Below, one piece after another: positions 1-64,000 of a stretch of DNA of 64,000 nucleotides; the stretch's first letter is position 1; each line of letters begins with the position of its first letter. The notes beneath the pieces are model-generated. The model was not told the DNA's origin. It saw nothing but the letters and a program-made list of their open reading frames with translations, and searched no databases. The position numbers and the translations under genes were made by a program. This stretch comes from Lachnospiraceae bacterium (lineage in GTDB: Bacteria; Bacillota; Clostridia; Lachnospirales; Lachnospiraceae): the NCBI GenBank assembly GCA_029062895.1, contig JAIDPF010000069.1, positions 1 to 64,000 on the forward strand, written 5' to 3'.

Positions 1-203
1 GTTTTTAATCTATTGATTTTTAAAATCAGAAATGTAAGTTATGAAAATTAGAAACATTAAAATAATGTAACTGCCAAGCCTCTGTATCTTTCCAATTGCA
101 ATCTATCCGCAAATGTTGTATAGTATTCCTTGTCATTACATAATAACATAATAAAGTCTGGCTATAAGGTGTCAGACCTAAATAAAAAAGTGAGGTATGA
201 AAA

Positions 204-1421
204 ATGAAAGAGAAAGTAATTTTGGCTTATTCCGGCGGACTTGATACCACAGCGATCATTCCCTGGCTGAAGGAAAATTTTGATTACGAAGTTGTCTGTG
301 TCTGCATCGACTGCGGACAGGCAGAGGAACTTGACGGACTAGAGGAACGTGCTAAATCCTGTGGTGCTGAAAAGCTTTATATCCTTGACGTAACGGATGA
401 ATTCTGTGATGAATATGTCGTTCCCTGTGTTCAGGCCAATGCAATCTATGAGAACAAGTACCTGCTGGGTACATCCATGGCGCGTCCCCTGATTGCAAAG
501 AAACTGGTGGAGATTGCAAGAAAAGAAAACGCAACCGCCATCTGCCACGGCGCAACAGGAAAAGGCAATGACCAGATCCGTTTTGAGCTTGGCATCAAAG
601 CGCTTGCTCCCGACATTAAGATCATTGCCGCATGGCGTAATGAAAAATGGCAGTTTGATTCCCGTGAATCTGAGATCGAATACTGCCGCGCGCATGGCAT
701 CAACCTTCCGTTCTCTGTGGACTCCAGCTACAGCCGCGACCGTAATCTGTGGCATATCAGCCATGAAGGTCTTGAACTGGAAGATCCTGCCAACGAGCCT
801 AACTACGATCATCTTCTTGTCCTTGGCGTGACGCCGGAAAAGGCACCGGAAGAAGGGGAATATGTAACCATGACATTTGAAAAGGGTGTCCCTGCTTCTG
901 TCAACGGCAAAAAGATGAAAGTTTCCGATATTATCCGTGAATTAAACAAACTGGGCGGCAAGCACGGCATCGGCATCGTAGATATCGTGGAGAACCGCGT
1001 AGTCGGTATGAAATCCAGAGGCGTATATGAGACGCCGGGCGGAACGATTCTGATGGAGGCGCACCAGCAGCTGGAAGAACTGATCCTAGACCGTGAAACT
1101 ACAACAGCGAAAAAAGATATGGGACGCCTGATGGCAGATATCGTCTATGAAGGTAAATGGTTCACTCCGCTTCGTGAAGCCGTACAGGCATTTATCGAAT
1201 CTACACAGCAGTATGTCACGGGCGAAGTAAAGTTCAAACTCTATAAGGGCAATATCATCAAAGCCGGAACAACTTCTCCGTATTCTCTTTACAACGAGAG
1301 TATCGCTTCTTTTACAACAGGCGATCTGTATGACCATCATGACGCGGAAGGATTTATCAACCTGTTTGGTCTTGCCAGCAAAGTACGCGCCATGAAGATG
1401 CAGGAAGTCAATAAGAAGTAA
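204..1421 (+). CDS. argG: argininosuccinate synthase
   Basis: Protein starts [22 protein letters not shown] (PP-loop SGGLDT motif) and is full length; RBS gtgagg upstream. Confidence 0.97.
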
Positions 1422-1442
1422 GGAAAGGAAACAGCTTCAGCA

Positions 1443-1736
1443 ATGAAAGTCATTATAGCGATCATCGTCTATCTTCTGATCATTAATGTCGTAGGCTTTG
1501 CAGTCATGGGCATTGATAAATGGAAGGCAAAGCACCGCGCATGGCGTATTCCGGAACATACCTTGTTCACCATCGCCATCATTGGCGGAAGTCTGGGCGC
1601 CATCATCGGAATGTACACATTCCGTCACAAAACCAAACACTGGTACTTTGTTTATGGTCTGCCCACGATCCTTACGCTTCAGATCGTTGCCGCTGCCTAC
1701 CTGATCAGTTCCGGACAATTTACGATCATGTTCTGA
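1443..1736 (+). CDS. DUF1294 family small membrane protein
   Basis: GIDKWKAKHRAWRIPEHTLF...GGSLGAIIGMYTFRHKTKHWYF pattern. Confidence 0.85.
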   Translation: MKVIIAIIVYLLIINVVGFAVMGIDKWKAKHRAWRIPEHTLFTIAIIGGSLGAIIGMYTFRHKTKHWYFVYGLPTILTLQIVAAAYLISSGQFTIMF

Positions 1737-1763
1737 CTGTCATCTGCGGCTCAGATCCAAACG

Positions 1764-1788
1764 AAAAACGCCTGCTTTTGGCGTTTTT
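1764..1788 (+). terminator. intrinsic terminator hairpin AAAAACGCC-tgctttt-GGCGTTTTT
   Basis: Perfect 9-bp stem with T run, downstream of DUF1294 gene; also part of repeat element A1. Confidence 0.8.
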
Positions 1789-1791
1789 CTA

Positions 1792-1888
1792 TGTGAGACT
1801 TGAAGTTCTTTGCGATTGAAAATCTTTGATTTTTAATCTGACAGCCTTTGCTGTGAGCAATAGAACTTCTTCTCACATTACTGTCTCA
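1792..1888. repeat. palindromic repeat element A1 (TGTGAGA...TCTCACA), homologous to the element at 16408-16499
   Basis: Nested inverted repeats TGTGAGA/TCTCACA and GAAGTTCT/AGAACTTC, core CAGCCTTTGCTG; reverse complement aligns to 16408-16499 including the adjacent terminator-like stem. Confidence 0.8.
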
Positions 1889-1910
1889 CGATTTTTTTGG
1901 ATATCCTATC

Positions 1911-2315
1911 TTATTTATACTTTGGTTCAAACACCCAGCTTGCCAGATAACCGAAGATCAATGCCGCGGAACATCCCACAGCCCCGGACTTAAATCCGCC
2001 GGTAAATAATCCCAGAAATCCATCTGACTCAAGTGCTTCCTTGATTCCTTTCATCAACACATGTCCAAAGCCGATCAGCGGAACACTTGCGCCTGCGCCT
2101 GCCCATTCCACAAACGGTTCATACCATCCGAGAAAACTTAAGAGCGCACCGGTACACACCAAAAGTACCATGATCCTTCCCGGCATCATCTTGGTCTTTT
2201 CCATCAATATCTGTACCAATGCACAAATCCCACCGCCTATGATAAATGCCCATACATAATCCATCATAATCATCATACCTTTCCATAAATAAACTGACAT
2301 TCTTAATATGCCCAT
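1911..2315 (-). CDS. spoVAE: stage V sporulation protein AE (SpoVAE); true start may be internal (MMDYVWAF)
   Basis: WAFIIGGGICALVQIL...GWYEPFVEWAGAGASVPLIGFGH typical of SpoVAE. Confidence 0.85.
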   Translation of the reverse strand: MGILRMSVYLWKGMMIMMDYVWAFIIGGGICALVQILMEKTKMMPGRIMVLLVCTGALLSFLGWYEPFVEWAGAGASVPLIGFGHVLMKGIKEALESDGFLGLFTGGFKSGAVGCSAALIFGYLASWVFEPKYK

Positions 2316-2379
2316 TGAAAGAAATGATTATGTATGTTTTGAGTCATTTTACAAAATGCATATTTATGTTTTATTTTTG

Positions 2380-2757
2380 TTATTTAAGGAAGCCGATGAC
2401 CTCCACCTCGCAGAGCACTCCCTTGGGAAGTTCTTTGACTGCCACACAGCTTCTTGCAGGCTTCTCTGTGAAAAATTCTTCATAAACCTTATTAAATGCC
2501 GCAAAGTCACCCATATCCGCCAGAAAACATGTCGTCTTTACAACATTTTCATAACCGATACCGGCTTCCTTTAAAATTTCACCCGCATTAATAATCGCCT
2601 GTCTTGCCTGCGCTTCAATCCCTTCCGCCTCCACATTGCCGGTTGCCGGGTTGATCGGAATCTGACCGGAAGCAAATAAAAAATCTCCCGCTATGATCCC
2701 CTGAGAATACGGTCCGATTGCTGCAGGTGCTTTTTCTGTACTAATTTTCTTTAACAT
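2380..2757 (-). CDS. ridA: RidA family reactive intermediate/imine deaminase
   Basis: AIGPYSQGIIAGDFLFASGQIPINPATG ... ARSCVAVKELPKG. Confidence 0.95.
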   Translation of the reverse strand: MLKKISTEKAPAAIGPYSQGIIAGDFLFASGQIPINPATGNVEAEGIEAQARQAIINAGEILKEAGIGYENVVKTTCFLADMGDFAAFNKVYEEFFTEKPARSCVAVKELPKGVLCEVEVIGFLK

Positions 2758-2832
2758 GATGTTTCCTCTCTTTCTTCTTGATCTTTGATATCATCACCGC
2801 GACCGCTTATGCTATGCATCCGCATGCCGGGA

Positions 2833-3102
2833 TCATTCCGTGATAAAATCCACAGTCACATAAAATCCCCGGGGATTTTCCTGAATATCCACGACGGTTC
2901 CCTCTCTGGCTTTCAGCCGCTCCCGCAGGGTATAATTCCCGGACATTGCCAAAGACGGATCTATCGTATAATAATAAAAGCCCGGTAGTTCTCCCTCCGT
3001 CACCGTCACCTTATCCCCGATATTCAACAGTCCCTGCCGTTCCATTTTAAATTCCATGCTTCTCATATCACAGTCTTCCTTTTCCAAACAGCTTCCAATC
3101 AT
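2833..3102 (-). CDS. hypothetical protein (start may be the internal Met MRSMEF)
   Basis: Good ORF between same-strand genes; no family recognised. Confidence 0.55.
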   Translation of the reverse strand: MIGSCLEKEDCDMRSMEFKMERQGLLNIGDKVTVTEGELPGFYYYTIDPSLAMSGNYTLRERLKAREGTVVDIQENPRGFYVTVDFITE

Positions 3103-3114
3103 GTTCCGGTCATC

Positions 3115-4722
3115 TTATTTTATCCACCGCTTCACAACCGGAACCGCCTTCAGCTCCTCTTTGGTAAATGCCTGAAGCAGATACAACATCAGCAGATATA
3201 CTGCCATCGCAGCCACGATCGCCCCCAGCATGGATAATAACATACTTTGACACAGCCGATAAAATCCCGAGTAGATCAGCACAGTGATCCCTCCCATGAT
3301 CACAGCCGCAGCTGCGGGCTTCAAGAACGTATTTTTCCAGTCAAACCGATAATCCAGCATCCTGCTGATGTAACGACAGTTCAAAATGCAGACCAGCATT
3401 GGGAACGTTACATTGCCGATAACGAGCGCATATTCTCCTAACTCCGTCCCGTACAACAACGCTGCCAGCAGCAGCACGTGAACCCCCAGAGAGATCCCCG
3501 CATGGATCACCGGAATCCGCATACGGTCACAGCTCTGCAAAATCGACGTGGAGAGAGTAGATAATGCGTAAAACACTACCGCAGCCGACCCTGTTGTTAA
3601 AAGTCCCACCGCCACATTATGATACTCATTGAGCCTTGGAAAAAGCACACCCATGATCGGATCCGCCAGCACAGCCAGTCCAACCGCCGAGGGAAAAGCA
3701 ATGATCATATTTGTCTTTAATACAATATCTATTTTATTCCTTACAGTTTTCCTTTCCTTCCTTGTATAAGAGCCTACGATCGACGGCATGGATGCCGCGG
3801 CCATCGCCGTTGCAACTGCCGTCGGAAGATTGATCATCTGGTTATACTGCGTATTGAAGATCCCCTGAATATCTGTCGTCTTAAGCTCATCCCATCCTTT
3901 CAACGTCATCATATGGCTGAATATCAGATCGTCCAGCGTATATCCCAGTTGATAGATCGATTGGCTTAAGATCACCGGAAGCACCGTAAAAAAGATCGCT
4001 TTATATAAGAGCTTATTTTCCTCCGAGGTAAGCCCCGCATCACATTTCAGTTCTTCCTGCCTGTCCCTACGATCTATCAGGAATAAAATCAGAAATAAAA
4101 TCAATGCGGACAATGCGCCCGCAAAAGTACCCAATGTACCGCCCATAGCGCCATAAGAAGCTTTTTGGCTATCCTGAGTACAAAGGGCAGCAAACTGCCC
4201 TGCTGCCATGACACTGACGATGGCATTGATGATCTGCTCAATCACCTGCGATACTGCGGTCGGCACCATATTCCGATGTCCTTGATAATAACCGCGGAAC
4301 GTTCCAAGAATAGCAACCGTAAAGGTCGTCGGCGCAAGAATCCGCAACGGCCGCTGCAGTCCCTCCTTCTGATACAGCACCGCCAGCATATCTGCGCCGA
4401 AAAAGAGAATCAGCGCTGCAGCCAGACCCGATATGGAGGCAAAGACCAGCGCTGCCACAAACAATCTGTGGGCATTACGATATTCCTTTTTGGCAAGCCT
4501 TGCCGACATCAAGCGCGAAACGGCAAGCGGCATGCTGTAAGAAGATAAGGTCAATGCAATATTATAGATTCCAAAAGATACGGAATACAAACCGTTTCCG
4601 GTGTTCCCCATAATATTCGCCATTGGAACACGGTAAATAAATCCAATGATCTTGGAGATCAAACCTGCCGCCGCAAGAATACTTCCTTGTAGCACAAGCG
4701 ATTTTTTCAACTGTTTTGACAT
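3115..4722 (-). CDS. polysaccharide biosynthesis / SpoVB-like MOP superfamily flippase
   Basis: Multi-TM; LVLQGSILAAAGLISKIIGFIYRVPMANIMGNTGNGLYSVSFGIYNIALTLSSY. Confidence 0.88.
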   Translation of the reverse strand: MSKQLKKSLVLQGSILAAAGLISKIIGFIYRVPMANIMGNTGNGLYSVSFGIYNIALTLSSYSMPLAVSRLMSARLAKKEYRNAHRLFVAALVFASISGLAAALILFFGADMLAVLYQKEGLQRPLRILAPTTFTVAILGTFRGYYQGHRNMVPTAVSQVIEQIINAIVSVMAAGQFAALCTQDSQKASYGAMGGTLGTFAGALSALILFLILFLIDRRDRQEELKCDAGLTSEENKLLYKAIFFTVLPVILSQSIYQLGYTLDDLIFSHMMTLKGWDELKTTDIQGIFNTQYNQMINLPTAVATAMAAASMPSIVGSYTRKERKTVRNKIDIVLKTNMIIAFPSAVGLAVLADPIMGVLFPRLNEYHNVAVGLLTTGSAAVVFYALSTLSTSILQSCDRMRIPVIHAGISLGVHVLLLAALLYGTELGEYALVIGNVTFPMLVCILNCRYISRMLDYRFDWKNTFLKPAAAAVIMGGITVLIYSGFYRLCQSMLLSMLGAIVAAMAVYLLMLYLLQAFTKEELKAVPVVKRWIK

Positions 4723-4755
4723 ATATGTTACCTTTTTTGCAGAGCTTCATTGATT

Positions 4756-4904
4756 CACGGGCTTCGCCCTATGCTCTCTCCTGACATATCCGCAGTGCTG
4801 AGCTCGATTCCGCTTTGCTCCATCTCGCTCGCGGGCTTCGCCCTATGCTCTCTCCTGAAACCATATGCCGCCAGTAAGCAAGCTTCCTGCGGCATATGGT
4901 TTCA
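4756..4904. repeat. intergenic repeat D: 27-bp direct repeat (4758-4784, 4832-4858) followed by a perfect 16-bp inverted repeat (4856-4871/4889-4904)
   Basis: CGGGCTTCGCCCTATGCTCTCTCCTGA twice; TGAAACCATATGCCGC...GCGGCATATGGTTTCA. Confidence 0.9.
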
Positions 4905-5080
4905 CTCGCTCGCGCACTGCTCATTGCTTTTGCGTACATTATACCACAAACATAAAATTAGGCAACCAGCCCTTTTCCGTTTTTATCATAGACGAAAACC
5001 TGTAATTTATGCTATAGTTTATAAATAATTGAATAGCGCCGCCAAATATACCCATAATGTAATTAAAAATTCAATATCAA

Positions 5081-5632
5081 ATGGAGGTAATGACTATGAA
5101 AAAAATCAACACATTTTCAAAAATTCTTCTTTTATCTGCAGTAATCATCCTGTCAGCATTCTGCCTGTTCGGCTGCGGCGGCACAGAGGAAGAAAACGCC
5201 TTAGAAGACATGGCTCTTCTGGATGTTATTGATAAAATCTATGAAATAGCTCCCGTTGAACTGTCTATTTACAGCGACAACATGGACGTAACCGATCCCG
5301 ATACCATGTCCTACAACGCCGGACTTACCAATCTGAATAATGTAAAAGAAGCTGCTGTATCCGAGCCTATGATGTCCTCACAGGCATATTCCATGGTGCT
5401 GGTCCGCGCTAACGATGAAAGCGCCACTTCCAATATCGCTAATGAAATGAAGGCCGGAATTAATCCTGCAAAATGGGTCTGTGTAGCAGCCGATGACCTT
5501 CAGATCGTATCTTATCGCGACGTCATTCTGCTGTTCATGGTATCCTCCGACCTTTCCGAAACCGTAACCTCACAGGAAATCATCGATGCATTTCAGCAGG
5601 TCTGCGGCGGCGCTGAACTTGTCAGCTATTAA
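5081..5632 (+). CDS. DUF4358-like lipoprotein (likely start MKKINTF)
   Basis: Lipobox LFGCGG, ORF followed by MBOAT and DHHW genes, a frequent Clostridia arrangement. Confidence 0.7.
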   Translation: MEVMTMKKINTFSKILLLSAVIILSAFCLFGCGGTEEENALEDMALLDVIDKIYEIAPVELSIYSDNMDVTDPDTMSYNAGLTNLNNVKEAAVSEPMMSSQAYSMVLVRANDESATSNIANEMKAGINPAKWVCVAADDLQIVSYRDVILLFMVSSDLSETVTSQEIIDAFQQVCGGAELVSY

Positions 5633-5721
5633 GTACATCCCAATTGATACAATATAATAGAACCCTCTTATTGAATCATCATTTGCTTATCATATTATGA
5701 GAGAAAGGCCCCTATAACAAC

Positions 5722-7071
5722 ATGATATTTTCCAGCATTACATTTTTATATTTCTTTCTTCCGATCATTAGCCTTTGCTATCATATTATTCCAACCCGAT
5801 TTAAAAATGCATGGTTACTTATGGGCAGTCTTCTATTTTACATTCTGGGAAGTCCTGCCGGTCTTCCTTATCTTTTGGTCGTTTTACTGACTGGTTATTT
5901 CGGCGGTCTGCTCCTGAATGCATTGAACGAAAAAAAGCTGCTTTGCCGAATTCTTTTTTTCAGCTTTGTCTTTCTATGTATTGCGCTGCTTTTCTTCTTT
6001 AAATATTTTGAGCCGGATTCCCTGCCGGTGGGCATTAGCTTCTTCACTTTTCAGGCCGTGGGCTATTTGGCTGATATTTACCTTAACAGACAAAAGACAG
6101 AAAAAAATCCGGTTACATTCTTTACATTTATTATCTTCTTTCCTCAGCTTATCGCCGGACCGATCGTCCGGTTTCAGGATATCTCTGCAGAACTGATTTC
6201 ACGCAAGGCTACCCTTGACGATATCACTGACGGTCTGAAACGGTTTCTTCTGGGACTGTTTAAGAAGGTTCTAGTGGCTGACCAGCTATCCGGTGCGATC
6301 AGTTCCTGGGGGATGCCCTCGACTGTTGCGCTTCACTGGATGGTGGCCATCGCCTATACATTGCAGATTTATTATGATTTTTCTGCATATTCCGACATGG
6401 CGATCGGCATGGGAAGACTCTTTGGATTTCATCTGCCTGAAAATTTCAATTATCCCTACATTTCGAAGAGCATTACCGAATTCTGGCGTCGCTGGCATAT
6501 GACCCTTGGAAGCTGGTTCAGGGACTATGTCTATATCCCGCTTGGCGGAAGCCGCAGAGGGATCAAGCGGACGTGCTTCAATCTTCTGGTCGTCTTTGCT
6601 CTGACCGGTCTGTGGCACGGGATCGGATGGCAGTTTTTATCGTGGGGACTATTTTACGGAATCCTGCTTGTTCTGGAAAAATCCTTCCTGTTAAAGTGGA
6701 TGGAACGATGCCCGGCATGGATCCGGCGTTGCTATACTATGCTGATGGTCATTCTGGGCTTTGTAATCTTCCGCTCCTCCTCCCTGTCCGGCGCATGGAA
6801 CTTCCTGCAAGGTATGTCCGGAGTGTTATATCTCCCCCTGTGGGATCGGAATACAGCGTTTTACTTTAGGGATCTTCTGTTTCCACTCTGCCTGTTTATC
6901 CCATTCTGCACGCCGATCCTTCCGACACTCAGAGAACTATCGTCAAAAAATCAAAAGATTGCCAAAGCAGGTGCCATAATCAGCATCGCCGCTTATCCGC
7001 TGGTATTTCTGCTCTGTAGCGCATGGATCATCACGGAAACCCCGCAGCCGTTTCTATACTTTCAATTTTAA
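5722..7071 (+). CDS. MBOAT family O-acyltransferase (AlgI/DltB-like)
   Basis: FFTFQAVGYLADIY, FFPQLIAGPIVRF, SITEFWRRWHMTLGSWFRDYVYIPLGGSR, LTGLWHG. Confidence 0.95.
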   Translation: MIFSSITFLYFFLPIISLCYHIIPTRFKNAWLLMGSLLFYILGSPAGLPYLLVVLLTGYFGGLLLNALNEKKLLCRILFFSFVFLCIALLFFFKYFEPDSLPVGISFFTFQAVGYLADIYLNRQKTEKNPVTFFTFIIFFPQLIAGPIVRFQDISAELISRKATLDDITDGLKRFLLGLFKKVLVADQLSGAISSWGMPSTVALHWMVAIAYTLQIYYDFSAYSDMAIGMGRLFGFHLPENFNYPYISKSITEFWRRWHMTLGSWFRDYVYIPLGGSRRGIKRTCFNLLVVFALTGLWHGIGWQFLSWGLFYGILLVLEKSFLLKWMERCPAWIRRCYTMLMVILGFVIFRSSSLSGAWNFLQGMSGVLYLPLWDRNTAFYFRDLLFPLCLFIPFCTPILPTLRELSSKNQKIAKAGAIISIAAYPLVFLLCSAWIITETPQPFLYFQF

Positions 7072-7154
7072 TAAACTTAATCAAAAAGCGAATCAGATGA
7101 GGCGTAAATTGTACAAAAAAGTTTAAATCCAACAGAAAAAAAGAGGAATATCTT

Positions 7155-8393
7155 ATGAAACCAAAAAAGACCGATAACCATAAACCTGATATCCACCCAC
7201 AGACCACATGGCAAAAACCGCTGCAGCTTCTTATGCTTGCAGTCCTTTTCCTGTGCTGGCTATCGGTGGGACTATATTATTTTATCTCAGAACCAAAGGA
7301 TTATTCCTCTGCCGAAAGGCGTAGGCTTGCAGCCGCTCCTGTTCTTACTTTTTCTTCGATCAAAAACGGCTTCTATCTTTCCTCTATGGAGAACTATGTC
7401 AAAGACCAGTTCCCGGCAAGAGATAGCTTCCGAAATGTTAAAACAGCATCTTCCCTCTATGGATTCTTACGCCTTCAGGATAATGGTTATGCCATCAGGG
7501 ATGGACATCTTACTCTTATGGATATGACTCTAAATGATGCATCTGTCACATATGCCTGCACGCAGATGCAGTATCTTTATGATACTTATCTTGCGGACAG
7601 CGGATGTCGCGTCTATTACTGCATCATACCGGATAAAAACTATTATCTTCAGCTAACAGATCCCTCTTACCCGACGCTGGATTATGAGGCGATGGATATC
7701 CAGATCCATGAACTGCTGGATTTTGCTTCACCGATTAATATCAGCGATGATCTGACCCTTTCTTCTTTTTTTCAGACTGATACCCACTGGAAACAGGAAA
7801 TCCTTGTACCTGCGGCAGATACGATCCTCTCTGCCATGTCGGCAGAAGACCGGCTTACCTCTTCTACGGAGGAATATCGTGTTGAAACCGCTTTGGACAG
7901 CTTCCACGGCGTCCTATGCGGCAATATGGGGTGGAATATCCCATCGGAACCGATGCATTACCTAACCAATGACAGGATCCGATCAGCCGAAGCCAGTCAC
8001 CTCGAAAACCGTGACTGCAACACGGTCTATGATCCCTACTATCTGACCTATGACGGTCCGGGGGCTGATCCGTATTCCTTCTTTTTATCTGGCTCCAGCG
8101 CATTTATAACAATAAAAAATACAGCCGCTTCCCCTGCAGCATCTGAAACCAGCGCCGCAGGCGAACAGCCGTCTATCATGCAGTCCAGAGAGTTGATCGT
8201 CTTTCGTGACTCCTTCGGAAGCAGCATCGCCCCTCTTTTTCTGGCAGGTTATGATCAGATCACCCTGATCGACACCCGCTATATCAATCCTTCCTTACTA
8301 GGAGATTATATTACTTTTACGGATCAGGACGTACTTTTCTTATATAGTACGCTTCTCATCAATAGCAGTTACTCCTTAAAAGCGCCGTTGTAA
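7155..8393 (+). CDS. DHHW family protein (AlgJ/AlgX-like acetylation partner)
   Basis: SSFFQTDTHWKQEILVPAA; RDSFGSSIAPLFL; adjacent to MBOAT. Confidence 0.85.
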   Translation: MKPKKTDNHKPDIHPQTTWQKPLQLLMLAVLFLCWLSVGLYYFISEPKDYSSAERRRLAAAPVLTFSSIKNGFYLSSMENYVKDQFPARDSFRNVKTASSLYGFLRLQDNGYAIRDGHLTLMDMTLNDASVTYACTQMQYLYDTYLADSGCRVYYCIIPDKNYYLQLTDPSYPTLDYEAMDIQIHELLDFASPINISDDLTLSSFFQTDTHWKQEILVPAADTILSAMSAEDRLTSSTEEYRVETALDSFHGVLCGNMGWNIPSEPMHYLTNDRIRSAEASHLENRDCNTVYDPYYLTYDGPGADPYSFFLSGSSAFITIKNTAASPAASETSAAGEQPSIMQSRELIVFRDSFGSSIAPLFLAGYDQITLIDTRYINPSLLGDYITFTDQDVLFLYSTLLINSSYSLKAPL

Positions 8394-8396
8394 AAC

Positions 8397-9584
8397 TCAC
8401 ACTGATTCCAATACCACCGCATGTGCCACACCGGGCACCGTATTGCCTTCATTAAAACTTGTCTTGCTTAAAAGCGCTCCTGTAGGAATAAACAGAACTT
8501 TTTTCCACTGCTTATCCTCCAGATTTCTTAAGATCAGCGTCGAAAGGACAGCCGCCGAACATCCGCAGCCGCTGCCGCCCGCATGGGTATCCTGCCCACA
8601 GGCAGAGCCGTTGATCTCCTTCGCGTCCTGCTTGATGTTGCTACGCTCCGAACCCTGATAGGAAGCTGCCTTTTGATCCGCGGCCTTTTCCACTGTTGCA
8701 TTCCTGTTATCGGTGCGGATCGGTTCCGCATATGCCGCTCCGCTTCTTCCATAGATCTCAATCCCGCAGTCCATATGCACTTTGCTGATATCAAATCCTT
8801 TTTCCTTCAGCAGATGGATCAATGCTGTCTGTCCGATCACGCCGAGATCTCCCGTAATGATCCGGTCATAATCCTCCGGCACACAGGAAAAATCAGTAAA
8901 ATGACGATATATCGTATCTGCTGCCGCCGGCGCCATACACGCACCCATATTCATGGAATCCTTTAATCCGTAATCCACTACTTTTCCCGGTGTGATTGCC
9001 GTAATCTTTGCGCGGCAGCCGTGGTTCTGTTGATCAGATAAGACAAACGCGCCGCTGGCAGTCACCGTTCTGGTGGCTGATAACGGTCTTTGACCGCCAT
9101 AATCCAGCGGAAACCGGAACTCCTTTTCCGCACTGGCAAAATGACTAGACGTAACACATACGGTTTTGTCCGCGTATCCGCCATCAATCAGAATACTTCC
9201 AAGGCACAGTGATTCCCCACAGGTAGAACATGCCCCGTAAAGTCCAAATATAGGTATCTGACAGGATGCGCTGCCAAAACAGCTGGCCATAGACTGTCCC
9301 AACAGATCGCCTGACAACAGGTAACGGATATCCTGTTCCTGTAGACCGCCCTTTTCCAGCGCCAGTTGGATCGCTTTTTTCTGAAAGCTGCTCTCCGCTT
9401 CCTCCCAACTGTCCGCCCCCAGCTTATCATCCTCGGCAATCAAATCAAACCAACCACCCAAAGGTCCTTTCTGTTCTTTGCTTCCGCCTACGGCGGCGGA
9501 AGAATGAATAAAAACAGACCGGCTAAATTCAATACTCTGTACGCCGACCTGTCTTATTTTCTGATTGTCCATACCACACACCAT
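8397..9584 (-). CDS. spoVAD: stage V sporulation protein AD (SpoVAD) with an extra ~45-aa insertion
   Basis: Thiolase-like; FGLYGACSTCGESL, DLGVIGQTAL, QDTHAGGSGCGCSA. Confidence 0.93.
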   Translation of the reverse strand: MVCGMDNQKIRQVGVQSIEFSRSVFIHSSAAVGGSKEQKGPLGGWFDLIAEDDKLGADSWEEAESSFQKKAIQLALEKGGLQEQDIRYLLSGDLLGQSMASCFGSASCQIPIFGLYGACSTCGESLCLGSILIDGGYADKTVCVTSSHFASAEKEFRFPLDYGGQRPLSATRTVTASGAFVLSDQQNHGCRAKITAITPGKVVDYGLKDSMNMGACMAPAAADTIYRHFTDFSCVPEDYDRIITGDLGVIGQTALIHLLKEKGFDISKVHMDCGIEIYGRSGAAYAEPIRTDNRNATVEKAADQKAASYQGSERSNIKQDAKEINGSACGQDTHAGGSGCGCSAAVLSTLILRNLEDKQWKKVLFIPTGALLSKTSFNEGNTVPGVAHAVVLESV

Positions 9585-9784
9585 GCCTTTCTCTCATCTG
9601 AGCAATTACTACTGCAAAATCTCAGGTGTAGTATATGGAGCTCTTCCTTTTTTATTCTGTTTCACTTCAAACAAACATAATATATTAAATATTATCCCGC
9701 TTGGGAGCCACCAGTTTCCTGCTTGAGCGCCACTCGCATATTACCTCTAAGTTTCCGGCGTTCCAAGTAATTTCCCTTTCATTC

Positions 9785-10393
9785 TTATTCTTCATCCGGT
9801 GCCTGACCAACATGAGCAAGCCATTTGCAATCGGTCACTTCCATATGTGTGAAAGTTGCCTTAAAAGAAGAATCCTCCGGGCTGCATGCATAAATGCCAA
9901 ACTGGATCTCATTATCTGCCTTCCACATATGGCAGACTCTCATCTGGGAATAATGGACACCATCTTCAGAGCATTCGATACAGTAATCATCCTCCCGCCT
10001 GCTAAAGCGGTACCACATGGATTTTATATCTGCCGGAATGGCTGTTGTTGCCCAATCGGAATATCCCATATTGGTCGCAACACTACCCAGATGCTGATAC
10101 TCTTCATTTTCATATTCAATAGAACCTTTCAGCCAGTTCTCACTGTCAAGATACATAACTACACCGCACTGGTCAAAACGATGTTTGCTTTCAAATTCAG
10201 TCTTAACAATAAATGAAAAATATTTCTCTGGTGTCTTCATCTGAAGAACCGGCGCGTTATCATTCCTAAAATGATAATAAGTTCTCTGCCAAAGATCGGT
10301 GTGGGGACTGGTAATGATCTCTATCTTATCCTCGCTGACCGTATAATCTTTTGGGTGTCTTATCCATGACCAGTTGTTTTTGTTTATTTTCAT
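9785..10393 (-). CDS. DUF1349 domain-containing protein
   Basis: TDLWQRTYYHFRNDNAPVLQMKT...QCGVVMYLDSENWLKGSIEYE. Confidence 0.85.
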   Translation of the reverse strand: MKINKNNWSWIRHPKDYTVSEDKIEIITSPHTDLWQRTYYHFRNDNAPVLQMKTPEKYFSFIVKTEFESKHRFDQCGVVMYLDSENWLKGSIEYENEEYQHLGSVATNMGYSDWATTAIPADIKSMWYRFSRREDDYCIECSEDGVHYSQMRVCHMWKADNEIQFGIYACSPEDSSFKATFTHMEVTDCKWLAHVGQAPDEE

Positions 10394-10558
10394 ATAATTG
10401 TATCTCCATCGTTATCCTTATAATTTTTATTTTCCTCTTTAACATCACCATTAAAACTTCTTTATTATGCTATAAGGGATACTCCGTTTGGCTTTCCCCA
10501 TTTTTGTCTAAACCTATCATTTGATGAAAAAGTTATACCATTTTTTCTTATTTTATGG

Positions 10559-12136
10559 CTAATTATCCTGCACCTCAATATTTGATATCTTGATCACCAG
10601 AACTTCTCCTACAAAAGCGATAGATCCCTCATTCGGATACGTCGGCATCCTTACCACCTCTGGATCCTCCCATGATACCCTCGTATAGTTGATGGGTACA
10701 GCCAGTTCATATTTGATAAACGCTTCCTCTGTCCCGGTATATGTCAGCGGTGTCTTTGTCATACCATATGGCAAGAGGTCTTCCAGCCCCTCCATCTCCT
10801 GTAGATAAGGCGAACTCCCAAAAGGACCACAGAATGCCACCGGCGTTATACCCGGTTCGTAACCCTCTACCTCTTCCATATCCATAATGATCCTTGTCAT
10901 AAATGACGTGATTGCCCGGTCCTGCAGTTCCCTTTTCAGATATACCTGATTGGCATAGACCACATTGGTCCATATCATGCACAACACAGACAGCCAGACT
11001 GCCGCTTTCACCCATACGCCACTTTTCTCCTCCGCCAGCCCGATGACAAATACATACAGCAATACAAGGGCATACAACGTCAGAATATGATCATTTCCTT
11101 TCGATATGATGCATACAAAATTCATAGCTGCCGGCAGAACCAGAAGCAGAAGCGCCTGAAGCAGATACTGCCAGATCTTCCTTCCTTTTTTCAGATTTTT
11201 TTTGACCATCATAAAGATCAGACCTGCCACTACAATGATATTGGCTCCGCACAATAAATATTTCCAGACAATACTCAAAGAACGTCCTCTAAATATCATA
11301 GTCACAAATGTGTCCGGATGCGTTAGGTAATAAAAGACCTTCTGGTAAGCAAGTCCGATCGTTGAGAACAAAGATGTCTCCGTATAGTCGCCCAGAGCCG
11401 CCAGTCCATTATAGGAGTCCGCGACCCAGATGCCGAAAATTCGCCGGATCACCTGCCACATCAGATAATATAGAAGTGCTGCTGCCAGAAGCGCAGCGCA
11501 ATAGTAAATAGTTTTCTTAATAAAATACTTGATCTCCGAACTTTTCTGCACTTCCCGAATCAATAGAAAAATCACAAGCACGATAGATACGGAGATATAT
11601 GCCTGATAGATCCCCATCGCCACTGCCAGCGTGACCGCCCCCAGACACAGAAATCTCCATGTCCCCTTCTTACACAGCCAAACTCCTGCAACTGCCAAAA
11701 ACAGCGACAGCATGAAAAAATCCACCCATGGAAGAAAGGAGGCATTGAGCGCCGTCAGCACGGCATTACATGCCATAACACCGGAAATCATATTGATAGA
11801 GATCAGTTTCCTGATCTCCAGCAGGTCAACCACCAGATAAACGCTAAACGACAGCCAGAGTACCGCGCAGAAAGAAATCAACCAAGGATTACACAATCCT
11901 CCCCGCAAGAAGAGCAGGATCGGCTGTAGAACCCTTCCCAGCGCAATCTGCCATGCACTGTCGTCCTGATAGATCTGCAGCAGGGCATCATGGGCAAACA
12001 TATTATTGGAAAAACGGTATCCATGGGCAAACAAATACCAGAACACAACGGAACAAAACACGCACAAATATCTCTGCGTCGGTTTTTCATATGTTTTTTC
12101 TGCCAGTCGTATCATTGTATTCTTACTCCATTTCAT
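10559..12136 (-). CDS. glucosyltransferase domain (GtrII-like) integral membrane protein
   Basis: Multi-TM, RFSNNMFAHDALLQIYQDDSAWQIALGRVLQPI. Confidence 0.7.
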   Translation of the reverse strand: MKWSKNTMIRLAEKTYEKPTQRYLCVFCSVVFWYLFAHGYRFSNNMFAHDALLQIYQDDSAWQIALGRVLQPILLFLRGGLCNPWLISFCAVLWLSFSVYLVVDLLEIRKLISINMISGVMACNAVLTALNASFLPWVDFFMLSLFLAVAGVWLCKKGTWRFLCLGAVTLAVAMGIYQAYISVSIVLVIFLLIREVQKSSEIKYFIKKTIYYCAALLAAALLYYLMWQVIRRIFGIWVADSYNGLAALGDYTETSLFSTIGLAYQKVFYYLTHPDTFVTMIFRGRSLSIVWKYLLCGANIIVVAGLIFMMVKKNLKKGRKIWQYLLQALLLLVLPAAMNFVCIISKGNDHILTLYALVLLYVFVIGLAEEKSGVWVKAAVWLSVLCMIWTNVVYANQVYLKRELQDRAITSFMTRIIMDMEEVEGYEPGITPVAFCGPFGSSPYLQEMEGLEDLLPYGMTKTPLTYTGTEEAFIKYELAVPINYTRVSWEDPEVVRMPTYPNEGSIAFVGEVLVIKISNIEVQDN

Positions 12137-12178
12137 TTCTTTTTATTTCCCATACTGCCTTCGGCAGTTCAATTAAAT

Positions 12179-12419
12179 ATGAATTAGGATATCAAAAAAC
12201 CTAATTAATAAATGTTGCTTGTCAAATTGTGCAAAAGATGTTTGTGCAAGCGACTTTTGCGCCATGAAAATGAGACTCAAAAATCGTGGAAGCCTTTGCT
12301 GAACACGATTTTCGCTTTAAGAGGCTCATTTTCATGTTTGGCGCAAGGAGTGCGCACAAATTCTTTTGCGCAATTTGACATTTACAGTTTTCAGTTAGGT
12401 TTTTTGACACCCTAATCAT
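12179..12419. repeat. ~240-bp imperfect palindrome (element A3)
   Basis: Left arm ATGAATTAGGATATCAAAAAACCTAA...GTCAAATTGTGCAAAAGA...ATGAAAATGAGACTC matches the reverse complement of the right arm ATGATTAGGGTGTCAAAAAACCTAAC...GTCAAATTGCGCAAAAGA...ATGAAAATGAGCCTC. Confidence 0.9.
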
Positions 12420-12457
12420 AAATTTGAATACCGCAAACCTACTCTTGCTGTGAGTAA

Positions 12458-12766
12458 TTACCGCACCACTAATTCCAGTAAAAATACCACCACACAGGCA
12501 GCTACTGACACCTTAAACAATCCCTGCCCTTTATATGCCATGACCAATGCCGTAACAAACCCTGCAATTCCCGTCCATTGATTGCCGGTTGCGGATATGA
12601 TCGCCGGAAATGTCATCACTGCCAGCGTCACATAGGGTACATAATATAAAAATGACCTTACTGTTTTATTTTTGATCTCTTTTCTGATTAAAGTCAGCGG
12701 TAGCATACGGATCAGGTAAGTTACCACAGCCATAATCAGCAGATATATCCAGATATTATGATTCAT
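12458..12766 (-). CDS. azlD: AzlD family branched-chain amino acid transport protein
   Basis: VVTYLIRMLPLTLIRKEIKNKTVRSFLYYVPYVTLAVMTFPAI; paired with AzlC. Confidence 0.9.
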   Translation of the reverse strand: MNHNIWIYLLIMAVVTYLIRMLPLTLIRKEIKNKTVRSFLYYVPYVTLAVMTFPAIISATGNQWTGIAGFVTALVMAYKGQGLFKVSVAACVVVFLLELVVR

Positions 12767-12824
12767 TTCTGATTTATTATCTCCTGTTTCCTTGCTTTAT
12801 TTCATGCACTTTATTTTCTTTACC

Positions 12825-13577
12825 CTAATTTTCCGCCGTCTGTAATTCTTCGTCTTCTGGCAGATCTTTTGGAAATAAGATCGCGGCGGTCAGCGAGATC
12901 GCCACCGTCAATACAATAATTCTTGTTCCGGCAGAGATCTCCTTCACATAAGGCATCACTGTAAACGCCAAGCTTCCTATCATAGCGGCAACCACCGCCA
13001 ACGCCACATGCTTATCCTGTTTTGCCGGCGGAATGAAGATTGCCACAAACATTCCATACAAAGCAATACTCAATGCATTGACGATCCGCTGCGGAAGGAT
13101 ATTTCCCATAACCACGCCCAGACATGTCCCAATCGTCCAGCCGGGAATTGCAAGCGCCATGGCGCCGTAAGAATAAAGCGGGTCCAATTTCCCTGAAACG
13201 CCGATTGAGATTCCGAAAATCTCATCCGTCACGCCAAATGCCACCAGAAACCGATGAAAAAACGGCATCCCGGGGTCCAATTTCTGGGACAACGCACAGG
13301 ACATCAGCATATAGCGGATATTGATCACCAGCTGAGATATCGCCATCTCCAGATAGGGGGCATTGGCTGCGATCAATGTCAATGCCGCTGCTTCACCTGC
13401 CGATGTCAGATTCGTCAGCGACATCGCTGTTGCCGCAATAGCGGAAACACCGATCTGCTTCGCCTGTATTCCCAACGAAAAGGATACCGCAAAATATCCA
13501 AGCGCAATCGGCACGCCGTCTCTCATACCATTCTTAAATACTTTCCAATGTATAGCCGCCTTCTCTTTCATAATCAT
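12825..13577 (-). CDS. azlC: AzlC family branched-chain amino acid permease
   Basis: GVPIALGYFAVSFSLGI...INIRYMLMSCALSQKLDP...FGVTDEIFGIS. Confidence 0.93.
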   Translation of the reverse strand: MIMKEKAAIHWKVFKNGMRDGVPIALGYFAVSFSLGIQAKQIGVSAIAATAMSLTNLTSAGEAAALTLIAANAPYLEMAISQLVINIRYMLMSCALSQKLDPGMPFFHRFLVAFGVTDEIFGISIGVSGKLDPLYSYGAMALAIPGWTIGTCLGVVMGNILPQRIVNALSIALYGMFVAIFIPPAKQDKHVALAVVAAMIGSLAFTVMPYVKEISAGTRIIVLTVAISLTAAILFPKDLPEDEELQTAEN

Positions 13578-13828
13578 GCTCTCTATATTTTTCTCATTTT
13601 CCTGTCTTTTTTCATGCTACCAACGTGGACAGCAGTCATATTCTATCATATTTTTTTATTATTTTACAATATATGATTGACATTATATTGAATACCTGTA
13701 TAATAAAAACAGCAAATAAAACAATCTCTAAACTTTAAGTATATTTTTACTGCGACTTTTTTCAAGCCGTCTGCCCAAAAATATGCTATTTAATAAATAT
13801 ACTATTTTTAGGAAGGTGTACTTATAAA

Positions 13829-14380
13829 ATGTATAATGATTTAAAGCTGGGGCAACGTTTGAAAGATCTCCGCAATGAACACAGTCTTACACAGCAGGAA
13901 CTCGCCGACCGCACTGAACTAACCAAGGGTTACATATCACAATTGGAACGCGACCTGACGGTTCCATCAGTTCCGACACTGTTAGACATCCTGCAATGTC
14001 TGGGCTGTACCCCCGGAGAATTTTTCAGCGATACGAAAAAACCACCCGTGGTCTATCATCAGGACGACTATTTTGAAAAAATCGACGAGGAAAACCAAAA
14101 TACGATCCAATGGCTTGTCGCCGATGCCCAGAAAAACATGATGGAACCTTTGTTGATCCGGCTTGCTCCCGGCGGAAACACGGTTTCCGATAAAGCGCAT
14201 ACCGGTGAAGAATTTGGTTATGTCCTAAAGGGACAGATCCGGCTGGTGCTGAATGAAACCAGCTATCTGATTAAAACAGGAGAATCTTTTTATTACTCCT
14301 GTTCCCAAAAACATCAGATATTTAACGCGGGCAATACTATCGCTGCCTTTTTATGGATCAGCACCCCGCCCAGCTTTTAA
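13829..14380 (+). CDS. XRE-family HTH regulator with C-terminal cupin (PuuR-like)
   Basis: LGQRLKDLRNEHSLTQQELADRTELTKGYISQLERDLTVPSVPTL plus cupin HTGEEFGYVLKGQI; upstream of polyamine ABC genes. Confidence 0.92.
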   Translation: MYNDLKLGQRLKDLRNEHSLTQQELADRTELTKGYISQLERDLTVPSVPTLLDILQCLGCTPGEFFSDTKKPPVVYHQDDYFEKIDEENQNTIQWLVADAQKNMMEPLLIRLAPGGNTVSDKAHTGEEFGYVLKGQIRLVLNETSYLIKTGESFYYSCSQKHQIFNAGNTIAAFLWISTPPSF

Positions 14381-14473
14381 AGCGGTTACTATCAGCGCAT
14401 AATTAATTACATTTATAAATTATATAAGCACATAATTTTCACGCAAACGCACTTATTTTATGAGGTACATAAC

Positions 14474-15544
14474 ATGCAGGAAAACATATTATCCTTAAAC
14501 AATATTACAAAATCATTTGATGGAGAACTGGTTCTGGAGGATCTTTCTCTGGAAATCAAGCGCAATGAATTTGTCACGCTCCTTGGTCCATCCGGCTGCG
14601 GAAAAACAACTACGCTTCGGATTATTGCAGGCTTTGTCATGCCCGATCAGGGCAGCGTTTTAATGGAGGGGGAAGATATCACTACGCTTCCTACGGAAAA
14701 ACGCTGTATCAATACAGTCTTCCAGAAATATGCTTTGTTTCCACACATGACCGTTGCGGAAAATATTGCTTTTGGTCTAAAAATCAAAAAAAAGGATGAC
14801 GATTATATCAACAAAAAAATCAAGTATGCTCTGGAACTTGTTAATCTTACTGGCTTTGAAAAAAGAAAGCCGCGTTCTTTAAGCGGCGGACAGCAGCAAA
14901 GAATCGCCATTGCACGGGCAATCGTCAATGAACCGCAGATTCTTTTATTAGACGAACCCCTTGGCGCGCTTGACCTAAAGCTCCGGCAGGATATGCAGAA
15001 GGAATTGATCCGGCTGAAAAAAGAACTTGGCATTACCTTTATCTATGTTACCCATGATCAGGAGGAAGCCCTGACAATGTCCGATAAGATCGTCGTTATG
15101 AATCAGGGATATATCCAGCAGATCGGCACACCGGAAGATATCTACAATGAGCCGCAGAATGCTTTTGTTGCGGATTTTATCGGTTCCGCCAACCTGCTTG
15201 CCGGAACGATGATCCAAGATGAACTGGTCAGCATCAATGACGTCCGCTTTGACTGTGTGGATAAAGGCTTTGGCAACAATAAACCCGTAGATGTGGTGAT
15301 CCGTCCCGAGGATGTGGAAATACGGGAAAAGGGTCAGGGGATTTTCCCAGCCGTTGTCACCTCTGTTTTATTTAAGGGCGTCCACTATGAAATTTTTGCA
15401 AAGGGAATCGGCATTGACTGGATGATCCACACCACCGCCTATCATGAAGTCGGCGCGGAGATCGATCTGTATGTGAAACCGTTTAATATCCAAATCATGA
15501 ATAAACCGGAGTCGGAGGATGAGGCTGTCATCCAGAAGGAATAA
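14474..15544 (+). CDS. potA: spermidine/putrescine ABC transporter ATP-binding protein
   Basis: Walker [28 protein letters not shown] region; operon context. Confidence 0.95.
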
Positions 15545-15591
15545 ACATAAGAAGTATAAAACCATTACATAAAGGAAAGGCATATCACCGT

Positions 15592-16407
15592 ATGAAACGT
15601 AAATATATCGCCGCCCCATATATCATTTGGATGAGCGCATTTATCGTACTTCCTCTTTTATTTGTGGCTTACTACGCGTTTACCGATAAAGCAGGGGGAT
15701 TTACTCTGGGAAATATAACCGCTATATTGGATTCACTGCATATCAAGGCAACACTACTGTCTCTGGAACTGTCGCTGGCATGTACTGCTCTCTGTCTGCT
15801 TGTATCATTCCCGCTGGCATTGGTGCTGCGCCGCCTGAATATGAATAATAAAGGGATCATTATTCTGATCATGATCTTACCCATGTGGATGAATTCCATC
15901 CTGAGAATCCTTGCGCTTCAGATGATTTTAAGCAAAAATGGAATTTTAAATATGATACTGTCATGGTTCGGAATCGCACCGCTTTCCATCATCAACACGC
16001 CCACTGCGATTGTCTTCGGTATGGTCTATGATTTTCTGCCTTATATGATCCTGCCGATCTACAATGCAGTCATGGATATTGATGATGATTTGATTGACGC
16101 CGCTAAAGATCTGGGTGCTTCCTATCCCTCTGTCGTGTGGCGCGTCATCCTGCCTTTGTCGAAGCCCGGTATCATCAGCGGGATTACAATGGTATTTATC
16201 CCCTGCCTGACCTCCTTCGTTATCCCTGACATCTTAGGCGGCGGCAAGATCCAGCTGCTCGGCAATGTTATTGAGCAGGAATTTATTACCAGCATGAACT
16301 GGCATCTGGGTTCGGGATTATCCTTTGCGTTGATGATCTTTGTGGTCATCGGGCTTGCATTTTCGCAAAAACAAGAGAAAAAAGACCGCGAATCACTGGT
16401 TTGGTAA
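15592..16407 (+). CDS. potB: spermidine/putrescine ABC transporter permease
   Basis: Binding-protein-dependent permease motif DAAKDLGASYPSVVWRVILPLSKPGI; operon. Confidence 0.93.
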   Translation: MKRKYIAAPYIIWMSAFIVLPLLFVAYYAFTDKAGGFTLGNITAILDSLHIKATLLSLELSLACTALCLLVSFPLALVLRRLNMNNKGIIILIMILPMWMNSILRILALQMILSKNGILNMILSWFGIAPLSIINTPTAIVFGMVYDFLPYMILPIYNAVMDIDDDLIDAAKDLGASYPSVVWRVILPLSKPGIISGITMVFIPCLTSFVIPDILGGGKIQLLGNVIEQEFITSMNWHLGSGLSFALMIFVVIGLAFSQKQEKKDRESLVW

Positions 16408-16499
16408 GTGTGAGAAGAACTTCTAATCGCTTGCAGCAAAGGCTGCTTCGCGAAGAAGTTTTAAGTCTCACACCGAAAAACGCAAAGGAAGCGTTTTTC
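16408..16499. repeat. palindromic repeat element A2 in the potB-potC gap, with a terminator-like stem GAAAAACGC/GCGTTTTTC
   Basis: GTGTGAGA (16408-16415)/TCTCACAC (16466-16473), core GCAGCAAAGGCTGC, homologous to reverse complement of 1764-1888. Confidence 0.85.
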
Positions 16500-16526
16500 A
16501 TTCCTATTTGAACCGCCAAAGGCGGC

Positions 16527-17339
16527 ATGGAGGTTAGTGTGAAAAATTTTATCTGTAAATTTTATCTGACAATCATCATGATATTTTTATATGCACCGAT
16601 TTTGGTATTGGTGATACTGTCTTTTAACAGTTCTAAGTCGCGAGTCGTATGGGGCGGATTTACCTTAGACTGGTATCGTGATATTTTTCGTACTTCGGTG
16701 GTCAGCTCCGCGCTGCAGAATACCATTGTTCTTGCACTGGGATCTGCCTTTGTTGCAACAATCATCGCGCTTCTTGCCTGTATCGGCATTGATGCCATGA
16801 GAAGAAGGGAATACGCCGTTGTCATGGCTGTCACTAATATTCCCATGCTGAATGCTGACATCGTAACCGGTATTGCTATGATGCTTTTACTGATCCGCTT
16901 TATGCCTCTGGGATTTTCCAGTATCATGCTGGCGCATATTACATTTAATATTCCCTATGTCATCTTAAGCATCCTGCCCCGATTCAATCAATTGGACGTC
17001 AGTATCTACGAGGCGGCAAGGGATCTGGGAGCGGGACCGGTATATTCCTTTTTTAAGGTTGTACTGCCGGAACTGATGCCCGGCATTATCTCCGGATTTT
17101 TTATGGCGGTGACAATGTCCATGGATGATTTTGTAATCACTTATTTTACCAAAGGACCTGGAGTCAATACCTTATCCACCATGATCTATTCCCAGATCAG
17201 AAAAGGAATCCAGCCCACGATGTACGCGCTTTCCACGATCATCTTCCTGATCACTGTGCTGGTTCTGATTGTGGCAAATATATTGAGCGCGCCACCCAAA
17301 AAACACGGCATAAGAAAAATGCCGGCCAATCATATTTAA
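16527..17339 (+). CDS. potC: spermidine/putrescine ABC transporter permease (likely GTG start at 16539 preceded by GGAGG)
   Basis: EAARDLGAGPVYSFFKVVLPELMPGI; operon. Confidence 0.93.
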   Translation: MEVSVKNFICKFYLTIIMIFLYAPILVLVILSFNSSKSRVVWGGFTLDWYRDIFRTSVVSSALQNTIVLALGSAFVATIIALLACIGIDAMRRREYAVVMAVTNIPMLNADIVTGIAMMLLLIRFMPLGFSSIMLAHITFNIPYVILSILPRFNQLDVSIYEAARDLGAGPVYSFFKVVLPELMPGIISGFFMAVTMSMDDFVITYFTKGPGVNTLSTMIYSQIRKGIQPTMYALSTIIFLITVLVLIVANILSAPPKKHGIRKMPANHI

Positions 17340-17351
17340 AAGAGAGGAAGC

Positions 17352-18416
17352 ATGATTATGAAAAAAAGAATTCTGGCTGTTCTATGTGCAGCGGCACTTG
17401 CCGCAACATCCCTCATGGGCTGCGGAGGATCAAAGGAACCGACGCAGCAGATTACCGTATTTAATTATGGTATGTATATTGATCCTGCCATTCTGGATCA
17501 GTTCACTGCCGAGACCGGTATTGAGGTATTATACGAAGAGGCCATGACTCCGGAGGAACTCTATTCCAAATATTCTTCCGGCGCCATCCAGTATGATGTC
17601 CTGTGTTCTTCCGAGTACATCATCATGAAACTGATGGAAGAGGGCGAGCTGCAGCCCATGGATTTCACACAATTTCCCAATATCCAGAACATCAGTGATG
17701 ATGTCTGGGAGTTCTGCGCAAGCTTTGATCCCGGCAATCAGTATGCCCTTCCCTATTTCTGGGGCACTGTAGGTCTTTTATATAACAAAAACATGGTTTC
17801 AGAACCACCCACAAGCTGGGATGTATTATTTAACGGGGAATATTCCGGTAATATCATTATGCAGAACAGTATGCGTGACGCATTTATGATTGCCCTGAAA
17901 TATCTTGGGTACTCCTGCAACACAAGTAATCCCGACGAACTTGCTGCGGCAAGGGATCTGCTGATCTCCCAGAAACCCGACGTACAGTCCTATCTTGTGG
18001 ATGAAGCCAGAGATGAAATGATCGCGGAAAACGCAGCGATTGCCGTGGTATATTCAGGAGACGGTCTGCTCGGATGCGAGACAAATGAAAATCTTGCTTA
18101 TGTTGTACCGGAAGACGGCAGCAACCTCTGGATCGACTGCTGGGCGATGACCAAAGACTGTGATAACCCGGAAGCAGTATATCTGTTCCTTGATTATCTC
18201 TGCTGCCAGCCGGACATCGTAGCGCAGAACTTTGAATATGTTTACTATCCGCCTTCCAATGACGCTGTACGGGAACTTTTAGAGGAAGATGTCGTAAACA
18301 ATCCCCTTCTTTTTCCGGATTTCAATACACTGGAAAACTGCGAAGTATATCAATTAATGGATGAGGAGACTACTGCACTGATGGATCAGTACTGGAAGGA
18401 AATCAAAGCTGAATGA
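17352..18416 (+). CDS. potD: spermidine/putrescine ABC transporter substrate-binding protein
   Basis: Lipobox LMGCGG; FNYGMYIDPAILDQF..., PYFWGTVGLLYN. Confidence 0.95.
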   Translation: MIMKKRILAVLCAAALAATSLMGCGGSKEPTQQITVFNYGMYIDPAILDQFTAETGIEVLYEEAMTPEELYSKYSSGAIQYDVLCSSEYIIMKLMEEGELQPMDFTQFPNIQNISDDVWEFCASFDPGNQYALPYFWGTVGLLYNKNMVSEPPTSWDVLFNGEYSGNIIMQNSMRDAFMIALKYLGYSCNTSNPDELAAARDLLISQKPDVQSYLVDEARDEMIAENAAIAVVYSGDGLLGCETNENLAYVVPEDGSNLWIDCWAMTKDCDNPEAVYLFLDYLCCQPDIVAQNFEYVYYPPSNDAVRELLEEDVVNNPLLFPDFNTLENCEVYQLMDEETTALMDQYWKEIKAE

Positions 18417-18465
18417 TTAATAACACTCATATAAGACCTATGTTTACGCAGGAAGCGTATTCCTC

Positions 18466-18924
18466 TCAGCACCCGCCATGCAGATAGATTTCATAGAAAA
18501 AATAAGATAAAGAACCGGCGACTTTACCAAGGGCTACGGCAGCGACAAATACCTCGATCCCTTGGTGAAAGCCGACTCTTCTGGAAAAGATTGGAATACT
18601 GTCTAACATCTCCGCGATGGCAAGCGCCACGCATCCTTCAAACATACCGCCAAACAATCCGTAAATCACGAGAAGAACGATCCCGCACCATCCCGCACCA
18701 TCCGGGAATCTTAAAAATGACGAAAAAACCGTCAAAATTCCGCCAATAATTGTTCCGAGAACTACTGCGTTTTCATATAGAAGAACATGATCCGCAGATT
18801 TTGTCTTCTGCGCAAACCGCGGTATCAAGCCAACGGAAACCAGCACCGTGAGAACACCCGCCGAGACAAGTGTTCCAAAGCTGAATCCGGCAATGATCAG
18901 CAAACATAACAATAATCCTTTCAT
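18466..18924 (-). CDS. spoVAB: stage V sporulation protein AB (SpoVAB)
   Basis: GGMFEGCVALAIAEMLDSIPIFSRRVGF; next to SpoVAA. Confidence 0.88.
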   Translation of the reverse strand: MKGLLLCLLIIAGFSFGTLVSAGVLTVLVSVGLIPRFAQKTKSADHVLLYENAVVLGTIIGGILTVFSSFLRFPDGAGWCGIVLLVIYGLFGGMFEGCVALAIAEMLDSIPIFSRRVGFHQGIEVFVAAVALGKVAGSLSYFFYEIYLHGGC

Positions 18925-18964
18925 ATCACGTTCTCATCCTTCCTCTTTACCCACTTGTGCGATC

Positions 18965-19594
18965 TCATTCCACTTCCATACTTTCCCCTTTGCGTTTCTC
19001 CTCTTCCATAAGGGCCGTATTGATATCATCCTCATACATTTTCATCTCCACCTCGATCGGCGTCGGGTCAACCGTCAGACGCTTACTGCCCAAATGGTTG
19101 AAAAACAATGTGATGCCGACCGCTAGACCGATGGAATAGGAAAATTCCAAAACACCTAGCCCACCGGACGGTTCTCCCATGACCTGTTCATAGATACCGG
19201 AAAACAAGTCCTCAATTCCAATATCATTGTGAAAAGCCATAATCGTAAACCCCGTACCGAAAAAGCTGACCAATGCCACCATGGCAATCTTCAGCTTCTG
19301 TAGAAACGGATTTGCTTTCTTTCCGGCGTCATATTCTACCAGAATATCCATTTCTCCAACATTTTGGACACTGACCGCCGATGACAATTCCGACAGCATC
19401 TGGATGACATTCAACGAACTGATACATTTTCTGTGAGGTCCTTCTTCCTTAAATGTATATACTTTAATACTTCTTGCTTTCGCAAGCATTACATCATCCG
19501 AGCAGTAAACCGTTGCCACATCCTTTAAAAACACATCTTTCTCTTTGATCTTAACACATTTATCCAGTTTTAAATAAATATCTATTGTCTGCAT
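18965..19594 (-). CDS. spoVAA: stage V sporulation protein AA (SpoVAA)
   Basis: IYLKLDKCVKIKEKDVFLKDVATVYC ... FFGTGFTIMAFHNDIGIEDLFSGIYEQVMG. Confidence 0.88.
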   Translation of the reverse strand: MQTIDIYLKLDKCVKIKEKDVFLKDVATVYCSDDVMLAKARSIKVYTFKEEGPHRKCISSLNVIQMLSELSSAVSVQNVGEMDILVEYDAGKKANPFLQKLKIAMVALVSFFGTGFTIMAFHNDIGIEDLFSGIYEQVMGEPSGGLGVLEFSYSIGLAVGITLFFNHLGSKRLTVDPTPIEVEMKMYEDDINTALMEEEKRKGESMEVE

Positions 19595-19599
19595 ATAAA

Positions 19600-19627
19600 A
19601 AGGAGAGCCTTTCTTAAGTCTCTCCTT
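19600..19627 (-). terminator. hairpin AAGGAGAG/CTCTCCTT followed by T run, abutting the spoVAA start
   Basis: 8-bp perfect stem; on the minus strand followed by TTTTTAT. Confidence 0.65.
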
Positions 19628-19697
19628 AGTTTTATTTGTTTTAACTTATTTTATACATAGGAAACATTGTACAAAATATTTTTCCAGTCAGCTTCGC

Positions 19698-20138
19698 CTA
19701 GAATACATCTACTCTGGTCATCGAAGAAAATTCCGATCCCTTCCAGAGGATATTCATCTGTACATGACTGAGGGCATTGATCTCTATCTCCCAATGACGT
19801 TCATCGCCTCTTACCTCATCCAGTACGATGGTATAAATATCCTTTCCTGTCTGTTCGCTGACTTCTGTTCTTAAATAATAAGTATAATTGATTTGGTTTC
19901 TGACTTCACCGCTTCCGGTAAATTTTTCATAACTGGAGGCGGTTCCATCTGCCCGAAAAGAATAATAGGTAACCGGTGATCCCGGCAGTTTCCATTCTCC
20001 CACAATATTCGTCTGATTAATCTCAACAGGTCTGAACATACTAAATAAATAATAACCGCCCGCAATCAAAAACAACAAAAATACGATTGCAATAATCTTA
20101 TTCGCAAGTCCATTATCATCTTTTTTCTTCTTGACCAT
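19698..20138 (-). CDS. hypothetical membrane-anchored protein
   Basis: N-terminal TM, IVGEWKLPGSPVTYYSFRADGTASSYE lipocalin-like pattern. Confidence 0.65.
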   Translation of the reverse strand: MVKKKKDDNGLANKIIAIVFLLFLIAGGYYLFSMFRPVEINQTNIVGEWKLPGSPVTYYSFRADGTASSYEKFTGSGEVRNQINYTYYLRTEVSEQTGKDIYTIVLDEVRGDERHWEIEINALSHVQMNILWKGSEFSSMTRVDVF

Positions 20139-20232
20139 GGCCCATCGCTCCTTTCTTAATAATATATTATATTCTTATTCCATCTGATGATCTATTATTA
20201 TTTGTATCATATTTTTTCGAGAATTGCAATGC

Positions 20233-21807
20233 TTATTCTTCACCTTCCCTGACTGCCTTTGCAAATTCCGCCTGTATGGAAGGATCATAGGAAAGCATCG
20301 GATCCACATCCTTGCCTTTGATCTTACGCTCTACATAATTGCTTGTGATCTTCACAACCACCGGCGACAATACGATCACACCAATCAGGTTCGGGATCAT
20401 CATCAGCGCGTTGAACGTATCCGAAATATCCCATGCCAGAGACGACGTCATCAAGGAACCGCTGATAATCATCAAAACAAAGATCACTCTATAAACTTTA
20501 GCGCCTCCGATGCCAAACAGATACTCAGCCGCTTTGCCACCATAATGAGACCAGCCAAGCACCGTCGTAAAGGCAAATAACAGGATCGCTACTGCAATGA
20601 ACATCTCGCCAAACCGTCCGAAGCCCGCGCCCAGCCTACCAAATACCTGCCCAAATGTCTGCTGGACTAATGTCGCGTCATTAACGCCTTCCGCTACCGC
20701 CCCGGTTGCAAGATCAATACATCCGGAAGAAAGCACAACGATGGCAGTCATCGTACATACAACAAACGTATCTGCAAATACTTCAAAGATGCCCCACATT
20801 CCCTGCTTAACAGGCTCCTTAACGTTAGAATTGGAATGCACCATTACTGAGGATCCAAGTCCCGCTTCATTAGAGAATACGCCACGCTTACATCCCTGTG
20901 TAATGACTTCCTTAATTGCCACTCCGACTACCGCGCCTTCGACTGCCTTAATACCAAATGCGAATTTAAAGATTGCGCTAAATATTGCACCGATCTGAGA
21001 AATATTAGCAAACAAAATAACCAATGCACCGGCCACATAGGCAATCGCCATAAACGGAACAATCCGTTCCGCTACTGCCGCAATCCTCTCAAGACCGCCA
21101 ATAATAATCAAACCTGCCAGTATCATTAAAACAACACCAATCACAACAGAAACCACTGTAACCGCACTTTCGCCCTCGCCATAAAGCACTGGTGCGTCAA
21201 CGTTTTTAAAGAATGCAGATTGTAGATTCAGCGTGATCTTATTGATCTGCCCCATGTTCCCGATACCAAAAGATGCAAGCAGCGCAAAAATGGAAAATAG
21301 TACGGCGAGGACGCTTCCTGCGCCTTCGCAAAAGCCGTTCTTCTTGATTTTGCCAAGTCCGTCCTTCAGATAATACATCGGTCCCCCTGACCACTCACCT
21401 GCTTTATTCTTACGACGATAATAAATGCCAAGAACATTTTCGGAGAAATTCGTCATCATACCGAAGAATGCAGCAAGCCACATCCAGAATACCGCACCCG
21501 GTCCACCAACCACAATCGCTGCCGACACACCGGCTATATTACCTGTACCAATTGTCGCTGCCAGTGCCGTACAAAGCGCCTGAAACTGGGACACACTTCC
21601 CTTGCCCGTCTTATTGTGCGTGTCCTTTTGAAATACGCCGACGATCGTTTTTTTCCACCAGTGTCCAAGATGAGAGATCTGAAAGAATTTTGTCATTACC
21701 GTCATCAGTATACCCGTGCCAAGTAAAAGCACCAGTCCGATCTTCACCCAGACAAATGAGTTGATCGCATTATTGATCTCTGTTAATTTTGTCAAAAAAT
21801 CTGCCAT
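20233..21807 (-). CDS. sodium:alanine/glycine symporter (AGCS family)
   Basis: ALAATIGTGNIAGVSAAIVVGGPGAVFWMWLAAFFGM; KRGVFSNEAGLGSS; preceded by glycine riboswitch. Confidence 0.95.
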   Translation of the reverse strand: MADFLTKLTEINNAINSFVWVKIGLVLLLGTGILMTVMTKFFQISHLGHWWKKTIVGVFQKDTHNKTGKGSVSQFQALCTALAATIGTGNIAGVSAAIVVGGPGAVFWMWLAAFFGMMTNFSENVLGIYYRRKNKAGEWSGGPMYYLKDGLGKIKKNGFCEGAGSVLAVLFSIFALLASFGIGNMGQINKITLNLQSAFFKNVDAPVLYGEGESAVTVVSVVIGVVLMILAGLIIIGGLERIAAVAERIVPFMAIAYVAGALVILFANISQIGAIFSAIFKFAFGIKAVEGAVVGVAIKEVITQGCKRGVFSNEAGLGSSVMVHSNSNVKEPVKQGMWGIFEVFADTFVVCTMTAIVVLSSGCIDLATGAVAEGVNDATLVQQTFGQVFGRLGAGFGRFGEMFIAVAILLFAFTTVLGWSHYGGKAAEYLFGIGGAKVYRVIFVLMIISGSLMTSSLAWDISDTFNALMMIPNLIGVIVLSPVVVKITSNYVERKIKGKDVDPMLSYDPSIQAEFAKAVREGEE

Positions 21808-21882
21808 ATGCTCCTCCTACCCTTCTTTTGTTTAATTGAAGATGATCTCATCAGCGTTTGCCTAAATATATGCTAAAAACAC

Positions 21883-21910
21883 AAAAAAATTGCACCCAAA
21901 AGGTACAATC
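21883..21910 (-). terminator. riboswitch expression-platform terminator TTGTACC-TTTTG-GGTGCAA-TTTTTTT
   Basis: Hairpin plus 7 T on the minus strand between aptamer and AGCS start. Confidence 0.75.
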
Positions 21911-21919
21911 CGCCATTGG

Positions 21920-21996
21920 TTCTGTCCTTTTGCCTGAGAGATCGGCATCTCTGCCTTACACCTTCGGCGCTCACTAAATGAGGCTCTCCAGAAGTT
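21920..21996 (-). ncRNA. glycine riboswitch (single aptamer visible)
   Basis: Minus strand: CTGGAGAGCCTCATTTAGTGAGCGCCGAAGGTGTAAGGCAGAGATGCCGATCTCTCAGGCAAAAGGACAGA, matching the glycine aptamer core. Confidence 0.93.
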
Positions 21997-22010
21997 ATAT
22001 TTTCCTGTCA

Positions 22011-22039
22011 ATCATACACCGGTTTCCAGAAGATGTCAA
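22011..22039 (-). promoter_or_regulatory. sigma-A promoter TTGACA-N17-TATGAT for riboswitch/AGCS transcript
   Basis: Perfect -35 and near-perfect -10 with 17-nt spacer on the minus strand. Confidence 0.8.
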
Positions 22040-22089
22040 CCCAAACTTGGGTCACAAATTGGGGTTCAAAAATTGAGATCGGCGTATCA

Positions 22090-22809
22090 TTACACGCCGA
22101 TCTCCGCACGCATCTTTAGCAATATCTTTTTTTCCTGCCGGCTGACCTGCACCTGACTGATGCCCATCAATCCTGCCACCTCCGTCTGTGTCTTATTCTC
22201 AAAATACCTGAGCCTGATCAGCTGTCTGTCCCTTTCGTCCATTTTTTCCATCAGTTCCTGCAGTACGATATGATTGGTCAATATCTCATGTTCATCTTTA
22301 TTACCCGGAATCCGGTCGATCAAAAGCATTTCCCTGTCATCACTTTTATATGCCGCCTGATAAATAGATTCTACCTCATAACCTGCCTCCAGAGCCAAAA
22401 CAATATCTTCTCTGCCTAGCCCCGTCATCTCCATAAGCTCCTGTATATTGGCTTCCCTGCCATGCTGGCTAGCGTACTGCTCCATGCTCTGCCTGACCCG
22501 ATAAGCATTTTCCTTGATTCCTCTGGATATCTTTACGATCCCATCGTCACGAAAAAATCGTTTGATTTCTCCCATGATCATCGGGACCGCATAGGTAGAA
22601 AATCGGACATCCCTGCCAAGGTCAAAGTGATCCACTGCCTTGATCAATCCAATCACACCGATCTGAAAGAGATCTTCCATATCACATCCCCTTCCCTGAT
22701 ATCGTTTTACTATATGTCTGACCAATCCCAGATTCTGCTCAATCAATTGCGTGCGTACTTCCTGATCTCCCTTTTGTGACTGTTCAATCATTACTGCCAC
22801 ATTTTCCAT
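22090..22809 (-). CDS. sigF: sporulation sigma factor SigF
   Basis: Sigma-70 regions; RHIVKRYQGRGCDMEDLFQIGVIGLIKAVDHFDL; third gene after spoIIAA-spoIIAB. Confidence 0.95.
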   Translation of the reverse strand: MENVAVMIEQSQKGDQEVRTQLIEQNLGLVRHIVKRYQGRGCDMEDLFQIGVIGLIKAVDHFDLGRDVRFSTYAVPMIMGEIKRFFRDDGIVKISRGIKENAYRVRQSMEQYASQHGREANIQELMEMTGLGREDIVLALEAGYEVESIYQAAYKSDDREMLLIDRIPGNKDEHEILTNHIVLQELMEKMDERDRQLIRLRYFENKTQTEVAGLMGISQVQVSRQEKKILLKMRAEIGV

Positions 22810-23303
22810 CAGTCTTCCAAAGCCCCCGCAATCTTTTTCTTCATAATGACCTTCGTTCCCTCACCTGGAGAACTGATAACCTTGATTTCATTCATAAATG
22901 CTTCCATAAAGGCAAATCCCATGCCTGACCGTTCCAGATCCGGTCTTGTCGTATAAAGCGGTTCCATGGCTTTAGCGATATCCGCGATTCCGCAGCCCTC
23001 ATCTTCTATGATCACAGTCAGGGCAAGACCATCCTGCTCACAGATCATGCGGATCATCGGTACTCCATCTTTCTTCTCATATGCACCATAGCCGTGGATG
23101 ATCGAATTAGTAACCGCTTCCGATACGGCTGTCTTGACATCGGCGACCTCCTCTACGGTGGGATTCATGTCAAGCATAAACGCCGCCGTGATGGTTCTTG
23201 CCAGCTTCTCATTATAAGAATAAGCCGGCATCTGTATCTCCATATAATTTTTTCGTCCTTCCGTATTCTCCTGCTCCTGTGTGATCGTACATGTTTTCAT
23301 CAT
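22809..23303 (-). CDS. spoIIAB: anti-sigma F factor SpoIIAB (possible ~20-aa N-terminal extension)
   Basis: VADVKTAVSEAVTNSIIHGYG; IIEDEGCGIADI; SGMGFAFMEAFMNEI. Confidence 0.94.
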   Translation of the reverse strand: MMKTCTITQEQENTEGRKNYMEIQMPAYSYNEKLARTITAAFMLDMNPTVEEVADVKTAVSEAVTNSIIHGYGAYEKKDGVPMIRMICEQDGLALTVIIEDEGCGIADIAKAMEPLYTTRPDLERSGMGFAFMEAFMNEIKVISSPGEGTKVIMKKKIAGALED

Positions 23304-23336
23304 GACACTCCTTCTCCTTTTTCATACTAATAACCA

Positions 23337-23446
23337 TGCCTTTCCATAGCCTGCGAACTTTAATGCACTTTAGTGCTATGCCGCAGGCACAAATTCGCAA
23401 AACAAATTTATTTGGTTTTGAAAAACTCTTTGATTTTTCAATTTGT
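23337..23446. repeat. complex palindromic element B in the spoIIAA-spoIIAB gap
   Basis: GCCTGCG/CGCAGGC with nested GCAC/GTGC, then ACAAATT...AATTTGT arms; the right edge overlaps the spoIIAA stop codon. Confidence 0.7.
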
Positions 23447-23749
23447 CTCCTGCGCCGTAATGAAGCTGACGATCTTATGCAGCCCGGCGGCGCACAGGAT
23501 ATCATGGATCCGGCTGCTTGCGTTGGCAATATAGATATGCCCACCAAAATTAGACACCACTCTCTGCCGCCCCATGATCATTCCGATCCCGGAACTGTCC
23601 ATGACTCTGGTAGCTGAGAAATCAAAAATCACGTCCTGAATCTCTCCTTTCACGATTTTTTCATCCGCCTGCTTGCGTATCAGTACCGCCTGATGGTGGT
23701 CGATCTCTTCCGGCATCCGAATCACCAGATACTTATCATCAATCTGCAT
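23438..23749 (-). CDS. spoIIAA: anti-sigma F factor antagonist SpoIIAA (start re-assigned to MQIDDKYLVIRMPEEI)
   Basis: STAS domain: VIFDFSATRVMDSSGIGMIMGR; GGAAGG RBS directly before this ATG. Confidence 0.93.
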   Translation of the reverse strand: MQIDDKYLVIRMPEEIDHHQAVLIRKQADEKIVKGEIQDVIFDFSATRVMDSSGIGMIMGRQRVVSNFGGHIYIANASSRIHDILCAAGLHKIVSFITAQETN

Positions 23750-23804
23750 TTTCTTCCTTCCTTTCTTAACTAATATAGTATTTGTCCTCCCAAAAGTATG
23801 CAAA

Positions 23805-23828
23805 AGAGAGCATATCACTATGCTCTCT
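23805..23828 (-). terminator. hairpin AGAGAGCATA-TCAC-TATGCTCTCT
   Basis: Perfect 10-bp stem, T run on the minus strand, between TPR gene and spoIIAA. Confidence 0.8.
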
Positions 23829-23920
23829 CTTTCGTATCTTATCTAAGGAATCAATTATTATATCAGTGTTTCCTTACGATTCTCTTTGTAATTCTCTTTC
23901 TGATTCTTTTTGTAATCTGC

Positions 23921-25333
23921 TTACTCTGCAATTTCCGCCAGTTTCTGCTGTGCTTTTGTTACCAGTGTACTGTTCGGGAACAATTCAATCAGCTGATTAA
24001 ATGATTCCGCTGCATGTTCCACATCCCCACTATCCATATATGCCAGACCCAGATAATACAAAGCATCGTCATTGTTCCGGTCATACTGATATGCTCTTCC
24101 CAGATGCGTAATAGCCGTCGGATAATCCATCCGGTTGTATGCATCCAATCCGCTGTTATAATAAGACTGCGATACGGAATCTCCGATCGACTGCCGCAGA
24201 TAATTATATAAATCCAGAAATTCCTGCGAAGCCTCCTGTTCCACATATGTCTGACTGATTGCACCCAGATGCTGTTCAACACTCATCGCATCCTGTGACG
24301 AGTCAAGGGCTGCATACGCTGCTGCCAATAATTCATTGATTTCCCGTAATGCGCCATCAGACCCTGAAAGCGCGTTCAACTTATCCTGCAATGACAGATT
24401 GCTCTGCTCCAGCTGGCTGATCCTCGTCTCCAGTTCGACGATCTCAGTGTTTTTCCAATCCAACTGCTCTACATATCCGCTGATCTGTTCCTTCAGCTCA
24501 TCCTGCGCACTCTGCACCTTAGAAGGGGTGATCAAAAAGATGGTTACACAAAGTCCGATCACAATCCCCAGCGCGATCTGTATAAACGCATTGATTCCCA
24601 GCGGCTCCTTTCCATTAAGCGGTTGGATGATGACATCATTGCCGCTGGATTTATAGATGGCAGCGCTTTCTTCTTTTTGACGCTTTTTAGTGCGACCGGA
24701 TGCGTGTATATCATCCGGATCAAGTTGTTCTTCTACCTCTTTGAGATATCGCAGAGTTTTCACGTCTCCGCCATCAATCCGCTTACTATGTGTAAATTCC
24801 CTCTTTGCCTTTTCCCATTCTTCCCTTTTGACATACAAAAGTCCTAACAGCTGATGGGCTTTAACAAATTTGGGATTCTGATTCAACACTTTGCGCAGTT
24901 GGATGATCGCCATATCATAATCACCTTTTTGGCACAATTCCAAAGAAACATTATACTTTTTAATTGTAGTACGGATGATGTCCAGTCTTCCCTGATTGGA
25001 CTGGATAATCTCCATATAATCCAACGCAAGATTTTTTTCTTCCCGTACTGTCGCACTGATCACCCACTCGATCAGGGCGGCACCGACCTCCCCACATTCA
25101 AAATAGATCAGTCCCAGAAGATTTCTTGCATCCACATGCTGCTTATTATATTTTAAACATTGCCGCAAAGAGTTAACTGCTCCTGACAGGTCTCTGACTC
25201 TGGCGCGTTCCAATCCATCATTATAAGAATACTCCGCTGCATACATGATTCTTTTGTATGCACGCACATCCGCTCCACAACCTGTACAATAATCCAACTC
25301 TGATAAACGGCATCCACACTGATAACATAGCAT
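23921..25333 (-). CDS. TPR-repeat membrane protein with N-terminal zinc ribbon
   Basis: MLCYQCGCRLSELDYCTGCGADV; TPR repeats; one TM plus coiled coil. Confidence 0.8.
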   Translation of the reverse strand: MLCYQCGCRLSELDYCTGCGADVRAYKRIMYAAEYSYNDGLERARVRDLSGAVNSLRQCLKYNKQHVDARNLLGLIYFECGEVGAALIEWVISATVREEKNLALDYMEIIQSNQGRLDIIRTTIKKYNVSLELCQKGDYDMAIIQLRKVLNQNPKFVKAHQLLGLLYVKREEWEKAKREFTHSKRIDGGDVKTLRYLKEVEEQLDPDDIHASGRTKKRQKEESAAIYKSSGNDVIIQPLNGKEPLGINAFIQIALGIVIGLCVTIFLITPSKVQSAQDELKEQISGYVEQLDWKNTEIVELETRISQLEQSNLSLQDKLNALSGSDGALREINELLAAAYAALDSSQDAMSVEQHLGAISQTYVEQEASQEFLDLYNYLRQSIGDSVSQSYYNSGLDAYNRMDYPTAITHLGRAYQYDRNNDDALYYLGLAYMDSGDVEHAAESFNQLIELFPNSTLVTKAQQKLAEIAE

Positions 25334-25346
25334 AACCGTCTATCTC

Positions 25347-25490
25347 CTAAACTTCTTCATCCGTTTCTTTTATAATATCAAAAAATATATCTGTCATATC
25401 TGTCATGTCACGATGATTCAAAATTTCCTCTGCATCCTGCAATTCCAAACTCGGATGGAACTTTTTCAGTTCCTCTTCAAAATTGATCAT
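25347..25490 (-). CDS. small 47-aa acidic ORF MINFEEELKKFHPSLELQDAEEILNHRDMTDMTDIFFDIIKETDEEV
   Basis: Manual translation; immediately upstream of and on the same strand as the TPR gene; not in the ORF track because of length. Confidence 0.6.
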   Translation of the reverse strand: MINFEEELKKFHPSLELQDAEEILNHRDMTDMTDIFFDIIKETDEEV

Positions 25491-25578
25491 TTATGATACC
25501 TTGTTCCTTTCTAACCCCGCTGAACAATCATATTCCTTAAGTATAATTTATCCATTGTAGCAAATATTAAATAATTCC

Positions 25579-26865
25579 TTAGTCTTTGCATAAACCGCGT
25601 ATCAAGCCTGTCAGATATAATGATCCTGCAATCACCAGCAATCCGTCCTGCCGCGCCTTCTTTCCATAGCAGAAAGCCTGTCCGGCGTCCCCAAATGCCT
25701 TCACTTCTTTATCTGTACCATCCCGGAACAGCTTTTCAACATACTCCAAATCTGCCGCCCGGTCGCCGCCTGCTACTGTAATAATATACTGTGCAAATAG
25801 ATCTGAAGCAATGATCTCATGCACCATAGCCTCGATATCTTTATCCGTCACCACAGCAAAAAGTAAAACCTTTCGTTCCTGCCGATAAGACAAGCTTTGC
25901 AACAGCGCCTGCATCCCATTAGGATTATGCGCTCCATCCAGCAGGATACCAGGCTGAATCTCTTCCATCCGGCAGGGCCAGCTTGTCCACCTGACTGCCT
26001 CTGCAACAGCTTCCTGCGTCAGCTCTTCCCCCAGAATCCTCCGCATGGCATATAATGCCAGCGAAACATTCATGCACTGATAAAGAGCACAAGATGGCAC
26101 TTTAATGTTATAATAACCATAATACTCAAAGAAAATAGAAAAATCAATGTATTTTTGATGATTTTTTAAATTTAAGAGATCCGCCTCAGCGATCGGGATC
26201 GCTTCCGCCCCCATTTCTTCTGCCTTTTCGCGAATCACGCTGCTGACCGTTTCCATTTCATGATAGTAAACAACAGGAACATCACCTGAGATAATCCCGG
26301 CTTTTTCTCCTGCGATCTCTTCTAAAGTGTCTCCCAAATATGCCATATGATCCAATGCGATTCTGGTAATGACGCAGATCTTCTTATTTTTTACAATATT
26401 AGTGGCGTCTAACCGCCCGCCCAGCCCCGTCTCCAAAATAATATATTCCGTTTTTGTTTCCTCAAAATAGACCATCGCCATAAAAAAGAGGAGTTCGAAG
26501 AATGTCGGAAAATAGTTTTCCGTATATCGTTCAATCTGCCGGGTGATATAGGAAAATATCCTGACAAATGCCTCCTCCGGGATATCCGTCTTCTGCACAC
26601 GGATACGCTCCCGCATACATTCCAGATGCGGAGACGTAAATAAGCCGCAGGTATGCCCTGTGGCCATGATCATGGACTCAGAATACGCGCAGACAGACCC
26701 CTTCCCATTGGTCCCGGCCACATGGATGATCTTCTGCCGTTCCCCCGGACGTCCCAAAAAAGAGTAAAATCCGTCTGTCTCACTCTGCTTATGCTTTTTC
26801 GTAAATTTCGGGATATCGAGAATATATTTCTCGACATCCCGGTAATCAACCGGCTTTCTGTCCAT
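25579..26865 (-). CDS. folC: folylpolyglutamate synthase/dihydrofolate synthase
   Basis: HVAGTNGKGSVCAYSESMIMATGHTCGLFTSPHL; DGAHNPNG. Confidence 0.95.
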   Translation of the reverse strand: MDRKPVDYRDVEKYILDIPKFTKKHKQSETDGFYSFLGRPGERQKIIHVAGTNGKGSVCAYSESMIMATGHTCGLFTSPHLECMRERIRVQKTDIPEEAFVRIFSYITRQIERYTENYFPTFFELLFFMAMVYFEETKTEYIILETGLGGRLDATNIVKNKKICVITRIALDHMAYLGDTLEEIAGEKAGIISGDVPVVYYHEMETVSSVIREKAEEMGAEAIPIAEADLLNLKNHQKYIDFSIFFEYYGYYNIKVPSCALYQCMNVSLALYAMRRILGEELTQEAVAEAVRWTSWPCRMEEIQPGILLDGAHNPNGMQALLQSLSYRQERKVLLFAVVTDKDIEAMVHEIIASDLFAQYIITVAGGDRAADLEYVEKLFRDGTDKEVKAFGDAGQAFCYGKKARQDGLLVIAGSLYLTGLIRGLCKD

Positions 26866-26990
26866 CTTCTATCCTCCGCAGTACATTATAACAACAGAAA
26901 GCTCTTTTGCACAATCCTTTTCCGGTATTTTAGGGAAACGCTGATTTGATCGCTGATATGATCGCTGATATGATCAGTGCTTCCTTAGAC

Positions 26991-27968
26991 TTACCGTGTT
27001 GAGAATATCACCTCCACGTTACCCATAGAGGACGTAATCGACATCTCTTTTGACGCACTGTTGTTGACCGTCGTGTTTTGCGACCATCCTGCCACATGAC
27101 ATCCCGGAATATCGACATTTCCTAACGCAGAATTGATATTATAATTAAACTGATCGGAGTCGCCGTAAATCGTCAGTTCCAGATCGCCCATGCTTCCCCT
27201 AAAATCAGCATCTCCCGTAATATGCCCCTGATACGTGATCTCGCTGGCGGAATATGACGCATCCATATTTCCAACTGTCCCATTCAGGATATCCAAACTA
27301 CAGGCACCTGTCTCTATCTTCAGGTTATCTGTTTCCAGCCAATCCACCGTCATATCACATGCTCCCAAATAAATCATCGTTTCTTCTGCTTTTATGGATT
27401 CCACTTCGACATCCCCTGCTGCCGCTGAAAGCTGGTATGTTTTGATCTCCAGATCCTCCGGCAGAGAGATCGTCAGATCCCCCAGATCGTCCAAAGAGAT
27501 CACATACAGCGTGTGATCTTCCACATAATACTGAAATTTACCCACACCGTTCCATTCAATACCGATATCATCCGCATCGCTCTCTACGATATCCAGATCG
27601 CCCGCCGTCATATAGATTTCTATATCCGTCACCTCATTTGCACTGACCGCCAGTGGATCTGTATACCTCCCTGTGGTATATACAGAATAGTTATCATTAT
27701 AACTTACCGTAAAATGATCCCCCATAAATCCCGTCGAAAAGCCAAAACCCATCTCCTGCTGCACAATATTCCATCCTGTATTCAGATGATCAAAAATAGT
27801 TCTGGTCTCATCGAAGATAAAGCTTCTGATGATCCTGATTCCCCCGGTAGTAACGCCTATGATGACCATTATGATTCCAAGGAGCAGCATGACCCCTGAT
27901 GTAATCAAAGAAACAATCGTAAACTTTTTCATCTTGCCGCCTCCTTTTTCCCAAAGATCAGATTCCAT
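26991..27968 (-). CDS. DUF4097 family putative adhesin-type protein
   Basis: Beta-repeat pattern GDLDIVESDADDIGIEW...; follows DUF1700 and PadR genes. Confidence 0.8.
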   Translation of the reverse strand: MESDLWEKGGGKMKKFTIVSLITSGVMLLLGIIMVIIGVTTGGIRIIRSFIFDETRTIFDHLNTGWNIVQQEMGFGFSTGFMGDHFTVSYNDNYSVYTTGRYTDPLAVSANEVTDIEIYMTAGDLDIVESDADDIGIEWNGVGKFQYYVEDHTLYVISLDDLGDLTISLPEDLEIKTYQLSAAAGDVEVESIKAEETMIYLGACDMTVDWLETDNLKIETGACSLDILNGTVGNMDASYSASEITYQGHITGDADFRGSMGDLELTIYGDSDQFNYNINSALGNVDIPGCHVAGWSQNTTVNNSASKEMSITSSMGNVEVIFSTR

Positions 27969-28645
27969 AATTTTTTTACCCCCTTACACAGCCACGGGAT
28001 CACATATCGGCAGACCAGCACGGTCAGAAGGATAAAGAAAATGCCTAACGCTCCTACAATCATCGCCCCGCCAATGCAGATAAACCCGACGGCAGCCGGA
28101 ACTCCCGCGCACATACCGACAATCGATGCAATCAAAGCAATCACACACGCGATCACCATAATAACTCCCGCAATTGCAAACCCAATAAAACTCCCAATCA
28201 GACCGACAATCAATCCGATCAGACCGCAAAGCGCCGGGATCCAGATCGGACATGTTAAGATGATCAATATAATGCTCAGAACGATAACTGCAGTATCCTT
28301 TTTTTCTTTTTTCTCTGCGTCAGCTCCTGCCGAAGCGGAGTTAAAACTTGTATAGGATGCTCCATCTGTATTCTGTCCTGCAGCAGCGCCCGGCTGCATC
28401 ATATAGGCATTGCTCCGGTCCGCGGTACGATAACCATTTTCTGTATATTCACCACCATCGTTTTCTTCTCTGATCGATCTTGCTACATCCGCAGGGCTGC
28501 CCAGCGAGTCTATCACTTCACCTTCCTTATCCGGTCCCGCATCCTCAAAATAGTCCCGATAATACTGCAATGCCTCCTGCTTTTCGCTCTCCGGCATTCC
28601 GGACAGATGCGTCTCCAGCTGCCGTAAGAATTCCTCTTTATTCAT
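27929..28645 (-). CDS. DUF1700 family membrane protein
   Basis: MNKEEFLRQLETHLSGMPESEKQEALQYYRDYFEDAG. Confidence 0.9.
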   Translation of the reverse strand: MNKEEFLRQLETHLSGMPESEKQEALQYYRDYFEDAGPDKEGEVIDSLGSPADVARSIREENDGGEYTENGYRTADRSNAYMMQPGAAAGQNTDGASYTSFNSASAGADAEKKEKKDTAVIVLSIILIILTCPIWIPALCGLIGLIVGLIGSFIGFAIAGVIMVIACVIALIASIVGMCAGVPAAVGFICIGGAMIVGALGIFFILLTVLVCRYVIPWLCKGVKKLWNLIFGKKEAAR

Positions 28646-28964
28646 CGCCGACTCCTTTCTCGAACAATAAGTTTATTTTTTCCGAATAGACCTTCCATTC
28701 TCTCTCGTACAAACTGAGCTGCGCCCTGCCGCGCTCTGTGATCTTATAATAACGCCGGTTCCTTCCGGCACACTCCTGATCATATACCGCTAAACATTCA
28801 TCCTTCTGCAGCCGTCTGAGAACCGGATAAAGCGTAGATTCACTAATCTCCATAACAGACCTTATCTGTTGGGTAATCCGGTATCCATAGGTTCCTTCAA
28901 TATTCTTAGACACCACCGACAAAACGATCGCATCCAAAAGGGCAGTACCCGTGTTAAATACCAT
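28638..28964 (-). CDS. PadR family transcriptional regulator
   Basis: LDAIVLSVVSKNIEGTYGYRITQQI...ISESTLYPVLRRLQKDECL. Confidence 0.95.
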   Translation of the reverse strand: MVFNTGTALLDAIVLSVVSKNIEGTYGYRITQQIRSVMEISESTLYPVLRRLQKDECLAVYDQECAGRNRRYYKITERGRAQLSLYEREWKVYSEKINLLFEKGVGDE

Positions 28965-28990
28965 GCCGGATCTCCTTTCTGATAAATTTT

Positions 28991-29049
28991 ATAATATTAT
29001 ATGTCGTATAATATTATGTTACAACATAATATACGACATATAATATTAT
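28991..29049. promoter_or_regulatory. PadR-type operator/promoter palindrome ATAATATTATATGTCGTAT...ATACGACATATAATATTAT
   Basis: Long inverted repeat directly upstream of padR containing ATGTCGTAT/ATACGACAT. Confidence 0.75.
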
Positions 29050-29079
29050 TTGTCAACAAATATTTTTATGAATGAATTT

Positions 29080-29113
29080 AAAAAATGGAACCGCATCCGT
29101 CGGATGCGGTCCC
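29080..29113 (-). terminator. intrinsic terminator GGGACCGCATCC-gac-GGATGCGGTTCC-ATTTTTT
   Basis: 12-bp stem (one G-T pair) downstream of amylase-family gene on the minus strand. Confidence 0.85.
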
Positions 29114-29152
29114 GTTAACCAGATTTGTGATGACAACATCTACATTATGACA

Positions 29153-30466
29153 TTATCTCTCCATCTTCCAGAATGCAGCGCTGTACGGCGGCAGCTCACT
29201 ACCTCCGCCAAAATCATGATCTTTGCCTGTGATCAGATCCACCGCCATGCCGCATCCCGCGTCAAAATGCGCGGTATAAGGAGCATCCGCCATATTGATC
29301 GCTACCAGAACTCTCTCCTGATCGCTCTTTCGTTCAAAAATACACTGCTGATTTGTCAGCACAATACTTCTCATACTGCCGTAATTAAGAGCATGACTAT
29401 TCTTTTTAGCTTCCGTGAGCCGGCTGATAAACTCTGTCAACTCATTCCACTCCGGCGCGTCAATACAGGGACGCAGAGCCGGATCTCCCTGACTCTTGTC
29501 ACCCTTGACACCCCATTCACTTCCATAATATACACAAGGAATTCCGGGCATACCATATACCATGGCATATACCAGCGGAAGATGTTTTTCATTCTGGAGA
29601 ATGCTGGCGATCCTTGATACATCATGGTTATCCGCAAAAGACAACAGATGTGACCCTCTGCATACTGTCCAGTCCTCCGGCCCAAACAACCGCAGCAGGG
29701 AATGGATGATCTCAAACATATTGGCGCTGTTAAATGCAGAATGAATACCTTTATAACACTGATAATTGGTCAGCGAATGGATATTCATCTGCTGCAGCAT
29801 CCTTCCATACTCTCCATGCAGCACCTCTCCTAATAGGAAGAAATCCTCTTTTTTAGAATCGCAGAATCCCCTTAAGCGGTTTAAGAATCCATGGTCTAGG
29901 CAGTATGCCACATCCAGACGGATGCCGTCGATATCAAATTCTTTGATCCAGCCATCCACCGCTGAAAAGATATGGTTGACCACATCATCATTATGAAGGT
30001 TTAATTTCACCAGATCGTAATTGCCTTCCCATCCCTCGTACCAAAGTCCGTCATTATATCCGGAATTACCGCCAAAATCAATTCTGTGAAACCAGCTTAC
30101 ATACGGAGACCGCTCCCGGTTTTTCAGCACATCCTGAAATGCCCAGAATCCTCGCCCCACGTGATTAAATACCCCGTCAAGCACGACTTTGATGCCTTCC
30201 TTATGGAGTGCCTGACAAACCTCGGCAAAATCCTCGTTCGTACCCAGCCGGGTATCCACCTTCGTATAATCTCTAGTATTATAACCATGGGTATCTGATT
30301 CAAAGATCGGCGAAAAATAGATTGCATTGATTCCCAGTTTTTTCATATGAGGAATCCAGTCGATCACCTTCTTGATCCTGGATGCCGCAACCCCGTCATT
30401 TTCAAACGGCGCACCACAAAATCCCAATGGATAAATCTGATAAAACACGCTTTCATAAGCCCACAT
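29153..30466 (-). CDS. alpha-amylase family glycosyl hydrolase (GH13)
   Basis: GINAIYFSPIFESDTHGYNTRDY, VVLDGVFNHVG, DGIRLDVAYCLD, FADNHDVSRI. Confidence 0.93.
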   Translation of the reverse strand: MWAYESVFYQIYPLGFCGAPFENDGVAASRIKKVIDWIPHMKKLGINAIYFSPIFESDTHGYNTRDYTKVDTRLGTNEDFAEVCQALHKEGIKVVLDGVFNHVGRGFWAFQDVLKNRERSPYVSWFHRIDFGGNSGYNDGLWYEGWEGNYDLVKLNLHNDDVVNHIFSAVDGWIKEFDIDGIRLDVAYCLDHGFLNRLRGFCDSKKEDFFLLGEVLHGEYGRMLQQMNIHSLTNYQCYKGIHSAFNSANMFEIIHSLLRLFGPEDWTVCRGSHLLSFADNHDVSRIASILQNEKHLPLVYAMVYGMPGIPCVYYGSEWGVKGDKSQGDPALRPCIDAPEWNELTEFISRLTEAKKNSHALNYGSMRSIVLTNQQCIFERKSDQERVLVAINMADAPYTAHFDAGCGMAVDLITGKDHDFGGGSELPPYSAAFWKMER

Positions 30467-30697
30467 AACTATACTGCTCCTCCTGTCTGTTCTTTAATAG
30501 ATGCATATGATCCATACCATCCAGTACTGTTTCCGTTGTTTTTTGGTATTGGAGGTCTGCATTCCTAATATACAATACCATAAATTCCCTTTTTCATCAA
30601 CCGTGCAGCTCTTAAGTCTCTTTTTAATCACTTATTAAAATGCACTCTTGCTGCATTTAGTTTACATAATTATCATTAAATCATTTGAATCGGACTA

Positions 30698-30879
30698 TTT
30701 TTCGACAAATTTTTCTTCTTTTTTACAATCCAGAAATTGAGTTTTTATTGTAAATAAGATTTAATTTTTTCAATAAATCCACAATTTCCACATAGTTATC
30801 CACATATATCTGTCGTTTAATGTTAAATCCTGTCAAATTTTTTCTCTAAAATGAATTTTTATTCTTCATATGTGGAAAA
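30698..30879. promoter_or_regulatory. AT-rich intergenic region with a Spo0A box (30698-30709) and clustered DnaA-box-like sequences
   Basis: TTTTTCGACAAA; AAATCCACA (30775-30783), ATTTCCACA (30784-30792), TTATCCACA (30796-30804), TGTGGAAAA (30871-30879). Confidence 0.5.
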
Positions 30880-30934
30880 TTGTATAAGTTTACATAAATT
30901 TATATCTTAGGTCGTGAATTCTAACATAGATAGA

Positions 30935-33652
30935 TCACTGCCATCTTTTCCAGAAAGATGCAAGCTTATCTGCGACCGCCATATTCGTAGTTGACTCATA
31001 ATCGCTCCATTCCCTCGGAAAAATCCTTTGATAGGAACGATTCAACAGCCGCTCCTCCAGCAAAACCACCACTCCCACATCCTCCGCTGTCCTGATCACG
31101 CGCCCTGCTGCCTGCAATACTTTATTCATCCCCGGAAAGCGATATGCATAATCATAACCATCATGCTCTTCGTCATCAAAAAAATTTTTTAAGATCTCCC
31201 GTTCGTTACAGATCTGCGGAAGCCCCGGACCTATGATAATGCTTCCGATCAACGAATCCTGTCTGAGATCGATCCCTTCTGAAAAAATTCCGCCCAGAAC
31301 GCAAAAACCTATCAAACCCTTTTTGTGTCCTTCTTTTTTCCGCAGAGAGATCTCCTTACCCACCAATGCATTCGTCTGCTCCATACCAGTCCCGCCTTCT
31401 GCCTTTACAAATACATCATCTTCCCGCTTCTCTCCCGATTCTTCTTCCGCTGAAAATTTTCTTAAAAATTCCTCCCGCATCTGCTCGTCCATACGCTCAT
31501 GCTGGACAATGCATTCCATGGATCCTTCTTCATAAAAACTGCGGCAGAATACGTCATAAACATGTTCCAGAAATATATGGGATGGCAGGAATACCATATA
31601 ATTTCCCGGTTTTGCACGAAAGATCTCATAGATATAAGCCGCGATCTTATGATATTCCATATCATTTCTTCTCGTATATTTACTGGTAGCGTCCTTGGCA
31701 ATAAACAGTCCCATTCTGCGCCTGTCGAAAGTCGACTGCGCATAGATCTCATAATCCTCCGGCTCTCCTCCCAGCAGCTTTTTATAATATTGGATAGGAA
31801 GCAGCGTTGCCGAAAATAAAATGCTGCTTCTCCCCTTTATCATACACTCTTTCAGCTTTTCTCTGGGGTTGACGCAAAAAAGTTTCACGACAAAATGACT
31901 ATCCTCCTTAAGCTCACAGTAAGGCCGGTAGTTTTCATCCATTTTTTCATAGATCATCAGGAAATGAGCGACCTCAAAATACAGTTCCAGTATCGCTTTT
32001 CTGATCGGTCTTTCATCTTCTTCCTCCAGATAACTGCCCATCGTCGTATAAAGCCTTTCCATGATACGGATCAAATCGCTGACATCTTCCAGTTCTATAT
32101 AAGTCTCGCATTCCCGCTTAAGCTCCAGAAGATATTTATTTATATGATCCAAAGCTTTCGCAATACGGTTCAGCGGAAGATTCCGTTTTTCATCCCTTTT
32201 ATTGCTCTTTTCCCCCACATTATCCTTCGCAAAACCCTGTTGCGCTATATCCTCTGTAATCTCATTCCGAAATTCCTTCTCTGAAAACAAGCTTTCCTGT
32301 CTCATCTCAGATTTCTTCGCAGAAACTTTCTGTCCGGGGATGCTCACCACATCCTTAATCTGTTTCCGTAACGCAAGAAGATCCTCTTTGCAGATGGAAG
32401 CGCTGTACATCTCTCTGCCACGCTCTACCAGATTATGCGCCTCATCAATGAGAAAGAGATAGTCCCCCTTCATTCCTTCCGAAAAGAACCTTTTCAAGCT
32501 GGCATGGGGATCAAAGACATAATTATAGTCACAGATCACGCCGTCCGCAAACAGGCTGATATCCAAGCTGAACTCGAATGGGCATACCTGATGCTTCACC
32601 GCATATTCCATGATCACAGTTCTGGAAAATCGGTCTTCATGAGTGATAATATCATATAAGGCATCATTAATCCTATCAAAATGTCCTTTGGCATACGGAC
32701 AGGAAAGGGGGTTACATTCCACTTCTTCCATGGGACAGATCTTTTCTTTGGCAGTCAATGTAACCGTCTTACAGCGAAGTCCCCTGCTGCGCAGCAATTC
32801 AAACGCATCCTCCGCCACTGTTCTGGTGATGGTCTTTGCCGTCAGATAAAATATCTTCTCCACCATATTTTCCGCTGCCTTGATCGCGGGAAATATGGTG
32901 GATATTGTCTTTCCAACCCCAGTCGGAGCCTCAATAAAAAGCTTTTTAGATTCCCGGATCGTCTGATAAACGGACACCACCAGTCCACGCTGTCCCTCCC
33001 GGTAAGGGAATGGAAACTCTACCGTACGGATGGAGCGTTTATAAATATCCTCCCATTCCAACTGAAAATCTGCCCATTTCTTATATTCCCGCATCAGCTC
33101 CTCAAACCATATTTCCAGTGCGGAAAATGTATATTCCTCAAAAAAATAACGGATATCTTCTGTTTCAAAATTGCAATAAGTCATACGCACCCTGATCATC
33201 GGGAGCTGTTTCTGTAATGCATAGATATAAGCATATACCTTAGCCTGCGCAAGATGGACCGGAACCGGTGCTTTCATATATTCAAGCTTTTTCGCCACAC
33301 ATTTAATCTCATCTATTGTAATCTGATCAAATTCCTCATCTTCCTTCCACTGCGGATTTACAGACGGAAGCTGCACCTGCAGCTCTTCACCGATCTTCCG
33401 TCTGCCTTCAAAGATAATGCCGTCTGCCCTGCCTTCGATCTTGATGGTATAACGCTCAGTCACATACTGGTACTTAAGCAGCACTTCCGCCGCGTAATTT
33501 TCCCCCATGCTTCCCTGGATCATGCGGTGCAGTCTGCTTCCCTCCTGCATCGCCTTTTCAGGAGATACACCGCGCCTGTTATCAATATCACCAGAGCGGA
33601 AGATAAATTCCACCAGCTGCCGGACCGATATATGAATTTCACGATTTTCCAA
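30935..33652 (-). CDS. DinG/XPD-like ATP-dependent DNA helicase with N-terminal PD-(D/E)XK nuclease-like domain
   Basis: EAPTGVGKTISTIFPAIKA; CNPLSCPYAKGHFDR; DEAHNLVERGREMYSA; LGGIFSEGIDL. Confidence 0.9.
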   Translation of the reverse strand: MENREIHISVRQLVEFIFRSGDIDNRRGVSPEKAMQEGSRLHRMIQGSMGENYAAEVLLKYQYVTERYTIKIEGRADGIIFEGRRKIGEELQVQLPSVNPQWKEDEEFDQITIDEIKCVAKKLEYMKAPVPVHLAQAKVYAYIYALQKQLPMIRVRMTYCNFETEDIRYFFEEYTFSALEIWFEELMREYKKWADFQLEWEDIYKRSIRTVEFPFPYREGQRGLVVSVYQTIRESKKLFIEAPTGVGKTISTIFPAIKAAENMVEKIFYLTAKTITRTVAEDAFELLRSRGLRCKTVTLTAKEKICPMEEVECNPLSCPYAKGHFDRINDALYDIITHEDRFSRTVIMEYAVKHQVCPFEFSLDISLFADGVICDYNYVFDPHASLKRFFSEGMKGDYLFLIDEAHNLVERGREMYSASICKEDLLALRKQIKDVVSIPGQKVSAKKSEMRQESLFSEKEFRNEITEDIAQQGFAKDNVGEKSNKRDEKRNLPLNRIAKALDHINKYLLELKRECETYIELEDVSDLIRIMERLYTTMGSYLEEEDERPIRKAILELYFEVAHFLMIYEKMDENYRPYCELKEDSHFVVKLFCVNPREKLKECMIKGRSSILFSATLLPIQYYKKLLGGEPEDYEIYAQSTFDRRRMGLFIAKDATSKYTRRNDMEYHKIAAYIYEIFRAKPGNYMVFLPSHIFLEHVYDVFCRSFYEEGSMECIVQHERMDEQMREEFLRKFSAEEESGEKREDDVFVKAEGGTGMEQTNALVGKEISLRKKEGHKKGLIGFCVLGGIFSEGIDLRQDSLIGSIIIGPGLPQICNEREILKNFFDDEEHDGYDYAYRFPGMNKVLQAAGRVIRTAEDVGVVVLLEERLLNRSYQRIFPREWSDYESTTNMAVADKLASFWKRWQ

Positions 33653-33835
33653 AACGGCTGCCTCCCCTGTACATGCTTTGCGTTTTGCGATGCACGCTCG
33701 CTTCGCTTGTCACGCTAAAATATCTGTTGCAATTATAGCATACCTGTACTCATGATGCGAGCCTCCTTCGTGAGTAGCTAAGATAAAAATTATAAATTTT
33801 AATCTTCCGCCTCGGCAGTACATATTCGATAAATA

Positions 33836-34600
33836 TTATAAGAACTCCGTCATATCTGACCGGAATCGCAGCGGCAGCATCTGCCTCTGCAGATCAGTAT
33901 TTTTTCGTTCTTTGATAGCAATGCTCTTACAAAATCCCCGAAACCACTCAGAATATAGCAATTCCTCATCGGAATACACAGTTGTATTTCCTTTCCCCTG
34001 ATCTCCTATTTGATTTACATAATACATCTCCATATCCTTCTGATGAACTCCTGCAATCCCTCTTTCCGCATCATAAATAATAAAATCTTCCCCCGGCAGC
34101 CTGTCCTCAAAATGATTCATCAAAAGTTCCAGTACATAATGATGCGGTCGCATCCTTGCATAAAGTATGCCGCTTTCCAGTTCTCGAAAGCGCAGAAATC
34201 CTCTCAAATGCAAAAATTCATTTTCCACAGCGCGCTTTAGTTCCAATACACGTATTACGTAAGGGTCAGCCAGATTTTCAAGCACACGAAACCCCAGCCT
34301 GCGCTTCAGCCCCACCACTATGGTATGATAGACGGCATCCGCCCGATCTGCCGCCCCAGCCACCAGCGCATACGTAAGATGCCGTGTATTTTCCCTGCCA
34401 AATTCTCTGTTCAGCGTCCTTTTGACCTTAACCGCCTTTTCCGGGGCTGTAGAAGCTTCTATACATTCATCAAACAATTCCGGCTCGTATTCCTCTTCCA
34501 GCGCAAGTCTGGTATCTGTAGGGTCGCATTTCATCTCATAAGCCTGATAGATTCCGCTATAAATACCTTCTATTGTGTTTTTACAAATCACTACAATCAT
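33836..34600 (-). CDS. TIGR03915 family putative DNA repair protein
   Basis: IVVICKNTIEGIYSGIYQAYE; C-term MLPLRFRSDMTEF; partner of downstream-described radical SAM gene. Confidence 0.85.
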   Translation of the reverse strand: MIVVICKNTIEGIYSGIYQAYEMKCDPTDTRLALEEEYEPELFDECIEASTAPEKAVKVKRTLNREFGRENTRHLTYALVAGAADRADAVYHTIVVGLKRRLGFRVLENLADPYVIRVLELKRAVENEFLHLRGFLRFRELESGILYARMRPHHYVLELLMNHFEDRLPGEDFIIYDAERGIAGVHQKDMEMYYVNQIGDQGKGNTTVYSDEELLYSEWFRGFCKSIAIKERKNTDLQRQMLPLRFRSDMTEFL

Positions 34601-34687
34601 CTTAAACTCCCCTGCGTTCTTGCCTCATTTGCCATAAATTGCCTCATACAGTTTCAGGTGTTAAAAGGTATTATTTAATTTTGAGGC

Positions 34688-34922
34688 GGCATGCTACTCA
34701 AATAATAATCTGTGCATGTGCCGCTGTACGGAAATAAGAAATTTTAAACATTCCTGATCTAAGTTGTGAAAAGCGGACGCAAACGGGGCAATTCGCCGTC
34801 CATGGCTCAGTTGCCCCGTTTCGGAACATCGTGTTCCGAAATTGCTGACTATTGGAAGGAATGTTAAGAATTTCTAATTTCCTTCCAATGCACATACACA
34901 GATTATTATCGAGCAGCTTGCC
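34688..34922. repeat. ~235-bp multi-hairpin palindrome (element C)
   Basis: Outer arms GGCATGCTACTC-AAATAATAATCTGTGCATGTG vs reverse complement GGCAAGCTGCTCG-ATAATAATCTGTGTATGTG; second stem GGAAATAAGAAATTTTAAACATTCC; inner hairpins AAACGGGGCAA/TTGCCCCGTTT and CGGAACatcgtGTTCCG. Confidence 0.92.
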
Positions 34923-34972
34923 ATATAATTTCTTTAAAGGTACCTTTTGACCCCCGGATCCGTCTGCTTCAC

Positions 34973-36346
34973 CTACACCTGCATATCAAACAAAGACATC
35001 TGCCGTACTGACACCTCGTCTAAAACATTCTTCTTTTCCGTCAGATTTCTGATCAGATAGTTCTCCTCCAGTCTGACAGGATACATCATCCTGCCATTGC
35101 AGGTGATAAAATACAATGCCCTCTTTAACACGACCCCAAGTCTTTTTAATTCATCAAACCCCAATGTTCCCAGCCTTCTCGCCTTGACAATACGCTGTGC
35201 GCTCTTGACACCGATCCCCGGAACACGAAGCAGCGACTGGTAATCCGCACGATTGATCTCCACAGGAAAACATTCTAAATGCCTTACCGCCCAATCCGCC
35301 TTCGGGTCTAAAAATGAATTAAAATTCGGGTGCCGTTCATCCAACAACTCCTCAGCTCTGTAGCCATAAAACCGCAAAAGGAAGTCCGCCTGATACAGCC
35401 TGTGTTCCCGAAGCAAAGGCGTTCCGCCCGGCAGCACGGGCAGTTCCTTATCTTGATTGACCGCTACGAATGCCGAATAAAATACCCGTTTCAGGTCAAA
35501 CTTTCGGTACAGATTCTCCGCAATGGTCATGATCTGATAGTCCGTCTCCTGCGTTGCTCCAATAATCATCTGCGTCGACTGCCCCGCAGGCACAAAGGAC
35601 GGCGCACTGCGGTATTGGACGATCTCCGCCTTATTATCCTGAATTCCATTCTGAATCATCCGCATGGGTGCCAGAATATTCTTTCTATGCTTGTTGGGCG
35701 CCAGTTTTTTTAATCCCTCCGCCGTGGGAAACTCCAGATTGACGCTCATTCTATCCGCATAAAACCCGACCCGGCGGACTAGCTCCAGAGAAGCTCCGGG
35801 AATGGCTTTCACATGAATATAACCGTTGAATCCGTATTTTGTCCTCAGAAGATAGATCGTCTCCCCGATGAGCTCCATAGTATGATCCGGGCTGCACAGG
35901 ATGCCGGAACTCAAAAACAACCCTTCAATATAATTCCTCCGGTAAAATTCCATAGTCAGCCGGCATATTTCCTCCGGGGTAAACGAGGTCCTCTTAATAT
36001 CATTGGAACGGCGGTTGATACAATATTTGCAGTCATAGATGCACTCATTGGTCAACAGGATCTTAAGCAGGGAAATACATCTTCCATCCGAAGAAAAGCT
36101 GTGGCAGATGCCGCCGGCGACCGTATTCCCCATAGTTTTTCCATTGCCGGAGCGATCCACGCCGCTGCTGGTGCATGCAACATCATATTTCGCAGCGGCA
36201 GACAGGATGGAAAGCTTGTCCATGATATCCATCTTCATGTTCTTTTGTATTTCGGACAGTTCCCCTACATGGGCAGTTCCTACGCTTTCCACTATGTCAA
36301 GGGTTCCCTCAACCGGTAGCCGGCTTCCCGTGTCTTCCTGTAACAT
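34973..36346 (-). CDS. putative DNA modification/repair radical SAM protein (TIGR03916 type) with C-terminal HhH
   Basis: LLTNECIYDCKYCINRRSND radical SAM Cys motif; LLRVPGIGVKSAQRIVKARR HhH. Confidence 0.92.
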   Translation of the reverse strand: MLQEDTGSRLPVEGTLDIVESVGTAHVGELSEIQKNMKMDIMDKLSILSAAAKYDVACTSSGVDRSGNGKTMGNTVAGGICHSFSSDGRCISLLKILLTNECIYDCKYCINRRSNDIKRTSFTPEEICRLTMEFYRRNYIEGLFLSSGILCSPDHTMELIGETIYLLRTKYGFNGYIHVKAIPGASLELVRRVGFYADRMSVNLEFPTAEGLKKLAPNKHRKNILAPMRMIQNGIQDNKAEIVQYRSAPSFVPAGQSTQMIIGATQETDYQIMTIAENLYRKFDLKRVFYSAFVAVNQDKELPVLPGGTPLLREHRLYQADFLLRFYGYRAEELLDERHPNFNSFLDPKADWAVRHLECFPVEINRADYQSLLRVPGIGVKSAQRIVKARRLGTLGFDELKRLGVVLKRALYFITCNGRMMYPVRLEENYLIRNLTEKKNVLDEVSVRQMSLFDMQV

Positions 36347-36390
36347 ATTGATCCCTTTCTTACTCTATAATCTATCTATAATGCCATCAT

Positions 36391-36429
36391 CGAACTTGTG
36401 TTCTATTATACCATCAGAACATATGTTTG
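36391..36429 (-). promoter_or_regulatory. two LexA/SOS-box-like sites upstream of the radical SAM repair gene
   Basis: CGAACTTGTGTTCT (36391-36404) and AGAACATATGTTTG (36416-36429); compare CGAACRNRYGTTYG. Confidence 0.8.
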
Positions 36430-36453
36430 TAAATGCCTATTTTCGAAGAATTT

Positions 36454-36477
36454 AAAAAATGGCGGTTACCCCGCCAC
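36454..36477 (-). terminator. intrinsic terminator TGGCGG-ggtaa-CCGCCA-TTTTTT
   Basis: GC stem with T tract downstream of GNAT gene. Confidence 0.8.
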
Positions 36478-36522
36478 TTTTCGAAAAAATATCCCATTAA
36501 CTACTCCATAAACTTGAATTTG

Positions 36523-37005
36523 TTAAATTGATTTCACTAAAAACATTTCCATAGGTTGTGCATATTCAGCAATATCTATCACAAAACCGCCACAATCCTT
36601 ATAACCTAATTTCCTATAAAAATGCTGAGAACTTTCATCAACCTGTGTTGAAGTCAATATCATTCCATATCCTTTTGATTTCATATCCTGCTCCCAGAAA
36701 TCCATTAACTTTTTTCCATAACCCATATACTGATAATTCCAATCTATAAACATCATAGTACAAAACGGAGTATTATCCCAAAACAAATTGTATCGTAAAA
36801 GCCCTATCGGAGTATCATCAATTAGCAGCACATAGCCTCTTTTATCACGAACCTTGTTTTCAAACTCCAGCTCTGGTAAATGCTTATCAAGACTATACCA
36901 AAAATCTTTATCCTCAATTTGAACATATCTAATATATATCATAGCATATCTCTCCAAATTCAAGTTTGTTAGTGCAATTATAACCTGTTTTTTATGGGTA
37001 CACAA
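36523..37005 (-). CDS. GNAT family N-acetyltransferase
   Basis: MFIDWNYQYMGYGKKLMDFWEQDMKSKGYGMILTSTQVDESSQHFYRKLGYKDCGGF. Confidence 0.9.
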   Translation of the reverse strand: MCTHKKQVIIALTNLNLERYAMIYIRYVQIEDKDFWYSLDKHLPELEFENKVRDKRGYVLLIDDTPIGLLRYNLFWDNTPFCTMMFIDWNYQYMGYGKKLMDFWEQDMKSKGYGMILTSTQVDESSQHFYRKLGYKDCGGFVIDIAEYAQPMEMFLVKSI

Positions 37006-37082
37006 TTCCGAAAAGGAATTATTTTTATTATAATCTGCTTACGGCAAGCGCACAATTTTAAATGAAAAATTACCAAAAAATC

Positions 37083-37454
37083 TGGACAACAATATTTTAA
37101 TGTGTTAGGATAATGATAACTTAAGGGAAGGGGTGAAAGGATGAAGAGATAATTTACTTTTGATTACATGAAGTTTTTTCAGTATGCATAATCAGCACGC
37201 ATACTGTTTTACATGTTGCCAAAAGTGGATTATGTTCTCATAACCTTCTTTTATGTATATTATAATGTATAATTTTAAATATTTATATATAAAATTGATT
37301 GGAAAGCGATGATTGCAATATCATCCCTCCAATGCATGAGGTTATAGTATGTAATGGAACTGTTTGGCAGCGAACAGTTCTTATTTTTTTACTTATTACT
37401 ATACCATGTCAGTAGGAAAACAAGCGCGAACGAAGTGATCTATAGTCAGGAGGA
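37083..37454 (+). promoter_or_regulatory. putative antibiotic-responsive attenuator leader of ABC-F gene (promoter, MKR uORF, hairpins, terminator)
   Basis: TGGACA-N17-TAGGAT; SD + ATGAAGAGATAA at 37141; hairpins 37157-37225 and 37298-37333; terminator at 37357-37390. Confidence 0.65.
37357..37390 (+). terminator. leader terminator GAACTGTT-tggcagcg-AACAGTTC-TTATTTTTTT
   Basis: Perfect 8-bp stem plus T tract upstream of the ABC-F start codon. Confidence 0.88.
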
Positions 37455-38987
37455 ATGTATATGTCTCAGATCAGTGTAAATAACCTTACTTTTCATTATG
37501 AGGGCAGTTTCGATAATATCTTTGAAAAAGTGTCATTTTCTATTGATACAGATTGGAAATTGGGTTTTATCGGCCGTAACGGAAAAGGAAAAACAACCTT
37601 TTTAAATCTACTTCTGGGGAAATACTCTTATGACGGTTCCATAGATACGACCGCAGCATTTGATTATTTTCCATATAGAATAGAACGCGCCAAAATGCAG
37701 CTTCCCGCCTCTGAATTTATTGACACGTTAAAGGACGGATGCGAAGAGTGGCGCGTGATCTGTGAACTGACACAATTAGGGGAAAGCGCCGAACTTCTTT
37801 ATCGGCCTTATATTACCCTGAGTTTTGGAGAGCAGACCAAAATCATGCTGGCATGTTTATTTTCCGGCGAAAATAATTTTCTGCTTATTGATGAACCAAC
37901 AAACCATTTAGATTCCGCTTCCAGAGAAATGGTCAAACAATATCTGGCTTCCAAAAAAGGATTTATACTGGTATCCCATGACAGGGATCTACTGGATGCT
38001 TGTATCGATCATGTGTTAGTTCTGAACAGGCAGACCATTGAAGTGCAAAAAGGGAATTTTTCAAGCTGGTGGGAAAACAAACAGAGGCGGGATCAATTTG
38101 AACAGTCAACAAATGAAAAGCATCTCAAAGAGATCAAAAAACTAAGACAATCCGCGTCGCGCACATCAGAGTGGGCAGCCCAAAACGAACGTACAAAAAT
38201 CGGCTTTGATCCCAGAAAAGAACCGGATCGATGCGCGGGCACAAGGTCCTATATCGGTGCAAAAACCAAAAAGATGCAGAGCCGGGTAACGCAACTGGAG
38301 ACTCGCATCCAAAGGGAAATTGAAGAAAAGGAAGGTCTCCTGAAAGATTTAGAACTGCCGGCAGATCTGAAAATAGTACCGCTGATACACCACAAACAGA
38401 CACTTGTAAATATCAATCACTATGGTTTGAAATATCAGGGTCGAGAAAATCCTGTATTTACCGATTTGTCATTTACCATTTGTCAGGGAGACCGCATTGA
38501 CCTGCATGGAAAGAATGGCTGCGGGAAATCAACAGTTGTCAAAATGATTTTACAAAAAGCCGGTTTATACAACGGCGATCTGAGCGTTTCAGAGGAAGGC
38601 GTATGTGAAATTGCGTCAGGTCTTGTGATCTCCTACGTCAGTCAGGATACCTCTTTCTTAAAAGGAAACATTCAGGAATTTTGCGAAAAACGCCATTTGA
38701 ACCAGAGCTTATTTTGTTCTATCTTAAGACAGCTCGACTTTGACCGTGTACAGTTCGTTAAAAAAATGGAAGATTATTCGGAAGGACAGAAAAAAAAGGT
38801 ACTGATCGCCGCCAGTTTGCTTACTCCTGCGCACCTTTATCTATGGGATGAACCTTTAAACTATGTAGATATTTTTTCAAGGATGCAGATTGAAAAATTA
38901 CTTTTGAACTATCAGCCGACGATGCTGTTTGTGGAGCATGACGTTATGTTCCGTGAGAAAATTGCCACAAATACCATTACATTGTAG
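37455..38987 (+). CDS. ABC-F type ribosomal protection/translation factor (Lsa/Vga-like)
   Basis: Two ABC domains, no TM; IGRNGKGKTTFLNLLLG, LIDEPTNHLDSASREMV, HGKNGCGKSTVVKMIL. Confidence 0.9.
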   Translation: MYMSQISVNNLTFHYEGSFDNIFEKVSFSIDTDWKLGFIGRNGKGKTTFLNLLLGKYSYDGSIDTTAAFDYFPYRIERAKMQLPASEFIDTLKDGCEEWRVICELTQLGESAELLYRPYITLSFGEQTKIMLACLFSGENNFLLIDEPTNHLDSASREMVKQYLASKKGFILVSHDRDLLDACIDHVLVLNRQTIEVQKGNFSSWWENKQRRDQFEQSTNEKHLKEIKKLRQSASRTSEWAAQNERTKIGFDPRKEPDRCAGTRSYIGAKTKKMQSRVTQLETRIQREIEEKEGLLKDLELPADLKIVPLIHHKQTLVNINHYGLKYQGRENPVFTDLSFTICQGDRIDLHGKNGCGKSTVVKMILQKAGLYNGDLSVSEEGVCEIASGLVISYVSQDTSFLKGNIQEFCEKRHLNQSLFCSILRQLDFDRVQFVKKMEDYSEGQKKKVLIAASLLTPAHLYLWDEPLNYVDIFSRMQIEKLLLNYQPTMLFVEHDVMFREKIATNTITL

Positions 38988-39042
38988 GAAGAAAATAAAC
39001 ACGTCCTGTTCTGTGTACCTTTCTTCTGTCGTACAAATCCAG

Positions 39043-39462
39043 TCACAGATCTGTATCCATGTACAGGCTTCTTCTAATTTCCTCTATAATCTGTTCAATC
39101 TCATTAAGCATCAGCAAAATATTTCTGACTCTTTCTTTCTCATCTTTATCAATCATTCCATCCCGTATGATATCAACCAGTTCCTTGGAAATGACGTCCA
39201 TATCCTGTGCCGATCCCAAAAACTTTAAAACCAGCCGGTCCAAATTCGCCACTGGATCTTTTTGCCGTGTTTCCTTTAACAGATAATCCGTAGATACGTT
39301 AAACCGCTCACTGATCTTTATCAGCTTTCCGATTTCCGGGAACATCGTCCCCGTTTCCCATTTTGATATGGTCTGACGGCTTACGCCTAAGTCTTCAGCC
39401 AGCTCAATTTGAGAAATCTGCGCCCGATTACGGAGTTCATACAATTTCTCACCAAATTCCAT
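39043..39462 (-). CDS. XRE-family HTH transcriptional regulator
   Basis: GEKLYELRNRAQISQIELAEDLGVSRQTISKWETGTMFPEIGKLIKISERF. Confidence 0.93.
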   Translation of the reverse strand: MEFGEKLYELRNRAQISQIELAEDLGVSRQTISKWETGTMFPEIGKLIKISERFNVSTDYLLKETRQKDPVANLDRLVLKFLGSAQDMDVISKELVDIIRDGMIDKDEKERVRNILLMLNEIEQIIEEIRRSLYMDTDL

Positions 39463-39739
39463 TTTTCACGTATCCTCCGACCTTCATTATCACTTAGTCT
39501 GTACGATATTAATTGATATTATATCAGATACTACCCAAAATAAAAACCAACAGGAAAACGCACTTCCTTTTCAATGTGTCACCTTCTGGTTGCGTTAAAA
39601 TTCACAGTATGCCAAATGGTTTTGCCTCAGAATATCAGGGTAGCAAAAAACGGCATTCCCATTCCCCCGGTAAAGGGAAAATAAGAAGCGCCGCCTATTC
39701 CGTATCCACAGAATTTTGAACCATATCAAAACAATCTAA

Positions 39740-40090
39740 CTAAAGCGCCTGCTTGCCACGCTCACCTGTTCTGATTCTGATTGCATCATCTACATCATAG
39801 ACAAATATCTTGCCGTCTCCATAATTTCCTGTTCTGATTCCTTTAGAGATCTTCTCAATCAGTGTCCCGGCAATGGAAGCATCCACTACAGTCTCCACTT
39901 TGATCATAGGAAGCAGCTGGATCTGATTAACAGCAGAGTCAAATCCCTCATAATGACCCTTCTGATTGCCGTATCCTTCCATATGAAAGATATTCAGTCC
40001 GGTCACGCCAAATTCCTCTAAAATCATCCGAAGTTCATTCAATTTTTCAGGTCTTGTTACTATTTCAAGTTTCTTCATCTTTTCATCCAC
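39740..40090 (-). CDS. P-II family nitrogen regulatory protein (divergent T-loop, no adjacent amtB)
   Basis: KKLEIVTRPEKLNELRMILEEFGVTGLNIFHMEGYGNQKGHYEGF...KIFVYDVDDAIRIRTGE. Confidence 0.9.
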   Translation of the reverse strand: MDEKMKKLEIVTRPEKLNELRMILEEFGVTGLNIFHMEGYGNQKGHYEGFDSAVNQIQLLPMIKVETVVDASIAGTLIEKISKGIRTGNYGDGKIFVYDVDDAIRIRTGERGKQAL

Positions 40091-40239
40091 GCCTTTCTAT
40101 AATACATGATTATAGCACACTTTTTATATTTTTAAAGCCTATTTGCATTTTTTCAGCAATTTAGCAAAAATCCGACTAGGACAAATGCAGGATTGAATAT
40201 ACTTTTAACAAGATATGGTCCGCATAAAGGAATTTTCAT

Positions 40240-41052
40240 ATGAAAAAACATCTTCAAAAACTCCGGGACAGTTTTCTGACCGGAACACATATTGCCAAGA
40301 CGCTGCTGGTCTTGGCACTTGGCATCGGCGCTATCGCCATATCCGCTATGTACTTATCCAATGAAGCTGTTACCACCGACAGCTCCAATGTCGTTAATGG
40401 CCGAGCGCTCCCCATTTACTGTGTCGATACTGAAGCTCCTAAAATCGCGCTCACCTTCGACGCTGCATGGGGAAATGATGACACGGCCAATATTCTTGCC
40501 ATTTTGGAAAAACATAATATCCAAGCCACCTTTTTTATGACTGGCGGCTGGGTAGAAAGCTACCCCGATGACGTAAGAGCAATCTACGCGGCAGGACATG
40601 ATCTGGGCAACCATTCTGAAAGCCATCCTGACATGGCGACCCTTTCCACCGAAGAGATCCGTCAGCAGCTGATGGGACCGCATGAACGGGTTCGAGAACT
40701 GACCGGATATGAAATGATGCTGTTCCGACCGCCCTATGGTTCCTATGACAACGACCTGATCAACACCGCTTCTGAGTGTGGTTATTACACGATACAATGG
40801 GACGTTGACAGCCTAGACTGGAAAGATTACGGCATAGATTCCATCATCTCCACAGTATGCAATCATAAGCATCTGGGCAACGGCTCCATTATCCTCTGCC
40901 ACAATGGCGCAAAATATACCGCGCAGGCTCTGGACACCCTGATCACCGATCTGAAAGCACAGGGATATGAATTTGTAAAACTTTCCGATCTGATCTATAC
41001 AGATGATTATTATATGGATCACGAAGGGCGGCAACACCAGCAGCAGCAATAA
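40240..41052 (+). CDS. polysaccharide deacetylase (PdaA/PdaB-like)
   Basis: KIALTFDAAWGNDDTANILAILEKHNIQATFFMTGGWVE; LGNHSESHPDM; FRPPYGSY. Confidence 0.93.
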   Translation: MKKHLQKLRDSFLTGTHIAKTLLVLALGIGAIAISAMYLSNEAVTTDSSNVVNGRALPIYCVDTEAPKIALTFDAAWGNDDTANILAILEKHNIQATFFMTGGWVESYPDDVRAIYAAGHDLGNHSESHPDMATLSTEEIRQQLMGPHERVRELTGYEMMLFRPPYGSYDNDLINTASECGYYTIQWDVDSLDWKDYGIDSIISTVCNHKHLGNGSIILCHNGAKYTAQALDTLITDLKAQGYEFVKLSDLIYTDDYYMDHEGRQHQQQQ

Positions 41053-41059
41053 GGTACCA

Positions 41060-41100
41060 AAAAATCAACACTGCACTTGGTTTGTGTAGTGTTGATTTTT
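41060..41100. terminator. bidirectional intrinsic terminator AAAAATCAACACT/AGTGTTGATTTTT
   Basis: 13-bp perfect stem between convergent genes. Confidence 0.92.
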
Positions 41101-41123
41101 CATTACAGCCAATCTGTTTTACA

Positions 41124-41555
41124 TTATAACTGTTCCATTTCTTCCTGTCCCAGCATCCGGATTCCCTTCTGGTTAAGGACTTTTGCCGCCTTATCATTAT
41201 CCGTCACACGTAAAACCGTATATGCCATATCCTTTTTAGCGGTTGTAAAAGCATAGGAATAATCAAGATTTATATTTGCCTCGCCTAACGCCGTCAATGT
41301 CTGCAGTAACGCTCCCGGCTGATCGGGAATGGCTACGGCAAGTACTTCATTGACGGATGTAACAAATCCAGCTTCCTTAATGATACGCACCGCATTGTAA
41401 GTGTCCTTTACAATAATCCGCAAAATACCAAAATCCTGCATCTCTGCGATAGACATGGCGCGCATGTCAATATTATTCTGAGATAGAATATCAATCAACT
41501 CGGCAAGACAACCGGGCTTATTCTCTAAGAATACGGAAATTTGTTTCACTGTCAT
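41124..41555 (-). CDS. ACT domain-containing protein
   Basis: Two ACT repeats: VFLENKPGCLAELIDILSQNNIDMRAMSIAE. Confidence 0.92.
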   Translation of the reverse strand: MTVKQISVFLENKPGCLAELIDILSQNNIDMRAMSIAEMQDFGILRIIVKDTYNAVRIIKEAGFVTSVNEVLAVAIPDQPGALLQTLTALGEANINLDYSYAFTTAKKDMAYTVLRVTDNDKAAKVLNQKGIRMLGQEEMEQL

Positions 41556-41612
41556 GGCATTTCCTCCTTAACTAATTTTATGATTTATCAGAAACTCTTT
41601 CCACTGGTTTCA

Positions 41613-42914
41613 TTAATATAAGTGGCGGTTATCAATAATACGGACAGCCTTGCCCTCGCTTCTGGTAATCGTCTTAGGCGCAACAAGCTTCACTTTTGCA
41701 TAGATACCCAGCATAGCCTTCAAGGCATTTACCAGTTCCTTCTCCTTTACAGCTACTTCGGTAACGGAATCAGAAAACATTTCTGGCGTCATTTCTACCT
41801 GCACCTCCAACGTATCACTGTTGTTGACACGATCCACGATGATCTGGTAGTTTGCCGCATAACCTTTGTTTAAAAGCACTGTTTCGATCTGGGACGGAAA
41901 TACATTGACGCCCTTGACGATCAGCATATCGTCGCTTCGTCCCATCGGCTTAGTCATCTTCACATGGGTTCTTCCGCAGGAACATTTCTTTCTGGACAAT
42001 ACACAGATGTCTCTGGTACGGTAACGCAGCAACGGAAAGGCTTCCTTCGTGATACTGGTAAATACAAGTTCTCCCTTCTCCCCCTCCGGCAGAACCTCAC
42101 CCGTATTCGGGTCGATGATCTCCGCAATAAAATGATCTTCATTGATATGCATACCGGTCTGTTCGCTGCACTCAAACGATACACCCGGTCCTGATATTTC
42201 TGTCAAACCATAGATATCATATGCCTTAATGCCCAGAGACTTTTCTATGTCGCGGCGCATCTCCTCCGTCCATGCCTCTGCACCAAAGATTCCTGCCTTT
42301 AATTTGATCTGATCCTTTAGTCCTCTCTCATTAATACTCTCTCCAAGATATGCAGCATAAGAAGGCGTACAGCAAAGAATCGTGGAGCCAAGATCCGTCA
42401 TGAACTGGATCTGGCGATCCGTATTCCCGGAAGACATGGGAAGCGTCAGGGATCCCACCTTATGGGAACCGCCATTTAATCCGGGACCTCCGGTAAATAA
42501 ACCATAGCCATAGCAGACATGCACAACATCCTCCTTTGTGCCTCCGACTGCTACGATCGCACGAGCACAGCACTCATCCCAAAGGTCAATATCATGCTGC
42601 GTATAAAATGCCACTACACGCCGCCCTGTCGTGCCACTGGTGGACTGAATACGAACACAGTCGGAAAGCGGCACCGCGACTAATCCATAAGGATACGCGT
42701 CTCTCAAATCATCTTTGGTAAGAAACGGCAACTTATGTAAGTCATCAATGGACTTGATATCCTCCGGGGTTACCCCCTTTTCTTCCATTTTCTTTCTGTA
42801 GTATTCCACATTGTCATAGACGTGTCTGACCTGTTTCACAAGACGCTCGTTCTGCAGTTCGATGATCTGCTCCCTCGACGCGCACTCGATTTCAGGCTGA
42901 TAATAATGTTCCAT
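41613..42914 (-). CDS. paaK: phenylacetate-CoA ligase family
   Basis: SIDDLHKLPFLTKDDLRDAYPYGL; IQSTSGTTGRRV; DIYGLTEISGPGV. Confidence 0.93.
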   Translation of the reverse strand: MEHYYQPEIECASREQIIELQNERLVKQVRHVYDNVEYYRKKMEEKGVTPEDIKSIDDLHKLPFLTKDDLRDAYPYGLVAVPLSDCVRIQSTSGTTGRRVVAFYTQHDIDLWDECCARAIVAVGGTKEDVVHVCYGYGLFTGGPGLNGGSHKVGSLTLPMSSGNTDRQIQFMTDLGSTILCCTPSYAAYLGESINERGLKDQIKLKAGIFGAEAWTEEMRRDIEKSLGIKAYDIYGLTEISGPGVSFECSEQTGMHINEDHFIAEIIDPNTGEVLPEGEKGELVFTSITKEAFPLLRYRTRDICVLSRKKCSCGRTHVKMTKPMGRSDDMLIVKGVNVFPSQIETVLLNKGYAANYQIIVDRVNNSDTLEVQVEMTPEMFSDSVTEVAVKEKELVNALKAMLGIYAKVKLVAPKTITRSEGKAVRIIDNRHLY

Positions 42915-43020
42915 TTTGTTACTTTCTCCCTTCTTAATTTTGTTATTTTAACTTCTGTTTTTGTGTTTTATATGATTTTGTTTTAAAAGATTTAGTTTTA
43001 TTATATTTGTTTCATTTAAA

Positions 43021-43770
43021 CTATTTTGCTTTATCAATCCTGTGAAGTGTCCAAACCCTTGTATTATATGCCTCTTTCACCTCCGTACCGCAGTACTGGC
43101 ACCGCCTTGTGCTGCCGACTGCTATCATCGGCGCGCCACAGTTCGGACAGTTCCCGACATACTCATAGGCAAGATCATCATCCACCTTTGACATATCCTG
43201 TACAAAAACCAGTTCCATATCATACCGGCACTGCTGTTTTTTATTATCAATTATCTTTCCCTTTTCTTCGGAAATCTTAGAATAATAATATTGCAGCGCA
43301 GACTGTATCTTGATCTTGCACATTCCGTCCTTCTTTTCATAACGCGAAATCTCTGTCCGGTGGATCTGAAGCTGATCAAAACACTCTGTGATCCCCAGCT
43401 TCTTTTCTTCTCCAATGATCAGATCCGCCTGCTGCTTGATGGCATCGCTGGCATCCTTTAAGTAGGTAAGCGATTTGTTCTCTATCGCTTCCAGATAAGC
43501 CCGTAATGTGTTCTCACAGATCTTCTTCCACTCCGGCCAGTTAAACTCCGGGAAATCCCTCTTAATTTTGGGCAGTTCAACGTTTGTCATGCCGGAGACC
43601 GACTTGGGAGTATTGTTATACACTTCCTCCTGCTGTTTAAAGCCCTCTACAATGTCCGGCGTCCCAAATGCTTGCTGTGAAATCTGCCGCACCCGGTAGA
43701 TTACATAGATAATCGTTCCAGCCAAAGTGCCGCCAACTAAGATTCCAAGCACAGATAACACATAAAACAT
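43021..43770 (-). CDS. TIM44-like/zinc-ribbon membrane protein
   Basis: N-term TM; NCPNCGAPMIAVGSTRRCQYCGTEV zinc ribbon; TIM44-like middle. Confidence 0.7.
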   Translation of the reverse strand: MFYVLSVLGILVGGTLAGTIIYVIYRVRQISQQAFGTPDIVEGFKQQEEVYNNTPKSVSGMTNVELPKIKRDFPEFNWPEWKKICENTLRAYLEAIENKSLTYLKDASDAIKQQADLIIGEEKKLGITECFDQLQIHRTEISRYEKKDGMCKIKIQSALQYYYSKISEEKGKIIDNKKQQCRYDMELVFVQDMSKVDDDLAYEYVGNCPNCGAPMIAVGSTRRCQYCGTEVKEAYNTRVWTLHRIDKAK

Positions 43771-43882
43771 TTATTTTACCTCCAAAATATCCCTATACTC
43801 CTTAAGCACATAAAAAATATTTTTATAAATTTATTTTAGCATATTCCCCAATCAAAGTCACTACTGCATAACACTTTGAGGC

Positions 43883-44434
43883 TTAACGCAAAAGCTTGTT
43901 TGCCGCCCATCCGAAATAGGCTGCCAGCGGCACCAGTGGAAACGCTTCCACAATATATCTTATATAATACCTGTCAACCCCATACTTGTGTTCCAGAACC
44001 GCGCCATAAATCAAAGCGGCAGCGCTTCCGATGCAGAACAGCATAGCAGCCAGCGCGGCGATCCCCACCCGGATACAATGCTTTTTCCGGCATGCTTTAT
44101 CCGCAAAGCTTTCGGGTCTTCTCTCCTCATATGCCTTTCTCCAGACATAACAGTTGCCGGTCCTTCCAAGGTATTCCCATCCCAGTTCAATCCCTGTCTG
44201 CATATACTGTACCTTCGGAAGTGCCGAAACATCCACAATATATCTGTATTTTATCGGTTCTGTCTGCACAAACTCATAATAAAAGAAGCTCATCTCTCCA
44301 AGCGTCATAAGATGAAATCCACCCCGCGAATAATTTTCCAAAGCTTCCTCCAGCCTATCCGGCTTGACATACCTGCATGCTGCGAACCATTTTTTCATAC
44401 CGTCTGAACTACTCCCTTTCATACTTTTTTTCAT
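43883..44434 (-). CDS. DUF2812 domain membrane protein
   Basis: FHLMTLGEMSFFYYEFVQTEPIKYRYIVDV; C-terminal TMs. Confidence 0.75.
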   Translation of the reverse strand: MKKSMKGSSSDGMKKWFAACRYVKPDRLEEALENYSRGGFHLMTLGEMSFFYYEFVQTEPIKYRYIVDVSALPKVQYMQTGIELGWEYLGRTGNCYVWRKAYEERRPESFADKACRKKHCIRVGIAALAAMLFCIGSAAALIYGAVLEHKYGVDRYYIRYIVEAFPLVPLAAYFGWAANKLLR

Positions 44435-44798
44435 TATATACTATTTTTTTTCTCTTGTCTTAATTTATTTTGCATTTCTTATTTTAAATATAAATTTTAT
44501 AGTAAATCCTTCATAAAAAACCTTTGTTATTAAAACTTTGCCATAAAGATAGTTAAGAATTGCAAATCTTCAATAAATATGAAACAATATATTATCAGAC
44601 AGTCAGTTATTACATATTGATTCCGATGCCTGAGATGACTAATCGGCCACCATCCCACGAAGATTTTTATATAAAACAGAAAGGTTCGGTGATTACATAT
44701 GCGCAATTCATGCGCCCTATTTCGTGTTCTTATGAAAGCATGCTTGCAAAAAGAATGGATCGTGTTGACACGCACGAAAGCATATTCTGTCAACTGCC

Positions 44799-45305
44799 AT
44801 GAACTCTCTTGCATCCACCGCTTTCACCAGAGAAGGTGCGCATCTAAGTCTAATCAAATATATCCCGGTAAAATATCGGATACAGCTTTATACCAAAGCT
44901 GCCATCAGCGTATTTATTACCTTCCCTGCCATGTTATTCTGCATCATCATCTTGGGAGTTGCACTACAGATCCATCCGCTGTATCTCCTTTATTACAGTC
45001 TGATCTCTCTGGCAGTCATTGTCTTAACCACCGTCATCGGACTTGTATTAGATTCCACTCATCCTCACGACAGCTGGGATGATGAATACAGCGCCCTTCG
45101 AGGCCATCTGAACAGCTTTTTTGATATGGCTCTGGTCATGGTAATCTCGATCCTGATCATTACCATCAGTCTCTTGGTCTATGAATTTACCCCTATGGGG
45201 CTTGCTGCTTTTCACATCCTTTTAGCTGTGATTCTTTTAGCTGCAGCTGTATCATCTGTTATTTTCGGGGAGAAAAAGGTCATAGAAAATATGAAATCAT
45301 TATAG
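44799..45305 (+). pseudogene. C-terminal remnant of an ABC-2 type permease (ABC exporter)
   Basis: MNSLASTAFTREGAHLSLIKYIPVKYRIQLYTKAAISVFI...GLVLDSTHPHDSWDDEYSALRGHLNSF resembles an internal-to-C-terminal permease segment; no matching N-terminal half upstream. Confidence 0.55.
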
Positions 45306-45315
45306 AGACATATAT

Positions 45316-45918
45316 TTATGCATGAGATTGAGCATAAGAAAATACCTTCCGTATCGGTCGGTATAACACCATCATAATCACACCATTGCTGAATCCATGA
45401 ATCAGATCAAAAGGAATCCCGGCAATCCACCATGCGACTGCCGTATGAATGCCGCTGGTAAAAATATATACGATCGCGCAGAGCCCGCCAAAGCAGAAAC
45501 CGTACAGAGCGGAGAATATGCTCCAGAACCATACTGAACTCTGCCTCCTGCATAGATATGCCAGCACGGCTAACAGCGGCCAAATATAAAGATACATGAT
45601 CGACCAGAGATTGACAGGCCAAATCAGGCACTCCACACCAACGAATACCACGACAGCAATGATGCTTTTCAAACCATATATGGCTGAAAACATGATAATC
45701 AGGAACGTGACGATCTCCACATTGGGTAGAGAGGAAAGCGCCAGTTTCCCTGCCTCCAATGCAGCAATCATCATCCCCATTTCCGCCAGGTCTCTTGTCG
45801 TATATTTCTTAGCATCCGCTTTATTCATAGGATGATCTTTCATAAACAAGCGCATACTCTCCTCCATCCTCAATCGGCTGTGATTCAATGCCGTAGCTGC
45901 CATATTCGCCATTGACAT
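45316..45918 (-). CDS. ECF transporter S component (start probably internal, MKDHP or MNKAD)
   Basis: Multi-TM FSAIYGLKSIIAVVVFVGVECLIWPVNLWSIMYLYIWPLL; paired with DUF4430 under a B12 riboswitch. Confidence 0.85.
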   Translation of the reverse strand: MSMANMAATALNHSRLRMEESMRLFMKDHPMNKADAKKYTTRDLAEMGMMIAALEAGKLALSSLPNVEIVTFLIIMFSAIYGLKSIIAVVVFVGVECLIWPVNLWSIMYLYIWPLLAVLAYLCRRQSSVWFWSIFSALYGFCFGGLCAIVYIFTSGIHTAVAWWIAGIPFDLIHGFSNGVIMMVLYRPIRKVFSYAQSHA

Positions 45919-46306
45919 AAATCGCCCAATAGGACTGGTCGATGCTGTAATCTGCCGTTATGCCGTTAACAGTAGTAATATAGAAGCCGTATTCGCCATC
46001 CTCCCCCTGAAGTTCCAATCCTTCCATCTCGCGAATCGCCTCTAGCAGATACTCTGCATCGGTGTTGTGTTCATAAACGGTATCCATGCCATTATTGTCC
46101 GTAAGCGTCACTGTGATGCTTTTATCCCCGCTCTGAGTTTTTGGCGCAAATATTATCGACAGAATGATCAGAAGTACGACCACGACAACCGCTAAAACCG
46201 CTACAATAAGAATACCTCTCCCGCCTTTTTGCGTATTTTCCTCTGCCTTTGACTTTTCTTTCGTTACTGTTTCTTCTGTTACTGTTTCCTTCATTTTTAT
46301 AACCAT
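45821..46306 (-). CDS. DUF4430 domain-containing (transcobalamin-like) membrane-anchored protein
   Basis: ITVTLTDNNGMDTVYEHNTDAEYLLEAIREMEGLELQGEDGEYGFYITTVNGITADYSIDQSYWAIYVNGEYGSYGIESQPIEDGGEYALVYE. Confidence 0.92.
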   Translation of the reverse strand: MVIKMKETVTEETVTKEKSKAEENTQKGGRGILIVAVLAVVVVVLLIILSIIFAPKTQSGDKSITVTLTDNNGMDTVYEHNTDAEYLLEAIREMEGLELQGEDGEYGFYITTVNGITADYSIDQSYWAIYVNGEYGSYGIESQPIEDGGEYALVYERSSYE

Positions 46307-46348
46307 ACTCCTTTCTCAGTCTGCAAGTTTGTGGCGTCAGACTGACAT

Positions 46349-46383
46349 AAAAAGGTTCTCTGCCACAAAACATGCAAAGAACC
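46349..46383 (-). terminator. terminator stem GGTTCTTTGC/GCAGAGAACC-TTTTT (riboswitch expression platform)
   Basis: Between cobalamin aptamer and DUF4430 start. Confidence 0.8.
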
Positions 46384-46439
46384 CTATAAAAATCACCGAA
46401 AGATTTTCCTCTTCTTCATACAACCAATGCCTCGTGGTT

Positions 46440-46632
46440 TGGAGCGTTCCGCTCCTGTATCATAACAGGCAGGTTTCCCGGCTCACAGATCATCGCTTAT
46501 CCAACTGCCTTCCCGGTTTCCCAGTGGCGCTTCAGCCGGACGCTCCCTGCTTACGGTGACGAGATCGCGCAGGATTTACACCTGCTTCCCTTTTCACCAA
46601 TCCAAACCGCATTTTGGTTAGATTGACACCTG
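46440..46632 (-). ncRNA. cobalamin (AdoCbl) riboswitch
   Basis: Minus strand: GGGAAGCAGGTGTAAATCCTGCGCGATCTCGTCACCGTAAGCAGGGAG...GCCACTGGGAAACCGGGAAGGC...GATGATCTGTGAGCCGGGAAACCTGCC. Confidence 0.93.
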
Positions 46633-46681
46633 ATATGTTCTGTATTTAATTGAATTATCTGTTGCGGTTCAGCTACTCATC

Positions 46682-47959
46682 CTATATCTGATCCAGTGCC
46701 TGCTGCAGGTCTGCGATGATATCCTCAACATTCTCAATACCAACTGATAAGCGGATCAGATCCGGTGATACTCCGGCTTCCAAAAGCTGCTCCTCTGACA
46801 TCTGCCGATGCGTATGGCTCGCCGGATGCAACAGACAGGTCTTGGCATCCGCCACATGCGTTACGATGGATGCAAACTTTAAGCTGTCCATAAACGCAAT
46901 CGCATTCGCGCGTCCGCCCTTTATCGCAAATGACAACACGCCGCAAGAACCTTTGGGCAGATATTTCTTCGCCATTTCATGATACTCATCGTCCTCCAGA
47001 TCAGCATAATGAACCCATGCCACCTTGTCATTTGCCTTTAAAAACTTTGCAACTGCAAGGGCATTGGCGCAATGACGCTCCATTCTGACTGCAAGGCTTT
47101 CCAGACCGAGATTCAGATAAAATGCATTCTGCGGCGACTGGATTGACCCAAAATCCCTCATCAGCTGTGCCGTTGCTTTCGTAATATAAGCACCCTTGCC
47201 GAATCGCTCCGCATAGGTAATACCGTGATAAGATTCATCCGGCGTCGTCAGACCGGGGAACTTCTCCTTATGCGCCATCCAGTCAAAATTACCGCTGTCT
47301 ACAATACATCCGCCAACACTGACCGCATGACCATCCATATACTTGGTTGTGGAATGGGTCACAATATCTGCTCCCCACTCAAAGGGACGGCAGTTCACCG
47401 GCGTTGCAAACGTATTATCCACGATCAGAGGAACGCCATGCTTATGGGCAACTCTGGCAAACTTCTCAATATCCAGCACGGACACCGTCGGATTCGTAAT
47501 CGTCTCACCAAACACCGCCTTTGTATTCGGTTTAAAATACTTCTCCAGCTCCTCCTCGGAAAGATTCTGATCAACAAAGGTACACTCAATGCCCATCTTC
47601 TTCATTGTTACACCGAACAGATTATAGGTACCGCCATAGATAGAGGAAGATGCAATAAAATGATCTCCGTTCTCACAGATATTAAACATGGCATAAAAAT
47701 TCGCCGCCTGTCCGGAAGACGTCAGCATCGCCGCACAACCGCCTTCCATTGCGCAAATCTTCGCCGCAACCATATCGTTGGTGGGATTCTGCAGTCTGGT
47801 ATAAAAATACCCCTCCGCCTCCAGATCAAAAAGTTTCCCCATATCGTCACTGGAATCATATTTAAATGTCGTACTCTGATAAATCGGAAGTTCCCTCGGC
47901 TCCCCGTTCTTTGGCTTCCATCCCTCATGGATACACTTGGTTTCTACACTGCTGTTCAT
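46682..47959 (-). CDS. metY: O-acetylhomoserine aminocarboxypropyltransferase/sulfhydrylase family PLP enzyme
   Basis: LPIYQSTTFKYDSSDDMGKLFDLEAEGYFYTRLQNPTND; HSTTKYMDGHAVSVGG. Confidence 0.92.
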   Translation of the reverse strand: MNSSVETKCIHEGWKPKNGEPRELPIYQSTTFKYDSSDDMGKLFDLEAEGYFYTRLQNPTNDMVAAKICAMEGGCAAMLTSSGQAANFYAMFNICENGDHFIASSSIYGGTYNLFGVTMKKMGIECTFVDQNLSEEELEKYFKPNTKAVFGETITNPTVSVLDIEKFARVAHKHGVPLIVDNTFATPVNCRPFEWGADIVTHSTTKYMDGHAVSVGGCIVDSGNFDWMAHKEKFPGLTTPDESYHGITYAERFGKGAYITKATAQLMRDFGSIQSPQNAFYLNLGLESLAVRMERHCANALAVAKFLKANDKVAWVHYADLEDDEYHEMAKKYLPKGSCGVLSFAIKGGRANAIAFMDSLKFASIVTHVADAKTCLLHPASHTHRQMSEEQLLEAGVSPDLIRLSVGIENVEDIIADLQQALDQI

Positions 47960-47981
47960 GTTCTAAACTACTCCTCTCTTT

Positions 47982-49160
47982 CTAATGATGGAACAACCGG
48001 ATCTCCGTAAATGCCATCACCATACCATATTTATTGCAGCACTCGATGACTGCGTCATCACGGATGGATCCACCCGGTTCCGCAATATATTTCACGCCGC
48101 TCTTCTTTGCCCGTTCGATATTGTCACTAAAGGGAAAGAATGCATCCGAACCCAGCGCCACATCTTTTGCCTGATCCAGCCATGCACGCTTTTCCTCTGC
48201 CGTAAATACTTCCGGCTTCACCGCAAAGATACGCTGCCAAGCGCCATCCGCAAGAACATCCATATATTCATCACCAATATAATTATCAATCGCATTGTCC
48301 CTGTCAGCCCGTCCGAGCCCTTCCACGAACTGAAGGTCTAATACCTTCGGGCACTGGCGAAGCAGCCAGTTATCCGCCTTACTTCCTGCCAGTCTGGTAC
48401 AATGTACACGGGACTGCTGCCCTGCACCAATACCAATTGCCTGTCCGTCCTTTGCGTAGCATACGGAATTGGACTGGGTATATTTTAAAGTAATCAGGGC
48501 AATCAAAAGATCGATCTTTGCCGACTCCGGCAGTTCCTTATTTTCCGTTACAATATTCTTTAAAAGTTCGTCTGTAATTGCGAGTTCATTCCTTCCCTGC
48601 TCAAAAGTAATGCCAAATACATCCTTATGCTCGATCGGTTCCGGAACATAGTTTTCATCAATTTGAATGACATTATAATTGCCTTTCTTCTTAGAAGACA
48701 GAATCTCTAATGCCTCAGGTTCATATCCAGGCGCAATCACACCATCGGATACTTCTCTCTTGATAATCTTCGCCGTTGATACGTCACATACATCTGAAAG
48801 GGCAATAAAATCGCCGAAGGATGACATTCTGTCTGCGCCCCGCGCCCTGGCATATGCACATGCCAACGGGGAAAGTTCTCCCATATCATCCACCCAGTAA
48901 ATCTTTCTCAGCACATCCGTCAAAGGCAGCCCCACAGCGGCTCCCGCCGGAGATACGTGTTTAAAGGAAGTCGCTGCCGGAAGTCCTGTTGCCCGCTTTA
49001 ATTCCTTTACCAGCTGCCAGCCATTTAAGGCATCCATAAAATTGATATATCCGGGCTTTCCGCAAAGCACCTGAATCGGAAGTTCACCGCCGTTGTTACA
49101 GAATATCTTTGCCGGCTTCTGATTGGGATTGCAGCCGTATTTTAATTCCAATTCTTTCAT
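47982..49160 (-). CDS. stand-alone AICAR formyltransferase (PurH C-domain type)
   Basis: [61 protein letters not shown]; no cyclohydrolase domain. Confidence 0.92.
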
Positions 49161-49191
49161 AGATCGCTTTTATCCTTTCCAAAAATAAGTT

Positions 49192-49905
49192 TTATTTATT
49201 TTTATTGATGATCCTTGTCTCGTATTTTTGCGTTTCGATATCAATATAACGCACGAACAGAGAAACCTTATTCTCCTCATTCAGACTCTTCCACAGAAGC
49301 TCCGTATAGGCATCAATATCATCCTCCACATTGACCAGCTTCGGCTCTCCCTCAAAACTGGGCAGCGGATTGCCATCCCCCTGATAAGTATGGATGAAAT
49401 GTCCCTCTCCTGCTGCCGGATTCTCATAGGCAAAGGTATATCTGTTGCTGGAGGACGGATCTCCATGATTGCTCTTCAGGATCGACATGGCATAATTATA
49501 TGTACCGTTCTCTATATGCATGATCCCGGAAATCCTCGGTGTGAAGTTGGGTCCATCCGGCTCAAAAGTACGGCTTCTCAAAGTCTGCTCAAACGTCAGC
49601 TGCTTATCCATTCCCTCATAGATCGTATCGGTCTGATCACCGTTGGTCACGATCGTCTTATTCCCTAGCACCCTGACCGGGGCATAAATAATCAGACTGG
49701 GATCGGTCAATTTAGACGGGTCGAATGCTTCCGTACGGATCCCCTGTCCTTCCTCCACAAAGATACGGTTCCGGCTGTTCTCGCTCCTGCCCATAATAAA
49801 ATAAGCGGTAACGGCATATTTCCCACTGGGAGATCTGCCAATAATAATCCCCCTGCCGGGATACGCATTGCCCTGTAATTCCTGTGCAATATCTATCCTG
49901 TTCAT
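49192..49905 (-). CDS. IMP cyclohydrolase (PurO-like)
   Basis: NAYPGRGIIIGRSPSGKYAVTAYFIMGRSENSRNRIF; adjacent to AICAR formyltransferase. Confidence 0.88.
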   Translation of the reverse strand: MNRIDIAQELQGNAYPGRGIIIGRSPSGKYAVTAYFIMGRSENSRNRIFVEEGQGIRTEAFDPSKLTDPSLIIYAPVRVLGNKTIVTNGDQTDTIYEGMDKQLTFEQTLRSRTFEPDGPNFTPRISGIMHIENGTYNYAMSILKSNHGDPSSSNRYTFAYENPAAGEGHFIHTYQGDGNPLPSFEGEPKLVNVEDDIDAYTELLWKSLNEENKVSLFVRYIDIETQKYETRIINKNK

Positions 49906-50018
49906 CTTCTGTCCCTCTCCTTAATTAATGCCTTTATTTGCTATGCTATTATACAAAATGTCAGCAGGGTACGTCAACCTGTAAAATTCAAAGCGATTGA
50001 AGCTGATTGATAATGTCC

Positions 50019-51167
50019 CTAAAAATCCGGCAGACGCTTTTTTACAATCCCAATCAGCTTACGATCAAGCGCATGAAGTATTGTCGCCAGTAAAATCGCG
50101 GCCACATATACTCCTATAATGAGATAGAATCGCGTCCTGATTGGCAGATATAGAATAAACAGATTGTGAATTAAATACAGTTCCAGCTTAATTTCCCCAA
50201 AAAAGTTCAATACTTTATTCCCAAATTCCACCTTCTGAAAAATAAGCGCCACCGTTACTACGGAAATGATGACAAATGGAAGCTGGACTCCCAATGTCAT
50301 AAGCTTTTCCCTATATCCTCTGTAGCCGTCCCATTCGCACCAATACCCAATATTATGCAGCATGTAGCACGTCTTATGATATAACATGACTGTCGCCAGA
50401 ATGCCTAACGCCAAAAGCGGAATATAATATTTTCTGGCAAACGCATACAGCGGCTCCCTCCACCTTGCCAGAAGCATTCCTATGAAAATCAATAATGTTG
50501 AATTGTACCACCATTCCCCATGGAACCACAATCCCCGGCTCCGGGTCAATACGTCATGACCCGAAAGCAAACCCAGAAACGTAATGCCTATCGTTGCAGC
50601 TAAAAACATCGTGAAGGCAGCTGTCATATTTTTGACCCTGTTAAATATCAAATAAAAAATAAGATAAAGGATAAAAATTTCCACAATATACCACATCTGG
50701 TTATTCATCAGAATCCATCCTGTGATATACGGCAGAAACTCTCCTTTTTCAAATTGATAACCTCCGATACAGGAACCCGAAATGAAAGTGAAATTGCATA
50801 CATAAAACGGAATTAAAATTTCCGGCAGCCTGTTTTTTAAAAAATGCTTCATGTACTCCTGTTTGTCCTGCAGGCTCCTGTATAGACCGTAACCGGAAAA
50901 AAAGAAAAAGAATCCCACAAAATTTGCGCCCAGATCTTCCATAAATTTCAGGACACCGGTTTCTTTTTTAACAGCGCTGATTGCCTGCGCTATATGAAGC
51001 AAAATAATGCACAGTGCGCAAAAACCAAGAAACGGCTGGGAAGATTGGCGGGAAAGCGGATCCTCCCTCCATTTGCCTTTTTTGGCAACTTTCGCACCGG
51101 AAAGGAGAATGACTGCAAGTATAACATAAAATATAAAAAAATACCTCCTCATTACAGTTCCTCCCAA
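50019..51167 (-). CDS. acyltransferase 3 family membrane protein
   Basis: GFCALCIILLHIAQAI...NFVGFFFFFSGYGLYRSL; multi-TM. Confidence 0.88.
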   Translation of the reverse strand: MGGTVMRRYFFIFYVILAVILLSGAKVAKKGKWREDPLSRQSSQPFLGFCALCIILLHIAQAISAVKKETGVLKFMEDLGANFVGFFFFFSGYGLYRSLQDKQEYMKHFLKNRLPEILIPFYVCNFTFISGSCIGGYQFEKGEFLPYITGWILMNNQMWYIVEIFILYLIFYLIFNRVKNMTAAFTMFLAATIGITFLGLLSGHDVLTRSRGLWFHGEWWYNSTLLIFIGMLLARWREPLYAFARKYYIPLLALGILATVMLYHKTCYMLHNIGYWCEWDGYRGYREKLMTLGVQLPFVIISVVTVALIFQKVEFGNKVLNFFGEIKLELYLIHNLFILYLPIRTRFYLIIGVYVAAILLATILHALDRKLIGIVKKRLPDF

Positions 51168-51170
51168 ACC

Positions 51171-52187
51171 CTATGCTCTATCCGGCTCCTTTTTCATTTT
51201 CCTCACAAATGTTCTAAGCGCATAATAATATCTGCCCATAACCCAAAAGGCAGCCGCTTTTAATTTTGTCTTTAGGGAAACCGGCAAAAAGATAACGCGA
51301 ATCGCGGTGTTTCGCACATTCCTGAAACTATTGGAGACCATCAGCTCATTTCCTTGCTCCTGCAGCCCGAACATCTCGGACAAGAGATCTAATATGGAAT
51401 CGAAAATAAGGGACAGTTCATGATACATTTTTCTATCGGCAAAATAAAACAGCCTGTCAATATACGCATCTATATTATCGCCGTGCTGCCTGACACTGAT
51501 ATACAAAGCGCGCCCATTATTCCTTACACGATAATTATATAATTTTTCAGGGCTGCACTTCATAATAATATTTTGTTTCCATAAACCGGTGACAAAAATT
51601 TCATCTTCGTGATAGATTCCCAACGGAACATCAGGGTCTTCGCCAAGCGGGAATTCAAGTTCCCCGATTGCTTCTTTCCGAATAAGCTTATTCCATACTA
51701 CCACGCAGTAGGCTCTTGACTTCTCAAAATAGATATCCCAGAATTCCGGCTCGCTATAAATACTTTCTTCAGGGAAAACCTCTTCTCTGGGAATGCCGGG
51801 CGGCAACGCCTGTCCGCTGTCATCCACATAGGTATATCCGCAAACCGCGACATTAACCTGATGATCCATCATATGATATAAATATTCAATCATACCCTCT
51901 TCCAAATAATCATCAGAGTCTATAAAAATAACATACGTTCCACACGCTGTACGTAACCCCGCGTTTCTTGAAGAAGACGGACCTCCATTCTTCTTGCTGA
52001 TGCAGATAATTCTGGAATCTAACCTCGCATACTGATGCATAATTTCTTCTGACGAATCTGTCGAACCGTCATTCACAAGAATAATCTCAAGGTTATGATA
52101 TGTCTGCTTTATAATGCTTTCTATACATTCCGCCAAATACTTTTCAACGTTATAGACAGGAACAATCACGCTAATCAATTCATTCAC
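51171..52187 (-). CDS. glycosyltransferase family 2
   Basis: LISVIVPVYNVEKYLAECIESIIKQTYHNLEIILVNDGSTDSS; DSDDYLEEGM. Confidence 0.95.
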   Translation of the reverse strand: MNELISVIVPVYNVEKYLAECIESIIKQTYHNLEIILVNDGSTDSSEEIMHQYARLDSRIICISKKNGGPSSSRNAGLRTACGTYVIFIDSDDYLEEGMIEYLYHMMDHQVNVAVCGYTYVDDSGQALPPGIPREEVFPEESIYSEPEFWDIYFEKSRAYCVVVWNKLIRKEAIGELEFPLGEDPDVPLGIYHEDEIFVTGLWKQNIIMKCSPEKLYNYRVRNNGRALYISVRQHGDNIDAYIDRLFYFADRKMYHELSLIFDSILDLLSEMFGLQEQGNELMVSNSFRNVRNTAIRVIFLPVSLKTKLKAAAFWVMGRYYYALRTFVRKMKKEPDRA

Positions 52188-53188
52188 ATATTTCCCCTCT
52201 TTTGCCGCTTTATCCTATGCAGATCCCGTAAGAAACAATAAATCCTTTTGCCCGCCAAAAAAGCCGCCAGCTTTATTCCAAAAGCCGTTGAAACAGGCTG
52301 CTTTATATATCGTTTAGCCAGCCATCTGAGCGCCTGTTCCTGCCTGTCAACGTTTTTACGGAATTTGCCATTCGTTTTATAACCCTCATCGGCACAGCAA
52401 TCAAGCAATGCATCCGCCGCCTGTCCGAACGTATGATTCGCCACGTCAAACATCTGTTTTTCATATAAATAATTAAGGCGTATCATAATCGCTTCAATAA
52501 AATCGGTATAATAATAAATATCCTTCCGTCCCATCAAACTTCCGTCCCATTGACGGTAAAAATATTTTTTTTGCGCAGCGCATGTTATGCGCGGCGCTTT
52601 TAACATAATTTCGTCAAACAGATATTCGTCCTCATAATGTTTTCCGTCAATAAATTCTATCCCTTCAAATATCTCTTTTTCATAGATCTTATTCCATATC
52701 ACGGAAAAATAAGTGCTGCGGTTATCATAATATAAATCCCATATTTCATTCTCTGTAATGATCCCCATTTCCGGGAATTTCTCCGCGGCAGGAAAGATAC
52801 TGCCCCCTTCATTAACAAGCTCATAGCCGCAGGCCGCTATCTGAGCATCATTTTCAGACAAACGCTTATATAGAAAAGAAATCATATCCTTACTGATATA
52901 ATCATCAGAATCCACAAACATCAAATAGCTGCCATGGGCTGCTTTCAATCCCCTGTTTCTTGCATTAGCGGCGCCGCCCCGACGTTGATTCAGAAGTACA
53001 ATCCGCCGTTCATGTTTTGCGTACTCCTCCATAATCTCCAAAGAGCGGTCTGTAGATCCGTCATTTATTAAAATTATCTCTAGGTCACGATACGTCTGCT
53101 CCAGAATACTCTCTATACACTGATTTAAAAACCGTTCAGAATTATAAACCGGAACAATAACGCTGATTAATTCGCCCATTATCGACAA
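52184..53188 (-). CDS. glycosyltransferase family 2
   Basis: LISVIVPVYNSERFLNQCIESILEQTYRDLEIILINDGSTDRS; DSDDYISKDM. Confidence 0.95.
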   Translation of the reverse strand: MSIMGELISVIVPVYNSERFLNQCIESILEQTYRDLEIILINDGSTDRSLEIMEEYAKHERRIVLLNQRRGGAANARNRGLKAAHGSYLMFVDSDDYISKDMISFLYKRLSENDAQIAACGYELVNEGGSIFPAAEKFPEMGIITENEIWDLYYDNRSTYFSVIWNKIYEKEIFEGIEFIDGKHYEDEYLFDEIMLKAPRITCAAQKKYFYRQWDGSLMGRKDIYYYTDFIEAIMIRLNYLYEKQMFDVANHTFGQAADALLDCCADEGYKTNGKFRKNVDRQEQALRWLAKRYIKQPVSTAFGIKLAAFLAGKRIYCFLRDLHRIKRQKRGNM

Positions 53189-53352
53189 GATTTCCTTTTA
53201 TTATCTGGTATTTTTATTATATATCAATTTCCCCTTACAGTCAAAAACCATTTTCCAGCAGACGCAAATCCCCTTGTCTTATCAGCGTTTTGGATGTAAA
53301 ATAAACGCAAATTGATATCCTGTTTTATGAGCTGCAGAGAAAGGTCTTTAAC

Positions 53353-54507
53353 ATGTCCATAACAGAAATCATCGAAGAAAACAAATGGGGAAACTGTGAA
53401 GAAATTCAGCTTTCCTGGATTATCTGCAATCTTGCAAAATCTTATGGCTATTCTGTCTCCGTGTTGGGCGGCGAGGATGTATGGCTTGATTACGTATGCT
53501 TTAGATATCTTAAAAGCCACGGCGTATCTCCAAGGTATTTGATTACGTCACATCGTAACAGACGCACTGAAAAAGAATTTGACGGAATCCCCTGTATTGA
53601 CTGGGACGACTATTGTAAGTTGGGCATTACGGATGACTTCGCATTAGTGACAAGGCGATGTGCGTCTGATACGGCAGGCTCCCGTCTGTTTTATGCGGCA
53701 AGGCTGATATGGCATATAACTAAAAAAAGAGGAACTCCCAGATTAATGTCCGAAAAGAGCCTCGACACAGTCTTTAAACGCTGGTCATATTTTACTCTTC
53801 CTTTTTTAAGAATTGAATGCGGAAAAATGCTTGAATTTGCCAAACAGCACACAATTGAACTGGAAAATCTGTATGATGCATTAGAAGATGATATATCCAA
53901 AGAAACGCTTAAAGCAATTTTATATGGAATCATGAACAATACAAGATTCCATTACAGGGAATATGAAAGCGCTGAAAAATATTTCGGCAGTGAAAGAGAT
54001 CCTATTTACCGCCATCTGGAAGATGAAGTCTGGCTTAATTGCGGCGCTGCAATGGGCGATACTATTATACGCTTTGCCCAAAGCGGTTTGCCTTTCCATA
54101 AAATATATGCTTATGAGGGCGATCCCCAAATAGCCAAAATCTTAACAGACAATCTCTCTTATTTACCTCAAAGATTTAAGGAGAATGTAATCATCAAGCA
54201 GGAATTTCTTGGTGCGGATTCGCACTTTGAGGCAATGCCTACGTTGATTAATATGGATATTGAAGGCGCGGAATTAGACGTACTGACATCACTAAAAGAT
54301 CTGATTGAGATTCACCGGCCCGTATGCGCCATCTGCGCATACCACAAAGCTAACGATTTAATAGACATACCGGACTTTTTCCAAAATAAAATATCCGGTG
54401 TCTGGCATTTTTATCTCCGAAAATATATGAGCTTTGACTTAAATACATTAAACGAGTATGTCATATACGCTGTGCCGGAAGAACGGACAGTAAATTGCAA
54501 AAAATAG
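53353..54507 (+). CDS. FkbM family methyltransferase-like protein
   Basis: VWLNCGAAMGDTIIRFAQSG...IYAYEGDPQIAKILTDNL...LINMDIEGAELDVL. Confidence 0.85.
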   Translation: MSITEIIEENKWGNCEEIQLSWIICNLAKSYGYSVSVLGGEDVWLDYVCFRYLKSHGVSPRYLITSHRNRRTEKEFDGIPCIDWDDYCKLGITDDFALVTRRCASDTAGSRLFYAARLIWHITKKRGTPRLMSEKSLDTVFKRWSYFTLPFLRIECGKMLEFAKQHTIELENLYDALEDDISKETLKAILYGIMNNTRFHYREYESAEKYFGSERDPIYRHLEDEVWLNCGAAMGDTIIRFAQSGLPFHKIYAYEGDPQIAKILTDNLSYLPQRFKENVIIKQEFLGADSHFEAMPTLINMDIEGAELDVLTSLKDLIEIHRPVCAICAYHKANDLIDIPDFFQNKISGVWHFYLRKYMSFDLNTLNEYVIYAVPEERTVNCKK

Positions 54508-54511
54508 AATT

Positions 54512-56284
54512 TTAAAACTCTAATGAATTCTTTTCAACCTCGTACGCCCTATGATCCCTGATCTCATAGATTCTGTCACAGCTGCGTATAGTCGTCAGCC
54601 TATGCGCAATGATGATCATGGTAATGCTTCCCTGCAGGGTGGCAATCGCTTCCATGACCGCAAGCTCCGTTTCCGAATCCAACGCCGAAGTCGCTTCATC
54701 CAGAAGCAAAATCTCGGGTTTCAAATATAATGCTCTGGCAATCGCCATTCTTTGTTTCTGCCCGCCTGAAAATTTAATTCCATTTTCACCCACCATTGTA
54801 TCCAGTCCTTCAGGCAGCTCTTCTACAAATTGTTTTAAGCTTGCGCTTTCCAACGCCTTCCAGACTTGCGCATCATCAATCTGCGTTTCTCCAAACGCAA
54901 TGTTTTCACGAATCGTATCGTCAAACATAAAAACATCCTGCGGAACATAACCAATCATCCTGCACCACGAATCAGGGATATCATATATATTATAACCATC
55001 CATGGTAACGGTTCCTTTCACTGGTCTGTATAACCCCAGGAAAATATCCGCCAGCGTTGACTTGCCCACGCCCGACTTGCCAATAATCCCAACTGCCTCC
55101 CCTTTATGCACCTCCAGATTCAGATCCCTTAAAACATCCTCGTCAGATCCTTCATAACGCCAGCACAAATTTCTTATCTGGATAGAATCCTTAAATTTAA
55201 ACGTCACTACATCCTTGTCCGCGTCTTCTTTTGGCAATCCCTCCAAATACTCTCTGGCCTCTTTAATATTATCATATACGCCGTCCACCGCGGCATATCG
55301 AAACTGCATAACATTAAAACCTTCTATGATTCTTGACATGGATGGCAGGATGCGGAATGCCGCAACGGCAAATACAGCCAGCTTGGGAATAAATGTGCGC
55401 GTATCAATACCCATAACTATCCGCACTAAAATAACTGAAATAATTCCGCCGATGCACATCGCCTCAATCAGGCGTTTGGGAATCACATAGGAAAACTGCG
55501 CGGCTGCCTGAACTTTTTCGTTTTTTTCTACTGCACCGTCAAACCTTTTAAGAAATGATATCTGTTTTTTCTTTAATAAAATATCTTTGATCCCTCCGGA
55601 TATCCCAAATGTCGTAGTATATATCTCGCTATACGCCCGTCGGTTCTGTTCACCAAGCTGGAGCATCCTCCGTTTTAGTCCAAATGTCATGATCAGGAAA
55701 ACCAAAAAACCCATCCCCGCGATTCCTGTTGTAATCAGTATATCTTTGCTAAAAATATAGAGCAAAATAAGCAGAACCACCAAAAGTTCTGAAGAAACGG
55801 TAAACAAGCCCTCAAAGAACTCCTGTACTCTCAAAACTTCTTCTATAATACCCTGAACAATGTTCCCGCTATTCGTCTTAACAAAAAAGGAATACGGATG
55901 GTTTAGATATGATTCCATCATCTGGTGTCTTAGATACATACAGATACTGCTTCTATACTTAATCTGGCAGTACATTGAAACACTTAAATAAATATTTTTA
56001 ACAACATACAAAATAATGATTGCTATACCGATCATTACGGTGACCGTTCTTATAGTTGACAGTCCAAAAAACTTCATAAAAAAAAGCACATAACCGTTCT
56101 GCATTAATATTTCCGGCTCAGTCAACATCTGAATAAACGGGAGAATGGCAGAAACACCAAGGGTTTCGAAAAGACCACCAATCACGATCATTACAAAAAT
56201 CCCAATTGCCATTCTCTTATGTTCTTTGTCAAGAATGTAAATTAACTTTGCCAGCTTATCCCTGAAGATTTTTGTTTTTTCCAA
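54512..56284 (-). CDS. ABC transporter ATP-binding/permease (MsbA/PglK-like flippase)
   Basis: ABC TM domain plus IIGKSGVGKSTLADIFLG, FSGGQKQRMAIARALY. Confidence 0.93.
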   Translation of the reverse strand: MEKTKIFRDKLAKLIYILDKEHKRMAIGIFVMIVIGGLFETLGVSAILPFIQMLTEPEILMQNGYVLFFMKFFGLSTIRTVTVMIGIAIIILYVVKNIYLSVSMYCQIKYRSSICMYLRHQMMESYLNHPYSFFVKTNSGNIVQGIIEEVLRVQEFFEGLFTVSSELLVVLLILLYIFSKDILITTGIAGMGFLVFLIMTFGLKRRMLQLGEQNRRAYSEIYTTTFGISGGIKDILLKKKQISFLKRFDGAVEKNEKVQAAAQFSYVIPKRLIEAMCIGGIISVILVRIVMGIDTRTFIPKLAVFAVAAFRILPSMSRIIEGFNVMQFRYAAVDGVYDNIKEAREYLEGLPKEDADKDVVTFKFKDSIQIRNLCWRYEGSDEDVLRDLNLEVHKGEAVGIIGKSGVGKSTLADIFLGLYRPVKGTVTMDGYNIYDIPDSWCRMIGYVPQDVFMFDDTIRENIAFGETQIDDAQVWKALESASLKQFVEELPEGLDTMVGENGIKFSGGQKQRMAIARALYLKPEILLLDEATSALDSETELAVMEAIATLQGSITMIIIAHRLTTIRSCDRIYEIRDHRAYEVEKNSLEF

Positions 56285-56297
56285 ATGTATTTGTCTC

Positions 56298-57164
56298 CTA
56301 TCCGCACTTCTTAACCGCTGTTAATACTTCTTCCCAATTCTTTTTCATTCCGCGGCCGATACGCCTTTTCCGCAGCATCCTCTCTACAAGAAAAGTCGGA
56401 AGCACTCTTTTCAATACCGAAAAAAGAATCATTTTTCTCTTTAATTTATTATTTTCTTTTAGCCTCTTCTCGTATTCCGTCTGAGTAAGCAGTCCTTTTC
56501 GAAAACTTACATTGATGAACTGAAGCTCCAGCTTATCCCGCCTTAACAACATACTGACACCGCCCTCCGCAAACATACAGATTAAGCCGGAACAGTAGAG
56601 AAATTTACTTTTTGCCTGAAAGCAGTCAATAATAAACTCATAGTCCGCACAAATCTTTTCCGCTTCATTAAACGGAAATTTTTCCAGCAGGTATCTTCTG
56701 CTGATTGTGCTTTGATGGCAGAACGGCATCTTCTCCTTTATCACTTTTAGTCCAACAGGTTTTTGATAATCGTAAATTCCGGATCGATAGTACACAATCC
56801 AGTCCCCATATATTATATCCGTATCGCTGCCGCAAATCTGTCCGAATGTGTTTCTTAACACATCTGCATGAAGCAGATAGTCCCCTGCATTAAGAAAGAG
56901 AACCCATTCCCCCCGCGTAAGCAGCACTGCTCTGTTCATTGCATTGTAAATGCCCGAATCCTTCTCCGAAACAATTTGGACTGGAACTCCGCAGCCCTGA
57001 TATTCTTCAATTGTTTCATTAATAACGGTCAATGTCCCATCCTCTGAAACTCCGTCCCATATCAAATATTCATAATCCGTGAAATTCTGTTCCATAACAG
57101 AAACAATCGTGTCCCGGATTTCTTTTTCCGCATTTTTGCATACAGTGATAATGCTTAGGAGCAT
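56298..57164 (-). CDS. glycosyltransferase family 2 (WcaE-like)
   Basis: LLSIITVCKNAEKEIRDTIVSVMEQNFTDYEYLIWDGVSEDGT; GEWVLFLNAGDYL. Confidence 0.93.
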   Translation of the reverse strand: MLLSIITVCKNAEKEIRDTIVSVMEQNFTDYEYLIWDGVSEDGTLTVINETIEEYQGCGVPVQIVSEKDSGIYNAMNRAVLLTRGEWVLFLNAGDYLLHADVLRNTFGQICGSDTDIIYGDWIVYYRSGIYDYQKPVGLKVIKEKMPFCHQSTISRRYLLEKFPFNEAEKICADYEFIIDCFQAKSKFLYCSGLICMFAEGGVSMLLRRDKLELQFINVSFRKGLLTQTEYEKRLKENNKLKRKMILFSVLKRVLPTFLVERMLRKRRIGRGMKKNWEEVLTAVKKCG

Positions 57165-57193
57165 GACAGAACCGTCCTTAATTAAAAACTATA

Positions 57194-58204
57194 CTATAAA
57201 CAATAAAAAAGATATATCAGCCAAACCAGCCGAAGCTTTATCATATATACAAATACCTGCTGCTTTATTCCCATCTGATTGACCGGATACGCTGCAATTA
57301 ACTCTTGAAGCTCTCCTTCGCTGCAGATTCGGTAAAGCTCCCTACCGGCATCCCTAAATGACAGTCCGCAAACACTTCTTTTATATTGATGAAATACATG
57401 GCGCAGGTAGTTAAACAACTGGCGCGTCAGACGATATCTGCACGATTCGTATATGCCGAGTTTTTTGATCTGCTCTTTCTCCCATTGATACATGCACATG
57501 TATCTCTCAAAACGGTCTGACACAAATTGCTTGGTAAGTGATCCTTCCGTAATGCGGTAATAATAACCCGCATAATCCATTACCTCCACATATTTTGCAT
57601 GCATCAGGTACAATAGATTAAATGCCATATCTTCTGAATACAGCAGCTGTTCCGAAGGAAACTTCAAATGATATTCCCTGATAATTCCAGCATCATAGAA
57701 TGTTGCCCATACCACCATAGGAATCGAATCTTTTTTATCAGGCGCACTACCAATCAAACGCGGGATCAGCATATTAATTATACATTCTTTCCGATACGTC
57801 CCCTGAGTGATATGATAAACAGGCAATAGCTGCCCCGTTTGTTTCATCCGGCGATACGTTCCCTTACATGTGTCGCATCCCGTTGTTTGAATCTTATTGC
57901 AATATGTAGATATATAATCCGGTGCAATCACATCATCTGCGTCTAAAAAAGCGACATAATCACCGGAACTTTGTTCAAGTCCGGCATTCCTGGCGGCAGA
58001 TACCCCCTTATTACTCTGGTGGATTACCTGAATAGCTGCAAACTTTCGCGCATATTCATCACAGATATCTGCGCTTCCATCCACGGATCCGTCATCAACC
58101 AATATAATCTCATCGGCATTCCTGCTTTGAGCAAGAATGCTGTCAAGACACTGGGGAAGATATCTTCTAACATTATATACCGGAATAATGATAGTTATCC
58201 GCAT
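57194..58204 (-). CDS. glycosyltransferase family 2
   Basis: ITIIIPVYNVRRYLPQCLDSILAQSRNADEIILVDDGSVDGS; DADDVIAPDY. Confidence 0.94.
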   Translation of the reverse strand: MRITIIIPVYNVRRYLPQCLDSILAQSRNADEIILVDDGSVDGSADICDEYARKFAAIQVIHQSNKGVSAARNAGLEQSSGDYVAFLDADDVIAPDYISTYCNKIQTTGCDTCKGTYRRMKQTGQLLPVYHITQGTYRKECIINMLIPRLIGSAPDKKDSIPMVVWATFYDAGIIREYHLKFPSEQLLYSEDMAFNLLYLMHAKYVEVMDYAGYYYRITEGSLTKQFVSDRFERYMCMYQWEKEQIKKLGIYESCRYRLTRQLFNYLRHVFHQYKRSVCGLSFRDAGRELYRICSEGELQELIAAYPVNQMGIKQQVFVYMIKLRLVWLIYLFYCL

Positions 58205-58304
58205 GATGATCCTTTCTTTGCATTTTTACGCTGATTATTCCAAACTATCACAACTGCAAATAATATCCCACAATCTTCTCCGCAAAAGCAACATATGAAC
58301 CGGA

Positions 58305-60224
58305 CTATTCGATCAAAACCTCTTTTCCCTGAAAAGCAAAACCGAATTTTTTAAGCCGCTCTGGCCCGATTCCTTTTAACGAAAACAGATCTTCATAACG
58401 CTTGTCCTCCATCTGCTTATGCGCTGCCGCTACGGTATCCTCCATCGTCAAATCACGATTTTTGTTAAATAAGATAAATCCTATCACATAAGCGTCCAGG
58501 GTATCATTTTTAGGTTCCAACATAATGACATATCTGCCGATTCCACCGTCCCTGTCAGATGTGATGAGATAACGATCCGCAAGCCCTACCATTAAGCCAA
58601 GCACAAAAGCATGATAAAACCGTTCCGGCTCTTCTTTACCGGAAGGGCGGACTTCTGTATCAAATACATCAAACATCTCTGTTGAAATCCTGTTCATATA
58701 TTTGTTCATAGCGTCTGCGTCGTTGCAGAGCAGCGCCTTGATAAAATCATTAAAATCCGATGCTTTCTTTAAAAACCATCCCTGCACCATATCGCGGAAC
58801 ATGACAGATACCTCGCGGTTCGGGAAGGCAAGCTCGTATCCAGGCTGCACTTCCTCATATGCCGCTATCTCTTTATGTATGACCGTTCCTGCTACAGCCG
58901 CTTTTTCTGCCTGATGTTTTCCCTTCTTGCCACCGCGGGACTTTTTATTTTTTGAAGTACGGTCTTCAGCAGTCTTGCCGTCGTTACGCTCCACCCCCAC
59001 GCCGCCGGAATTCTTCTCTGCTCCTGCTCCTTGATGAACTTTCCCCACATCATACCGCGCCCCGTACGCGCCATGCTCCTTTACTGTCAGATAACCATTG
59101 GCGAGCAGGAAACTCCAGAGCGCGTATTCGCTCTCCTCCAACTGGCTGTAAACGATCTGTTCCTCAATCGGGAAGGAAATACGTTCCCCTCTGAGCAGAC
59201 GCTCCAGCGATTCCTTAACTTCCCTGCTTCCCTGACGGAGCAGTCTTCCAATCAGACTGTTCACACCGCTGTTCGCCCAGAAAGTCTTTACATCCCTGGT
59301 ATCCATATAGTTCAAAACAGACCATGGATTATACATGTTCTTCTGCCTGCCAAAATGAAAACCACCATACCACTCTTTTACTTCTTCTTTCCGCTCGCTC
59401 AGTCCCTGTGCATCCATTCCCGCAAAAACTTCCTCTTCGGTAAATCCAAATGCAGCGGCATATTCCTCTGACGTCGTTGTCACTACTTTCATATTGTTGA
59501 GATCAGAAAGCACCGAATCCCTGCTAATACCTGTCACCCCGGTCATGATTCCACGTTCCAGATCAGGATTGGCCTTAAAGATGGAAATAAACATACTCCG
59601 CAAAAATGCTGACAGTTCTTTATCATATCCTCCGGTATAGGCTTCCAGCAGTGGCGTATCAAACTCGTCCAGAAGGATGATCACTTTCTTTTTATAATAG
59701 CGGTGCAACAATTCGGATAATTTGGTGATGGCAGTCGCCGCCACCACTTCCAGCATACTTTCCGTCACCATGCGGTAATTCTTCTTTTCCTCCTCCGACA
59801 GGGTATCCCCTTCCAGAAGGAAATCATACTGTTTATAAACTTCCTTGATCAGCTGATTGATCCGATATCTCGTATTTGGGTAATTTATTTCTTTAATATT
59901 GGCAAAGGTCATACTGATCACCGGATAGGAGCCTTGCAACGCGCGATACTGCTCATCTTTCCAGATCTCCAGTCCTTCAAAGATATCGCCCTTTCCTTCA
60001 TATCGAAGCGAGAAAAATCTGTCTACCATACTCATGGTCAATGTTTTACCAAAACGTCTGGGGCGGGTGATCAAAGTCACAACATCTTTCCTCTCCCACC
60101 ACTCCTTGATAAAGGACGTCTTATCTACATAAAAATGATCTTTTTTGATCATTTCTTCAAAATCCTGTACCCCAATCCCGACCATACGTGCCATCTGTAT
60201 ACCTCCCCATACATATAGTACCAT
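58305..60224 (-). CDS. AAA-ATPase-like / PD-(D/E)XK nuclease superfamily protein (DUF1703 type)
   Basis: VGIGVQDFEEMIKKDHFYVDKTSFIKEWWERKDVVTLITRPRRFGKTLTMSMV; LLDEFDTPL; contains ~60-aa low-complexity insert. Confidence 0.93.
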   Translation of the reverse strand: MVLYVWGGIQMARMVGIGVQDFEEMIKKDHFYVDKTSFIKEWWERKDVVTLITRPRRFGKTLTMSMVDRFFSLRYEGKGDIFEGLEIWKDEQYRALQGSYPVISMTFANIKEINYPNTRYRINQLIKEVYKQYDFLLEGDTLSEEEKKNYRMVTESMLEVVAATAITKLSELLHRYYKKKVIILLDEFDTPLLEAYTGGYDKELSAFLRSMFISIFKANPDLERGIMTGVTGISRDSVLSDLNNMKVVTTTSEEYAAAFGFTEEEVFAGMDAQGLSERKEEVKEWYGGFHFGRQKNMYNPWSVLNYMDTRDVKTFWANSGVNSLIGRLLRQGSREVKESLERLLRGERISFPIEEQIVYSQLEESEYALWSFLLANGYLTVKEHGAYGARYDVGKVHQGAGAEKNSGGVGVERNDGKTAEDRTSKNKKSRGGKKGKHQAEKAAVAGTVIHKEIAAYEEVQPGYELAFPNREVSVMFRDMVQGWFLKKASDFNDFIKALLCNDADAMNKYMNRISTEMFDVFDTEVRPSGKEEPERFYHAFVLGLMVGLADRYLITSDRDGGIGRYVIMLEPKNDTLDAYVIGFILFNKNRDLTMEDTVAAAHKQMEDKRYEDLFSLKGIGPERLKKFGFAFQGKEVLIE

Positions 60225-60397
60225 TTTCCGCTTTTTTTGCTATTATACCACACTATACAGTATTATCAACTAAATTATAACATATATTATCTATAAATAT
60301 ACGTTGCAAATGGCAGGCAACCATTTTATAAGCAAATATATAAATCTCAGGTTTTAAGCGTCGGAAACACTTTTTCGAAAAAGGAGAAACAAAATAA

Positions 60398-60556
60398 ATG
60401 AAAATTACATTCAGCGATAATCTGATCACGGGAAATAAAGCCATTGATGACCAGCACAGGGAACTGATCTCCAGAATCGATCAGTTTATAAAAGTATGTG
60501 AAAATAAAGACGGCAAAGTCACAGCAAAAAAAAGCCTTTTCAAACTCACCATCTAA
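60398..60556 (+). pseudogene. truncated bacteriohemerythrin (52 aa N-terminal stub)
   Basis: MKITFSDNLITGNKAIDDQHRELISRIDQFIKVCENKDGKVTAKKSLFKLTI* retains the hemerythrin N-terminal His motif but ends early. Confidence 0.8.
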
Positions 60557-62076
60557 AATTTTTTTATTACTATATTGTTTATTTGCTTCTTTAACGCATA
60601 AAATTCATTTGTTTTTCCATAAATAAACCAACACACAACATTGACTGCAACAAAAATACTTACAGCCTTGATCACCCACTCCATCCAGGTAACTGCTTTC
60701 CATATTATTCCAACCCATCTGACAGCATATAAAACAATAATCAGTCCAATCCAATCAACTATTCGTCTTTTGAAATAGGAATTTGCTTTTTTTTGAAAAC
60801 ACTCTCTATAGAGAATATTTGGTTCATACCAACAATAAGTTAATAACCTAGAAATAACAGTAGCAATCAATACACCCCCCAACGAAAGCCATTTCCCCAG
60901 AAGAATTGATAATATAACATTGATAAATGCAGCTGCAAGTATAGCATATTTTGTTTTTCTATACAATCCCAATGCCTCCCTGTACGTAAATATCGGCTGC
61001 ATAGAACAAATAAGAAACAAAATTAACGTCTTGCTTATAACGGTAAAATTATCTAATGCATATTTTTCACCAAGCCAAAGAACAACAAATTCATCAGACA
61101 ATGCATAAAAGCAGCCGGAAAACACAACAGCAATCCACGCTGCTGTCATAAGCATAATATTAAATATTTTCTCCCTTTGTTCAACGCCTTCCGTCTCAAC
61201 CAGATTTCCGACTCCGGCAGTCAAACTTGAAAAGATAATTGTATAAAATGAATCAAGTCCTAATGTAATTGTATTATAATTTGCCAAATATCCTACCCAC
61301 ACAGTACCTATAACTGATGAGATAATAATACTATCTGTTGAATTTAATAATACAGATGACAACTTATAAATAAAACCTGATTTTATCGTCTCTTTCATTT
61401 CACTTATTTCTTTCTGCGAAAGATCACTTGATTCCTTTTTTATGTATGGATAATCACGTTCTGCTCTCTTGGATAACAAATAGTTTTTAGTCAGGTTAAT
61501 TATCACGCGGGTCAAAAGAAAAAGAACAAGATTTTTATACAAAACGATAATAACAATCTGCACAGTTGTAATCAGTAATTCCGCACACATATTATATTTT
61601 GTGGAAATATAGCCTTTTTGTGCAGCTGTCAACAATGTATTCTTATAGACAAACAAATACGAAAATACCGTATCCGCCAAAAAAATCATATATAAAACAT
61701 ACAAATTATCTACGGGAAAATCAGTGTTAATAATAAATTTCAGAAATGGAATTAATAAAATACCAATTACCAAAACCACCAGAGCGATTAAGTTATAAAT
61801 CCTCCTATAAAACCGTATTAATGCGCTTATCTTACCCTCATCATTGTTAGCCAGAGGTTTATAAAAGCTATAACTTACAACATGATCTAATCCCAGTTCT
61901 GTCAATGACAAAATTTGGATTACATTTGTAAACACACCATTCACACCTAATAATTCTTCACCCAGATATTGAATAAAGATAGAACGTAAAATAAATTCAG
62001 TAATAATGGTTATAAATTTGCTGATAAACCCCAGTGTTATATTAAGTTTTGCATAATACGTCCTTGTTTGTTTCAT
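60553..62076 (-). CDS. polysaccharide flippase (Wzx/MATE-like oligosaccharide exporter)
   Basis: Multi-TM; FIQYLGEELLGVNGVFTNVIQILSLTELGLDHVVSYSFYKPLANND. Confidence 0.9.
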   Translation of the reverse strand: MKQTRTYYAKLNITLGFISKFITIITEFILRSIFIQYLGEELLGVNGVFTNVIQILSLTELGLDHVVSYSFYKPLANNDEGKISALIRFYRRIYNLIALVVLVIGILLIPFLKFIINTDFPVDNLYVLYMIFLADTVFSYLFVYKNTLLTAAQKGYISTKYNMCAELLITTVQIVIIVLYKNLVLFLLTRVIINLTKNYLLSKRAERDYPYIKKESSDLSQKEISEMKETIKSGFIYKLSSVLLNSTDSIIISSVIGTVWVGYLANYNTITLGLDSFYTIIFSSLTAGVGNLVETEGVEQREKIFNIMLMTAAWIAVVFSGCFYALSDEFVVLWLGEKYALDNFTVISKTLILFLICSMQPIFTYREALGLYRKTKYAILAAAFINVILSILLGKWLSLGGVLIATVISRLLTYCWYEPNILYRECFQKKANSYFKRRIVDWIGLIIVLYAVRWVGIIWKAVTWMEWVIKAVSIFVAVNVVCWFIYGKTNEFYALKKQINNIVIKKF

Positions 62077-62083
62077 TATTTTC

Positions 62084-62230
62084 TTAACATCCAGCTCTTA
62101 CTATAATCTGTTTTAAATAACCTTCATTGTTACTTTCTTCAACCCATTTCCTGTCCGAAGCTTCAAACGTATACTTACCATTCACTTTACACGGTTCTTT
62201 GACATTCATTTGATACCATTCATACTCCAT
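62084..62230 (-). CDS. short 48-aa ORF, possible gene remnant (MEYEWYQMNVKEPCKVNGKYTFEASDRKWVEESNNEGYLKQIIVRAGC)
   Basis: Manual translation; overlaps the end of the pyruvyl transferase gene on the same strand; protein-like composition, no family assigned. Confidence 0.4.
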   Translation of the reverse strand: MEYEWYQMNVKEPCKVNGKYTFEASDRKWVEESNNEGYLKQIIVRAGC

Positions 62231-63314
62231 TCTTCACAATCTCAATCAACGGCTGGTATTTTCCCTTAAAATCAATATAAAAATACTCTTCTTTTTCTTC
62301 CGATAAAATTTCCTGACAAAAATCCCCAAATTCTTTCGTTGAATTCATCATTCTTATTTTTGTATTTTCTTTGATCCAGTCATATATACCAGAAACTTTA
62401 TGATTTATATTTGACAGTACTGCAACCGGCACCCCAGCCAGATAACCAAATACCATACCATGCAATCGATCTGTTATTAATAGATTTGCCTTTGAAAATT
62501 CTTCTATTTTATCTTCCACTAATTTTTTTCGTTTTGCCGGGGTGGCAAAAATATTCTGAACTGTATCCGTTTTTATGATTTCCATATCCGGACTTAACAA
62601 GCATACATTTTGAATGAAATCTTTAATATCATTATCGGAAACCATTTTTTCTTTATCTGTCCGCATGCAAAAGACAGCCTTTTTACTATCTTTTTTTACT
62701 TTTAAATGTAACGGTTCCAAAAATAAAACCATATCCGGAATCAAAAACATTTTTGCAAAATTTATCTTTTCATAATATTTTTGATAGGAAAACTTTTCTC
62801 TTGCACAAATAACAACATTTTTGCATTTTTTAAGCGCAGAATTAAACTCATCAATCAAACTGTCGTCATCACCAAAATCAATAGTTTGCGGTAAAATGAT
62901 AATTTCATTTTCTAAAAAAGCATTTAAAATTTGAAGAAGCATATCATGTTCTTTCGGCCAAAGAGCACCTATAAAACCGCCTCCATGTATATACACTCTT
63001 TTGGAACCAATCAGCAATTTCCACAGTTTAATATATTTAGATACATATGGAGACGGAATTTCAACCGTCCGATAACCCAGCTTTTGGAAGAAAACGTATT
63101 CTGAATATGCAATTGCCTGATCCCCTAAATTGCCATGAAGCGGCGTTCCCATTAAAATAACTGTTTTTTTTCTCCTGCATCCCCAAAAAACTTTTATTAC
63201 TATACTGAAAAAAAACAATCGAAACTTTATAAAATCTATTAAATGCTTCATATTTACAATGTTTCCTTTTGGCATTTCTAGCTGAAAATTAAGTTTTTCA
63301 TCAATGAAATACAA
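62220..63314 (-). CDS. polysaccharide pyruvyl transferase family protein
   Basis: MGTPLHGNLGDQAIAYSEYVFFQKLGYRTVEIPS; ITDRLHGMVFGYLAGVPVAVLSN. Confidence 0.93.
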   Translation of the reverse strand: MYFIDEKLNFQLEMPKGNIVNMKHLIDFIKFRLFFFSIVIKVFWGCRRKKTVILMGTPLHGNLGDQAIAYSEYVFFQKLGYRTVEIPSPYVSKYIKLWKLLIGSKRVYIHGGGFIGALWPKEHDMLLQILNAFLENEIIILPQTIDFGDDDSLIDEFNSALKKCKNVVICAREKFSYQKYYEKINFAKMFLIPDMVLFLEPLHLKVKKDSKKAVFCMRTDKEKMVSDNDIKDFIQNVCLLSPDMEIIKTDTVQNIFATPAKRKKLVEDKIEEFSKANLLITDRLHGMVFGYLAGVPVAVLSNINHKVSGIYDWIKENTKIRMMNSTKEFGDFCQEILSEEKEEYFYIDFKGKYQPLIEIVKNGV

Positions 63315-64000
63315 TCCATAATTTTATTGATCTTAAATCAAAAGTCCTTAATAAGGAACGAAAAAGCCATGTATATATCTCTTTAAATTCATCTTCCCCT
63401 TTATTCTTTTGTTCACAAAGTATTTCTTTGAATATGAGATATGCCATACGCAAAGTAGCCTTGTATAACTGTTTGTTACCTCGTTCTAAAAAGAAATCAC
63501 ATCTCTCTTTCAAGGCATAAACAGCATCCATATGCTTCTTTTTTTTACTGCCGCCCATAATACTGTCAGCCCTTTGGACATATTTATATAATGGTTCTGA
63601 GATTACAGTCACGCATTCCGCCTTAGCCAACAAAATATGGGCAATAAACTCATCTTCATTTTTTTTCCCAACCGGATAAAGTATTTCATCAAATAAATGT
63701 TTGCGATATAACTTATTCCATGCCGTTACATATTTCCAGTAAGGATAAGAAAATCCGTCCAGCCTTTGTAATGCCTGCTCTGTATTCAGCACTTCCGTCT
63801 CAAGTTTCGGATACTCTTGATGACTTATCTCTTCTCCGGCTTCCATGATACATTCACAGTCACAGATACTGATCTGTGCATCGTTTTTTAATAAAACATC
63901 CAAAAGCCTTTCATACATATTTTCAACAATATAATCATCACTGTCAACAAAACCAAGCAATTCACCATTTGCAATATTGATTCCGGTATTACGCGCACCG
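63301..64000 (-). CDS. glycosyltransferase family 2, N-terminus beyond the window edge
   Basis: Frame continues upstream of the listed Met: GARNTGINIANGELLGFVDSDDYIVENMYERL. Confidence 0.9.
   Translation of the reverse strand, partial: GARNTGINIANGELLGFVDSDDYIVENMYERLLDVLLKNDAQISICDCECIMEAGEEISHQEYPKLETEVLNTEQALQRLDGFSYPYWKYVTAWNKLYRKHLFDEILYPVGKKNEDEFIAHILLAKAECVTVISEPLYKYVQRADSIMGGSKKKKHMDAVYALKERCDFFLERGNKQLYKATLRMAYLIFKEILCEQKNKGEDEFKEIYTWLFRSLLRTFDLRSIKLWIVFH

Follow-up and report, generated by a model that had tools for sequence, protein, structure and literature searches.

A conserved three-codon reading frame and three exclusive helices point to ribosome-mediated attenuation of an Lsa-like ABC-F gene in Lachnospiraceae

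Ribosome-mediated attenuation is a known mode of control for ARE-ABCF genes, and it has been described for the ABC-F genes msrD and vga(A) as well. Leader peptides that sense macrolides act through the nascent chain. In vmlR of Bacillus subtilis (an ARE2 ABCF), the upstream open reading frame (uORF) MIN lies in an anti-antiterminator hairpin and is followed first by a second (pause) hairpin and next by an intrinsic terminator, with an antiterminator as the alternative fold (PMC9226507). In cplR of Clostridioides difficile (an ARE1 ABCF), the uORF MR[I/M] lies in a 5′ hairpin ahead of an antiterminator/terminator switch, and the terminator hairpin hides the Shine-Dalgarno (SD) sequence of the gene (PMC10201436). 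The corresponding uORFs are MK[L/Q] in vmlR2 and MAGN in LsaA (PMC9226507, PMC10201436).

The leader described here precedes an ABC-F gene in a window of 64,000 nt (the whole stretch of DNA analyzed, from a Lachnospiraceae bacterium) and has the architecture demonstrated for vmlR and cplR: a short uORF with its own SD near the 5′ end, an anti-antiterminator hairpin that contains this uORF, and an antiterminator that excludes an intrinsic terminator. Based on sequence and comparison, we estimate a probability of roughly 0.87 that it controls an ABC-F gene of the antibiotic-resistance type by ribosome-mediated attenuation of transcription. The likeness to vmlR, which includes the three-codon uORF, is one of element order rather than alignment; the uORF is M[KR]R instead of MIN, the gene is Lsa-like instead of ARE2, and no counterpart of the SD-hiding hairpin SL-4 was identified in the window. 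Some relatives carry an MRI or MRM uORF as in cplR, but the terminator here ends ~65 nt before the SD of the gene instead of hiding it. The leaders of lsa(A) (PMC10201436) and plasmid lsa(E) belong to the same broad ABC-F group and also have a short uORF, yet these read MAGN and MYNFSC*, respectively, and the conserved arms of the Lachnospiraceae element were not seen in the one lsa(E) leader examined. No description of the Lachnospiraceae leader was found in the literature searched, and papers beyond that search could hold one. In Rfam, positions 37080-37465 yielded no match at gathering score, the best hit at relaxed E-value (0.71) being an unrelated snoRNA. The kind of attenuator is already known; by sequence, its Lachnospiraceae version appears new and is unlisted in Rfam, with drug induction as a predicted property. 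The elements of the locus, all on the plus strand, are as follows.

37083-37111, plus strand: promoter found by scan, −35 TGGACA, 17 nt, extended −10 (TG) TAGGAT, conserved in position
37124-37133, plus strand: SD region of the uORF, AGGGAAGGGG, from sequence
37141-37152, plus strand: uORF ATG AAG AGA TAA (MKR*), the proposed sensor, conserved with its SD among leaders
37141-37162, plus strand: 5′ arm of the long hairpin P1, including the uORF and ATAATTTACTTTTG, from RNAalifold
37180-37206, plus strand: apical hairpin of P1, CAGTATGC/GCATACTG, an inverted repeat (37180-37187/37199-37206)
37217-37246, plus strand: 3′ arm of P1 and 5′ strand of the antiterminator, TGCCAAAAGTGGATTATGTTCTCATAACCT, near-invariant in relatives
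37298-37332, plus strand: second hairpin, ATTGGA..GATGAT/ATCATC..TCCAAT, from folding and an inverted repeat
37339-37369, plus strand: 3′ strand of the antiterminator, AGGTTAT..ATGTAAT..AACTGTTTGGCA, overlapping the 5′ arm of the terminator
37356-37390, plus strand: intrinsic terminator found by scan, GGAACTGTTTGGCAGCGAACAGTTCT + TATTTTTTT (hairpin 37356-37381, then U-tract)
37448-37453, plus strand: SD of the ABC-F gene, AGGAGG, from sequence
37461-38987, plus strand: ABC-F ribosomal protection protein (Lsa-like; 508 aa), identified by NCBIfam models, PDB match, and motifs

An earlier note on this DNA, made from the letters alone, had listed a promoter, SD, uORF, two hairpins, and a terminator, all of which were recovered at the positions it gave. 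Its attribution of these elements to ribosome-mediated attenuation of the ABC-F gene is well supported by the comparative evidence on uORF, helices, and conservation presented below.

Judged by its sequence, the regulated gene encodes an ABC-F protein of the antibiotic-resistance type, from which we infer resistance itself. The protein scored 439.8 bits against the NCBIfam model for ribosomal protection-like ABC-F proteins (NF000355, cut-off 380). Among named ARE subfamilies, its best match was Lsa (NF000167), at 614 bits; this is under the curated cut-off of 750, and we hence call it Lsa-like. The CplR model gave 173 bits, marking CplR as distant, and the closest PDB chain was Lsa(A) on the ribosome (7nhk, E 2e-111). 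The translation retains two intact Walker A motifs and two intact DEP (Walker B) motifs. The likely start is the ATG at 37461, located 7 nt 3′ of the AGGAGG, rather than the ATG at 37455 of the annotation and open reading frame list. The distance of ~65 nt from terminator to gene given in the earlier note holds relative to the annotated start.

In the proposed mechanism, expression of the ABC-F gene probably requires that a ribosome be stalled by an antibiotic on the three-amino-acid uORF. Without drug, ribosomes would translate MKR and depart. P1, the anti-antiterminator, would then lock up the uORF together with its SD and the 3′ arm, and the transcript would end at the terminator, near 37385-37390. 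An inhibitor of early peptide-bond formation (by analogy, a pleuromutilin, lincosamide, or streptogramin A) would hold the ribosome on the uORF, covering the 5′ arm of P1. The freed 3′ arm GCCAAA...ATAACCT could then pair with AGGTTAT...TTTGGC as it emerges and capture the 5′ arm of the terminator, so that polymerase would read on into the ABC-F gene, whose product would relieve the block. Induction by phenicols is unlikely for an Lsa-like (PLSA-type) factor. Within this scheme, the promoter, the uORF, the three exclusive helices, and their conservation are established by sequence and comparison, and uORF translation, drug stalling, readthrough, and resistance via the ABC-F protein are predicted steps.

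Conservation of the leader was evaluated across relatives drawn from whole genomes and species-level contigs. The same leader was found at 72 of 101 homologous ABC-F loci; in the protein tree it spans most of one large Lachnospiraceae clade, with some losses, and since 15 of the 101 loci have no recognized leader the switch is dispensable, which counts against the model. A uORF of the form M[KR][RKIM]* with an SD occurred in 63 of 98 leaders as compared to 0.4% of Markov shuffles, a count that is a minimum because a few minus-strand loci were wrongly oriented, which can only lower it. The position of the stop codon was retained even in variants such as MQR, MK, and MKE. Promoter scores of ≥10/12 were obtained for 59 of 69 leaders against 2% of shuffles, and in most relatives the −10 box ends 28-32 nt 5′ of the uORF ATG, the usual promoter being TTGACA-17-TRNAAT; the TGGACA-N17-TAGGAT promoter proposed in the window thus has a conserved placement. 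The 3′ arm AAAAGTGGATTATGTTCTCATAAC recurred unchanged at dozens of loci where the encoded protein shares only ~70% identity with that of the window.

A three-residue uORF had been considered an unusual sensor for this locus, but three codons are the usual length for ARE-ABCF attenuators (vmlR, vmlR2, cplR). A second candidate, MKFFQYA* at 37168, can be set aside, as its ATG lies within the P1 stem and the frame is not conserved among relatives, its length ranging from 1 to >30 codons. In two leaders (L032, L033), loss of the in-frame TAA has lengthened the uORF to MRLIIYF, with a stop within the conserved CTTTTGA.

The uORF might instead sense a shortage of charged lysine or arginine tRNA, or a general slowing of translation, as in attenuators of amino-acid biosynthesis, given that the second and third codons almost always specify basic residues (MKR, MRR, MKK, MRK). 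However, codon 3 can be Ile, Met, or Glu, and one leader stops after MK. Of the 42 loci read outside the window, 39 have a ribosome-protection ABC-F gene behind the covariance-model hit, and none has an amino-acid gene there. Moreover, cplR also has a short basic uORF, and its inducers are retapamulin and lincomycin. We thus consider amino-acid sensing very unlikely.

An alignment of 37 complete leaders displayed three mutually exclusive helices, namely P1, the antiterminator, and the terminator, and the leader of the window folded more stably than 100 of 100 shuffles (z = −3.7). In P1, the uORF region pairs with the 3′ arm GCCAAAAGTGGATTATGTTCTCATAACCTC through a 14-bp core (37149-37162/37220-37233), and RNAalifold extends the helix such that the SD of the uORF is hidden: in the closed state, both the minimum free energy fold and the RNAalifold consensus pair AGGGAAGGGG back onto CCTTCTTTT (37244-37252), and in the consensus one base pair of this SD-sequestering helix shows 10 double changes. 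P1 had a probability >0.8 in 66 of 68 leaders, and the repressed structure places 98.1% of cells in standard pairs, with double changes at five pairs. The apical hairpin varies in sequence across relatives and retains its pairing in most. The second hairpin, GATGAT..ATCATC, is conserved in only part of the relatives, and could possibly act as a pause hairpin, by analogy with SL-2 of vmlR, or as the apex of the antiterminator.

Once P1 is open, the same 3′ arm (37217-37246), whose alternative partners are 37141-37162 and 37339-37369, can form ~24 bp with GAGGTTAT...ATGTAAT...TTTGGC. The pairing blocks are GCCAAAAGT, ATTATGT, and ATAACCTC with, respectively, AACTGTTTGGC (one bulge), ATGTAAT, and GAGGTTAT. 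The alternative pairing of AGGTTAT with upstream ATAACCT in the earlier note is therefore present (37240-37246/37339-37345), but it is only one end of a far longer helix: TGCCAAA 37217-37223 with TTTGGCA 37363-37369, which reaches the terminator, and the ATTATGT/ATGTAAT block were missed in that first reading. In the 37 leaders, 96.9% of cells in the antiterminator helix were paired as opposed to 36-50% in slid controls, and double changes were present. The duplex between the 3′ arm and the downstream strand in cis was more stable than shuffles (median z −3.6; z < −2 in 62 of 68 leaders), and where the 3′ arm has diverged, a matching downstream strand is kept in most leaders (e.g., L045, L059, L101, L102). 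The terminator is built from GGAACTGTTT on the antiterminator strand, its pairs covary, and 98.9% of its cells are paired in relatives; it was the sole terminator detected by scan, with 0.3 expected in shuffles.

Pairs within the near-invariant 3′ arm yield little covariation, which counts against the model; the near-invariance is explained by the need of one strand to fit two partners. A sister group from the same genus provides independent support: seven related ABC-F leaders (L007-L009, L011-L014) contain a uORF that reads MKNR (four codons), MKIR, or MKY and have a terminator of other sequence (e.g., GATCCACTCCGG...), and their 3′ arm GCCGGATTGGATTAT pairs with their own terminator arm TGATCCACTCCGG in 7 of 7 leaders (z −2.3 to −4.8). 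Arm and terminator have therefore changed together. It is very unlikely that the leader is instead a riboswitch for a small molecule, or a terminator alone with an incidental uORF: the nearly invariant, aptamer-like 3′ arm is accounted for by its two partners, no Rfam riboswitch matched even at relaxed E-value, and relatives conserve the start and stop codons of the uORF along with its SD.

The order of folding is the main weak point of the attenuation model. When a ribosome occupied the uORF, the top helix of the antiterminator formed before the 3′ arm of the terminator was made in 40 of 40 leaders, compared to 5 of 40 without a ribosome. Equilibrium folding favors the completed terminator over the antiterminator in the window, where T was 0.98 despite a ribosome placed on the uORF. 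The terminator likewise wins in 35 of 40 leaders, and still in 28 of 40 when the footprint is enlarged. Antitermination would therefore have to be kinetic, i.e., decided by folding order.

The output could also be mainly translational, the SD of the ABC-F gene being hidden or freed and the terminator being secondary. Three leaders lack a terminator (L103, L107, and L116, the last recognized by eye), and their antiterminator strand, which contains TTTGG, instead forms a hairpin with the ABC-F SD. Two further leaders (L054, L123; uORF MKK) carry a natural deletion that joins the 3′ arm to the ABC-F SD, 94 nt 5′ of the ABC-F gene, such that P1 itself covers this SD, and cplR combines both layers (PMC10201436). 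Against this, the window and ~51 of 69 leaders (including L038, L044, and L059, added by eye where the motif filter missed TTCCGGC) have a terminator with a U-tail that overlaps the strand of the antiterminator, and the ABC-F SD of the window lies ~65 nt past this terminator. A mainly translational output thus seems very unlikely for the element as a whole. L054 and L123 represent a minimal translational attenuator in which P1 directly hides the SD, and this fusion is as expected if occupancy of the uORF opens P1, as the ribosome-mediated attenuation model holds. The output was seemingly lost in L104 and a few other leaders.

To delineate the distribution of the element, a covariance model was searched against genomes at several taxonomic ranks. 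The window's genome contained one site, apart from its own antisense echo. The family Lachnospiraceae yielded matches in 46 of 397 genomes (42 of 334 genera), and the order in 13 of 392. In a phylum-wide draw of 399 genomes, no genome other than that of the window had a match. The downstream gene was an Lsa-like ABC-F for 12 of 12 order matches checked, 22 of 25 family matches, and 5 of 5 congeners. If the attenuation model is correct, this would represent an antibiotic-responsive RNA absent from Rfam that spans 42 of the genera sampled within a single family of gut bacteria, with a sensor sequence kept almost fixed by a single strand having two partners to fit, and would suggest intrinsic, drug-inducible ribosome protection in part of the Lachnospiraceae. 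Mobile spread was considered and rejected: the two arm motifs occurred in no viral contig, plasmid and phage relatives of the ABC-F protein were <60% identical, and the single plasmid lsa(E) leader examined has another uORF.

Three complete switches precede genes other than ABC-F, located at about 1440-2250 in leader direction: a GNAT acetyltransferase (L134, G464:C284), a PRK06761-like P-loop protein fused to a GNAT domain (L137, G582:C17), and a short remnant followed by a metallophosphoesterase (L135, G461:C9). In addition, a PRK06761-like P-loop or GNAT gene lies ≤~25 nt past the ABC-F stop at six loci (L042, L046, L047, L005, L097, L103), and such gene pairs possibly form an inducible resistance operon. 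Independent captures of the switch at L134 and L137 were rejected in favor of ABC-F loss from such an operon, since congeners have ABC-F there and GNAT or P-loop genes follow ABC-F elsewhere; this explanation does not extend to the metallophosphoesterase at L135. Many of these named records are metagenome-assembled genomes, so that misassembly may have contributed. It is conceivable, if rather doubtful, that the M[KR]R leader acts as a stand-alone sensor, re-wired in evolution to work through a terminator, an SD-hiding hairpin, or a P1/SD block, and that the GNAT and PRK06761-like genes following or replacing ABC-F in the operons it controls are unrecognized drug-inducible resistance or ribosome-rescue enzymes. 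These operon partners would provide a short list of genes likely acting under the same drugs. In the window, a divergent GNAT acetyltransferase gene adjoins the ABC-F promoter (36523-37005, minus strand); the GNAT located behind the switch in L134 had no match at this locus.

Other regulatory candidates were recorded alongside the leader. The plasmid lsa(E) of Enterococcus faecalis (NZ_OM574793.1; L129:341-361) has its MYNFSC* uORF, with a strong SD, ~360 nt before the gene, and uORFs of this M..[FV]SC* type with a strong SD were also found at L006, L016, L017, and L020; at lsa(E), this uORF is possibly part of an attenuator of a clinically spread resistance gene. Elsewhere in the window, the minus strand carries a glycine riboswitch aptamer (21912-22001), a cobalamin riboswitch aptamer (46451-46648), and, between two minus-strand genes, a TwoAYGGAY RNA (Rfam RF01731, 119.6 bits; 34723-34889).
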